Below, piece by piece: positions 1-64,000 of a DNA stretch of 64,000 nucleotides (positions are counted from its first letter, which is position 1; each line of letters begins with the position of its first letter). The position numbers were made by a program, and so were the translations under genes. The DNA comes from Nymphaea colorata (taxonomy: Eukaryota; Streptophyta; Magnoliopsida; Nymphaeales; Nymphaeaceae): positions 9,324,417 to 9,388,416 of the forward strand of contig NC_045149.1 in the NCBI RefSeq assembly GCF_008831285.2, in the 5' to 3' direction. The notes under the pieces are model-generated. The model did no database searches. It saw only the letters and a list, made by a program, of their open reading frames with translations, and was not told the origin of the DNA.

Positions 1-323
1 TCCAAAGATATTTCAAAAGCATCCTGGGCAGGAGGAGTAGTGACATCAGAGATACTTACATCTTGAGAAGCAACTTGGTGGACAGTCCTGAGCAAAAACG
101 TGTCGGCGGGTGTATACCAGTGGGGGATCATGAAATCTACTGACACTGGGAGAATGAATCATAAGGAATGAACTGCAGGGGAACCGCTGGGATAGGTAAA
201 GGAATAGACAACACCATGTTGATAGTGATGGAGTAGAGTGGAAATAAGGACGTGAGTCAAAGAATGTAACATCTGCACTGATATACTGTTTATGAGTGTG
301 AGAGTCAAAATAGATATGACCTT

Positions 324-1245
324 TTAGTGTTTTGGATAACCAATGAAAATATATTTAATTGATTGTGCACCTAGTTTGTCTTTATTAGGACAAAAAATGT
401 AAACGAAGCAAGTACACCCAAAGACTTTGGGTGGAAAGGAAAACATGTGTCTATCTGGATAGAGAACTTGAATGGAAATTTGATTGCCAATAGACGAAGA
501 TAGAAGACGGTTAATTAGGTAACATGCAGTGAGCATGACATCACCCAAAAATTGGGCCGGAACACAACTATGTATCATGAGAGTACAAGCCATGTCAAGT
601 AGCTGACGATGTTTACGTTCGACAATACCATTTTGTTGAGAAGTGTGTGGGCAAGTGAATTGAGGACATAGTTCATATTTGGTGTAAAACTATAACAAGG
701 TATTGGATTTGAACTCACAAACATTATCAGTGCGAATGTTTTGACAATGGAACCAAACTAAGTCTTTATTTCAATAGTGAAAATTTGAAGAATACAGACA
801 ATTTCAAACCTCTAAGACAAAAAACTGCATGACTGGACGAACTACTGTTGAAAGGAAAACTATTTCTAGTGTGTTTGACCAATTGACAGGCCTCACACTG
901 GAATGACTCAAACATAGAAATATTAGGGAGAACACAACAAAGCATGGATAATGAAGGATGACCTAGTCGAAGATGCCACTGATATGAGGTAGGCTTAGAT
1001 AGAGACATAGATGTCATGCCCTCCATTGGTTCCAATAGTAGGTAAACTCCGTGCTCATGGCCACCACCAATCGTCCTCCCATTTTGCAAGTTCTGAAAAA
1101 CACATGAACCAAGATCAAAGATGGCTCTACAATGCAAATCTTTCGTCAACTGAGTAACAGATAAAAGGTTAGCAGGAAACTCTAGAGCATATAAAACATA
1201 AAAAAGAAGGATAGAACTAAAAAGTTTAACATCTCCAATTTCCAT
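324..1245 (-). pseudogene. copia Pol remnant: GAG-pre-integrase and integrase
   Basis: The segment 1245-766 contains the GAG-pre-integrase signature LRLGHPS with a following C-x2-C motif (FQCEACQ), the HHCC-like zinc region preceding copia integrase. The segment 593-324 is the distal integrase core (TACYLINRLLSSSIGNQ, then VFGCTCFVYI and IFIGYPKH). The two parts are out of frame and the stretch between them is degenerate. No protease or reverse transcriptase is complete within the window. Confidence 0.85.
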
Positions 1246-1458
1246 GATAGGAGAAAGCTTTCCATTGGCAAGCCTAACATGTTGAGGCTATGAAAAATGA
1301 TGCAATGAAGTAAATACGTGAGGTTGACTGCAAAAGTATTTCGAAGCCTCAGAATCAATAATCCACATAGTACCTAGTTCATGGGAAGTACTACCAACAA
1401 ATAAAGAGGAATCCACCATGATTGAGGAGGCAGCTGTAGACATCGTGGTAGGAAGAGA

Positions 1459-2320
1459 TCACTGAGCCATAAGCTGATCATACTCTGCCTTACTCATAGT
1501 CACTGTGGAGTTCTCAGAATTCATTGAGGAAGGAGTCTCTCCAAGTGGTGTAGCAGCTCGGGCAGACCCTACAGAAATATGAGAAGAGAAGGTCCCACTG
1601 TCCCTTGAAGTACTAGATCTCCTACCATGAGAAGTAGAAGCTGGTCTAACATGTTTGTCCCAACATCTATCTTCCAAATGTCTCAATTTTCCACAGAATA
1701 TACATTGAAATCTTCCTCTGCCCCCTACACCACGACCTGAGCCTCTTCCCCTAGTGGCTTGTCCACGCCCTCCAGTCACAACTAAGGCTGCAGAAGGAGA
1801 CTCACTCTGGGGCTGAGAGAGAGATACAACCAATCTACTGAGTCTATTATATGCTTCAGCAAGATCTGAGATTTTTTCTCCAATAAGCAACTGAAATTTT
1901 GCTACCTCATACTTACGGGACAAACCAGCCAAGAACTTAGCCACCATAATCTGCTCAAAATGCGTCTTGTAACATGTCTGACATGGAGGTCGAAGAGCCT
2001 TCAATCATTCATACGCAGCTTTAACTTAAGCAAAGTATTGAGATAGTTCCAATTCACCTTGCTGCAGTTTGAGTAACTCTTCCTCAACTTGTAAAATTTT
2101 TGAGACATTATTGTCATGAGAATAAGTTTGTCTCAAGAACATCCACATATGTTGGGCAGTAGTATAGTAGGCAAGAGTAGGAGCTATATCCGTCTGCATA
2201 TTGTTCATGATCCAAGACATAACAATACTATTATCTTCTTTTCATGTGGTATATTTCTCAGTTTTAACACTCGGTTCATCTTTTTCAATGATGTGATCTT
2301 TCTGATGTCCTACTACAGAC
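1459..2320 (-). pseudogene. copia Gag remnant
   Basis: Minus-strand Gag is split into two main open pieces, 2220-2026 and 2004-1459, plus an upstream piece that starts near 2320 and meets a nonsense codon close to 2245. It shows the copia-type Gag helical region (IAPTLAYYTTAQHMW). After a Gly/Arg-rich linker comes a CCHC zinc knuckle, CIFCGKLRHLEDRC (C-x2-C-x4-H-x4-C), which in a working element binds retroelement RNA. Broken frames mean no intact Gag can be made. Confidence 0.85.
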
Positions 2321-2482
2321 ATTGTAAACATCCATGATCAGATTTCATAGTTGTGACCATCTAATTTCACATTAGAACCATAGAAGAAAGGATTCCCAAC
2401 CACTTTGTATTAAATATGAGACTCAATCTGTCTCCCATATTAGACTGTTGTCCAAGGTTCATTGTAACACCCACAAAAAAAC

Positions 2483-2645
2483 AGACAACACAAATATATG
2501 TAGCAGGGCAGAACTAGTATATGCAGCAGAAAGATACTAGGCCTTACGCAGACAACACTAATATATGTAGCAGGAAGAGACTATAACGTATGCAGATTCC
2601 AGCACTAGTATATGCAGCAGGAAGAGACTATAACATACGTAGATG
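2483..2645. repeat. Short tandem/direct repeats in copia leader
   Basis: Units built on ACTAGTATATGCAGCAGG followed by AAGAGACTATAACRTA recur about four times with small changes between the LTR and the Gag start. They belong to the untranslated leader of the left-edge element. Confidence 0.7.
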
Positions 2646-3214
2646 ATGATGAGTTTTCTGCGATAAAAAAAAATAGACCCTTTATAACATCTAGGGCACA
2701 TCCACGACTGATAGAAAACTAGGGCAGATCAATGGCTAACAGAAAACTGGTCATTAAACATAACTTTCCCCCTCAATTAATTCACAACAAATTTATCACC
2801 TTACATCCCCATTCACAACAGATTGAAAAAAAATGCCAGATTTCAACAAGCAATGACCAGCGACAACGAAGAAACATTCTGCGACTTGAAGGAAACACGT
2901 GACATCCATCAAACACAAGGAGACACCAACAGACTTCCATTCAACAAGCAGTGACCAGGGACAATGAAGAAATCTTCACGTGAGGGAGACACCTACGACT
3001 TCCATCTAGGTTGAAGAACATTTAACAAATCTTCATCCACGTCCACTTCAACAAGGCATCGATCTAGGGTTTTTAATCTTTTGCTTGAGAAAACCCTAGA
3101 TCAAGACCGTCTTGCCCTCAAAACTCTCCACGAGAACAAAAGAAGAGGAAGAGGATGAACACTGTGAGAAAAGTATGATGACGAGAGATAGGTTTCAGTC
3201 CCAATAAAGGTTGG

Positions 3215-3226
3215 GCTCTGATACCA
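3215..3226 (-). other. Primer binding site (tRNA-iMet type)
   Basis: The minus strand reads TGGTATCAGAGC immediately after the LTR end. This is the standard plant copia primer binding site, complementary to the 3' end of initiator methionine tRNA. Confidence 0.88.
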
Positions 3227-3441
3227 TGTTGCGTGCAGCCAAGGGAGTGAAGAGAAGAGAACGAGAGAGAGAGAGAGAACTTTTTCGTATGTACTAATAT
3301 GCCCTAATCTCACCTTAAATGAGAATAGGGTAAAAAAACAAATTACAAAAGAAGTCCACAACTAGAACACTTATTTGTAAAGAGCTGTTCCCAAACTCTT
3401 AAATATTCAAAAACACCACCTAACACAAATATTATTCAACA
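3227..3441 (-). repeat. 5' LTR of the left-edge copia element
   Basis: This 215-nt segment starts TGTTG and ends CAACA on the plus strand, giving the expected TG...CA ends. It lies directly beside a primer binding site complementary to initiator tRNA-Met. It carries a GA-rich run and a CCCTAATCTC stretch that also occurs in the LTRs of the copia element at 57376-62172, so the two are related families. The partner LTR is outside the window, which makes the boundary a one-copy call. Confidence 0.8.
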
Positions 3442-3474
3442 GATAAAATGTTTGTTCAGCTCAGATCTAGTTTG

Positions 3475-5040
3475 CGAGGACCTCTAAAGTTTATTCTTTG
3501 TGTTTTGACTGGATCAACTCGAAGGTCTGATAGCATTTTCATTCTTTTCAGGTTTGATCATCCTAAGCAATGCTCTTATACACTTCTTCATTTTGTCTTT
3601 TAGATTGGTGGAATTAATTCATCGCTGCTATCCGTTGAGAAGACACCTAGTATTCCAATTATCTCCACATACCCAACAATAATCTTTGGGTTGGATGTGC
3701 CTCATGGATCTCTGGGGTCATTCTGATGTCTTCCATTGTTGCTGTAACGATTCTTTGTGCTATTCCTTCTAAAGTCATTATTATATTTTTTTGACATCTG
3801 TTTAGTACACAACTTCCTAATTATTATTGTTTATATAGTCCTAATGAAGCTTTGATATGAATATACTTGGGCTTGTGTAACAATAGGTTGTTGACTCGCG
3901 TGACTGGCCTCTAATTTCTAGTTATAGAGCAGCTTTGAGGACACAATCACCTCACGTTGAAATGATTGATTCTCTATTGAAGCCTTATCAAGATAAGAAA
4001 ACTGATCTTGGAATGCCAGGACCTCCAGAGTTTATTCTTTGTGTTTTGTCTGAATCAACTAGAAGGTTTCATAACATTTTCATTCTTTTCAGGTTTGATC
4101 AGCTTAAGAAATGTGCTTATACACTTCTCATTTTGTCTTTCAGCTTGGTGGAATTAATTCATTGCTATCCATTGAGAAGACACCTAGTATTCCAATTACC
4201 TCCACATACCCAACAATAATCTTTGGGTTGAATGTCTCCGGGTCATTCTGACATGCCTTCCATTGCAGCTGTAACAATTCTTTGTGCTATTCCTTCTCAA
4301 GCCATATGCAATATTTTGTTGACATATGTTTAGTGTATAGCTTCCTAACTCTTATTGTTTATTAGTCCTAATGTTTGTGTAATAATAGGTTGTTAACTAG
4401 CGTGACTGGCCACTAATTTCTAGCCACAGAGCAACTTTGAGGACACAGTTACCTCATGTTGGAATGATCGATTCTCTATTGAAGCCTTCTCAGGATTTAG
4501 AAAATTGATCTTGGAATTATCAAGTTGAGTTAACTAATTCAAAGAAAACAAGAAAAGATGATCATTTTCAGTAAAGATAATTTTGGCTCCCTCTTCTCCT
4601 CTTTCTTAGATTCTTAATTTAAATTTGTGGTTTAAGATCTATTTAATATTTCATTTATGAATTCATTCGAGGATGGCGTTAGTGAGTCTCAACTCAATCA
4701 AGTTCTAGATATTGAATTGGAGCAGATGATCGAGGTACCTCTATTGGCCTAAGATCACTCTCATTGTTGATCAGAAGAATCACTGCATCAAGCTTTTTCA
4801 AAATAGTCCAGAAAATGTCCCAGGTAGTATGCTGACTTGAACAAATGTTCCACCTTTTTTGTTAATTTGTTTTGTTTTAGGGGTTGTTTCATAGAATTTC
4901 TTGAATATCATAATTTGTTTCATGTACGCTGTTGTAGGCACTACTGGGGACAAAAAAAATTTGCCATCCTCGGAATTTTGACATCTACAGGTGTGCTCTT
5001 GCGGGAAGGATTTGTCTTCTCATTTTCTCCAGTATATATT
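3475..5040 (+). pseudogene. AGO4: Argonaute (AGO4-clade) PIWI-region pseudogene with tandem exon duplication
   Basis: Plus-strand fragments read as consecutive parts of an AGO4/6/9-type PIWI domain. Unit A (3475-4013) holds GPLKFILCVL, LGGINSSLLSVEKTPSIP, PTIIFGLDVPHGS and VTGL/DWPLIS-like pieces, ending RTQSPHVEMIDSLLKP. Unit B (4014-4525) repeats the same exons and introns with substitutions. One copy follows of VSESQLNQVLDIELEQMIE (about 4675-4735), VDQKNHCIKLFQ (about 4765-4810) and a degraded KICHPRNFDIY block (about 4938-4990). Stops, frameshifts and the exon duplication make it non-functional, and the N-domain, PAZ and MID regions are absent. AGO4-clade proteins act in RNA-directed DNA methylation. 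The clade call is by eye from the PIWI wording; it could be another AGO4-group member. Confidence 0.8.
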
Positions 5041-6049
5041 TTATGTGCTTATGTTGTTATTTTAAAACCATCTTAGTGGAGCAAGTAGAAGAGAAGCAGG
5101 TAAGAACATATATTAAGTGCACCTTGACTACCACTGGTCTTACAGAAATATCTGATCAGCTACACAGAGAACCTGATTAGCTACACAAGAAACCTAACCT
5201 AGTCATAAGATCTTTTCAAGTCTCGAGTCCTTTGTAGATGAACACAAAAACTGACCTAAGTTCATAGATCACATGGGTTTTATAGTCTAATTGCTCATTT
5301 TTTAATCATGTATCCAGGTTACGTTGAACATAAATTGTGTACCAACCCAACCCACTCTTGTGCACGGGCCCCTGGTTCGACGGATCCCAACCCGCCCTCT
5401 AACAGTTTCGACTCCAACCTCAAAAAAACTAAGAACCAGGACTATCATCTCATTAATGACCTCCCTTTATAAGCCATTCAAGATCCTTCACAATCTTCAA
5501 TACGAGACTAAATTTTTGAGGTATTATAAATTGCCTCAGATTGAGAGGCATCAAGTTCAATTTCCTTTTCTAAAAAAGCAACTAAAGAAGAGTTAAAATT
5601 TCAGACATGAACTCTAAAGCTTCATTGAGGATGACGAGTTATGGAGTGGGAGAGTCAGCATGTGGTGCCACATTGTAATAATTTTATAATAAGCTATACT
5701 AACTTCTTAGTATAAATAGTGATCTTTAATTTTCTTCACAGTGACAAATTGTGATATATTTCTAATATATACAATGCATTATGCCTACTAACTGCTTATT
5801 TTGATGAAGTATCACACCATACTCCATGTAGCTTCAAGTTGTAATACACTTTTCTTAAACGTAATAGAAGCCGTGGCGAGGGAACTATCCTTCATCTGAA
5901 GAGGAACATGTATATCAAGTATGAAGATCATATACAAGAGAAACATGAACATGTTTCATGTATATCAAAGAATGTCGATCAAATAACAGTTTCTTATTTA
6001 TCTAACTGCAACTAAACTGTCAACTTTCAGCTGAAAATTGTATGTAAAG
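5041..6049. other. No gene recognised
   Basis: This stretch follows the Argonaute remnant. An open frame at 5324-5596 encodes a basic 90-residue product with no recognisable motif and no conserved context, so I do not call it a gene. The rest is AT-rich. Confidence 0.5.
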
Positions 6050-6218
6050 CCATAGTTAAAAACCAGGTTTTTGTCATCCAAACAAAAACCAGGTTTAAAA
6101 AGAAGAAACCTGGTTTTTGTCTTGGCATCCAAACAGGAAAACACGGTTTAAAAAACTGGTTTACAAAACCAGGTTTCCTCACAACTCGATTTGGACTTGT
6201 CATCCAAACAGGGCCTAA
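6050..6218. repeat. Stem-loop repeat, copy 1 (AAACCAGGTTT / CATCCAAACAGG family)
   Basis: Reiterated AAACCAGGTTT (near-palindromic) and CATCCAAACAGG blocks match a second copy at 12024-12172 in the same orientation. It is probably a small non-autonomous element able to fold. I found no convincing terminal inverted repeats, so the class is open. Confidence 0.6.
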
Positions 6219-6503
6219 GAGAGTACATGAGATTGAGCTTGACGTGAATTGTGAATTGGGCCAGCTCAAGCTTGGCTTGAACTCGAGTTGAGCTTGATAC
6301 ATTACGACCAACCTTTATTGAGTTAAACACGTCTCTCAATACACAAATAATATCGTCTTTTTGACAATGATGGGGAAAACTTTATTAAATAGTTTAACCA
6401 TTTATTAATTTATTTTTTAAATAGACATGACGATAGCTAGTTATGGGTTGGTATGTGTTGATGAAACAACGCCCCACCGATATACATTTACATGTCTTGA
6501 CAT

Positions 6504-6519
6504 AAGTGTGTGTGTGTGC

Positions 6520-6562
<43 letters not shown>
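6504..6562. repeat. Compound (GT)n(GA)n microsatellite
   Basis: A TG run is followed directly by a GA run. It lies about 290 nt beyond the 3' end of the minus-strand ligase gene coding region. Confidence 0.9.
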
Positions 6563-6854
6563 GGTCATCTTATTATCATTATTATTATTGTTATTATAAT
6601 AGCAAACAAAGGTTAGACAAAGCTGGTGACCTGGACATTGAATTTGAACCATAGTCAGATAGACCAAGCTTTTGCCGACAATCAAGCAACAATAGAGAAA
6701 ACAGATAATTAATATATGATTTTACATAAGAGTATCTCACCTGTTCTTGGGAGCCATAACCATTTATTTTTTGAAAAGTCATTATGGATATTATACTAAT
6801 GTACCATCACACACACACACACATATATATATATGTATGCACACCATGACATTG

Positions 6855-9800
6855 TTACAAATTTGATCTTACTTTCTCAATTAGTTGTCTCCTTAGAATC
6901 TTCCCAGAAGCTGATTTTGGCACAGCATTAATGAATGATACTCTCCGCAATCTTTTGAAAGGTGCAACCTATGTCAAAACATCAGAATGTTTAACAGTCA
7001 AGTTGAACAATTCGGACCATTGTTCACAAAAGGGGAAGAAAAATACTGACAGAAACGTGAAGTTTAACAGGATTTGCCCGGGCAAGTATACTATACGTGA
7101 ATAAATATGCACATGTACAAATGCATAGTTCACTTGAACTTATAAACTAGCATTACTGATCAGAATCTTATGTGAAAAAATTCTGTTACCTGTTTTGCAA
7201 CAAATTCTTGGACATCCATTTCTGATAAGGAGCTGGTAGGAGAGCGCACAATATAAGCAATAGGAACTTCACCAGCTTCAGCATCGGGATAGCTACACAG
7301 AGATAAACGAGAATGATAAGCAGTTGAAATTATTAAAAGATCTCACAACCAAAGTCGAACAATATTTTCGTAATTGTAGGATCAAGCTGATGATGGAATT
7401 CATGGAACTATACTCACGGAATAACAACAGCATCTAATACCTCAGGATGTGAAAGAAGGACACCCTCAAGCTCAGCAGGTGCAATCTGAAAAAAGAGAAC
7501 AATTGATGGCCCTTGACTACATGGTCAGAAGTTGCAGATACTATGACGCAGAAACTTTTGAAGCCTAATAAGATGAAGGGAAACCAACATAACTGGAAAA
7601 CTACAATCTGAGATTCTGAGAGTAGGACTAGGTCCATCTTACAGATCAATTCACCATATCTACCATTCTGGAGAATACAATAAGTTTTTAATCACTAATT
7701 TCTAATAGATTCCGGTTTATTGCTAAATTCCAAACACTTTCCGAATTTGTTTTGATATATTTACTAACAAAACCAATGGTTATATTGATATTCACTGACA
7801 CCTAGAAGTAACAACCATGATCTATCACTCTCCTTCAACATTTGACTAGTTCTACCAAATTTTGGAGAAAACCTCATGAAAATTCTCTTATATATCTTTT
7901 GTCAATCTGATCTCTGTAATAGAAATTTCGTCTATGTATGCACGTGCAGATGAGTAATGAGAGGTATTCTCAAATGGATATTCTTTTCTAAGGGAAAGCA
8001 CATAAGATAGAATATATCGCTAACAATTTTCTGCTTGATTGCTATGAATTCAGGAATTTAGAGAATTATGTTTTCTTGGTGTATAGGTATTCGTTTTCTT
8101 TCTAGGTGATACAAACTCAGCAGAAGCAAAGCCACTGTTACACACTAACTTCATAAAAGATTATCAATAAGTTGATAGGTTCTTATGATAAGATCAATCC
8201 CGACTAGAGTTTAACATCACATGATCTGTAAACTCTTCCCCGTAGTAATGACATTAAGAAGGGGTAGTTCTTCATGCATATGAAATTGTTGATTCTACAA
8301 TAACATAAAGGAGGTAGCTGTTTGAGAAGCCATCCACTCAAAAGACATGAAGATACAGCCTAGATGGAGTTCATCAAGATTTTAGCCATGGTAGACTTTC
8401 AAAAAGATTGGGTTACTAAAAACAGCATCATACCTCTTCTCATCCTAAGTTCCATCAATCCAAAGATGCTTGTGGAGCATCTATCTCTGTGGTGCAACTA
8501 GGAAAAATTATCTTGGTGGACTGATATGGCTAATCAGAAAAGCATCTCTTGGTCCATCTTGTCCAATGTGCATTTCCACTAGCAACTTTTCTAAATGGTG
8601 CAATACCACTTTAATGTCAAATCACAAATTCTGACTTAGTTCACATATGTTATGATTCCTAAATACCAACTAGCTCCTAACCTATGGTACTTATGATTCT
8701 AAACTCAACTAGATCCCAACATCAGGCAGTTTCATTTGGCTTAACTGCTCTGGCAGGAACAGATTTATCCTTTCTTAATAGTGTCATATCCCATATGGAA
8801 AGATGAAGTCAAAGCTTATTAGTAGCTTAAATGCAGTCGTCGTCTCAAAACGCAAATGCTGGGACTGATCAATAGGAAGAGGAGGCATGAGACAGCAAAT
8901 ATGTCAACTCAAGCACCTCAAGCACTTTGTTCATTTCTTTCCAATAAAAACTCGAGTTTGCTTAAAGTTCAGGCTAGAAGCAACCAATCAGGAGTTCAGT
9001 TACCAAATAAAATTGAATATTCAGAAGCAGATGGAAGACTGACAAAAGAACTAGCGGGGTTTTTTGTCGCAAATACTACATTTTAGTACCATAAAACAAA
9101 TAACAGATTACTTTGCAATATACATAAAGAACCAGATACAAATTTGAATAAAGCTGAAGCAAGAGTAGACGTGATCTTTTTCTATAAACAAACACACCAT
9201 TTCATACCTGAAAGCCTTTGTACTTGATAAGCTCTTTTATTCTATCAACAATAAACAATCTACCATCATCATCAATATAGCCCAAATCTCCTGTGTGTAC
9301 CCAACCATCCTTATCTATAGTCATCTGCGTGGCTTGTGGACTGTTCAAGTATCCTAAGTATTTAAATTGCAAGGGGCAGAAGAGAGGTGGTTAATTATAC
9401 AAACCCAAAAATAAGTAAAGAAGAATGCAGAAAAAAACATAAGTCAAAAAGGAAGCGTGGGAAAAAGCTTAAGAGGAACCGAGATGTGTAGTAGGAATTA
9501 TTAAAGACTGTTGTTCATCAAAGCAAGAAATGTTTCCAGCCTGCAAAAGCAAATATTCTTTTATGTGTGCTACATTACTTAAAAAGTCAGAACTTGTGAC
9601 AGTGGACTTCAGTCGTCAGCTATCCCTGCAGGAGTTATCCTGAGATTTCCTTGAGTTCATTTTGGTGGAGGGACTTGTGGACCACTTTGACTTAATTTTC
9701 AGTTCTGTAGCATGCCTCCAAGGCAACAGTCAGTTCACAAGTTCACCAAGTTTACGGCTGATGTTAGAATCAGTTCCTCATAATATTTGTGTACCTTAAA

Positions 9801-12800
9801 AAAGAAAAAGCTTCTGAGCTGGTGTCCGCAACTGAAGATACTGAATGTGGGAACAAGAAAAGAAAGACAAAAGAGGTAATAGTCTAATTCTAATAACAGC
9901 CTTTCAGAAATGGCAGAAAATGAGCACGAGTGATTCCTATTTCAAGGTTTTGAGTATAATCCTGGCATCCTGTCTGAACCTAGTAACCAACATTCCATTT
10001 TCAGATTTACCTAAAATTCTAATAATCAGCCAAACCCGAGGTTTTGAAAAAGTTGGTTGGGTGGGGAGGTAGGAGTCTTTTTCACCCAAAATGGCGTTTT
10101 GGGTTTCTTGAGCGCGTCTGCAGGTTGCAACCTACAGGTAGAAGGAAAAGGCGTTGGAGGGTTGTGAGCTATCAAGGGTTTGGGGGTTCTTCTAGTTCTA
10201 GGGCTTTTGAGGTAACCAGATGGGAAGATGTCTGCATTGTGTTTTCTGTATTTTTGCCTTGTGTTTTCTGTATTTTTTTTGTCATGTTGTTGGCCTCAAC
10301 ATCCTCGTTTTGAAGAGAACTATTTCAGCATCTTGAGTATTATGATCAATAAAGGAAGGTCTGGATTGATTTTCTCCAACAGGCCGATTCTCAATCCACG
10401 AAGAGTACAGATTCTGGGTCTGCGCAGAATAGGGGTCCCTACAAGCCAGCTGATGCACACTTCATTTAGAATCTCTGACCAGTACAAAGGTCTGACCACA
10501 TTGAGAACCACAAGCAGGGAGAGATAGCTTCTGATCCTACCAGTGCTCCTTCCACCGCACCTCCTCCCAACAGTCAATTGAAGCCTCTGGAGAAGGTAAA
10601 TTTTGATCTCTTGTTTCTGTTTCAGGGTCAATTCAACCATCAATTGAAGCCCCCATATATATTACCAGAAATCAGTAGTCACCCTCTTTCATTCCTGTTT
10701 TATTCTCATCCGAATTTTCTATTCATCTTTTCTTTTTCTTTGAAAGATTTTTTCCCAATTTCTGCTAAATCAGTCTCATTTTGAGTTTTGACACTACCGA
10801 ATTTCAATTACTTTTTGCTACCTTGACCACAAAATTCAAAAGCTCAAAATTTCAGTGATGTTATTTTTCATGTCTTTCACAATCTCAGCAGTTATGGCAA
10901 TTTATGCACTTGCCATGGGATCCTGAAATCATAAAAATACCATGCAATGTTTCATGTCCTACATTCCATGGAATGTCATGCAATGCCAATGTGTTCTATA
11001 TGGCCCATATGTTACATGTTTCATGATGCAAGAAGTCTTGGTTCATACTTCATAGAAACATCTTCGCCACGTTTTCTCATGCTTTAGTCATTTATTTATC
11101 AGAATTGTGGAAGAATTGCCTCAGAACAGGATTCACCAATGTGTGTTCCATCACAGCATTTTCTCTCCCTAAGAGCACTTGTTGCTTCTGCTATTGTGGT
11201 TTCTCTTGCTATACAAGGAGTATTTCGTAGACTTAAGGATACAAAAACGTCTTTGTTGTGGACAGGTGTGTAACTATCTAATTTTATGATTTCTATTTAA
11301 GTTGTTGCTTTGAGTTCATTTCAAAAGCCAGTTTGGGTAGGCTGACAGGTTCTAAACTTTGTGTTGGAACTGAAGTCAGAAATTTTAGTTGCAATATTAT
11401 GCTCTCCTATTTTTCAGCATTTAGCAGAAGTGATTGGAATACATTGAAAACATATTTTCGTTTCTTCAGGTATCATTTGGTTAGGAGATGCCCTTCCATG
11501 TTATGTTTTCATATAATTGATTATTATCTATTGAACACTTTTTTTTTGTGGTATCTAGCTATGATTACTTATACATGGTAGGTGCACTATCCTTATTCTG
11601 GCGGATGTTTTTCATCTTGGTTTCTTGCATTTGCTCAGATAAAAATTTTGGTTTTCTCTCTGGAGTAAGTTGACATAGATTGTGAAGCTGCAGCATCTGT
11701 TGTGGTATCTCAGCACATATTTTTTTATTTATATCCTTGCTTTCTTCACTCTGGAAATTCTATGGATTCATTTGTACGTAGTCTTGGTTTCCCTCTCTCC
11801 CTATTGCTCCCCACATGAGCACCCTGTTCTATGGATCATGGCAGATTCATGTTATTGGGATGGTGACAGTGGGTATGGAAGACAAGGCCGATGTGCCCAG
11901 ACCTCTGCTAATACATTTTCTCCATGTATAAATGAAAAATAAAGACCCCAATCTACTGCCTGCAAATTCTCTTCTAAAATTTCTATTGTCAGGATTAGAC
12001 TTCTGAATTTTGGGATCTATATGAGCAACAGTTAAAAATCAGGTTTTTGTCATCCAAACGAAAACCAGGTTTGAAAAGAAAAAACCTGAGCTTTTGTCTT
12101 GGCATCCAAACAGAAAAACCAGGCTTCCTCAAACCTGGTTTTGAGGACATGTCATCCAAACAGGCCCTTAAACTATGACGTCCATGTTCTTCGAATTGGA
12201 TCTTTTGTAGTTATACTTGGTGGATTTATACATGACTCAAGATTCTTGCAAACAAAATTCATAAGAACACAGTCAGCGGCAGCAAACTAAAGCAGAGGAA
12301 TTTGCATACTTGTGCTATGTCACGTGGGTGCAGATGTGAAGATGGGCATAGATAAATTTCAAAAAGTTGAATACAGGATGTATATAGGAAAATTGAAATC
12401 AACCAGCTGCCGGATGTTACTAGATGGTTAAATATTTAAGTCTGCCACCAAAAACACCATAAGCTGTTTGCTAATGCTTCTGTTGCAAGGTGTTTCAGCG
12501 ATGTTTGAAAAATTTTTGTCATTCAGCAACATTTGGCAGCCAGCTGATTTCAATTGCTATATATATATATATATATGCAAACAGGTACAACAATATATTT
12601 ATTATTCCTTATTGACATAATACAATTACAAAATAATAAACAAAAATTACCAAAATCTACAATGGAAAAACAACTATCAATTTGCTTGTCCAGACAGGAT
12701 GAGCATACACAACTGACAAATAGAAAGTTAAGCTGAATAATAACAACAGCTCAGATTTTTTCTTCTTTCATTTTGCATATGAAAACCACAACTTGGGTTC

Positions 12801-13126
12801 AGAAATATTGTCACTTGCCCAGGTGCAAAAAACCATGGGATTTTTCTTTTCATTACAACCAAGATAGAAGCACAGATTGTGCAGAAGTGTAAAACAGGAT
12901 GGGGTTGCAATAAAGCCAATGAAGCCAGAATGTGTGCACTTCATCTGCATCTAACAATCAAAGGAACAGAGTGGTAGTGTCCCTTAGATCCTTAGACAAG
13001 CAAGATCCCATCTAGGTGCCCTGACCGAGACAAGCAAACCTAGCCAACTAAGCTTAGTAAACCAGTGTAGCTAGAACTGGGTCACCCCCTATATAAAATA
13101 ATATACAACAGCAAAATACATGTTGA

Positions 13127-13185
<59 letters not shown>

Positions 13186-15481
13186 GGAGTTTGTGTGGGG
13201 CATGGGTGGAAAAATGAAAGGAGAGCAAGCTGTTCTACGCCCCAGTTTTCCTTTTCTTTTCCCTTTCCTCTTTCTTTCCAGTTTACTCTCTCAGTCCTTT
13301 TTTCCTTGTTGTTAAAGACTTGCATGCCTTCAGTTTTGTTCTACCGTTCAAGTCATAGAGCTACGCCTATAGTTTCTTTACTGTATGTGTTTTCATCTAC
13401 TTATTAATAAGAAAATTAAGTTTGCCTCCTTCAAGGAATTACAAGAAAAAATAATCCACGTGTTAGGACTTAGGTCTTGGGACTGAGGAGTTGGGTCCTC
13501 CAAAAGCACGGTGGACCAAATCTATGAAGAAACCGTTAACATGAGTACAAAATTTAAACTGTTAAAAGTTACTCCTGCTCCTGCACGTCCATGTTCGTGC
13601 ATGTGCTGTGAAGTTAAACTTTAATCTATTCATCAGATTGTTAGACGATGGAATAAACAGGTGGAAACGACGGCACTAGACAAAATTGTCGTTTTTTACT
13701 TTCTAGAGGAAGCGTCTAGCTATGCACTCTAAAAAAACAATCTTTCTCTGCTCTTCCAAAGAGGGAAACAATAAATCCTGACAGTGAATAAACATCTCCA
13801 AGAAAATAATACACTTTTTGAGGAGTGTTTCTTATCATTTGAAGTAAACAATTTTATCTGAATGCCTATAGATCAAATCCTGAAAGTATGACCTGATATA
13901 CTCTGCTCCATAAGAGACTTGTTCTAATTCGACTGCAACGTGCAGAAGGTTCTTCTAGGATTATCAAAAAATCGAAGTTTTACAAAGCATTGCATTTTTT
14001 TCACCGCTAGATTGACAATATTAGTGCTTTTGATCCAGAACGCATCTATTTACCGAAAACAATCTGTCAACAGAAGGATGCGATAGACACTTTGCATTAG
14101 GAAGGGCAGGCAAGCATGATATTGTACCTTGCATCATGTTCGGACCACGGACCAATATTTCACCCAACTGATTAGGAGGCAGCGGCTTCATCTTCTCCAC
14201 ATCAACGATTTTACACTCAATCCCTGAAGCCAGACCTCCAGAAGAACCATAACGGCGAGATCCTCCCCCTGAAACTTCCAGAGAAACAATGGCACATGAC
14301 TCTGTCAAACCATAGCCCTGCAATGAACACAAAAAATCAACATGCAAAACTGAGGGATTAAAGAATACCGAAGAACCGTTGGATCGAAACGATGGTGTAT
14401 TGAACAATGTGATAAGACAACATGAAGAAAAATGAATCGCAAAGGAAAAAAGAAAGGGAAAACTTTACGAACTCTGCACCTGAAGAATCTCAGCCCAAGG
14501 AACAATTTTCGAGCATTCCTCCATGACATCCTTTGCTAGAGGTGCAGCGCCAGTACCAATCCTTCTCAACGACGAGAGATCATACTTGCGGGTGACGTCC
14601 TGTTTCGCCAAAAGGACCATGATCGGCGGCACGATGTAGAGGTGCGTGATCCTGTACTTCTCCACCGTCCTCAGCATATCCTCCAAATCGAACCTGCTCA
14701 TGCTGATGACAGCGTTCCCAATCTGCAGCTGCGCGTACGAGATGGTCGAGAGGCCGTAGACGTGGAACATGGGCAGAACGCACAGCATAACATAATGCAT
14801 TTCTCCCTTCTCCATCTGCTCAGACGAAACCATCAAAGCAATAGCCACGAAGTTTCTGTGAGTAAGAATCACCCCCTTGCTAGTTCCCGTCGTGCCGGAG
14901 GAATACAGGAGCACAGCGGTGTCGTTCTGCTGAATGACGACTGCCGGCGGGGCTCTGCCGGATCCCATCTTCACCAATTCATCGAAACCGGTGGTACCCA
15001 CGTCAGGAACGATACCAGTGTTGGGTCTCCCCAGCAGAACGGCAGGCAAACCCAAGCCTCTAACCTTCTCCCAGAGAGCGGGAATGGTGACCACGAACTT
15101 GGAGGACGAATCGAGGGCCTGCTTGGCAACCTCCGAGGAGGTGTAGAGCGGATTGACGGTGGTAACGATGGCTCCGAGAGACAGAACGCCGAAGAAGCAG
15201 ATGAGGAACTGAGGGGAGTTGGGGGCGACGATGAGAACGACGTCGCCCTTCCTGACGCCCAGCTGAGAGAAGCCGCTGGCGGCTCTGGCGACGATGGTCC
15301 TGAAGTCATTGAAGGAGAAGGACTCTCCGGTGTCGGCATCGGCCAACGCGAGCTTGTCGGGGTAGGAGGAGGAGTTCCTGAACAAGAAGGAGACGATGTT
15401 GGTGTTGGGGTCGGAAGGTAGGACGAGAGGTGGTCTCAGCGACCTGTAGATACCATCCTTACCATATCCACTTCTCTCCAT
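6855..15481 (-). CDS. 4CLL7: 4-coumarate:CoA ligase-like 7 (4CLL7-type acyl-CoA synthetase), copy 1
   Basis: Six exons on the minus strand: 15481-14480, 14317-14128, 9353-9208, 7485-7418, 7292-7190 and 6968-6855. All introns are GT-AG and the joined frame is 1623 nt (540 aa plus stop TAA). It is an ANL-family adenylate-forming enzyme that activates a carboxylate through acyl-AMP and transfers it to CoA. Visible motifs are the P-loop [14 protein letters not shown] (about residues 191-204), QGYGLTES at the exon 1/2 junction, GEILVRG (about 386), TGD (about 418), [11 protein letters not shown] (about 434-444) and SGKILRR with the catalytic Lys (about 526). The N-terminus [17 protein letters not shown] and overall layout resemble Arabidopsis At4g05160 (4CL-like 7), which is peroxisomal and reported to activate fatty acids and jasmonate precursors. 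The C-terminal SNL is PTS1-like. Intron 2 is 4.8 kb and carries repeats. Substrate is not deducible; it is unlikely to be a true lignin 4CL. Confidence 0.93.
10300..10620 (+). pseudogene. Unrecognised coding-like fragment inside intron 2, antisense to the ligase
   Basis: One plus-strand frame reads a Ser/Thr/Gln-rich stretch ([17 protein letters not shown], then [16 protein letters not shown]), interrupted by stops. It is followed by GAG|GTAAAT and, 29 nt later, TTTCAG|GG, which would make an unusually short intron. The wording looks like decayed protein sequence rather than noise. I do not recognise the family. A captured gene fragment inserted into the intron is one explanation. Confidence 0.3.
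11100..11275 (+). pseudogene. Unrecognised exon-like open stretch inside intron 2
   Basis: A plus-strand frame reads [19 protein letters not shown] and then [15 protein letters not shown] before a GTGTGTAAC donor-like site. That is one likely membrane helix followed by a basic segment. It may belong to the same unknown fragment as 10300-10620. No motif identifies it, and chance cannot be excluded. Confidence 0.25.
12024..12172. repeat. Stem-loop repeat, copy 2
   Basis: This is the second copy of the repeat at 6050-6218, with the same order of AAACCAGG/GTCATCCAAAC blocks and the closing CATCCAAACAGGCCC. It sits inside intron 2 of the minus-strand ligase gene, and no counterpart was noticed in intron 2 of the other copy. 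Confidence 0.6.
13130..13181. repeat. (CT)n microsatellite in ligase intron 2
   Basis: An uninterrupted CT dinucleotide run of about 52 nt. Confidence 0.95.
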
Positions 15482-16979
15482 GGCCCTTTCACTCTATCTA
15501 TTTTCTCTAGGATAGTGATGGCTAACGCCCGCAAGATTTTTCGCCGGAAAGTGGCTCGCAAGCTGACTTTTAGTTTTCAAGCACCCGTACTTATCACCCT
15601 AAACGATGCTTACGAAACAGACAAGCCAACCGTATTACCCTGCACCACCAGAAGCAACATATAAACCTTAGAAAGAATAAAAAAGCAACCGAAGCACTGC
15701 AACCGAATACAACTGTTCTCTATCGGCAGTTTAGTACCAGGAAGAAGTCAAACAAACAAAAAAAAAGCACTAAATATGTATGTGATTAACAAATTTTAAT
15801 TTGTACTTAAAGCAGCGACCCGGTGTAGCGCTGCTCCATATAATTGGATACAGATCTACCGAAATTTAATATATAAATTTAATGTTTTAGATTGAACGAG
15901 AAACCCCAACATATCTATATGCCCCTGGCTACAATAATGATCTTTGTTATGTTGCGGATGCTTATTAGGCAGATAGATAAGGGTGATAAGCAAAAAGTAA
16001 CCAAATTCAATACTTACAACCCTGAAAGGGAACCTCATTGGTTAGCTCATGTACTTAGCAAAATACTTAACAAAACCAAGAGAACAACAAATCCAGAAAT
16101 GGTTCCAACTTCAAACAGACTCTACAGCGAACATTAGCAGTTAGCAGAAGGCTGAAGATAGATGTCAGCAGAGACTATGACAGCAACTGCAAAAAATTTT
16201 GTACACAAAATAGAAACAAAATTTTCTATGTTTATCTGAACTGCCTAATAAAAGAAGCCACATTAGTTTATATCATAACAAAGTATGCTCAATCGCTTCA
16301 CAAAGTACACCAGCAATAATGTGTTCCTATAACTTTTCAAGTTTTCATTTAAGTAATGATTTACATACTAACAGAATTATCAGTTCTTTGTGGTGGATGT
16401 TCATGACATGGATCAATTTCTACCAGTTTATAGACAGGCATGAGCATACAACCATGATATTTCACCAACAAAAAGACGAGCATAGGTACAAGTTTCCCAA
16501 AAGAGAAAAGTCAGGGCTCCTATTTCAAATGGCTTATGCATAATATTTTGCAACCTTGGTTGCTCATGGTCTGGACTCTGGAACCTCCTTTATACATTTC
16601 TTAAATTGCATTTACACAGCACTTGATAAATATCATATTCCAAAAAAAAAAACAACTAATATATATATATATATAGTCCTTTGTTACGCAGGTGCCAGCA
16701 GTGGGTTTTGCTCGGCTGGCATGGGCCGTCCACATGGATGATGGATGGCCCACTTTTTAGTAAAGAAAAAAAAGTTGTTCACATCTCTTTTTGTATCTAG
16801 AGCCTACTTTCTATTTCCACACACACAAAATTAGAAAGCCAACAAAAACTTGTAAATCCTAAATAAAATCTAAAGTTGTCTAACTGAATTAAAAGAAAGA
16901 ATGCAAGTAAAACAAAGAGGGAACAACTCAGCTGCATTCTCTAAAAGAAATTTTTTGAAAAATAGTTACATTATTAAGG
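15482..16979. other. 5' flank of 4CLL7-like copy 1; no gene recognised
   Basis: This is AT-rich sequence upstream of the minus-strand ATG. No TATA box at a convincing distance was identified, and the flank does not resemble that of the second copy, so the duplication boundary probably lies close to the start codon. A short (AT)n occurs at 16660-16675. Small open frames here carry no motif. Confidence 0.5.
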
Positions 16980-17610
16980 AGAATTTGAAGAGAAGAGAAA
17001 AGAAATAGTTGTTTCACGTCGTAGGAGATGTCTATTGTCTAAGCATCTATTAAATGAATTTAGATGCAAGCAAGCTTGAATCATTGCATGAATTTAGATG
17101 TACGGATATTCGACGTAGATCAGCTAAATACCTGATTTTCCAATAGACGACAAAATAAGAAGATTTGAAGATGTGTCGGACGCCCTTAACGAAACAACTC
17201 TATTATGTTTTTCCCCATTTTTTGTCACAATTGTAACAAAATCAGGAAGAAGAAAAAAAAAAAAAGTCTTTCAGGGGTGGACTAGAGATTTTTCATGGCC
17301 GAATTAAAGTTTTTAAATTTTGTTTAGAATCGAAATATCATTTTTCAAAATTTTTATATAAAACAAATGAAATTTTTTAAAATTTACATATAAATTTAAA
17401 AAAAAATTAAAGTGAGGTCATGATCCAAACTGACGCTTCCTTGGCTCCGCCCCATGATCTATCCACGAACCCACAAGAAAACAACAGTACCTATTACAAC
17501 GATGATAGGATATCCGATTGATTTGTTGATAGTTTGTCTTTCTCCCTTTCCATATCAAACTGACATTCACGATCGAGAGAGGTAGGATGATAAATCTGAC
17601 CTTCACGAGC
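16980..17610. repeat. Dispersed repeat, copy 1 (matches 23185-23500)
   Basis: The block from GAGATGTC...AAGCATCTA through AAATCAGGAAGAAGAAAAAA and on to GAACCCACAAGAAAAC and GACAGGATATCCGA-type sequence recurs in the same order at 23185-23500. Copy 1 is longer because a MITE-like insertion (17273-17453) separates the poly-A-like stretch from the CCACAAGAAAAC block. The nature of the parent repeat is unknown. Confidence 0.65.
17273..17453. mobile_element. MITE-like element with GGGGYGGA-type inverted ends
   Basis: The left end AGGGGTGGACTAGAGA and the right end TCCTTGGCTCCGCCCC form imperfect terminal inverted repeats around an A/T-rich interior. The interior also recurs in reverse complement at about 27172-27330. 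The related locus at 23335-23350 lacks it, acting as an empty site. Confidence 0.6.
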
Positions 17611-17678
17611 TTACATTGAGATTTGGGAAACCAACCTGTCGATGGATTGAAAGAGAGAGAAGGCATCATAATGATGAT

Positions 17679-18162
17679 TACGGGTGAACGATGAGTCGAG
17701 CTACTCGAGCTCAGCTCGTAAATGAGTTTGAGTGGAGTCATTTGCTTAACCAGTCAAGTTTGAGTTCATGAGTCGACTCATTCAAATAATCAAGTTGAGT
17801 TCGAGCTCAACACATAACTGTCGAGTCGACCTTGAGCATGAATCAGGTTTGTCGAGCCTTAATCAAGTCGATATATTCAAACAAGTTGACGAGTTTGTCG
17901 AGCCTTAATCAAGTTGAGCTCGAGCTCAACACGTAACGATGAACATCAATTCTATTCAAATGAGTTTGTCAAGCCTTAATCGAGTCGAGCTCGAGCTCAA
18001 CATGTAACGATGAATATCAATTTTATTCAAACGAGTTTGTTGAGCCTTACTCGAGTTGCTTCCATCAAGCTATTCTCGAACTCGAGTCGAGCTCAAGGTT
18101 TCTTTAATCGAGCCGAGCTCGAGCTGACTGAACTCGGGCTCAACTCGGCTCGTGTTCACCCC
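17679..18162. mobile_element. MITE-like element rich in GAGCTCGAGC, with TIRs and a 10-bp TSD
   Basis: The ends are GGGTGAACGATGAGTCGAGC (left) and the inverted GGGTGAACACGAGCCGAG (right). The interior is filled with GAGCTCGAGCTCAA and GAGTCGAGC subrepeats. The direct repeat TAATGATGAT flanks it at 17669-17678 and 18163-18172. A 9-10 bp duplication fits a Mutator-type element better than hAT. Confidence 0.65.
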
Positions 18163-18550
18163 TAATGATGATCTATCCATGTGTAGAAAAGAATGAAATG
18201 GAGAAAGAAAAAATAAAACAACTACATGGTTAGGTTCAACTGAACCTACATTCATGATGGAAAAGACACACACTTTTCACTAAGAGTCAACCTGAATACA
18301 TACAATATGCATGAGAAGTTGAAAACATATAATCTTCATTCAAATTTTGACATTCGAGATTTTGTCTAGTTTGGATTTCTATCTTTTTTTCACGGTTTAA
18401 CAAATCCAGTTCATTCCTTTCTTGTTGTGATCTTCTCCATCGATATTTTTGCCTTGAGTGATATATTTGTCTTTCTTATTTTTCATCAGCAGTGATAAAT
18501 TCATTTTTTCTATTATATGTTTCTCTTTCAGTCGCCCTCAAATGAGCCTT

Positions 18551-20740
18551 CTATGAATCCCCACCTTCCAGACACAAAACATGAAATGTCTGTCGCCCTA
18601 CAGACTTAGTGGACAAATTAGCAAGTTGGTGGACATATTTAATAAACCAGGTTTGCATATTTCCTTCAGCAACTTTTTCTCTTACGAGGTGGTAATCGAT
18701 TTGATATGCTTGCTTCAATTATGGAAGATAGATTAGTTGTCATGTGGAGGCATTCATATTGTCACAACATAGCACAAGAATTTTAAGCACTTGAATTCCA
18801 ATGTCTTTAAGAATACATTGAATCCACATAACTCTGCTGCAGTGGATGCCATGATGCAGTACTCTGCCTCGGCACTTGATCGCACGATGCTTGTTTGCTC
18901 TCCAAGAGATGCAGTTGACACCAAGGAAGGCATAAAATCCAGTGGTGGATCATCTTGTTTGTTGACATACTGCTCAATCTTAGTTTGAAAAAACATAGAT
19001 ATCTAAAAAACTTTGACTGGACAACAAAATGAATAATTCCTTTAATATACTTGAGAATGCGAGAATGTGCTTCATGGTAGGATAATGTCCTTTATGCATA
19101 AATTGACTGACAAAATTAACTAGGATATCTCAGGATGAGTTAGAGTCAAACATTGGAGGGATCACACAATTTGTCGATAGAGCATTGGATCATGAAAATC
19201 CCTTCCTCCTTCAACGTCTTTGAACTTAACAAGCGTTAGCGAAGGCTTGCAATCAAGCATTTGAGCCTTTTTTTCTAAATATCGGATGCATACTTAGATT
19301 GACTCATGTTTCCGTTATCCTAATTGATCTCAATAACAAAAAAATAGAGCAATCTGCCAAGATCTTTGACAGGAAATTCTTTTTGCATGCTATATATGAA
19401 TGCCATAATAACTCTTTGATCATGTCTAGTCAAAAACATATCATCAACATAAATGAGCAATATAAGATCCACATACTTTTTATGAATAATAAACATAGAA
19501 GGATTAACGGCCTTCTTTGAAAGTCATAATCAAGAAGAAAGTTACTACGACAAGCATACCATGCTCGTGAAGCTTGCTTTAGCCCATATACAGTATGTAA
19601 TAATTTGCAAACATGTTTAGGATAAAAAGAATCCTTATATCCAGGCGATTGCTTCATATAAACCTTCTCCCACAAAAATCCATGCAAAAAGGCATTTTCA
19701 TTTCTTGATTGTAGCAATGGAAAATATGATTAATCACAAGTTTCATCTTGGACACAGTACCCGTGTTGTAAATTACAACCAAGGATAACTCTATCAACAC
19801 TTTTGAATTCAGTAAACATCCTCGCCACAAGTCGGGCTTTTAGTTTGTCAAGAGTTCTGTCTAAGTTGAGTTTAGTTTTAAGGACCCAATATGATCCTAC
19901 AACATTTTGAGATTTATGGGGAAGCACAAGCTCCCAAGTGTGATTCGACAAGAGGACCATCCTCTCTTCATTCATGGCTCATTTCCAACTGGAGAATTAA
20001 TAGCATCCTTGACCCTGCTAGGCTCTTGAGGAATACCATGGTATGAAATAATAGCGTACTTGGGAGTTGACTTAAATAAACTTGCCATAGACCTTATCGA
20101 CATAGATTTAGAAGAAGCAATTCCATTAGCTCCATCATCATATAAAAGAGAGGTTTGAGTGGTTGGACTTAGATCACTCTCTTGTTCTTCACTTTCAATC
20201 TCCACAAAAAGATTTGATTTACTTGCTTATCGCTTTCAGTGGATCCACTTTTATTCTCAACGTGTGAGTTTGAGGCCTAAATGGACTGCGCATCATTAGT
20301 TGGAGGCCCTTCATTTTGAGTCGGTGGAGGTCCTTCAATGCTGCCACCTTGATTTTATGTCATCAATAAATGGTAGCTGAACATCTTCAACATTGCAACT
20401 TGGATTGATGTCACGGACAGATGGTAGCTGAACAATGGACACCTGTTGATGATCCTTGGATGGATGCAGGTCACAAGCTGAAGTATGTTCAAACATCTGA
20501 GTAAACCTTTTAAAAAATAGAGGAAGAATGTTCGTGTTCAACATAAGAAAGGGCACATACTTCAATCTAACAACTGGAACCAATATAACTACCACAAGAA
20601 TCATTACTAGAAGCAAGCAAATCCTTAAAATTTTTATTGAGCGGATTCAACTTGAAAGGCATGGTTGAATCGTTCAAAACATTTTATAGCGAAGTGATTT
20701 CTCTTGCCACATTTTATAACAATTTGGTTGTCTAACCAAA
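18551..20740 (-). mobile_element. Truncated copia element (reverse transcriptase and RNase H half)
   Basis: Minus-strand remnant in transcript order. First a linker (20616-19972). Then the RT N-part with LLSNHTWELV and LKARLVARMF (19975-19730). Then RT with [19 protein letters not shown] and the catalytic LLIYVDDM box (19717-19430, the last in another frame). Then RNase H with SSAEAEY (18996-18754) and LVREKVAEGNMQTW ending at a stop near 18551. Frameshifts interrupt it, no LTR flanks it, and Gag, protease and most of integrase are missing. It is a dead fragment of a family different from the other elements here. Confidence 0.88.
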
Positions 20741-20767
20741 TCCTTGTAAAAAAACCTTAGGACTAAG

Positions 20768-20910
20768 AAAAGTCTTACTGTGACTACGTCAACTAATACT
20801 GCTACCGATTCCTCAAATCCCAAATTTATCTTGGTTTCTTCTAGGAAGTGGAAGGGCAGAGGGGCAAGAGAGAGGGATAGTATGAATATTATGCATCTTC
20901 AAATCTGCAG
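20768..20910 (+). other. Open stretch of unknown origin before the RPL13A fragment
   Basis: A plus-strand frame (ATG at 20780) reads a Ser/Thr-rich start, then SSRKWKGRGARERDS, and ends at a CAG|GTACC donor-like site. It does not match ribosomal protein L13A. It may be an exon of another captured gene or chance; no family is recognised. Confidence 0.25.
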
Positions 20911-20995
20911 GTACCATTTCTTGTTGTTTCCCCTCATTTTTGCATCTTCTGGTTTTCATTCTTACTGATGGTGTTCGAGTTTATCTGATTTCGCC

Positions 20996-21140
20996 TTGTT
21001 AGGTCATTGTTTCAGACTCAGCATGATCCCCCACAAAACCAAGCGCGGCTCTGCTGCTCTGGTGCGGTTGAAGGCGTACGAAGAGATTCCACCACTCTAT
21101 GATAAGAAGAGGGTGGTCATCCCTGATGCCCTTAAGTGGG
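20996..21140 (+). pseudogene. RPL13A: 60S ribosomal protein L13A (uL13) exon fragment
   Basis: The frame reads [20 protein letters not shown] and continues [16 protein letters not shown], the unmistakable central block of plant uL13 (usually [19 protein letters not shown]). It is preceded by an acceptor-like TTTCAG and followed by AA|GTGGGTATC, an intron-type junction. This is therefore a genomic exon copy, not a processed retrocopy. The preceding RTVRG residues are altered, and no other L13A exon was found nearby. The functional protein is about 206 aa, so this is a gene fragment, probably moved by a transposon (a CACTA end lies about 0.9 kb downstream). Confidence 0.85.
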
Positions 21141-21710
21141 TATCCCTCTCTTGTTCTTTTTTTTTTTTTGTTCTTCCTTGAGTCTCCCCATGTTGTTTAG
21201 TTGTTTTTCCCTTTACTATCAGTTAATAGTAAAGGGAAATGAAATATTTTCTTCTTGTTATTGTATCAAATCATCAAGAAAGTGCATAGATCGCTCACCA
21301 CCTTTTCCTTTTCCTAGTAAAATAACCTAAAATTACTAGTTCTTTTTTCACAGTTTCATCTTGAATGATCTGATGTTTAAAAAATGAAAAAAATATAGTT
21401 CTATGCAATAAGTAGACAGGACCTTATACTGTTAATTTTTCATATCATGTCTTTTTGTTATTGCATTTGGACCAAGCTATCCTTATGTTCTCATGGGGCT
21501 ACTATTGCTTTTATGTTCTTGTTTTAGCTGTAAAAGCTTAGTATCTTTCTTCAAGTATTGGATTGTGTAACTTAAGTAGTTTTTCATGATTCACACATTT
21601 TCTTATGTTTTCTATGGAATGACTATACATTTTGATGTATTATGTAATGGAATGACTATGTACATTTTCTACAAAAGGAAAAAATAATGATTTTGTTTAT
21701 TAACAAATAG

Positions 21711-21765
21711 TCTCTCTCTCTCACACACACAACAAACACACACTCACACGCACACACATACAAAC
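21711..21765. repeat. (CT)n(CA)n compound microsatellite
   Basis: A TCTC run is followed by imperfect CA/ACAC repeats. Confidence 0.8.
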
Positions 21766-21825
21766 ACCCAATGGTTGGTAATAAACTACCATTCCCAGTA
21801 GTTCCTAACTAGGTATTCCTATACT

Positions 21826-22074
21826 ATTCCCGGCGCTTTGCAAACAGTTGGGAAAGCACATCTTTTCGCAACGGTTCGAACAGTTGGGAAAAATGTTTGA
21901 TATCCCAACGGTCTTCAACGTCAGGAATAATATCGTGCATTCCCTACGACCTTTACTGTCGGTACATTAGGTGCCAACGAAATTTCTTACCGCCGTCAGC
22001 AAAACATTTGCCGATAGCAAAAAACCATTTGTCGACGGCCATAGCCGTCGGCACAATGGGTATTTGTTGTAGTG
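21826..22074 (-). mobile_element. CACTA-type transposon terminus
   Basis: Read on the minus strand, the segment begins CACTACAACAAATACCCA and continues with CCGACGGC/GCCGTCG motifs that fold as a subterminal hairpin (GTCGACGGCC...GCCGTCGGC on the plus strand, 22031-22052). CACTA terminal sequence plus hairpin-forming subterminal repeats is the hallmark of En/Spm elements. The opposite end and a transposase were not found. Confidence 0.65.
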
Positions 22075-22079
22075 GTTTC

Positions 22080-22230
22080 TGAGTTGTAAATCATTTCCGT
22101 GATATTCTCCACCGATATTTTTGCCTTCAGTGATAATTTTTGCTTTTCTTATGTTCATCATCAGCTATCCTCTTTTCCTTTATCATGTAAAACCAGTCTG
22201 TCACTATTATCCATTTCTCTTCCACCATGA
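22080..22230. repeat. Dispersed repeat part B, copy 2 (matches about 18405-18530)
   Basis: The string ending CCGATATTTTTGCCTTCAGT and the following TTCATCATCAGC resemble 18430-18500 (CATCGATATTTTTGCCTTGA, TTCATCAGCAG). Together with 16980-17610 versus 23185-23500, this indicates two copies of a larger repeat whose parts are now in different order. Confidence 0.5.
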
Positions 22231-23024
22231 ACCCATAAGAAACACATCCACAATTCGGAGTAGAACACTCTGTTCCGCCAGGTGAGGGATTCCCTGACAA
22301 CACACCATGGCACTGTTCGGGGTCATATACTATGACTAAAGTTTATCGCAAGGCTATAAACTCAGTGATCCTAAAAACATTAGAAGATAATTTCTACAAG
22401 ATCCACAAAGAAAGATACAATAAGTAACTATTACTGATTGACATAATTAGCTAAAGTCACACCCAATGTTATATAAAAGGCGATGAGGCTAGGCGAGACA
22501 TTGAGATTTGAGGCTCTTGATGATTGAAGCCTAAGCTTAACAGCCAAAATTGTAAAGTATTAATATTTACAAAAATAAGGAGAAAATTGAAAAAAAAGAC
22601 AATTAATAAGAATAACATTTAATAAAATAATAATACTGCCTCCAAGCCTCCTTGAAACCTATATGTTCATATGATTTAGATATCTAACAATTCATGTGAT
22701 TTTGCGCAGGCCTGGGCATCAGGCCGGCCACAGCCAAAAACTCGAGCTTGGGTCTAGGCCTAACCCGACACCCAACACCAGAAACCCGAGCCCTACCGGG
22801 TTAAAATTAATTTTTTTAAAATATAAAATAAATATTTTTATATAAAATATGTTTTTAATAATAAATCATTATTAAAATAAAAATAATATTAAAAAACATA
22901 TCGGGCCTACTCAGGTCGGCCTAGTATCTTATCGGGCCAGCCAGGGCTGATTTTTTAGAGCCCGAACCTAGGCCCATTGTGGTGGGTACTCAGCCTGATT
23001 TCCAGCCTTAGTTTTGAGTCATTC

Positions 23025-23102
23025 GGAATTGGTGAGCACACTCGTTGCATTCGGAAAATGGCGGGAATTGGTGAGCACACTCGTTGCATTCGGAAAATGG
23101 CG
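23025..23102. repeat. 39-bp tandem duplication
   Basis: Two adjacent near-identical 39-nt units contain GGTGAGCACACTCGTTGC and end with CGGAAAATGGCG. Perfect identity apart from the junction base suggests a recent event. Confidence 0.9.
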
Positions 23103-23184
23103 AGAATTGAATTGCATTCAAGTGCTGAGCAGTTGAGTTGGAAATATTATAGTCAATAATAGTGTCCCTCTCAATGCGCATCAA

Positions 23185-23500
23185 GAATGGCGTTTTCAGG
23201 TGATATGAGATGTCAAAGCATCTACTAAATGAATGTAGATAGATGCACACAAGCTTGAATCGTACACTGTTGCATGAATAGTTCTCCCTTCTCTATCACA
23301 ATCGTAACAAAATCAGGAAGAAGAAAAAAAAAAAAAAAGGCATCATAACGATGACCTATACGATAACCCACAAGAAAACCGCACCTAGGGACAACGATGA
23401 CAGGATATCCGACCAATTCGTTGCTTGTTCATCTTTCTCACTTTCCTTTTCAACAGTCAGCTCAACCTGACCTTCGCGACGGAGAAAGGATCGCATTATC
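23185..23500. repeat. Dispersed repeat, copy 2 (matches 16980-17610)
   Basis: Collinear with the first copy but without the 181-nt MITE-like insertion after the poly-A-like stretch. It contains AAATCAGGAAGAAGAAAAAA, CCCACAAGAAAACC and GACAGGATATCCGACC. Confidence 0.65.
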
Positions 23501-24079
23501 AGTGTTCATATGATTTAAACCTCCAATGGTTTTGCTTCACCTTAATTTCGGAATTGCTGAGTGGGACTTGTTGGGTTTGTAAAATGGTGAGAATTGAACT
23601 GCATTCCTCAGCTAGACTTTTTCTGCCCTCTTTTTCATTTATTTTTCTTGAAAAGTTGCGTCAGAAAAAACGTTAACTAATACTTTTAAGTTTTAATTAT
23701 GTTTCACAGGGAAAGAAATTTGTAATCATTTCTAAACCTCTAGGATAGAGAGGGAGGGAGGGAGAGACAGAGAGAGATGGGTAGGATGGTTTGAACTATT
23801 CAATTTGTAAAGATTGGATGGCTTTGATTAAAAAGAAAGATACAACTTTTGTGTTTTCTAGTTTTTCGCTTCGCAGAACCAGAGGCGGGGGCTGATGGGT
23901 AACCCTCTTGGATTCCAAATCTTTATCCCCAACATGTTTGGTGCAATGGCCAGGGCAAAGGTTGGTAGGTGGATAGTCACCATTTTGATTTTTCATGCTA
24001 TTAGGCGGCATACAGAAAAGCACCGATATGGAAACAATGCATAACAAGGATGTCTACTCAAAGCACTGAAGCAACCCTA

Positions 24080-24953
24080 AACCATGGGGGATGAAGAAAA
24101 GAAGAGAGCGTACATCTGGTGGGATTAGCCTCTCACTCATATCGGATAGTGGTCACGAGACCTATTTATTTTTATTTTTTGGTACATAAGTCCTATTCGT
24201 TTTCTTAGTAACTGTAAGGGGCCTACTCACGGTTACTAGATAAACCTTGCGTACAACTTTTTAAATAAAAAGATTTTCATTAAATATAATTTGAGATTTA
24301 CATTATCCATTTTCCTGATATCTCTCAGTGGCTCTAACCCTCTTCCTCTCCTTCTTTCTTGCTCTCTTGTTCTCTTGATCTCTTTAGTTGCTGTTGCTAC
24401 CTGCTGTTCGTGTGCACACCCTGGAAACTAAGTCGCAGGCGCCTTCCGCTGCTAAAATCCCCACAGCTTACCGGATGAAAGAGGGCAAAACAGGAGCGCT
24501 TCTTGCATGTTTTCATCTCTTCTCAACGTTCTCTCTCTTGCCGTCTCCCTTTCTTCTCTCGTGTATCGCTCTCTTCGATCTTCCCTCCGTCCTTGTAATG
24601 CATCGATGAAGCCCATTCCACTACTGTATGTGTTGAACCAACATGGTGCCACTGTCTTGTTCGACGTTGATGATTGTCACCAGTTGATGATGACTTTGAT
24701 GATTGAGAAATGAGCCGTCTCATTCGTTGTAATTCCTAGCAGCGTCGATATTAGATGAATTTATTTGGACTACAAAGCTGTATTCCCTTTCATCTTGATT
24801 GCTTGGAAGAGAAAAAGTCTTTTCCTTGTATCGTGTTCCTTTTCATCTTGATTGCTTGGAAGAAGAACATGTATCCATCCTTTGATGCTCTTGTTCATAT
24901 CCAGCATGACATCTTTTTAAGTAGCTTGCTTTTAAGAAGGTGTAGGGAAACAA

Positions 24954-24987
<34 letters not shown>

Positions 24988-25100
24988 GCCCAATTTTTTG
25001 TCGGGCATGGGTTGGTCTGAAACTATTTGTATGGTCTGGGCCCCACCAACCCGAGCCGGGGGGCCCAAAAGCTCTATGGGACCGTAGTGCCTGCACTTAT
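24080..25100. other. No gene recognised; short repeats only
   Basis: This region holds pyrimidine-rich sequence (24300-24600), a duplicated block with TTTCATCTTGATTGCTTGGA (24788 and 24839), an (AT)n run (about 24956-24983) and GGGCCC/CGGGC-rich sequence (24985-25080). Open frames on both strands lack motifs. Confidence 0.5.
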
Positions 25101-25399
25101 TGAGACACTTTGTGAGAACTCTGACTTCAGTTTCCTTTTCTCTCCCAATACTTTGAGAGTTTCTGACGATTTTTACATGGTCTAAAATTTAAAATGTGTT
25201 CTTGTAGAAGAGAATGAGAGGCTATGCAGACTCTTTCCTTGAAAACTTTTAGGACATACCTGAATGGCACCATGAAAAAGAGCCGTTTGATAAAAATCAA
25301 TTTTGTGAAAAAACTATTTTGTAATCATTTTTAAAACGTAGGATTTTGTGTTCCATTCTTTTTTAATAAGCTGGCAGGAGCATACTACATGATACATGA

Positions 25400-25985
25400 T
25401 GTTTAGTAGCGTACAAAAAGCGTCACAAAAAGCTTTTAGTAGGCTCCACTGGAGAAGGCATGGACACTGGTTACATCCAATTGCATATTATCCGAACGCC
25501 ACTAATGGCCGCCTTCTATGGCATAGAAGGGGTGCCATTGAAAGGTTTTAGTGACACGTGCAGTGTGTCATCAATAGAGTGCTAAAAATTTTGGCTGGAG
25601 CTTACACTATTCAATAATTTCAATTCTTTTAGGAGTATTTATATACACAAACAATCAAATATTTCAAAATAATAATATAAAAATAAACATATTTTGTGAC
25701 CATGAGAGTCCGCTACTATATGTCAGGGTCGACGTTTTTATGGCTTTCTGAGGACGTCATTGAACACCTGTATTAGTTTACGATGACCCAACATAAGCGC
25801 CATATGATATGACTGCATGTGGATGTCAGTGAAGCTCCTTCAGTTGATATTATGAAGCGTCAGTTGCGATCGTCTGCAACGATTACTTATTAATACTATG
25901 ACAGCGCGTCAGCATTTATGGCTAGCTTCAAGCGCCACTAAAGGCCCTTTAGTGACACATGTCATGCTATTTCAAACATTTGATG
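25400..25985. repeat. Degenerate GCGTCA / CGCCACTAA-repeat region (CACTA-like interior)
   Basis: Repeated AGCGTCAC-, CGCCACTAAAGG- and GTGACACRTG-type motifs are spread over the stretch, as in subterminal regions of CACTA elements. No termini are visible, so this is tentative. Confidence 0.35.
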
Positions 25986-26583
25986 GCAGATGGGAATTGC
26001 TGGAAAAGATCCTTTTAGAGACACACATATATATATGCCATTTCTTATTATTTATGGCAATTCTTAGCCGAACATTGAAGTTAAACGTGTTTCTTTGCTG
26101 AAGAAAAAAAAAACCATTTTAGGAAAATACTTCATGGTTATACTGCACAAAAAGTATCTAAAATTAATTTGTTTATAATCACTACTACCTTTTGATAGCC
26201 TTGTCCTAAAAAACAAATCCATTAGCTTGAAACAAAAAATATGAGGCACATTCATAGGTAATTAAAAAGCTATATTTTTGCCATTTTAGGAACTATAAGA
26301 ATATTTTTTAGTGTTAATTTCTTTCTTCCTACATTATTCTTTATCTTTCCCCTAAAAGTAGATAAGAACACAAACATGTTAACCAGTTTTGACAAATTTG
26401 CTACATCCACACAGGGGCATAACTCTCTCTGTCTTATTTGATTGTCATCCTGATCTTACAATCAGTTTTGCTACATCAACAAAAGATCTTGACTTTTATA
26501 TTTACAACTTAATCTCTACTATTTGATTTCCTTAGAATCACGATTTAATTGATTTTCATTCCATCAAATCTGGTATACGAGGG

Positions 26584-26587
<4 letters not shown>

Positions 26588-26674
<87 letters not shown>

Positions 26675-26686
26675 GTGTGTGTGTGT
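26588..26686. repeat. (TA)n microsatellite followed by (GT)n
   Basis: About 81 nt of pure TA repeat, then a short ATATGTGTGTGTGTG tail. Confidence 0.95.
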
Positions 26687-26835
26687 CCACCCTTCTATAT
26701 GACAACATTGGATAGTACTGCATGCTTCTTTATTTATCTACCAATCTTGAATTTTATAATTACAGAAAGCAAGTAAAAATAATTCTTGTTTTACTTAGGA
26801 CCATATTAAGAAAAGCCCACTATGAAGTGTATCCA

Positions 26836-26951
26836 ATGTCTCTATGATAAGCCAAGCTGCAGACTTATACGTATTATTGGCCGAGCCCCTTTTCACCAGT
26901 CATTCAAGTTTTCATTCATGTCTCTATGATAAGCCAAGCTGCAGACTTATA
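26836..26951. repeat. 34-bp direct repeat pair, 82 bp apart
   Basis: Identical 34-nt blocks containing GATAAGCCAAGCTGCAGAC occupy 26836-26869 and 26918-26951. Confidence 0.9.
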
Positions 26952-27171
26952 TGTATTATATGTATTATTGTGACTTTAAATGGTCGCTTTTTGTATTACA
27001 TTTTTTAATATGCATGGTGGATGTGGAGTGGTTGGATGGCAATGGTGCGACAAGGACTTGGTTGGCTGAATTCTCATCTCTAATCTTTCTGCCCGATTTT
27101 TTATTTTCTTTTCTTTTCTCTATGGTGGGGAGTAAAGGTAGGGCCTGCTTGGGCCCTTGCCTCATGTCAAT

Positions 27172-27330
27172 TTTTTTTTGAAAAAAAAAATTATATTTAA
27201 ATTTTAGAAAATTTCACTTGTTTTATGTAAAAATTTTAAAAAATGATATTCGACCCTAGTCAAAATTAAAAAACTTTAATTCGGCTTCTTTTATAAAAAT
27301 TGTATGGCTCTGCTCCTGGCTACATTTTAA
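27172..27330. repeat. Reverse-complement relative of the MITE-like interior at 17273-17453
   Basis: Reverse-complemented, this reads GCCGAATTAAAGTTTTTTAA, then TCGAATATCATTTTTTAAAA, matching 17298-17360 in order. No clear right terminus was identified. Confidence 0.5.
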
Positions 27331-27481
27331 CTTTTCTTTCTCTCTCTTGCATCAAGTGATGGCTAACGGAACGGAACTGGCTGCGAGTATTAACCACGTC
27401 CTCGATTTTGATTCTAAGTGATATTATCGTTTTCATATTGAGTAGTATTGATTTGGGATGAGATGCAGCTGGGTCCCCTCC

Positions 27482-27485
<4 letters not shown>

Positions 27486-27521
<36 letters not shown>
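27486..27521. repeat. (CT)n microsatellite
   Basis: An uninterrupted CT run of about 36 nt. Confidence 0.9.
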
Positions 27522-27524
<3 letters not shown>

Positions 27525-28241
27525 AATATCTTGGCTGCTGAACCCTTTTACAACCACAAGCATTTGGATAAATTTGGGAAACGTGCTTAATTTGGATAAA
27601 AGCAATGCTTTCGAGCAAAAAACAGTTTTATGAGAAAATATATTCCATTGTTTTTTTATTTAATTAAATTTATTTGTTAATTTAATTAATGTATATCTTG
27701 TACGATTTGATATTTTGTAATAACATGCAACACTTCTTAAGAAATAATAAAAAAGGCGCCCGTTTTGCATCAAGCCACCTGAATTTAACGCAAAACGGTG
27801 CAGTTGAATGGAATATCTTCAAACCTCAGTGCGCCTTTTTGATATCATAAAAAATTTGTGCTTTTCCATGAAAGTTCAACTTAAAGTAAGCCAGGTAGAT
27901 TTTTACACGGCCGACAAAATTTATTTGTTTAGGTATCGGTTGCCCCCAACTATTTTGTTTATTTACATACCACCCGCTAATCATTTATTTGTTTATGAAT
28001 GGTACCCCTCAACAATCATATTATATATTTGATGGGTCTAAAATTTGTTAAAGTAGTGCTCCTCATCAGTTCTATGATATATATGTTCCAAATCAAACAT
28101 ATTGACATTCATACCCTTAAATAGGTCATTTTTTTTATTCCACAATTCTTAAAAGAGCTACAACACCCTTCCCCTTCTCCTTGCCCGTCCCCTAGGTCAC
28201 AGAGCTTCGAGACTTTTTACGGTTCAAGGTAGAGCACACTA

Positions 28242-28361
28242 AGACATAATAGTAACCCCTCCAACATTCGAACACGAGTTTTTAGATGAGCTAAACCACC
28301 TAGACATAATAGTAACCCTTCCAACATTCGAACACGAGTTTTTAGAGGAGCTAAACCACCT
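28242..28361. repeat. 60-bp tandem duplication
   Basis: Two adjacent 60-nt units (28242-28301 and 28302-28361) differ at about two positions. Each contains CCAACATTCGAACACGAG and ends GCTAAACCACCT. Confidence 0.9.
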
Positions 28362-29203
28362 AGATGTGGTGGTCCTCAAATAAGTCATTGAATGATTGGA
28401 TTTTGTCACTAAATAAACCAATTATTCAAAGTAGATTATGGAAGGATTATATATCTCTAATATTCAGTCCATCATTGCGCAGAATCAATCAGTAAATTTG
28501 GTATAATTAGCCGCTCTTTTTCAAGTATCAATAATATTGTCACAATGATTAATATCGACACTAAGATAACATTTATAAGAGCTTACACTCCACTATCATT
28601 TGATAGAACACGATCAACCAGTTCCTATAAAACCTATCGCTAGAAAGTGCAAGGCTAAGCGGAGGAAAAATGAGACCCATTTGTCATAATCACCAAGGAA
28701 TATCAATCTCTCTGCTAACAGGATCAATTTATTGAAGTCATAGACTCATAATCCATTAGATTCGCTTTTTTTTTTTTTTAAATATCAACTACTGATCATA
28801 AGTAAACCTTAAAATCATTCAATCTTTTTAGAAGGAGAGTCATCGTTTGGTAAACGATTCATTTGATCAGGGAAGCCATTTTTTGGCAAACGATCATGTA
28901 ATTTGAAAGATATCACTGTTCTAAACCGACACGTACAGTCCCCAAGAATCCAGAAAAGAGTTCCAGATGGTCGGCCCGGAGGCCGGCACTGGTGAGCCAT
29001 CGAATTTTTGAAAAGAAGGTGGGCAGAGAAAGTGATGGCGACCATCGAATTTATGTGAAAGAGAGTCGGCAGAGATTCCCGACCCTTCTTCCACCTTGGT
29101 ACGAAGGAAGCCATGAGATCGGTACTCACCACGTCCCAGCGAAGCCTCGCGACCCGTGAATCAACACCGGCCACAGGCATCCGGTGGCCCCGAAAATGGC
29201 CGT

Positions 29204-29242
29204 CACGTGACCTGCACGTGGAGTTCATCTTCCCGTCACGTG
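29204..29242 (+). promoter_or_regulatory. Three G-box (CACGTG) elements upstream of MIR530
   Basis: CACGTG occurs at 29204-29209, 29215-29220 and 29237-29242, within 39 nt and about 75-110 nt upstream of the TATA box. G-boxes bind bHLH factors such as PIFs and some bZIPs. In rice, a PIF-like factor (OsPIL15) is reported to act on MIR530 through G-boxes, so the cluster fits light or phytochrome control; that link is inference here. Confidence 0.75.
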
Positions 29243-29311
29243 AGATCAATGTGCTGCTCGGGATTGATTCTCCACCGACGTACGTACGTCGCCAACGCAC
29301 CATCTCCGCTT

Positions 29312-29320
29312 CTATATATA
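29312..29320 (+). promoter_or_regulatory. TATA box of MIR530
   Basis: CTATATATA lies in a CT-rich context, about 70 nt before the predicted mature arm. This predicts a transcription start near 29345-29355 and a short leader before the hairpin, as is usual for plant MIR genes. Confidence 0.75.
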
Positions 29321-29370
29321 CTCCGCCCTCCTCTCTGCAACTTTCAGGCTAGAGAGAGAGATTGAGCGAG

Positions 29371-29503
29371 GGTTGGTGCAAGCACCTGCATTTGCACCTG
29401 CACCATGCATCGGGAGGCTCTGATCATCTGTAGAACTCCAGCAGAGTTCGCTCGTCATGATCATGAAGTGGTGCAGGTGCTCTTGCAGATGATTGCATCC
29501 CTA
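29371..29503 (+). ncRNA. MIR530: MIR530 microRNA precursor hairpin
   Basis: The 5' arm at 29387-29407 begins TGCATTTGCACCTGCACC, the sequence of the conserved plant miR530-5p. The 3' arm at 29470-29490 (GGTGCAGGTGCTCTTGCAGA) pairs with it: 11 continuous base pairs (29394-29404 with 29470-29480), a symmetric 3-nt internal loop (TTT opposite TCT), TGCA with TGCA, and further pairing down to about 29375/29499 with few mismatches. The roughly 60-nt terminal region contains its own helices (TGATCAT with ATGATCA; GAACTC with GAGTTC). A TATA box and G-boxes lie upstream at promoter distance. miR530 guides AGO1 cleavage of target mRNAs; in rice it targets a PLUS3-domain gene and affects panicle and grain size. 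No such target lies in this window. Confidence 0.9.
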
Positions 29504-30340
29504 CCCTCTTCGAGTTTCGAGTTTTCTTCTGCCACAACCATCGCCATGCCCCTGATGATGGCGATGGGTGAGATGCTCTAACATGCATCACAGGCTCGCA
29601 TGCATATTGTTCAGAGTTCGAAAGCATGTTTTTCGAGGTTATATCGTTTGGTACTGTTGTTGTGATATGAAAACCTTTTTAATCGTTGGCTTTTATGAGA
29701 AAATTATGATCTCATGAATCTGTTGATATCGATATGATCTTCTTGTGATGGGGTTTATGATTTCTACTTCGTTTGAGTTTCAGGTTCTTGCAGTCTGGGC
29801 GTGAGTATCGGATGAACAGATGCATCATCATCAATCCCCTCGGCAAGTCCTCCGATTCGTGGTCGTATTCAGGTGTGGAGCTAAGATTCTATCTTTAGGA
29901 GACGAACCATCACGCAATGAATATAACTTTTCAAATTTTTCCGTGAGGCCAACAACGATTTTTCAGAGCGCAAGCTCACATTTTCGAGACATTCAGTGAA
30001 AAAAAAAAATTATTTCCCTGCACGTATTGAACGTCTGCTCCGACCGAACACGGGAACATGGGGCCGAACATATAATCTGCTTCCTACATGTATATTTAGA
30101 CGGAAGATATAATCTGCATCTTCGGGACTTGTCTGCTGAGCGTCGTCTTGTAAAAGCGTTGACAAATCAACGGTTTCTTTTTCAGCTGATGTTGACATAG
30201 CGTCATCGATTTGGAACGACTAGCGTCGGGATGCTCTCAGAGAAACGACCGCTTTTTTCTTCTCTTTTTTTTATTCATGGACGTCATTGTCTTTCTTTTT
30301 TTCTTTTTTTTCCCAATCTTGTTCTTTCAATAATGGGTGC
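29504..30340 (+). other. Downstream part of the probable MIR530 primary transcript; no protein gene
   Basis: Sequence after the hairpin has no supported open frame. Plant pri-miRNAs often extend several hundred nucleotides and may be spliced, but no polyadenylation site can be fixed by eye. Confidence 0.4.
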
Positions 30341-31040
30341 GCGGCCCTACCATGATTTTAGACCGGGTCAATCCTACCCAGCCCATTTGCAAACAGGTTG
30401 GGTCGGGTATTGGGCCGTGAAGGATGTTAAGACGGACCTTTTAAGCCATTAAACGGGCCGGGTCGAGTAAGGGCAGGGACTCAGCTGGGAGGTGCGCGAC
30501 GGCGACGGCGGCGGCCTACGGACCTAGGCAGACGGTGGTGATGACGGGCACGCGAGCCGAGAGATGAGAGGGCTGGGAAGCATGCGCGGTGATCCATAGC
30601 CCCCGACTCCCGCGCTGCCTCGCATCGCCAAAGTCGCCGGTGGAGTTGAGAGGTGTCGGCCTACGGGCTGCGGGAGTAGGGCAGATCCAGCAGACGGCGA
30701 CGGGGACGGCGACGGCGATGGTGACAGATTCAGGAACGCTAGAGCAGGGTGGTGACAGCGAGGGCTACGGCTGCGGGAGCAGCAGAGCACTGCGGCGACG
30801 GCGATGGCTGCGGAGCCAGGGCAAACGGTGGCGGAGAAGAACCTCCCAAAACTTTGAAGACTTGCTTGGGTTGCGGTCCTTAAAATAAATTTAAAAACAA
30901 AAGAAAAGCCTAGTCGGGCTTACGGGGCCTCAAACGAGTCGGGCCTCTTACCCAATGCCCGACCCATTTAATTACCGGGTCGGGCCTCTTACCCAATGTC
31001 CGACCCATTTAATTACCGGGTCGGGTTGGGCCTGCTCATG
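30340..31040. repeat. GC-rich GGGTCGGGC repeat region with GGC-type triplet runs
   Basis: The region combines repeated GGGTCGGGC and CCCGACCCA-type motifs with a CGGCGACGGCGACGG-type triplet-repeat core (30490-30850). A 41-bp unit is tandemly duplicated at 30938-30978 and 30979-31019 (contains CCCGACCCATTTAATTACCG). Open frames on both strands over the core are compositional: Ser/Pro runs or Gly/Arg runs without motifs. Confidence 0.6.
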
Positions 31041-31202
31041 CATCCCGATTGGTTAGAAATCGTCTGCTCTATCTTCAACTCTACCAAATTACAATTCACC
31101 CAATGCATTTTTTATGCAATACATTACATTAGGCAGATATGATTAAACGCACCGTCCAATATATCGGAAAATTTTTCTGTCCAAACCTGTCATATAAAAC
31201 CA

Positions 31203-31210
31203 CAAATTTA

Positions 31211-31268
<58 letters not shown>

Positions 31269-31276
31269 TAAATTTG
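31203..31276. repeat. Perfect 74-nt palindrome around a (TA)n core
   Basis: CAAATTTAGTTTTA on the left and TAAAACTAAATTTG on the right flank an uninterrupted TA run, so the whole segment is its own reverse complement. It could extrude a cruciform or mark the tip of an inverted-repeat element. Confidence 0.9.
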
Positions 31277-31279
31277 GAT

Positions 31280-32500
31280 GAATCTTCAAGAAGGTTTCCT
31301 TGATGTGCACTAAGTTTACAGGATTAGCTGCCCTTAAGCTAGGTACATCCAGGATCTCCCATTGTGCTTACGTTGTCATTGACAAATTTATTGAGCTTTG
31401 GATTATAAAAGATCTGTTCAAAGCAAGTATCTGAGTGTCCTAATATCCACCATATGTAAGTTTTTGATATAGGAACCTTTTCACAAGATCTGTCGCCTCT
31501 AAATCATTTCCCGCAATCTTCAAATCATCTACATATACAAGGCAACCAATTTTCCTTGGACGTAAGAAGGTGACAATGAATAGTCAGCTTTTGACTGAAC
31601 AATGTCAAAATTAAGTGAGGCAATGGAAAATTTTTCAGGCCACTATTGAAGGTTCTCTTTGAGTTCATATAGCTCAACTTGCAAACAAGGTTTTCAGTGT
31701 TCAAGTAGACATATATACGATTTCATTATGTAAGTTACTATGGAAAAAGGAATTATCAATGTCAGTTTGTTGCACTATCTAGTTGCAAACTATCAAATAG
31801 CAGACATCCTATAAGAGTAAGGTTGGCCATTGGTTCCAATGTCTTTTTAATGTCCAAACCTCTTTCTTTGCACATAAGAGTTGGCTATTGATCTCGTCTT
31901 GCACCTTCCTACCCTTTGTTTTGTGTTTAACTTTATATGCCCATTTACATTTAATTAATCAGCTTAATTACTCCCTAAGATGACATGGTTACTGGCTTGG
32001 GGTATTATTTTCTCTATGCTTGTAGTTTGACACTTGCACTTCTTGCCAACATTGTTTTGGACAATTTTTTCATAGATGCATATTTTCATTTGAATTTTAT
32101 TCAACTATTACATAATTATCTTGACCAGTAGATTTAATATTTGGTTCTATGTGAGAGTAAGTAGGATCAAGTTGACATAATTTTATGTATCTTCTTCATA
32201 TATTCATGACTAGGACCAATCCCAATTTGAATTTACAAGTAACAATGTGATCATGATTTCTCCAGTTACCAAAGAAAAGACTAAATTGTGCTTTAAAAAT
32301 AAAACAGTCGTTCTTCAAAAAGTGTATCTCTACATGTGGAAGTTTCTTCTTTTCAAGGTTAAATAGCTTATATGGTTTTGAGCATATGTGAAGCCAACCA
32401 AAGTACTCTTTGTTAGAAACATCAAACTTTTTGCTTTTGAATTTTCATATACAGTCCATGGTAATTAAACGAAAACACTCAAAACACTTTATGGTTCAGT
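31280..32500 (-). mobile_element. Strongly decayed copia reverse-transcriptase remnant
   Basis: Minus-strand fragments contain the YVDD box (LVYVDD near 31530), followed in transcript order by KRFLYQK and GY-DTQ-like pieces, and preceded by INSQLLCAKKEVWTL-type sequence near 31880. Many stops and frameshifts are present and no LTRs were found. The fragment's outer limits are approximate. Confidence 0.5.
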
Positions 32501-32569
32501 ATAAAAAAAAAATTCAAAGGCCTTCTTCCTTAAAGTTTAGAAGTGGAACCGTTGCAACTTTATGTGATG

Positions 32570-32775
32570 TTTTCTTTACTATTTTTTAAGGTAATTCTAA
32601 CATTAGTAAAATTAACCTTCACTGACATGTAGTGATTATGTCAGTAAAGTTGTCAGCGACACTCCCTGAGATGATGCTTTCCCCCATGTAAAAGGAAAAC
32701 ATCAGTAAAGTAAAACATTTAGCTGACATTCATTGACATTTTTTAGTATCAGTAAAAGTCCCTTTTTTGTGGTGT
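32570..32775 (-). mobile_element. Possible CACTA-like terminal fragment
   Basis: On the minus strand it starts CACCACAAAAAAGG and contains repeated ACTGA(T/C)- and TGTCAGT-type motifs, resembling a diverged CACTA end with subterminal repeats. Only one end is seen. Confidence 0.35.
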
Positions 32776-33053
32776 AAAGGTAAATGTGGAAGTTTGTTTT
32801 TACTCCCTTTTGTTGAAGAGTTACAATGCAATTATGTTGGTGGAGTATTATTTTCAAAAGTTGTTTCATTTCCAAAGAGAATAACACATAATCATTATTA
32901 ATAATATTGTATTTTTCCTATATTGGTTTTATGTTGAGCTTTTCATTAAGGCTGCTTAAGTATATTTGATGCAATCATCTAAAATAATTAGCTCCACTCA
33001 AAGAAATGTGTGAAAGGACCACAAATGTTACAGTGAATTAAATAAAGAGGTCT

Positions 33054-33235
33054 GTGCTTGGAAAAAGGCCAAGAACTCATTATAAAAGGGCCAAGGGCTA
33101 TGATCAGGGAGAGGAGATAGACTACCTGGACACTTTCAGCCTTATTATAAAACCCATGACTATTATATCAGTATTGCTATTGGCTCATAGTCAGGGGCAA
33201 TACAACAATCTTCAAAACTCCCCATGGCTGCTAGC
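33054..33235 (+). pseudogene. copia reverse-transcriptase fragment (plus strand)
   Basis: The frame contains AKGYDQGEEIDYLDTFS, then LIIKPMTIISVLLLAHSQG, matching the copia RT start (usually AKGFxQxxGxDYxETFSPVVKPTTIRxxL). It is cut off before NAFLHG and is oriented opposite to the neighbouring remnant at 31280-32500, so it is a separate insertion or an inverted piece. Confidence 0.75.
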
Positions 33236-33593
33236 TAGCGTTGGAAAAAACAGTGTTTACTTGTCGGCAAATAAACTGTCAACCGTTTTTGGATCGTCAG
33301 TATAAATCAGCTGAGCAAAAATGCTCAGCTGGTGTGAGCCGTCCATGCAGACAATCCACAGTTGTCATTTGTCGAGCATTGGGAGGGACGGGGATGTTTC
33401 ATCAGCGAGAAGGGAGAGGCCAGTCACTTTCCCCGTCGCTGCCGCCTGCCTGCGCTGCCTGGTGGACCTATTGCAACGGAAAGCCGATGGTGACTGACCT
33501 CCTCCTCCAAGCCGTTGCCTGTGGCCGGTGGGGGCAGGGTGGCAAGAAGTCGCCGCTGGAGGAGGTGACAACCTCCTTGTGTTCTTTCTTTTA

Positions 33594-33882
33594 GGCTTTG
33601 TTTGATGCACAGGGATTTTAGTGTGCATCACCACGTTTTGTACGGCTTTTCATTTTCAAGAAAAATTACCCTCTTAAAAAAATAGGTCATGGTAATTTTA
33701 CAAAGCATTATAAGGCTTTTCATTTTCATATCAAATACAAGAGAAATTACCCTCTTGAAATAGATAGATCATAGTAATTTTACCGTGCAAAAAAATCAAA
33801 ACTCAGAAGGTCCGACTTTTTACCATGGATTTTTCTATAATAAATTTACCATTCCAAATTTTTATCTGTCATCAAACAAGGC
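33594..33882. mobile_element. MITE-like unit 1 (GSYTTGTTTGATG ends)
   Basis: The left end GGCTTTGTTTGATGCACA and the inverted right end TGTCATCAAACAAGGC form terminal inverted repeats. The interior holds repeated GGTCATGGTAATTTTAC and GGCTTTTCATTTTCA motifs. Confidence 0.65.
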
Positions 33883-33896
33883 TTTAATGAACATCA

Positions 33897-34121
33897 AGGT
33901 CCGTTTGATGCACAGAGATTTTACTATGCATACTTGCCATTTTTGTACGGCTTTTCACTTTCAAATCAAACACAAAAAAAATTACTTTGCTGAAATAGAT
34001 AGATCATGGTAATTTTAGTTCGTAAAAAAAATGGACCCTTTAATGTTTGACTTTTTACCATAGATTTTTTTTTCATGGTAAATTTACCGTTCCTAATTTT
34101 TATTTGCGATCAAATGGAGCT
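33897..34121. mobile_element. MITE-like unit 2, adjacent and related to unit 1
   Basis: It starts GGTCCGTTTGATGCACAGAG and ends GCGATCAAATGGAGC. The interior matches unit 1 in the same orientation (GTACGGCTTTTCA, GATAGATCATGGTAATTTTA, TTTTTACCAT). Two related copies only about 14 nt apart suggest a nested or tandem insertion. Confidence 0.65.
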
Positions 34122-37100
34122 AAAAGAAATGATGGGGAAGGGCTGTCTCCTCACCCATCTCAAACAGTATGGGGAAAAACACCTCTCCCTTTCGTGAGCA
34201 TCGGGTGGTACCTTTTTTTATTTTTTAATTAAAAAATAATTGTTGAAAGAGGCCTTACAAATCGCTTGGCTGGGTCGAGCATAACAAAAGGACGTTATAT
34301 ATATATATATATATAAAGAGAGGGAGAGACCATGTTAAGACATTGAAATTTTTATTAGTAAACTGATAAATTATAGTATACATGCCAAACAATTGACTTT
34401 TATCAAATAAGCTGGACAAATACATTTATGTGGAGTTTCAGCTACAATACCATTTTATGATGAATTACACATGGTCCAATCATTTTCTCTAAAGAAACTT
34501 GGTACTTTAACTTGACTAATTGCTTCAAATCCTAAATCCAAGAAAGAGTACATTATCTTTCTAATACAAGTGCCTAAAAGGTTTAAGCAGGTATGACAGT
34601 CCCATAGATGAACCTTGTAAAAGTCATGCAAGAGAGAGAAAGAGAGAGAGAGGAAGGGACTTGAGATCTGTGGATCTCAATATGCTAAGTATTTTGATGG
34701 AGCACTATTAGATTTGTGGGAAAATTCATAGTCTACATACTCCATGAAACAAAAGGAAAGTGTTTTACCTAATATAAGGGTCGCCAAAAATCAGCAAGAA
34801 CCTTATCGAAAACAAGTATTAATTTCAAGAGATAGAAGGACAACCTTCTCCAAAAGGGACCACCAACTTCACTAGCCGATCACCAATGACAGCATGAACA
34901 CCTTGTAGAAGAATGCCCATGACACTGTTGAACGTCGACCACTCATAGAATCTTGAAAGAAAGTGCATGTGAGATATCATTGTTGAATTTTCTGAATAAA
35001 ATAAATATGTCCCTGCATATTAGAATCCACAAACTAACAAATAAAAAAATCATTAAGAAGTTAATATAAGCTGAAAACTGTGATTAAACATTAGAGTCAC
35101 CAATATCAGAGTTGCCATATTGGCACAGCCTTGGAAGATAATTCAAACACATAGTTACCTTGTAGCTAAAGTCATGTAGGCAATCAATAGAAAGTTCACA
35201 GGATTAAGCAGGGCAGCTAATGAAGAAGTGTTTGCTTCATTCGAAGCACATCAACATTATTGAAACAAAGCACAATTATTAATAATTAGAGATTGATTGC
35301 AAGCAAAGGAACATTTAGTTGAGATAGAAACAAACAATGTTCATGTATCAATAAGTGAAAAATGGCACCAATAAAATCCACTTATACATAAGTTCACAAA
35401 TCAATCTCATGTTGCTCGTCATTTGAGAAGCTATCATGTAATCCCTAAGAAACTTGTTTTGTTGTTTTAGACTTTCAACCTCTTGCCCCAACAAAGCTTT
35501 TTATGCCTCAAGTTGTATGACTTGTCATCTTCCTTTATTTTCTAGTGAGTGAGAGGATATTTATAAGATGTACCACTTTGGTTTCATGTCAGGGTAGTAG
35601 GAGAAAAGTTTTGAGTGAGAGTCTCCAAGTGGCACTAACATATTTAGTCTTCTTGCACTTTTTTCTTTGAGATTCATGAAAGGATACCATTCCATTTTTG
35701 AAAGTTAAGGTTTTAGTTCTAGTTCATAATCTATTTAACTATAGGAGCACCTCTACTTTCAATTTTTCCATGAAACTCTGATTCAAGTTCTTATAAGTGC
35801 TACCCACTGAATTGAGTATTAGTACATCCAAACTTTATCTGTTAAATCTAAATGAAGGGTTTTGGCTCCTAACATTTCTTTGACCTATGCATAGGGCCCA
35901 TAAAAAATAAATGATAATGGAAATGCAATTTATACAAGATTTTAAAAAGGATCAAACACCATGCAATTAAATGGATATAACTATAGGATATAATGACAAT
36001 GTGCTATAATGTAGTAGAAACTTGCATTAGTATGCCAATACAAAAAGGCTTGACACATAGCAATCAAAGTTTCTTAAAGGAAATAGCAGCAATGAAAAGA
36101 GTGGAGATTCCATACCACAACCACCTTCTAAAGTGAAAAGACCAAAGCAAGCATCAAGCAATTAGGACCCAATTGAGACCTCCAAGAACAACAAATCTTT
36201 TTCATATTATAATGCTTATATAATATAAACTAGATAGAGGAATCTAGAAACTAGACCTCCTATGTCCCATTTAGTTTTATTTTGTGCAAAAAAAAAAAAG
36301 GAGCGTAGACAACTTGGAAGAAGTTGAGACCATGGTAAGTTACTTCTTAGTTGAATTCTTATCTCTTTCCATCAGAAAGACATAGGTGAACAATGTGTTA
36401 CAATAAAATGTTCATGGTTATTTTGTATCAGAGAACAAGCACCATAGCACATGTACAAGAAAATGTAACCAATGGTGAAACCTACCAAGCATTCATATGC
36501 TCTTGGGGAGAAGAGGTGACAAAGAACCCATATGACAATGGTAGACCAGAAAAAGAAGCCACATAGCTTATTTTCCAAAGCTCCCAACAACATCCTCATC
36601 TTTCAGAAAGTTCCCAAGCTTAATAGTGGTCAAAAAATTTTACAGCAATAGTCATGCTTTTCAAACTTATAATTAAAAAAAAAAAACTGATACATGGCAA
36701 TCTGTCCTCCTGTCATGTTGGCGCCGTCACATATAAAGGCACTTCTACATAAACTCGGACCCAATTGACTACCAATTCAAATTTTACCTTGGAGTTCAAT
36801 GAAAAGAAACATCTTTCTTCTTTTTTCAAAGTAAGCAACATAAAGGCTCTCAATTTTTGTTAATTGTTGAGCTTGTTCAACTTTTATTTGTTAAGGCGAA
36901 TTGAATACTTTTCCAAAGTGCAATAGTCATGTGTCTCATTGCCATCAAGGAGTCATAAGGCGAGTGCTGTGAAAACATGTCTAAGTCTGCATTGCTATTT
37001 AAAATGCATACTTGGCGCTTGACTTTGTATCATTAAACACTGATTTCTTTAGATGGTGGCTTTCTATGTTATGCTAATGGAACATAAGACTACATGGTTT

Positions 37101-37195
37101 GTTACATGATTCACTTAAAGCCTCAATTGAACAATGTAGAAATTACTGGAATAAGATCCAAATGGAAATGATAAGTCAAGAGACATTTCAGTTAC
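34122..37195. other. About 3 kb without a recognised gene
   Basis: AT-rich sequence with an (AT)n at about 34297-34312. Two minus-strand stretches look mildly coding: 34992-34857 (an acceptor-like site, then an open frame with WSTFNSVMGILLQG and HAVIGDRLVKLVVPFGEG) and 36599-36372 (a hydrophobic 75-residue frame). Neither matches a family I know. They may be remnants of one minus-strand gene that also supplied the exon at 37196-37307, but this is unproven. Confidence 0.35.
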
Positions 37196-37307
37196 CTTCA
37201 CCAACGAAGTCTTTTTCTCGATTTGATTTCACAATAACTCCCATAGATTTATGCATATGATCAAATTCAAGGGTTGCAATCTGATGTTCCAGATGGCTCC
37301 ACCACTT
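37196..37307 (-). pseudogene. P-type (ECA-like, type IIA) Ca2+-ATPase exon remnant
   Basis: The minus-strand open stretch reads KWWSHLEHQIATLEFDHMHK and continues SMGVIVKSNREKDFVGEG. The ATLEFDRxRKSMGVIV core is diagnostic of ER-type P2A Ca2+-ATPases (N-domain, between the DKTGT phosphorylation site and KGA). It is bounded by an acceptor-like TTGTTAG and a donor GAAG|GTAAC, so it is a genomic exon. The expected LLVKGA is altered to a DFVGEG-like end, and no catalytic exons (DKTGT, TGDGVNDAP) were found nearby. It is a dead fragment. Confidence 0.6.
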
Positions 37308-37765
37308 GAAGCAGCCTAACAACACATGGAAAATAGAAAGAGAAAAAAATAGCGATGACAAGAAAAGGAAAATCTCCAGAACTAAAATTTGGGCTTTCAG
37401 ATTTCTATATCAAAAAAAGGAAAATCTTTTTCTGAATAGCATTCAAATTTCTATTCTTTGTACTCTTCGATCTCAGTTTCAAAGCCTCTCACAAACCTGT
37501 TTGTCCAAGAGGACACATTGGTTTGGACTAACTCAAGTTTCTTTAACATCTTGATCAATGGACAAGTCTAAGGAACCGTTTGAATATGCAGAATTTTACT
37601 GTAGCAATGGAAGTTTAGTTCCATCGTACAATGAAAACACAAGACCCTCTCTCTTTCTCTCCTACTCTCCCTCTTGCTCTCTTTCTTTCCTTTTGATTGT
37701 CGCTTGCTCACTGTTGTTCACTTGCCAAGATAAGCAAACATACATGATTTTGAGATTGTGTTTCC

Positions 37766-38143
37766 TGTTAGAATGCATATATTGAAGAAACAGATGGTGC
37801 GAATAAGGAAGGAGCAGAGGAAGACAGCATATTATGTGGTTCAGCTTGTAGCCTACATCCACGGGAGAAAAGGGGCTTTCTTCTTCACAATATTTCTCAC
37901 ACATTTATAGTAGGGATTCACACTTTATATAGAGTTACAAGCATCTTTAGATGGAAACATCTTTATGAGGAAGTTACGAAAAACCTCCGGTCAATATCGT
38001 TGGGATTGATTCCAACAATCATGGAGAAGATGGACCGAAATGAAGAAACACCCAAATCTATGCTGATTGAGGAAATGCCCAAATCTGTAGATATCTCCTT
38101 CCCAAATATGATTGATCGCCTCCTTATCTCTTTGTAATAGACA
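37766..38143 (-). repeat. 3' LTR of the full-length copia element
   Basis: Starts TGTTAGAATGCATATATTGA and ends TAATAGACA on the plus strand. It is preceded by TSD copy TTTCC and followed by the polypurine tract. It carries an 8-nt stretch (CAAATCTG) absent from the partner LTR. Confidence 0.95.
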
Positions 38144-38192
38144 GTTCCCCCCCAAGTTGGTGAGCAGATGTCGATCTGCCCCGACTTGCACA

Positions 38193-38229
<37 letters not shown>
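38193..38229. repeat. (TA)n microsatellite inside the copia element
   Basis: A pure AT run between RNase H and the polypurine tract. Confidence 0.9.
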
Positions 38230-38231
<2 letters not shown>

Positions 38232-38399
38232 GATCCTTTCCAAGAGATTTTGTAAGGATATCTGCAAGTTGAAATTCGCTTCTGGCGTGTGGTGTGTTAA
38301 TAGTTCCATCTTGTATTTTTTCTCTAATAAAGTGACAATCAACTTCGATGTGCTTAGTGCATTAATGAAAAACAGGATTAGCTCCAATGTAAATTGCTG

Positions 38400-41300
38400 T
38401 CATGTTGTCACACATAAGCTTCATAGACTCCCTCATTTCAATCTTCATATCTTTGAGCAATGTTTTTATCCATATCAACTCACATGTACATGAAGCCATG
38501 GCCCTATATTCAGTCTCTACGATCGATCGAGCCACAACAGACTATTTTTTGCTCTTTCAAGTTACCAAGTTTCCTCCGACAAACATACAATATCCTGATG
38601 TAGACTTTCAGCTGTTTGGATCCCCTACCCAGTCAACATCGCAATATCCAGTTACATTTATTTTCTGATCTCGTTTCATCAAGATTCCTTGCCCTGGAGT
38701 TCCTTTTAAATATCTCAAGATCCTGTGAACAGCTTCGACATGTCTTGACCTCGGGTTGTGCATAAATTGACTTACCAGGCTGACAGCATAGGTGATATCC
38801 GATCCAATGATGGTCAAGTATATGTGCTTTCCAACCAACTTTTGATAACTTTGAATGTTTTCGATGTCTTCCCCTTCTTCTTTCTTCAATTTGCAGTTCA
38901 TTTCAAGGGGCGTGTCTGCAACCTTGGCACCCAGGCAACCTGTTTCCTTCAAATTGCTGATTTATATAAGTTTTGACTTGGGTCATGAAATCTTTGTCAT
39001 CACCTGTCAATATGATGTCATCTACATAAACAAGCAAAATGGTTACTTTTGAAGATTGAATAGCAACAAACATTGTATAATCTGCTACGCTTAAATCCAA
39101 TTTTAACCAATGCTTCACTTAGGCTTGAAAACCAAGCTCGGGGGGACTGCTTAAGGCCATAAAGGACCTTTTTTAGTTTGCACACATACCATTTTTCATG
39201 TTTTGTATGTCTTGTGGAACTTGCATGTAAACTTCTTCATTGAGCTCTCCATGAAGAAATGCATTCTTGACATCAAGTTGTGCTAGTTTCTACCGCTTGA
39301 TGGATGCTACTGATAGAAGAATCCTTATTGTATTCATCTTAACGACAAGAGTGAAGGTCTCATCGTAGTCTACTCCTTCGATTTGAGTAAAACCCTTAGC
39401 AACGAGACGAGCTTTGTATCTTTCTTTAGAACCATCACTATGATATTTTATCTTGTATACCCACTTACATCCGACGACTCTCTTCCCTTCGGGCAACGGC
39501 ACTAGCTCCCAAGTTTTGTTCTTCTTTAATGTGGATAGCTCTTCTTGCATAGCAACCTGCCAATTTCGATTTGTGCTTGCTTCCTCGTAGTTTTTAGGCT
39601 CATGATGAGCGTAGGTATTGAGAATATAGGACCGGTATGGTTTGGATAAGGTATCAAATGTATTGTAGTTTTCTATGGAATGAACGTGTTGGGTTGATAG
39701 ATAGGTATAGAACTCTTTTAGTTTTGGTGGTGGTTTAGAGGGACGAGTTGATCTTCTAAGTATTGGTTCAAGAGTTTGGTTTTGGAGTGACACCGGTGGC
39801 TGAGAATTGCTATCTTTGTTTGAATTACTATCTTGATTTGGATTTTCTAAGATGATAGGTTCACTAGATTGCTGGTTTTGGTTCTGGGTTTGAATAACTG
39901 GAGCTTGAAAAACATCAACAAGGGGAAGGGAAACAACAGGATCAGTGGATGCAATAGAGGAAGTGGGAGCAGTAAGAACGGTACCTTGATCTTGCGTGTG
40001 AGTCTCCCCCTGACTCGGTGCCTCATAGAAAGGTTCACTTTCAAAAAATTTTACATTCGGAGTCACAAAAAACTTTCTTGATCTTGGTTCAAAGCATCTA
40101 TAGCTCTCTTCTTGCTAGAATACCCAAGAAAAACACATTTCAAGGCTCGTTTCTCAAGTTTGTTTTGGAATTTTGTTTGTATATGCACAAAATATTTGTA
40201 CCCAAAAATTCTTAAATGCTTAACAGAAATCGATCTTTGAAGTAAAACTTCAAGGAGAACTTGATTTTTAATGCTAGAACTTGGAACTCTATTGGCAAGA
40301 TAACAAGCAGTACCAATCGCTTCTGCCCAAAACATTTGAGGTACATTCATGTGAATCATGAGAGCACGAGCAATAGTAAAGAGCTGTCTATTTTTCCTTT
40401 CTGACACCCCATTTTGTTGGGGAGTACCAGAACATGTAAGTTGTGGTTGAATCCCCTTTTTGTTCATGAATTCTTCAAACTGTTGATTCACATATTCAAC
40501 CTCCCCCCCATTATCAGATCAGAGCTTCTTAATTTTTGTACCATACTGAGTGTAAACAAGATTGTAATAGTCTTGAAAGATCTTAAAAACTTCACTTTTA
40601 TTTCTAAAAAAAAATATCTATGACATGCGAGATTTATCTTCAATGAAAGACACATAGTACATGTATCTCGTATAGGATTCCACAGGAGCTGGCCCTCACA
40701 CGTCAGAATGCACTAAATCAAAAAATTTGTGGATCGTTCAGTAGATGATTGAAATGGCAGTCTAGTAGACTCTGAATATTTATAAGCATCACAAGAGTGT
40801 TTGTCAGTGGTGATATTAGGAACATGCATCTTCAAGCTTCTGTCTGAAATATGCCCAAGTCGTGCATGCACATTTGGTATTCTTGCCTCTTCTTTTCCAT
40901 ATTAGAATGTATGAGAAAACTAGCTACGGGAGTTTCCATCACATACAGCCTGTTTTGTTCTCGTCATCTACCAATCTCCCTCTTCATTTCTAGATCCTAA
41001 AATATCACATTCTTGAGAGAAAAAACGGCCAGACAATTATAAGTCTTTGTCAACTTACTAACTGACATCAAGCTAGTGGAGAGATTAGGAACATAAAGAA
41101 CTGAAGATGATTTGTTTTCAAAGAATGAAAATTTTCCAGTTCCATCAACAACAATATGTGATCTGTCGGCTTTGAATACCGGTTTTTTGTTCATGCAATT
41201 AATTGTAGTTAACCTTGATGCATCATTCATCCTATGATCAGTTGCACCCGTATCAACAACCCATATAGAATTACTAGAATGAGTGCAGAGAGTAAGATTG
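38400..41300 (-). pseudogene. Pol of the full-length copia element (protease-integrase-RT-RNase H, broken)
   Basis: Protease motif WVVDTGATDH lies near 41245. GAG-pre-integrase and the integrase N-part (40996-40620) are degenerate. The integrase core has GTPQQNGVSERKNR (40491-40063). A linker follows, with RRSTRPSKPPPKLKEFY. RT begins with VGCKWVYKIKYHSDGS and KARLVAKGFTQ (40066-39290), and its catalytic box [10 protein letters not shown] is at 39118-38903. RNase H starts SYQKLVGKHIYLT and has GYCDVDWVGDP (38952-38608). The intact catalytic Asp pairs in RT contrast with several frameshifts between domains. Confidence 0.9.
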
Positions 41301-41459
41301 TTACCTTCATTGGTTTTGCCAACTGGATGAGTAGATACCAGATTTGTTTTAGAGAATTTTTGAAAAAAAATTCTCTAAATCATCTTTTGTAACAGAATGA
41401 GCAAGATTAGCTTGAGGAGAATGAGGAGGGGTAGCTGGTTTTTCTCTATGAGCTCCCAA

Positions 41460-42309
41460 CATCTTTCTCGAAGATGTCCATTTTTTTGCAATAAGTACAT
41501 TTGATCACGTACTTGTTTTAGAGAATCTGTTCGCTGCGATTTCGTTGGAGATTGTTTCCACTGCTTTAATCACGTATTTTGGTCAGACCAAGCTATGCAC
41601 GCCATCTTTTCTGGACCCCCTTATATAACTCTGATTTGGATATCGGGTTCATGACCTTTTTTCTAGTGTCTTTTTTTTCAATTGCTTGACAAACTTGATT
41701 AAAGTTTGGCAAGGAATTAGTCATGAGAATCTGGCTGCGATGATTCTCATAATCAGGTCCAAGCCCAGGAAGAACTTTAAATATTCTGTCCTCCTCAAAT
41801 CTTTTTTGATAGATGTCGGCATCGACAGTGGCCGGTCGGTATTGTGCAAGCTCATCATACAAGCTGCGGAGCTTGTTTAAATAAAGGCTGGTCTGCTTGC
41901 CGTCTTTGGTGAGATTAGCAATATCAAGTTGAAGTTGATACACACAAGCAAGATTATTTTGCTCATTGTACATCTCCTTCAAAGTATCTCATATTTCCTT
42001 TGTTGTTTTTTTATGCAGAAATAAACTGGAAATGTGAGGTTCCATGGAATTCATAAGCCAGGCCATTACCATATTGTTTTTGGATTCACAATCCTCATAG
42101 TTAGGATCATTCTTGGCAGGAGGTGTGATTTGACCACTGATGTATCCCACTTTGGATCGTCCACTCAAGAAAAGACGAGCAGCTTTGGCCCAGCTAAGAT
42201 AGTTGGTGTCGTCGAGGAGAATGGAGGTGATCTTCAGCGTCCCATGACCTTGATCGCCTGTCTCTTTCATACTGTTGGAGCTACTGCTGGATTGGTTGTT
42301 GTCGGCCAT
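41460..42309 (-). pseudogene. Gag of the full-length copia element (broken)
   Basis: Starts MADNNQSSSSSNS (ATG at 42309) and contains LLDDTNYLSWAKAARLFLSG, the Gag N-terminal signature. An in-frame TGA near 41982 replaces the usual Trp (KEI-stop-DTLKEMY), after which the frame continues to 41593. A zinc knuckle is recognisable as CTYCKK and GHLRERCW near 41490 but is split by a frameshift. Gag would package RNA into virus-like particles in a working element. Confidence 0.88.
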
Positions 42310-42684
42310 AGTAGATAAGAGTTGAATGGGACCCAAGCAGAGAACAAGGGTTGGAAGGGCCCAGTTTTTCCATGATCAGGTTGAACCTCATCGTTGGTGC
42401 TTTCAAGGCCATCGACGCCATCACCTTCTGAGCCATCAACGTCGTCGCCTTCTGCAAGGTGGTTTTTGGTGCTGAGGAGGTCGACCGCTCCAGCCAAACC
42501 ACCGAAAGCGGAAGGCTGAATAGGAAATCCTTCTCGTTGGAGGTTTCTCAGCAAAGAACAACAATAATCAATTCGTTGAAAAAATACAGGAGAGCGTTGT
42601 TGGAATCATCATCAGCAACTCCCTGTTCTTCTGCTGTTACACGAATCAGCTCCAGATGCTCAGGAAAGCCACACTCTGATACCA

Positions 42685-43053
42685 TGTTAGAATGCATATA
42701 TTGAAGAAACAAAGGATGAGAATAAGGAAGGAGTAGAGGAAGATAGCATATTACGTTGTTCGGCTTGTAGCCTACATCCATGGGAGAAAAGGGCTTTCTT
42801 CTTCATAATATTTCTCACACATTTACAGTAGGGATTCACGCTTTATATAGAGTTACAAGCATATCTAGATGGAAACATCTTTATGAGAAAGTTACGAAAA
42901 CCTCGTGCCGATATCATTGGGATTGATTCCAACAATCATGGAGAAGATGGCGCCGAAGTGAGGAAACGCCCAAATCTGTGCTAATTGAGGAAATGCCTAG
43001 ATATCTCCTTCCCAAATATGGTGGATCGCCTCTTTATCTCTTTGTAATGGACA
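42685..43053 (-). repeat. 5' LTR of the full-length copia element
   Basis: Starts TGTTAGAATGCATATATTGA and ends TAATGGACA on the plus strand. It is collinear with 37766-38143 and followed by TSD copy TTTCC. Confidence 0.95.
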
Positions 43054-43299
43054 TTTCCCTCTCATTGTCTGTGTTTCCTTCTACCTGTATTTCTCTCTTC
43101 CTCTCGCTCGCTCTTTCTTTCTCTCCCTCTTTGAAACGCCCAAAATGATGCTGACCAGCTTCGCCCTCCCACTTTGCAGCCATTTTCTGCACTTCCTGGC
43201 AAGAACAGATCTGTGGAATCGAGATAGAGAGAGGGTTTCAGATCTATTTGCTGGTAAAAGTGCGAACGAGGCCTTGAGTTCCTTTCCCAGACAGAAAGA

Positions 43300-43765
43300 A
43301 GGTTTCATATTTGCCTTGCAATAAACTGTTGACGTTGTATGCAAGAAATGGAGATCTGGATGACGTGCACCAGGTGTTCTACAGAATACCACAAAGAGAT
43401 ATCCTCTCTTGGAATTCCATCATCGCTGGTTATGTTGATCGAGGGACGAATGTAGAGGGTTGTGAACTTTTGAAAATGATGCGGAGGGATGGATTTGGTT
43501 TCGACCAGCACACTTTTGGCACTGTAGTCAAGAGCTCGGCTGGTGTGATCTGCTATGTGGGCTGATCCTTATTCACTTCGGCTTGTGAAACAGATTCGTG
43601 CAAAGATTGCAAAATTTGGACTTAGTTTTGACAGTTATTCAGAATTCTGCTATAACTGCATATTCTTGACTGTGAATCAATTGAAAATGTCAAATTGATC
43701 TTCAATCAAATGAAGATGCATGACCTCCTCACTTGGAATGCCGTGCTTGCATGATCTAGGTGTAA
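43300..43765 (+). pseudogene. Pentatricopeptide-repeat (PPR) protein fragment
   Basis: The plus-strand frame reads CNKLLTLYARNGDLDDVHQV, then FYRIPQRDILSWNSIIAGYV, a PLS-class PPR motif pair (usual NKLLSLYARNGDLDDARQVFDRIPQRD). A disrupted continuation follows with SIENVKLIFNQMKMHDLLTWNAVLA near 43672-43746 in another frame. Stops and frameshifts (after 43565, and within 43600-43700) show it is dead. PLS-class PPRs bind organellar RNA. The copia element at 37766-43053 ends about 250 nt upstream; whether it broke the original gene is unclear because no PPR sequence was found left of 37766. Confidence 0.85.
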
Positions 43766-43792
43766 TGATTGCCCCAGTGTGCTAAAGATCAT

Positions 43793-44195
43793 TCACTTTC
43801 TCAAGCTCAACTTAAACTCACTCGATTAAGCTTGACTCGAGCTCCACTCATAATTGAGTATGAGTTCGAGTTGGATGAACTCAACTTGATTAAACTCGAA
43901 TATACTCATTTAATGCTAATACTTATTTTTGTATTTCAAAAACTTAAAATGGCTTAAATAAAAAAGTGAAAATTTTAAGCATAAAACATATATTAAGAGA
44001 CATGAGATTAAACGAGTCCAGCTCGAGCTTGGACTAGGTTCAGCGAGTCGAGCTCCATCTCAGACTCGGTTAAGTGAGTCGAGCTCGAGCTCACCTTGTA
44101 AAGCTCGAGTCAAGCTCAAGCCGAGCTATGTGTGAGTCGAGTCAAGTTAAAGCTGGCCGAGTTCGAGCTCGGCTCGCTTGTTGTACATCCATATA
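43793..44195. repeat. GAGCTCGAGC-rich repeat, second locus
   Basis: The same subrepeat vocabulary as 17679-18162 (GAGTCGAGCTCGAGCTC, CTCGAGTCAAGCTC), but without recognisable GGGTGAAC ends, so it is an older or truncated relative. Confidence 0.6.
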
Positions 44196-44229
44196 TGCAT
44201 GGAAGTTTTTTTTTTCTTTCTCATGATCA

Positions 44230-44660
44230 AACATGCTTAGGAATGTCAAAGGATCCCATTTGAATTGGATGCAACTTTTGTCTTATATATTATCATATAT
44301 TCATATTAATTTGAGTTCAAATTAATTTGAATACAAAAGTAGAAAACCAGATCCGATTTTTAAATTCAAAATTTGAATATGGTCTCCATTCAACTTTCAT
44401 TTTGACATCCCAACCTAAACCTAACTTTTAAATACAGAACTGAATCTGAAGTACATTAGGATATGTTAAAGAACCAATTTTTTGAATGTATAGAATATAG
44501 ATGTCGGGTAAAGAATATTTATCTAAGAATCTGAGTCTAAATCCAAATCTGAATGCATTCATATATTTATTCAAAACCCAATCTAAAATATACAATTGGA
44601 TGTCATTTCTGAAATCCTAATGCAATCTGATTTCTAGTTAATTGGATAAATCTTTCACAT
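44230..44660. repeat. AT-rich 'AATCCAAATCTGAAT' repeat region 1
   Basis: Short degenerate AATCTGAATC / CCAAATCTGAATG motifs are scattered through, shared with 45760-46520. Unit and class are undetermined. Confidence 0.4.
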
Positions 44661-44700
44661 GCCTAACTTTTTTGAAGCAGTTCAGTGAAACTACCCTTTT

Positions 44701-44702
<2 letters not shown>

Positions 44703-44735
<33 letters not shown>
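44703..44735. repeat. (CT)n microsatellite
   Basis: An uninterrupted CT run, then CACACA. Confidence 0.9.
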
Positions 44736-44742
<7 letters not shown>

Positions 44743-45191
44743 TATTGTGCTTTTTCATTTTTCCTCTCATTCCAAGCGTAAGAAAGGAAGTGATTTTGAA
44801 ACTAAGAGATAAATTAAAATTTTAAAATTTTTCAAAGTCGATCTGCTGCCCCATTATTTTGACAAAAATACCAACAAAAATAAATCCTGCATTATTGATC
44901 TCTGACATTATACGGTATAATGGAGAAATCTCGCCGAAAATTTTTGGATACATGCCTTGAAACAATAATATTATCCTAAAATCATTCACAAATGAATGAA
45001 AACCAAATATGAAGATGGAGGAACTTATCGGAGGTTACTGAATGACAAAAACCTGAAGGAAAAACAGTATCTCTGCTGGAAATGTGCAGTAATCACCAGT
45101 GAAAAGAAGAGGGAAAACAAAGGAAAAGATGGAGTAAGAAGAAATGAGAAGGGTTGCTGGGACTTAAAAGGTAGGGGAAGCCTTGATTGAC

Positions 45192-45629
45192 GCATGGAGG
45201 ACGTTCGTAAGGTATAACTTAAAAACGTTGGTGAAAATATTGTGGAACTTTCACTGACGTGTAGGAAAAATCAGTGCAAACGCCTTTTTACCAACATTCA
45301 AGAATAAGGCGTCCATGGAAGAGTAACTTGTACCAACACAACCCCTAAACGTCGGTAACATTGTGCCGGTAAACACATTCATCGATGTGAGGGACTACTA
45401 CGTGGTGACGAAATCATAACTTTGATCGACGGCCACTTACTGGACGTTGGAAAAAAGAACTTTCATCAACATGTAGTCTCCACGCGTTTGGTGAAGGCCT
45501 ATGCTCATCGATGCCTTTTTCGGAACAGAAAGTCAATCTTCACCAACATCTCCATTCAGACGTTAGTAAAAGTGACTTCACCGACTGCCCGCGTCGTATG
45601 TGTGGATGATTTCACGTTTTTTTGTAGTG
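45192..45629 (-). mobile_element. CACTA-like element fragment
   Basis: The minus strand begins CACTACAAAAAAACGTGAAA at 45629 and carries repeated ACGTTGGTGAA/CCAACRT motifs in both orientations over about 430 nt, as in CACTA subterminal regions. The second terminus was not identified. Confidence 0.55.
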
Positions 45630-45759
45630 GACATTATATTTTCATGTTAATCCTTGTCTTACTTTTAGTGACGAATCAGTCCCTATTTCTTACTTCCTCA
45701 ATTTAGTTTGTAAAAGTCGATACCATTAGCAAATGATCACGCGCAGGGATGCTAGATGG

Positions 45760-46520
45760 ATCGGACTACTGACCCGATTTCAAATCCATTTGGCAGGCTC
45801 CACTGAAGCAAACAGATCCAAATTGCTATTCTGATGACTGATTAAGATGTGACATCCAGTTTCATAGCCGAATTTTAATTTGAATCTGACATCCATTAAA
45901 GGTTCGGTAAATTTACAAACGTAGGATCACATGTATGTTGGAACCATATTAAAAAATTGGGTCTGAATCTGAGTCCATATCCAAATCCAGTTTATTTACA
46001 ATCAGATTAATAACCGGAATCTGAACCGCTCACATTGGAAGATGAAAAAGAAAAGGACCCCACCGTAGCAGCGTCTACCGGAATTATGTGGTTAGTCCAA
46101 CACATGAAAGTTTAATAGTCCTCTTCCTATTGGCTATTCTTTGTATTCATCCCCTCTTTAAAGAAAGAGAATACCAACTCCATTAGCTTCATTTAAATAT
46201 TTAATAGGGAGGTCAGCAAATCTGATTTAGATCTGATATCTGACCCGAACCTTTTAAAAGAAAAACAGATATGAAAAAGATTGATATCCAATCAAGAAAT
46301 TGGGTGAGATTTGGATTTAACATTCCAATTTGGCTTCTTCACTCGAACTTATGTCAATATCCGGTCAGATTTAGATTCGGATCAGATATAGTTTTAAACA
46401 AATATTGTATATCCAAGTTGCATCTTAACATATCACAATGTGGTGTATATTCGGTTTAAAAGTTGGATAGCGATTCAGAATGGCTTCATATTATGAATTT
46501 GGATTTGGATTCAAACATGG
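45760..46520. repeat. AT-rich 'GAATCTGAATCC' repeat region 2
   Basis: Degenerate repeats of GAATCTGA, ATCCAAATCC and GATTTGGATT occur in both orientations, similar to 44230-44660. Confidence 0.4.
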
Positions 46521-46930
46521 TATAGATATCTTTTTCATTTTGTGATAGCTGCTTAGTTTCTTCCTTATGTTTCATTCTTCCTTAGTCTTGAAGTATTCTT
46601 CTTCATTGAGATGTTTAAGAGCTACCGCTTGGAAATGAGACCAGAAGACGCATATAGGCATTTGCTCACACCAGCCCTATAAAAACTATTCATTTGTAAA
46701 TTGATGCATTCAAAATTTTGCTTATTTTCATAGCGATGCCCCTTAAGATGTCAGTGTTTATTAATTAGTGCCTCTCAGCCCAAACTTTCTGGCTCAGCCA
46801 TTAAGAAGACTCCACTCTCCTTCCTAATGCCTCCCCTTGGCTTTAGGCCGCTTAAGGGCCTGAGGGTTATCAGACACTTTCATATTGGTGTCATACTGAC
46901 TGTTAACGATCCGAGGCTTCAACAAAAAGG

Positions 46931-47300
46931 GTATCTGTACTTGAAACCGACAGAGGTGTGTAGGTAGAGAATACCTAAGGGCATGAGACAACTCTTTTAG
47001 AATAACTTAGAAAAATAGTCCTGTAATTAGAGAAGGGGTGCCTCCTTAATAATGGGGCCCTAATGACCAGGCATGGGCGACTGTTTATGAAAAACTCATG
47101 TCTTTCCAAAGTCATAAGACCATGTATGGGGGCTGATGTCTGTCTACTGCCGAACGGTCAAGGAAGTTGGTGACTTGATGACAATGGATCCGGCCACCGA
47201 AGCCCTGGTGAATAGCAGCTGTAACTATAACGATCCTAAGGTAGAAAAATTCCTTGTCGGGTAAGTTTCGACGCGCAAGAAAGGCGTAGCCCAATGACAT
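46931..47300 (+). pseudogene. Nuclear copy of plastid 23S rRNA (NUPT), decayed
   Basis: Signature blocks of plastid large-subunit rRNA occur in order: ACTTGAAACCGACAGAGGTG, GGTAGAGAATACCTA, GGCGACTGTTTA, AAGACCATGTATGGGGGCTG, GGTCAAGGAAGTTGGTGAC, GTAACTATAACGATCCTAAG, AAATTCCTTGTCGGGTAAGT and GAAAGGCGTA. These span the domain IV/V region. The CATGTATGGGGGCTGA wording is plastid-type rather than mitochondrial. Numerous C-to-T and G-to-A changes indicate an old, methylation-decayed nuclear insertion. It is not a functional rRNA gene. Confidence 0.88.
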
Positions 47301-47339
47301 AACACAGTTATGAGAATGGAATTGGTGACAGACACATCT

Positions 47340-49335
47340 TTTACATGTCTATCAGCCTGACCATGTATGCAATACTTCTAGAAGAAGCATGAAATTTTCT
47401 TCTTCTTGTCAAGGAGGCCTACAATAAAAATCTCTATCTTCCTTCCACGTAGCAACCAACTATTGCCTCGAAGACTCGACATAAGTAGACAATCATGGAG
47501 ATGGAGCTCCTTCCACGACATCTCTGTAAGACAGAAAAGTCACCGGAGGGGAGGGAAATTCAGATCAAGATGTCAATACCTAAGTCTTTAAAGCATTGAT
47601 TCTCAATACGTTATAAGATTTTATTTACATGTGCAGTAAAAAAAAGCTTTTCCATGTTTTTGAAGTTGATTGTTGGATCTTTCAACATAAAAACCAATGA
47701 TGTTTGATTCATTTGGTGAAAAAGCACTCATGGTTGGGCTTTTTTGTATTCACTTTTCAGAACATCATAATCATCTTGTTGTTTACATCCACACATTACC
47801 CTAAAGTAAGGGTAGTTATGTAATTTTATTTAAAAAAATATGTTAACAATTTCCTTCTTTGGCCTCGAGGAGCACAATGTAGCTAGTTTGATTGGAAACT
47901 CGGTGAGAGCTCGATTGTCAATTTGATTCTTGTATGCACTATACTTTTATACTACAAACAGTGCAAACAGTGCTCGTATAGTCGACCAAGATCTAGAAAC
48001 AACCCTAAATTTTGGGGGGAGAGAGAAAGAGAGAATAACTTTAGCCCTTCTTTAGGCGGCTTCCCACTCATTAACAATTTTCTTCTTCCAATTGCTTAAC
48101 AACTTACCTTTTCCTTATCAAGATCCTAAAGAGTGGTGAATAGATTCAAAGTGAACAATAAATATGGAATATATATAGCCGAAAAGGCAAGACCTTCAAA
48201 GAAAAAATAGATACATTTTAATAGGTAATTTTTTTTCTTTCAAAATGAGTCATCCCGTTCTTGAAACTCTGCTTTAGAAAATACTAATGTCCCTAACTAA
48301 ATTCCCCAACTTCCACCTTCATTAAAAAAAAATTGAAGGAAAAAATATTAGTCCCCATGGAAAAGAACTTTCCAGTTTTATATTTACTAGAAAAATCAAT
48401 CTTTCCTGGAAAGAAAATGAAAGTGTCCGACAGTTTCTAACAAAAGTTGAAAGAAGAATATTCCCTTTCTACCATTACTTAAAAAGAAAAGGTTTAATGT
48501 TGAGGAAGGGGAAAAAAAAGGAAAAAATGAAAGTGACAGACCAACTTTTGACAGTAAAAGGTACATTTCGAGCTATTTTTTGACAGATTTCCATAATAAA
48601 ATGAGGTCTTTAGAACTTTATGATCATGTCGCTTTCTTCTAATGTTTAAAGTTGATTTTCTGCTAAGAAAACATTTAAAATTTATATTAGCCGCCTTTCA
48701 CATGGTTTTGTGGACCCATTCAGGCTTTAAAAATTTAAATTATCTTTATTAAATATATCGGATCGTATGGCTGTGCATTGCCCTCCTTCTTTTCTTCATG
48801 GGCGGGCTTGACTGTGCTTGGGAAGGCAAACTTTGCTACTTTTTTTTCTTTTTCATGGCCAAATAGTTAGTTAGAAAAGCAATTCTCGCGAATTAATTGT
48901 GGAAGAACTGTGGAAAAATCAACGGACGCTTATAAAGAACTCTAAAGCCTGTGGACAAAGAAAAGAAAAAAACTCCAAGCAATATGATAGCCTCTCACTA
49001 GCCCCAAGTTTAACAAATTCATTCATGAAAGAGAGAGAATAAGAATCTAACGCTTGAATCGATCATAAACAAAGAAGGTTGCGACAAAAGTGCAATTAAA
49101 CACCAAATTGAAAAGTGAAAACCACCCATTGCGTGTGATACGTGTAAACGTGTTGAAAAAATGAGAGGCTATGAAGTGGACGAGAGCCTCGCGATCGCGA
49201 TGGAAGAACGATGACGACTGCATGAGAAGTGCAGGTTCATTCCTCTCCAAACGCGATCCTCTTCTTGCTTCCTTCTTCCTTCCGCTTCACTCGCAAAGAA
49301 ATCCCAGTTAAGCAGCGTCAGTCATCACCAGAGTC
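47340..49335. other. 5' flank of 4CLL7-like copy 2; no gene recognised
   Basis: About 2 kb of AT-rich intergenic DNA. Just before the ATG is a pyrimidine-rich stretch (49250-49290) typical of a plant 5' leader, but no convincing TATA box was found. It shows no similarity to the flank of copy 1. Confidence 0.5.
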
Positions 49336-52335
49336 ATGGAGAGAAGTGGATATGGGAAGGATGGTATCTACAGGTCGCTGAGACCACCTCTCGTCCTTCC
49401 TTCCGACCCCAACACCAACATGGTCTCCTTCTTGTTCAGGAACTCCTCTTCCTACCTCGACAAGCTCGCTTTGGCCGATGCCGACACCGGAGAATGCTTC
49501 TCCTTCAACGACTTCAGGACCATCGTCCCCAGAGTCGCCAGCGGCTTCTCTCTTCTGGGCGTCAGGAAGGGCGACGTCGTGCTCATCGTCGCCCCTAACT
49601 CCCCTCAGTTCCTCATCTGCTTCTTCGGCGTTCTGTCTCTCGGAGCCATCGTTACCACCGCCAATCCGCTCTACACCTCCTCGGAGATTGCCAAGCAGGC
49701 CCTTGACGCGTCCTCCAAGTTCGTGGTCACCATTCCCGCTCTCTGGGAGAATGTTAGAGGCTTGGGTCTGCCTGCCGTTATGCTGGGGAGACCCGACGCT
49801 GGTATCGTTTCTGACGTGGGTACCACCGGTTTCGATGAATTGGTGAAGATGGGATCCGGCAGAGCGCCGCCGGCCGTCGTCGTCCGACAGAACGACACCG
49901 CCGTGCTTCTGTATTCCTCCGGCACTACTGGGACTAGCAAGGGGGTGATTCTTACTCACCGGAACTTCATATCTGCTGCTCTGATGGCCTCGTCCGAACA
50001 GATAGTGAAGGGAGAAATGCATCGCGTTGTGCTGTGCGTTCTGCCCATGTTCCACGTCTACGGCCTTTCTATCATCTCGTTCGCGCAGCTGCAGATTGGG
50101 AACGCCGTCATCAGCATGAGCAGGTTCGCTTTGGAGGATTTTCTAAGGGCGGTGGAGAAGTACAGGATCACGCACCTCTACATCGTGCCGCCCATCATGA
50201 TCCTTTTGGCGAAACAGAAGGTTACTCGCAAGTTTGATCTCTCGTCGCTGAGGGGGATTACTAGTGGCGCCGCACCTCTAGGGAAGGATGTAATGGAGGA
50301 ATGCTCGAAAGTTGTTCCTTCGGCTGAAATTTTGCAGGTACAGTCATCAAGTTTGGTTTTCTTTTTCTCCTTTGTAGATTCACTTTTTCTTCTTGATGAC
50401 ATATTGCTTACGGATTTTTTAAGTTATCAACGACTCGATCCGACCTTCTGTCGTTAAATCCTCTATTTGCGTGTTGGTATTTTGGGTTCTTCGCAGGGGT
50501 ATGGTTTGACAGAGTCATGTGGCATTGTTTCAGTTGAATTTCCAGAGCAAGGATTTAGCCGTCATGGTTCTTCTGGAGGTCTGGTTTCAGGGGTTGAGTG
50601 TAGAATCGTTGATGTAGAGAAGATGAAGCCTCTGCCTCCTAAGCAATTGGGTGAAATATGGATTCGTGGTCCAAACATGATGCAAGGTACAGTATCATGC
50701 TCGCCCGCCCTTCCTAATGCATATTGTCAGTCGCATCATTATGTTGTTAGACTGTTTTTGGGAAATAGAGGCACTGTGGATCGTAGACACTAACAGGGTT
50801 AATCTACCGGTGAAAAAAATGCAATGCTTTTCACGCCATCAATTTGTTCAAAGTCCTAAAAGAACCTTCTTCACGTTGCAGTTCTACTAGAACATGTTTC
50901 TGTTTGAGCGGAGTATATAGATCATATTTTTGGGACTTGATCTATAGGCATTCAGATAGAACCTTTTGATTGAAACGATAAAGCACCCCTCAAAGGTCTG
51001 TTATTTTCTTTGAGATATTTATTCACTGCTAAGGATATGCTGATTTTCTCTTTGCGAGAGCAAAGAAAAGACAGAATACAATTGTTGAAGGGCAGTACTA
51101 GACGCCTCCTCTGGAAAGTGGAAAACTACAATTTTGACCAATTCCATCGTTTCTATCTGTGGACCCTTTCATCTAGTGATTTGTAACCTAAAGTTTAACT
51201 TCACAGCAGATGCATGAACGTGGACATCCAGGAGCCTGAGCAACCTAACTTTTGTATCCATGTTATGCAACTGTTTCTTCATAAATTTGGTCCTCCATGC
51301 TTTTGGAAGGCCCACACTCCTTACTCCTAATATGTAAGATTATTTTTGCTCATAAGTCCTTAAAGAATTTTCCAATCAACAAGTGGCTGCTCAAACTGGA
51401 AGCTGCGAAATTTGGAAAAGACTTGATCTTTCTGTTCAAACTGCGGCTCCATATTTCACACTTGTAAACCAAAGTCCTATTTTTCCTTGACGATCTAGCA
51501 TGTTGACAAAAGCACTAGGTATTTACCTCTACTGGGGACTAGGGGCTCTAGGCAGTGCACCCACAACAAGGTAAAAGGGAAAAATCGAACATGGTAAAAC
51601 TCATTAAGGAAAGTGTACTTTGTTCTTAATAAAAAGATATAATATACATGTAAATATATCAGAACATGCATTGTGGAACTAAATCAACAAAATTTAAGAA
51701 GTGATCTAACAAATTCGACTATCCATTAACTGGAAAAGAAATTAAAGATTTGAGTTATAAAAGATGAAAAATATGTATTTTCCCTAGACAGACAAGGTGG
51801 GCCAGTTGTTCTATCTAAGCTTAGGTGGCCAGGATTGCCTGGCTCAGGGGATCTTTACCGTATAAGGATCTATAGGATTCTCCAACTCTGCTGGCATAAT
51901 TGTTAGAGACGAGGGCACACATTTTCTGATTTCATTGTCCTTATTACAATTGCATCCTGTTCTTCACGTGTACAAAATCTAAGCTTCTATCCTGCTTGTA
52001 AGGGAAAGGGATCACACGTGTTATGCACCTGGGTGAGTGATAATGTCTCTCAACCCAAGTGGTTTCCACATGTAAAATAAATGAAGGAAAATTTTGAGCT
52101 GTTGTCATTGTTCAGCTTGAGTTTCTGCTATATTCTCATCTAGTAGCATTTAATTTCCTTCATATCATAATTACTAGACACATGAACTCGCCTGGAATGG
52201 CACATCCCCATGTCAACATGGCTGGGAACTGGTGTGTGTATAGGAAACACTCTGGACACGGCAAAGTGATAGTTGTCTTTTCTTGTAGATGGTACTTTGT
52301 TTATTACTTTAAATTATATATATATATATTACTTT

Positions 52336-52388
<53 letters not shown>

Positions 52389-53070
52389 GAAATTTTTTTG
52401 TACGTGCACCTTGCGACATAGCATAAGGCAAATTCCTCTGCTTTAGTTTGCTGTAGCTGGTTGCTTTTTTTTTTAATGAATTTTGTATGCAAGATACTAC
52501 TGTAAACAATTTGCATTTGATCAAGAGCTTGAGACCTGGATACAACCACCAAGTTCACCTCCCATAAGGTCCATATTGTAGAACTTGTATCTCAAAATTT
52601 AAATGTCTTCCAGAAAATAATTGTCATGCTCTTTGTCCTAATATATAGAATTGTGTTTGTATACACCTAATGTGATAATGGTCCCAGTATATTACATTTT
52701 TGTCTCCTTCAAAAATGGTCCAATCATTAAAATTCTAGGTAATTATATCAATAATAAGGGAATATTGGTTACTATTTTGAGACTTGAGGTCAGGATTATA
52801 TTCTTGTGAATCTAGTCAAAAACTTGAAGTAGGAGTTTCTCATGCTTGTTTTCTGCCATTCTGCAAAGGATGTTATTAGAATTAGGCTATTACTTCTTTC
52901 TCCTGCTTTCTTTTGCTGTTCTGGAATTAAATATCTTCATTTGAGGAACCATCATACCAGCACCCATGTCACATGGGTGCGGGAACGGGTACCGGTGCAG
53001 GTACGGGTACGGACCATTTCAAAAAAATTTGGGTGCGGGGGTACGGCCATACACACACACACACACACAC

Positions 53071-53127
<57 letters not shown>

Positions 53128-56100
53128 AAAAAATTTCAAAATGAATAACATATTCACAAAATACAGTATGGAAGTAATTAACATACAAATATATCAACTT
53201 TCTTGATTCTCCATCGCATCATCAAGATTAGGAAGAGCAACAGGTCATGCTTTTAAGATATATTGACATCGCTATGGTTATGGCTCACACTATTATCGAA
53301 GAGTCAAGTTATAGAGAAGGAATGGATTTTTGAAACATTGTATGGAAGATTTTAAATGAAAAGTTGTGAGGAACTATGTACAAGAAAGATTTAGAGTGAA
53401 AAAGGAAACAAGAAAAGAGAGGGGGATTTTTAATTTTCAACTCAAAAACTGGATAACTTTGGACTTGGTCGAAGTTGACCGAGTCTGAAAATGGACAAAA
53501 ATGATCCCGGATACGTTGACCGTACTCGGTTCTACGTTGACCGCACTGTATCCGTACCATACGGGTACTCCTCCTTAAGAGGAGTACCCGTGTGACATAG
53601 ACCAGCACAAAAGCTTTTTTAGGTGCACAAATATTATGAGCAACTGTTCCTAACATAAGCCATAAACTTAGTGAAATTGTGAGATAACTGTTGCCTCAGA
53701 GGCATGGTGAAAACCTGCAAATTAAGTCAAAGTGTTCCACACATCCCTTCCACTAAAGTGAAGGAACTCGAGGAAATCTCAGGGTAACTCTGTCACAAAT
53801 ATCACTTTTTTTCTTGGAAGAACACAAAAGAAGGGAAATAAATAAAAATGAAAAAAATAAAAGTACAATATTTTGATAAATCAAGAAAAAACAAAAACAT
53901 TCTGTTTTTGCACATTTTCTTAGAAATTTTTAATATATTTTAATTTTCAAGTTTCTTTAACATTTTAATTTTTTGTTTCTGTAAATCTTCATAAAAAATT
54001 AGTATAAAATATAAATTTTCATGTTATTTTCTTATATTTTTAATCTTGTATTCTCAAGATTTTTTCAAGAAAGAAAAAGAACTTCCCAGTTTATACCAAT
54101 AGATACCTTGTTGATAAAAACCCAAGAACGCTATTTAGGACAGTGATTTGAACTGAATTTCTTAACAGGAATTGCTACAATTCTTCATTTGGTACTTGCT
54201 GTGTTACTATGTCTCCAAATGAACTACCGTATGTACTTGGGTCATACAGGATATGAGGGTTTACAATCAGGGTGTTAATTGTGAAATTAACATTGTAAAT
54301 TTTCTGGTTTGGGCTGACTTACATGTAATAGTTGGAAGAGCTTGCGTGGTCAGCTATAATGTAACGATAGTTGCTTTTGCTGGCTGGAAACTTTACTTAC
54401 GTTGATGAAGAGCAGCATGCTTTAACAATTTCTACTACATCTGTCGGTTCTCATTTGCTTTTTCTCCCCCTCCTTTTTGACATATGTTCCATTCTGCATT
54501 CTTCTTCTTTTTTTCACTTTGGAGTTTATATAATTTACCGCTGCTCTTATGGTTCTTGCAATTTAAATGTTCAGGATATCTGAACAATCCACAAGCCACT
54601 CAGATGACTATAGATAAGCATGGATGGGTGCACACAGGAGATTTAGGATATGTTGATGATGATGGTAGATTGTTTATTGTTGATAGAATAAAAGAACTTA
54701 TCAAGTACAAAGGTTTACAGGTATGAAATTGTGTTTATGGAAAAAAAATATCCATTTATGCTGCAACGTTTATCAGATTTGGACCTGCTTCCTTGTGCAA
54801 TATTGCAAAGTAATCCATGGCTTTTATTGTGTTACTGAACCAGCATTCACTGCGAAAAGCCCCCTAGGGCTTTTCTCAGTCTTCTAATGGCTTCTTGTAA
54901 ATGTTCAATTTTAGTTGGCAACTGAGCTTGTGGTTGGTGGATTCTAGCTTTTACTGTGAGAAAACTTGAGTTTGTATTGAAGAAAAATGAACGACTACAT
55001 GAGTTTTGGTTGTTTGGCTTATTTGCTGGCTCATGTACTTAAACTACTTAATAAGTTTTGGCTCCTTCATCTTTGGTACGGGGATGTGTTTCTTGCGTGC
55101 TCAAATCTATTGCATAGGTCTCTTACAGCCAGCAGTATAAACGATAGACAGAAAATGAGTGGGAGACAATGCAAAGGACTTTTAACACTATTAAGATAGG
55201 ATACCTTCGTTCCTGCCAAGCATCTAGTTGGGATTTAGAATCATAAGTAACATAGATCAACTAAGTAAGAACTGGTCCCGATCTTCTTGACATAAATTGG
55301 CACTGCACCATTTAGAAAATCTATAAATGGAACTGCACGTTGGGCATGACACACCAACAGATGCTCTTCTGATTAGCCATTTCAATCCACAGATATTTTT
55401 TTTTTCTAATGACACCAAGAAGAGAATGAAGAGAGAGATGCCCCATGTGCATCTTCAGATAATGGAAGTTCGGATAAAAAGAGGTATTGTGCTGTGGTTA
55501 ATTACCCAACCTTTTGAAAGACAACCATGACAAAAAATTATTGAAGAACTCCATGAGGCTGCATCTTCATGAGTTTTGGGTGGATGGGTTTTCAAACGGC
55601 TAGCTACTTCATGTTTGTGTAGAATCAACAACTTTGTACACATGAGAAGTGTTTTTTTACAGTTTCGAAGAGTTATAGAATCATGTTATGCTAAACTCTA
55701 GTTGGAATCCACGTTATCGTCAACATCTCAACTTATTGATGATTTTTTATGAAGTTAATGCATAATAGTTGCTTTACTTTTGCCTGAGGATGTATCTCAT
55801 AGAGAGCAAATGTATACACTATGCACATGCCAAGAAAGAAAAAGATAATGCTTTAAACTCCTGAATTGATGGAAATCGAACAGAACAATGTTAGCTGTAT
55901 ATTCTATCTTGTGTTCTTTCATCTAGAAAAGAACATCCATTGAGAACATCTCCTATTACTCCTAAAAGAAATGCCTAGCAAAATTTGAGATGCATTTTGT
56001 GTACACCTGCACATGCATACAGATGGAATTTCTATTCCAGAGATTAGATTGACAAGAGATATGTGCAAGACTTTTTAATGATGCTTTTTCTCCAAAATTT

Positions 56101-57055
56101 GGTACAACCTGTCAAATATTAGAGGAAAGTGATCTTTCACAGTTGCTATTTGTAGGTTTGAAGAATATCAAAATGGTCGTTTGTTTTGTTAGTAAATCTA
56201 ACAGGGTGAATTCTGAAAAGATTTAGCAACAAAACATTTTCTGTCAGAAATTAGTGATAAAAAACTTGTATTCTCCAAAATGGTTTATGCAGTTTGTTGT
56301 ATCAGTAATATGGACCTACTTCTTTGTTCAGTTAGTAGTTTTTGAAGTCATGTTGGTTTTCCTGCATCTCATTAAGCGTCAAAACTTTCTGCTTCGTAAT
56401 ATCTGCAACTTTACCACTTGTTCAAGAACAATTGTCCTTTGTTTCCAGGTTGCACCTGCAGAGCTTGAGGGTATCCTTCTTTCACATCCTGAAATATCAG
56501 ATGCTGTTGTTATTCCGTGAGTAGAGGTTCAATTACCAATATTTTGTTCGCGAGTTTTTAAATGATTTTAATTGCTTATCATTCTCATTCATCTCTGTGT
56601 AGCTGTCCTGACGCCGAAGCTGGTGAAGTTCCTATTGCTTATGTTGTGCGTGCTCCTACCAGCTCCTTATCAGAAGTGGATGTCCAAGAATTTGTTGCAA
56701 AACAGGTAACAGAATCATGACATAAAAGCTTCTGATCAGTAATGCTAGTTTATGAGTTCAAGTGAATCATGCATTTGCGCACTTGCATATTTATTCACCT
56801 AGATTTACATGCTGAAGCAATGTAAGCCTGCAAGTAGATTTAATGTTCTGTATCTGTCAGTATTTTCTTCTTCGCCTTCTGTGAAGAATGGTCTAAATTG
56901 TTGACCTTGATATGACGTTAAGATTCTGATGTTTGACACAGGTTGCACCATTCAAAAGATTACGCAGAGTATCATTTATTAATGCTGTGCCAAAATCAGC
57001 CTCCGGGAAGATTCTAAGAAGGCAACTAATTGAGAAAGTAAGGTCAAATTTGTGA
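49336..57055 (+). CDS. 4CLL7: 4-coumarate:CoA ligase-like 7 (4CLL7-type acyl-CoA synthetase), copy 2
   Basis: Exons 49336-50337, 50497-50686, 54575-54720, 56449-56516, 56603-56705 and 56942-57055 have GT-AG introns and total 1623 nt (540 aa, stop TGA). Exon lengths are identical to copy 1. Motifs: P-loop [10 protein letters not shown] (194-203), QGYGLTES (334-341), GEIWIRG (386-392), TGD (418-420), [11 protein letters not shown] (434-444), SGKILRR with catalytic Lys526, and C-terminal SNL, a non-canonical PTS1. The predicted activity is ATP-dependent CoA thioester formation in peroxisomes, as for the At4g05160 group (fatty acid or jasmonate-precursor side-chain activation). Differences from copy 1 include GEIWIRG versus GEILVRG, KGLQ versus KGFQ and [10 protein letters not shown] versus [15 protein letters not shown] and APLG look closer to the family consensus. 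The exact substrate is unknown. Intron 2 contains a hAT-type MITE and microsatellites. Confidence 0.94.
53050..53124. repeat. (CA)n(TA)n compound microsatellite within the MITE
   Basis: An AC run of about 20 nt, then a TA run of about 50 nt. Confidence 0.95.
53561..53591. repeat. Perfect 13-bp hairpin near the MITE right end
   Basis: ACGGGTACTCCTC and GAGGAGTACCCGT flank a 5-nt CTTAA loop. It is a subterminal palindrome, possibly a transposase recognition structure. Confidence 0.85.
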
Positions 57056-57375
57056 GAACGTCGTCACATGTATGTCATCGTAAATTGCTATATTCCTATA
57101 TTATTAGTGGCCACTATTAAAAAATAAATTCTCGAAAGATGTATTCACAAGTATTGGCCTCCGATTATGGTCACACAATAATTGATGAAAGTCTATGTGG
57201 ATGTACATATTATCTACGTGTCATCTCTGTTCTCGCATTATTTTCAACAAAATCTTGGTCCATCTGCGGTGTGGTTTAAGAGTTCATTGTTCGGGCTACT
57301 GCCATTGGCGTAAACTGGTAATTTTTTTCTAGCCCAAGCTTGTCAATAATAATAATAAATTATCTTTTTAGTTCT

Positions 57376-57569
57376 TCTCTAATATTGGAGGAAGAAAGGG
57401 ACGTGAGAGAGAGAGAGGAAACTTTCAGATCTTAACCCTAAAAGAGATTAGGGTGTTGATTACATATTTATAATTTCAATCCACTAAAATATAAGAAAAC
57501 AATCAGCAGACCCTTGTCCACTTTTTAATATTTCAGAAAGGCTCAAATTGACTCTAGAAAACTTTGACA
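57376..57569 (-). repeat. 3' LTR of the gag-deleted copia element
   Basis: Collinear with 61950-62172 but shorter: a contracted GA tract and loss of a CATTCATGT-like stretch. Its terminal bases are mutated (TCTCTAATATTGG for TGTTCAATATTGG). It is preceded by TSD copy GTTCT. Confidence 0.93.
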
Positions 57570-57599
57570 CTCCCCCTCAAGCTAGGGCATAGATATCAA

Positions 57600-60500
57600 T
57601 TATGCTCATTACATCATTTCAAGAAATCTCCAATGAGAAGAGCGTTAGTAAACATATTAGCTGCTTGATATTTAGAGGAAACGTGGATTATGCTAATGAT
57701 TCTTTCTTGTATAAAGTCTCGAACACAACGGCAATCCACTTCAATGTGTTTCGTCTTCTCATGAAAGACAGAGTTATTTGCAATGTAGGTAGCAGTTTTG
57801 TTATCACAATACATCTTTATAGGAAGTTTCACTGAAATTCTCAATTCTAGAAGCACTGATTTGACCTATGACATTTCAATCGTCGTTTGAGCTATAGCTT
57901 ATATTCAGACTCAGCACTGGATCTAGCAACCACATTTTGTTTCTTGCTCCCTATCAATAAAAACGCAAAAACCTGAAATAGATCTCCTATCAGTTAATGA
58001 CCTGCATAATCAGCATCACTATATGCTTCTATATCGATACATTCTCTTTTTTTGAACCATAACCTCTTTTTTGGAGCTGATTTCAAGTATTTTATCACTA
58101 TTAAAGTAGCCTTCCTAACGAGCTTTCCAAAGTTTCTCCATAAATTGACTGAGCTTATTCACAACAAAGCTGATGTCTGGACGAGTGATGGTCAAATATA
58201 AAAGTTTTCCTATCAGAGATATGTAAGAATGAGTCAAAAGCCTCTGATATCATCATGCATATGAATTTGAGGACTCATAGGAAGTGTAGCAGGTTTGGCT
58301 CCCAATACCCTTGTTTCTTGTAAAAGATCAAGAACATATTTCCTTTGAAACATCACAATCCCTTTACTAATACGAGCCACTTCAATACCAAGGAAATATC
58401 AAAGTTGACCAAGATTTTTTGTGATAAAGTGTTTCTGTAAGAACTCTTTTACCTGAGCTATCTCTTGAGTACTTTCTTCAATGAAGACAATATCATCAAT
58501 ATATACAATCAATATTACTATACCAAAAGTCCATCGCTTGATAAACAACGAGCGATCAAGTTAGGATCTTTGAAATCCACATTTAGAGGCATCCTCACTT
58601 AGATTATGGAACCATGCACGGAGACTTTGTTTAAGTCCATAGATAGCCTTTTTGTGTTTGCATACCTTATAACATTCTCTCGGTCGTTCAAAACTTGGTG
58701 GTTGTTGCATATAGCCTGTTTCAGAGAGATCACCATATAGAAATGTATTTTTCACATCAAGCTAAAAAATGGGTCAATTCTGCTAAATTGCGAGAGATAT
58801 AATTAGGCGAATAGTACCTAACCTTGTCACAGACGAAAATGTCTCGAAGAAGTCCACCACATAAGTGTGTGTATAGCCTTTAGCCAAAAGATGAGCTTTG
58901 AATCGTTCTACAGACCCATCACAATGATATTTATGGTGAATACCCATTTTGAGCCGACAACATCACAATTCAACGATAGGTCTACCAAGTCCCAAGTCTC
59001 CCTAAAAAGAAGAGCATCCATTTCTTCCTGCATAGCGTGCTTCCATCATGAATCTAATAAGGCTTGATGGTGAGAGGTCGAAATAGTATGACTAGTCATA
59101 GCTCAGTCAAACTGCACCAAACTTGTTTTCAAATGGTCCATAAAAACCGAGTTAGAAATCGGATGCCTTGTGCATTGTCGCGGGCTCTTGCGAATAGCAA
59201 TAGGTAGATCATCTGCAGAATAGTCATCATTTCTTTATGAGTCAGCCTTATCATTAGAACTTACCTCATAAGAAGACATTGGTGGGCAATTAGGAGAGAG
59301 ACCTTAACGCTGGGTATAGACTATTGGAGGATCAAGATAACAATCACCTGACAATGGTGGAGAGGACGAGATCGACTCAAGTGATACTGGGGGAATAGGA
59401 AGAGGAACAAACACGAGAAGCTCAGACACAGTGGTACTTGGAGTGGAAAAATAAAGACAAGACTCAAAGAATATAGCATTTGTACTGACAATCTCTTTCT
59501 TGGTATGAGGATCAAAACTTCGATAGCCTTTTTGATTGGCAGAATATCCAATAAACACACATTTGACAGCTTGAGCAGCAAATTTGTTTTTGTTTGAGCC
59601 CAAGATGTATGCAAAACAAGTGCATCCAACTACTTTGGGAGGTATATGAAATAATGGTCGATTTAGATATAATATTTGAATGGAGATTCATTCTTGGATG
59701 GCAGACAGGGGCAATCTATTGATGAGATAACATGCGTAAGAATAATATCACCCTAAAAATAGCAAGCATATGAGTGTGCAACATGAGGGTACATGCCACA
59801 TTTAGAAGCTGTCGATGTTTGCGTTCAGCAACACCATTTTGTTGAGATGTGTAGGGACATGTATATTGTGGTTGAATCTCATGATTGACATAAAATTAGA
59901 GTAGAACTGAAATTTAAATTCAAGAGCATTATCAGTGCGAATATTTTTGACAACACCACCAAACTGAGTTTTTATTTTATTGACAAATTTCTGAAGAATA
60001 TAGATGACTTTAGACCTGTCCCGTGACAAAAATACCCAACTGACTGTAGTAAAATCATCAACCAAAACAAGGTAATACAAAAAACGTGAACGACAGGAAA
60101 CACGACTTGGATCCCAAACATCAACATGCAGAAGATCAAAGGGACTTTGACTCGATGGACTCTAACTTGAAGGGAAACTATTACGTGTATGCTTGCCTAA
60201 CTGGCATGCATCACATAAAAATGACTTTGACGCATGTATATCTAGAAAAATGCGACGAAGCTTGGACACAAAAGGATGGCCCAGTCTAAGATATCACTGC
60301 AAAGGAGAAGGCTTCGACGTGAAAGAGGATGCAGCAACATCTACAGGGACAAAGAGGAAATAGAGTCCCTCCCTTTCATGGCCGCTACCAATCTTTCCAG
60401 TTTGTAAGTCCTGAAAAGAACATGAACCAAGATAAAAAAAAATGACTCTATATTGTAAATCTCTAGTCAATCGCTTAACAGATAACAAGTTAACAGGAAA

Positions 60501-60930
60501 TTGAGGAGCATATTGCACATGTGTAATGGTGCCAAAAGCTATGAGATAGATATCACCGCTGCCCAGAATAGGGGACAACTTGCCATCAGCCAACCCGACG
60601 TGCTGTGATGTAGTGAACCTAGTAAATGATAAAAACATTTGTGGCTGGTTACAACAATGCCTGGATGCTCTTGAGTCAATCATCCATATCATACTTGGGT
60701 CACTGGTAGGGGCACCAATAGAGGGAAGAAAGTCTATAGTAGTTGTCCTGGTTGAGGCAGGAGTTGACCTCTAAGCAAGAACCATATCATATTCTTTCTT
60801 GCTTAAGTTGAGATAATGCAATGGAGGTATAGGAGAACATGTAGGAGACTCAACCATAACATCTGTAGACTGTGACGAAGTTGCAGTAGATGAAGAAGAC
60901 CCTTCTTACCTACTATTGTTAGCCATAAAA
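57600..60930 (-). pseudogene. Pol remnant of the gag-deleted copia element
   Basis: Protease WMIDSRASRH (60692 onward) has Arg where active elements have Gly (DSGA), so the catalytic loop is damaged. GAG-pre-integrase follows (LLSVKRLTRDLQYRVIF). Integrase has YLVLVDDFTTVSWVF and IRTDNALEF (60080-59802), then FIGYSANQKGYR (59603-59304). RT has NTFLYGDLSETGYMQQPPSF and AIYGLKQSLRAW (58755-58561), with the catalytic box VYIDDI near 58500. RNase H has YCDNKTATYIANN and KHIEVDCRCVRDFIQ (57856-57614). All pieces are separated by stops or frameshifts. Confidence 0.9.
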
Positions 60931-61436
60931 AAATTGTACTCGAACACGCAGACCACAACCAAATGATGTGCAGGAGGTTGAATACAAACACAAAAATAGC
61001 AGACTGTTTTTAGACGTGGATAGCAGGTAGCACTTTGAGATGTCAATAATAGGCAGCAAGCACATGTTTGACAGTAGAGAAAAAAAATTGTCTCACTTCA
61101 ACAATGCAGAGAAAAGACTGAAACCTACTACCACGACATACCTTTGCCTGTAGAAATCCACCAAGCACCACACGACTAGACAGATCTGAACATCCAAGAA
61201 CTTCTTCCAAGGCAACAAAAGTCAAATCTGATTACTGAAACTTCTTCACCCAATGAACAAAAGTCTGCTGCTACTCGATTAGTAGCAGTTCACACCTCAC
61301 AAAGCCTCACTTTACTGATTTCACATTCACGATTTGCAGATATTGCTCCTCAAGTCAAACTACATCTTCAACCGGTAACATGACTCCACACACAACAACT
61401 TCTCACATCACATTGTACCCACAACTAGTAGATTAA

Positions 61437-61482
61437 CTCTGCCCCCACATGATCTTATGCTCTGCCCCCACATGATCTTATG
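61437..61482. repeat. 23-bp tandem duplication in the copia leader
   Basis: Two exact adjacent copies of a 23-nt unit containing TGCCCCCACATGATCTTATG. Confidence 0.92.
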
Positions 61483-61949
61483 CAGCGACAACAAAAGGGC
61501 AGATCTGATATATCACATCACATAGTGTCTTCCACGATAGAAAAAAAAATCAAATTTCTTTAGTGCATATCTGCTACATAACGTCATAGGTTTTCTTCCA
61601 TGGCAGCAGAAAATCAGATCTGAGCGACATAGATATTCTTCCACGGCAACAAAAACTCATATCTGATACATCCTGATCAGATCCACCATCTCCTTCCACG
61701 ACAACAACTTTATCAACGTTTCTTCATGTCTTCCAAGACAATAGCAACACAATGGTGCTGATCACGTTTCTACATGTTAAACGTGATTAGCTCCTTTCCA
61801 CCAAACAATCAACTTGCTTGTTTTGTAAACAGCAGGAGCCCTAGTCGTGAAACCCTAGTTTGGAGGAAGAGAAGAGAAATGAGATAAGGAGGGAACCCTA
61901 GGCATGAAACCCTAGATTGCACAGCCCTAGGTCCGTTGCTTTGATACCA

Positions 61950-62172
61950 TGTTCAATATTGGAGGAAGAAAGGGAAGAGAGAGAGAGAGAGAGAGAGAGA
62001 GGAAACTTTCAGATCTCATTCATGTAACCCTAATCTCATATTAAAAGAGATTAGGGTGTTGATTACATATTTACAATTTCAGTCCACTAAAATATAAGAA
62101 AACAATAAGTAGACCCTTGTCCACTTTCTAATATTTCAGAAAAACTCAAATTGACTCTAAAAAACTTTAACA
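61950..62172 (-). repeat. 5' LTR of the gag-deleted copia element
   Basis: Starts TGTTCAATATTGGAGGAAGA on the plus strand, carries a longer (GA)n tract (61979-62002), ends CTTTAACA, and is followed by TSD copy GTTCT. Confidence 0.93.
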
Positions 62173-62177
62173 GTTCT

Positions 62178-62900
62178 CTCTCTTTAGGGCGGCATTCCAA
62201 GACACTAAAAGTAGGTCTTATACTCTAAAGGGCTGCTTGGCAATGAGAATCTGTCTTAATTTTTTGAAGCATATTTACAAAAACTATTTTTATTGCCAAA
62301 CAGCCCTTGAGAGGCCATTTTTAGTAACAATAATATATTGTTATTGTCTCATGAATCTGTTCAAAAAATGGAATGAATCTACTTTTTTTTTTGTAGATAG
62401 ATTCATGAGATAATAACAAACTATTACTATTACCAAATAGGTCGTTAGGTGATAGCTTTATCGAGTGGTGGTCTCACCTGCTCACATGGAAGTGCAATTT
62501 TCCTTTTAACATGTATAGCTTGTTGCATTTTAGGGGGTTATTTGTATGCTTAGATCAGTAGTCAAGGATACTAAGCAACATTATTGCACTTCGTTTACTG
62601 TTGGTTTCATTGCACATTAAGGGTTGTTTGGTAACAATAACAAGTTGTTGTTTTTATGAATCAACCCAAAGAATGAGGTAAATTCATTAACAATACTGTC
62701 ACACAGTGTTTTATAAATTTACCTTAATTTTTGGAGCAAATTCAAAATTCATGAAGCAGTAACTTTTGTTATTGTTGCCAAATACCACCTTAAAAAGACT
62801 TCATCTTTATCATGGTCAAACAAAGAGTCGTATGACTCCGAAGAACCTCAGGTTCGGATTCGTTGATGCTTCATGCACAAGTCTGGACTGATGGTTCCGA
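62178..62900. other. No gene recognised
   Basis: Sequence right of the copia element, with repeated 'TTGTTATT...CCAAATA' type motifs (CCAAACAGCCC, CCAAATAGGTCG, CCAAATACCACC) in an AT-rich background, suggestive of an old MITE. No boundary is definable. Confidence 0.45.
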
Positions 62901-62929
62901 ACAATCACTTCACGTAAATCATCCATACT

Positions 62930-63190
62930 TTGACGTTGCAGCTGCCTGCCAATGAGAAGATCCATCCGTGGGCAAGGGCATCAAGAGTGTTTGATGCCCT
63001 AGACTATTTCACACAGGTGCTGCCAGATGTCATCGTTTTGTGGTGTTGGGATGAAATTGAAACGCAGTTCAAAGAGATAGTCGATGAAATTTATGTGGAG
63101 CAGAAACCTGATCAAGGAGATCGTTTGATTGGCGTCCCTGTGCACTGGAAGGGAATGCGGTACATGTTCCCACCTTGTTCCATGCTTACT
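62930..63190 (+). pseudogene. Unrecognised exon-like coding fragment
   Basis: An acceptor-like GTTGCAG (62934-62940) precedes an open, acidic, codon-like stretch. It reads LPANEKIHPWARASRVFDAL, then a hydrophobic LPDVIVLWCWDEIE, then KEIVDEIYVEQKPDQGDRLI and GVPVHWKGMRYMFPPCSM. It then passes into a CT-rich low-complexity tail, where coding character is lost. Composition and conserved-looking Trp/Pro/Asp residues suggest a genuine exon or captured fragment. I do not recognise the family. Confidence 0.35.
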
Positions 63191-63439
63191 CCGGAACTCA
63201 ACGGACAGAATTGCTTTCTCGTTTCCTCTCTCGTTCTGTCCCCTTCTCTCGCCTCATGTTCTCTCTCACTCTCTCCCCCACTCTCTCTGCTGTAGTACTG
63301 ACCGTGATCGTTGAGTTTTCTGTGATGTTTTTTTTTTTTTTTTGGAAAAAACGTCACTAAACGTGGGCGTGACGTTGTCTCAGTAGACGGTCGTCTTTCA
63401 ATGGGTTTCCTTAGGAACCGCTCCGCTAGTAAAGTGTCT

Positions 63440-63720
63440 TTAGTAAGCTTGGGTATCGGGCCACATGCTCAGCCCGACAATTGAAAACCGATCATTATTG
63501 ACATTAAAAATATATATATATATTAATATAAAATAATATATATAATCATAATAATTATATATATATAATACTAAAACAATATTTAAATATAAACTATAGG
63601 GCTGAGTTGGACCCACCAAGGTGGCCCGACTAGTTATAGGGCAGAACCTGACAATCAATTTTTGGGCCCCGGCTCAGGCCTCAATTGGGCCGAGTTTTGA
63701 GTACCCGGTCCGGTGCTCAG
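63440..63720. repeat. GGGCC/CCCGG-rich repeat with an AT-rich centre
   Basis: GGGCCACATGCTCAGCCCGA on the left and GGCCCCGGCTCAGGCCTCAA on the right flank a TATA-rich core. It is similar in vocabulary to 22700-22990 (CGGGCCTACTCAGGTCGGCC). Confidence 0.45.
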
Positions 63721-63966
63721 ATTTAGTGTTTAGTGATGTTTAAACATGAATGCAAGAGGATTCAGCTTTTTAGAAGAAACTAAAGCTTTTTAGAACAACA
63801 ATGGAAGGCCACCACATGAGTGACGTCTTGTTTAGTGACGGCACTAAAAGTCAGTAGCCTTCACTTGAGTTTTTGTGGTGTCTTCGGCAACACCGGGTCT
63901 CATGCTCTGCCTCCATGTCCAACTTCGCTCCCTCCACGTTGGCAATTGAAGTCCTATTAGCATCCA

Positions 63967-63968
<2 letters not shown>

Positions 63969-63997
<29 letters not shown>

Positions 63998-63998
63998 A
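63969..63998. repeat. (CT)n microsatellite at the right edge
   Basis: A CT run of about 30 nt ending the window. Confidence 0.9.
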
Positions 63999-64000
63999 TC

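Follow-up and report, generated by a model that had tools for sequence, protein, structure and literature searches.

A MIR530 hairpin with a predicted mature/star duplex

The window (the whole 64-kb stretch of Nymphaea colorata DNA analysed here) holds a MIR530 precursor hairpin preceded by a TATA box and a cluster of three G-boxes. In the genome searched, a peroxidase motif is present at the printed coordinates of all four genes checked from a published N. colorata peroxidase table (4 of 94 entries; two in C13, two in C11). The outer stem of the hairpin spans positions 29368–29508 on the + strand. The 151-nt sequence 29360–29510, which the earlier note had marked out for folding, forms a strong hairpin of -68.8 kcal/mol (shuffles: -49.0 kcal/mol, sd 4.0; z -4.9), a stability reached by 0 of 200 dinucleotide shuffles. 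Folding 195 nt, with downstream sequence included, gave z values of -3.1 and -2.8 in two runs.

The mature body of MIR530, UGCAUUUGCACCUGCACC, is found exactly at 29387–29404, within the 5' arm, where the conserved miR530 body reads TGCATTTGCACCTGCACC. The predicted mature miR530-5p (21 nt, 29387–29407, +) matches 18 of 21 bases of pepper can-miR530 and, counted from 29387, 18 of 20 bases of osa-miR530-5p (rice sequence as given in the available text of PMC12250125), which bears out the earlier reading of a conserved miR530 on this arm. The computed fold also gives the 11 + 4 bp pairing claimed for the two arms. An outer helix of 4 bp (29387–29390 with 29484–29487) and an inner one of 11 bp (29394–29404 with 29470–29480) flank a single symmetric 3x3 internal loop (29391–29393 versus 29481–29483), and the inner end is made of A29405–T29469 followed by T29406–G29468. 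The predicted star, miR530-3p (21 nt, 29469–29489, +), lies where it had been expected, at about 29470–29490. Plant miRNAs are recognised by a duplex of about 21 nt with 2-nt 3' overhangs, few mismatches, and no large asymmetric bulge. The duplex found here has 2-nt 3' overhangs and three unpaired positions, all of them in the symmetric loop.

A default Rfam scan of the window did not list MIR530 among its matches. The MIR530 model RF01005 aligns over its whole length on both strands, with 30.4 bits (E = 0.00096) on the + strand and 37.1 bits (E = 2.3e-5) on the - strand, both far below the curated gathering score of 85 bits. The - strand outscores the + strand because the hairpin is nearly palindromic, and the Rfam score therefore does not decide between them; the + strand is indicated by the TATA box and by the exact match to the mature body. 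We name the locus MIR530 for its exact mature body and its duplex, despite a score under the Rfam cut-off.

The promoter carries a dense G-box cluster

The TATA box, TATATATA, occupies 29313–29320 (+), at the promoter distance that the earlier note had given it. Transcription would be expected to start near 29345, about 23 nt before the hairpin. The three CACGTG boxes lie at 29204–29209, 29215–29220, and 29237–29242 (no strand assigned), some 105–140 bp upstream of the expected start, and their span of 29204–29242 agrees with the 39 nt first reported for them. G-boxes in the promoter, a sequence mark expected of a PIF-regulated MIR530, are present, three in 39 nt. The 1.5 kb upstream contain no further G-box, no CACATG-type box, and a single W-box core, at 28102. 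Taken together, the hairpin, the mature body, the TATA box, and the three CACGTG boxes give good support to the initial description of the locus as MIR530 with a compact promoter rich in G-boxes.

We compared the cluster with several null expectations. The whole window contains 11 CACGTG, against a shuffle mean of 4.8, and 2 of 100 shuffles reach that number. We also generated 200,000 sequences of 301 nt from a first-order Markov model of the local composition: 37 hold at least three G-boxes and none puts three within 39 nt; the latter arrangement is also absent from all 2,000 simulated 64-kb windows. Across the genome (407.8 Mb), triple G-boxes with gaps of at most 30 nt have 26 placements in 22 distinct places, and 9 of the 26 placements span 39 nt or less. 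The reversed-pattern control has 49 such placements genome-wide, more than the 26 of CACGTG, so the rarity of the cluster is not special to this motif. What counts is that one of just 22 genomic places falls at promoter distance of MIR530. A given 240-bp stretch would hold a cluster with a chance of about 1e-5, or of 0.07% if all clusters sat in promoters among the 31,580 annotated genes. With only 22 such places in the genome, a chance origin of the cluster is unlikely. With spacings of 11 and 22 bp, the three boxes would look out from the same side of the helix, possibly by chance.

The locus is probably the only MIR530 copy with a hairpin

The exact miR530 16-mer occurs at four places in the genome: the window locus, C6, C1, and C7. 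Allowing up to two mismatches to the mature 18-mer, we found 179 places, against 9 for a reversed-pattern control, an excess that stems at least in part from an interspersed repeat (described below). We folded the best 30 of these 179 near-matches, including all 11 with at most one mismatch. Among these best 30, the window locus alone shows both a compactly paired site and a fold more stable than its shuffles. In the other 29, either compact site pairing is absent or the fold is no better than shuffles: four loci (L033, L035, L044, L048) pair 12–14 of 21 bases compactly with z between -0.4 and +0.3, and in the five folds at z -3 or below, just 3–10 bases of the site are paired. A whole-genome scan with RF01005 returned no match and missed the window locus itself, and is hence uninformative on copy number. 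From the folded set, the window locus is probably the sole MIR530 copy with a hairpin in the N. colorata genome. One locus, L023, which is the antisense of the TZP-type site discussed in the next section, was considered as a second MIR530 and rejected; it pairs 18 of 21 bases, but with scattered partners and z of about 0.1.

A TZP-type gene is the candidate target

On C6, the exact 16-mer match runs antisense to a gene. The miR530-complementary site (C6:9161970–9161990) has mismatches at miRNA positions 20 and 21 alone and a score of 2. It lies outside an 808-aa open frame, 739 nt before it. The frame encodes two CCHC-type knuckles (Pfam zf-CCHC, 19.8 bits, below the cut-off of 20.8), and four exons joined by GT-AG rules encode a C-terminal Plus-3 domain (E = 1.2e-13, over the cut-off). 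This predicted architecture, tandem zinc-knuckle/Plus-3, is of TZP type, the known target family of miR530. Acceptor- and donor-like bases flanking the site suggest that it forms part of a short leader exon and is transcribed. The site is moreover similar to one portion of the interspersed repeat, from which it could be derived.

A genome search for Plus-3 domains identified four places, on C1, C2, C4, and C5; it missed the gene on C6 because its domain is split over exons. In about 19 kb around each of the places on C1, C2, and C4, we found no miR530 site scoring below 5.5, and the short stretch scanned at the C5 locus contains none up to 5.5. The two remaining exact 16-mer matches were rejected as targets. 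The match on C1 was set aside because its flanks are like the interspersed repeat, and the one on C7 lies within no recognised gene and has retrotransposon-like frames nearby (by eye).

A proposed model for light control of miR530

We propose, with a probability of about 0.6, that the locus is a MIR530 gene processed by a Dicer-like enzyme, that its product acts on the TZP-type gene, and that the G-box cluster provides PIF-type control by light. The hairpin, the conserved mature sequence, the rare G-box cluster, and the complementary site upstream of a TZP-type gene are observed; transcription, processing, transcription and cutting of the target site, the binding factor, and control by light are inferred. 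RNA polymerase II would start near 29345 off the TATA box and transcribe a short leader followed by the hairpin. Dicer-like 1 would release the 21-nt miR530-5p, which would guide Argonaute to the leader site of the TZP-type mRNA, and this mRNA would be cut. The three G-boxes would act in control, through the binding of a bHLH or bZIP protein that is most likely of PIF type. Such binding would make the output of miR530 depend on whether the plant is in light or in the dark, which is what has been reported in rice. Control of miR530 by a PIF-type light factor is plausible in the water lily.

The closest precedent is rice osa-MIR530 under OsPIL15, which shares with our locus 18 of 20 mature bases and G-boxes in the promoter, and whose target is a TZP homologue, as the candidate target here would be (available text of PMC8435866, PMC11858971, and PMC4448008). 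PIL15 activates the rice miR530 promoter but not its G-box mutant, with ChIP support, as described in the available text of PMC11858971. Part of the idea of such control has already been published, for rice, Kalanchoe, and pineapple. The primary rice paper is Sun et al. 2020, whose result we take as relayed in PMC8435866 and PMC11858971. Rice miR530, which this PIF-like factor switches on, reduces grain yield, and its reported target TZP is a light-signalling protein. In the rice phyB mutant, miR530 goes up, and its target is a TZP homologue (PMC4448008, available text). The layouts differ: rice has two adjacent G-boxes and a separate one in 2 kb (PMC11858971, in the part available), whereas the water lily has three within 39 nt, near the TATA box.

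A second precedent is the miR530-TZP module of Kalanchoe marnieriana, which is aimed at tandem zinc-knuckle/Plus-3 genes and is rhythmic and light-linked. According to the available text of PMC8233840, Kalanchoe miR530 has a peak that shifts under constant light and targets two TZPs, in contrast with the one candidate of the water lily; that text describes neither promoter nor G-box. The same source cites diel expression of miR530 in pineapple and already proposes a conserved miR530-TZP module downstream of light. In pepper, TZP is reported, in the source as available, as a predicted miR530 target.

Alternative explanations

The low Rfam score would also fit a MIR530 copy that has decayed or is not transcribed, or a palindrome that arose by chance in the GGTGC-rich interspersed repeat, and mature near-matches are indeed common in that repeat (179, against 9 in the control). 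We nevertheless regard this as very improbable: the mature body matches exactly over 18 bases, the conserved duplex has the right overhangs, the TATA box is intact, the G-box cluster is present, and a comparable duplex is found in 0 of the 29 other folded near-matches. If the gene is genuine, the next question is which factor reads its promoter. Factors of the bZIP, MYC, and BZR types bind CACGTG too, and the motif alone does not name its factor. The cluster might then answer ABA-linked bZIPs, HY5, MYC, or BZR1/BES1 and place miR530 under stress or hormone control, not mainly under light. The drought response of miR530 reported in Kalanchoe (PMC8233840) and in banana, and the control of rice miR530 by WRKY36 via W-boxes (PMC11858971), fit this explanation, all as given in the available parts of these sources. 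We consider it rather unlikely, because the G-box activator tested on rice miR530 is PIL15 (PMC11858971, available text), miR530 rises in the rice phyB mutant (PMC4448008, available text), and a single W-box core (28102) is present in the 1.5 kb upstream.

The G-boxes of the water lily and rice could also have arisen independently at a genuine MIR530, by convergence, instead of being an old angiosperm trait. Two lineages are compared, the layout in rice is different, and six-base sites arise easily; we thus treat convergence as a real possibility, if one that we place somewhat short of even odds. Against it, rhythmic or light-linked miR530 is reported in rice, Kalanchoe, and pineapple, as inheritance predicts (PMC8233840 and PMC4448008, in the parts available).

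How old is the light link?

Among flowering plants, the ANA grade diverged earliest, and water lilies are part of it. Both this position of the host and the genome-wide rarity of such clusters strengthen the evolutionary inference. The water-lily promoter is consistent with an ancient light link, and one promoter cannot establish that link. We hold only tentatively, and with more doubt than belief, that phytochrome/PIF-linked G-box control of miR530 with a TZP-type target predates the split between water lilies and later angiosperms; it would then be an ancient circuit in which light acts, by way of a microRNA, on how much of a light-signalling protein is present. The packed G-boxes at the water-lily MIR530 provide a deep comparison point, from which the age of light control becomes directly testable.

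The miR530/1030 family, in which the available text of PMC5426797 unites fern and moss members with seed-plant miR530, is reported there in moss, a liverwort, a fern, and seed plants. It is reported missing in lycophytes (PMC5569507, available text), and one table of PMC5002175 shows no miR530 for Amborella. Because this is an old land-plant family, a water-lily member is expected. The water-lily sequence has 17 of 19 bases in common with one fern form, which differs in having TGCATCTGCACC where the water lily has TGCATTTGCACC and in beginning two bases earlier (PMC5426797, in the part available). In the literature covered, a single paper, on poplar, mentions both miR530 and Nymphaea, and the locus may already stand in miRBase or PmiREN. 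The contribution of this MIR530 locus is its promoter, which comes from an early-diverging angiosperm and has its G-boxes exceptionally densely clustered; the gene itself is ordinary.

The interspersed repeat and the surroundings of the locus

The interspersed repeat occurs at L026–L029, L032, L033, and other near-match loci, and reads roughly CTATGTCACATGGGTG..GGTGCAGGTGCAGATGCA..AAAAATTTGGGTGC. It includes an 18-mer that is complementary to miR530 save for one G:U pair. Six exact copies of this 18-mer exist genome-wide, and by eye the flanks of five look like the repeat. These copies, if transcribed, could be decoys for miR530, and the TZP-type site may be what is left of such a copy.

On each side of the MIR530 locus lies a piece of an AMP-binding (4-coumarate-CoA-ligase-like) gene, at 14465–15493 (-) and 49312–50457 (+). 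With 921 of 1,009 aligned bases identical, the two form an inverted duplication. A bacterial-type 23S rRNA fragment (47004–47301, +; Rfam E = 7.6e-45) is probably inserted plastid or mitochondrial DNA. The window also contains pieces of Copia-type retrotransposons, with RVT_2, SH3-like, and Pol_BBD domains, at 39290–40515 (-) and 60294–60770 (-).
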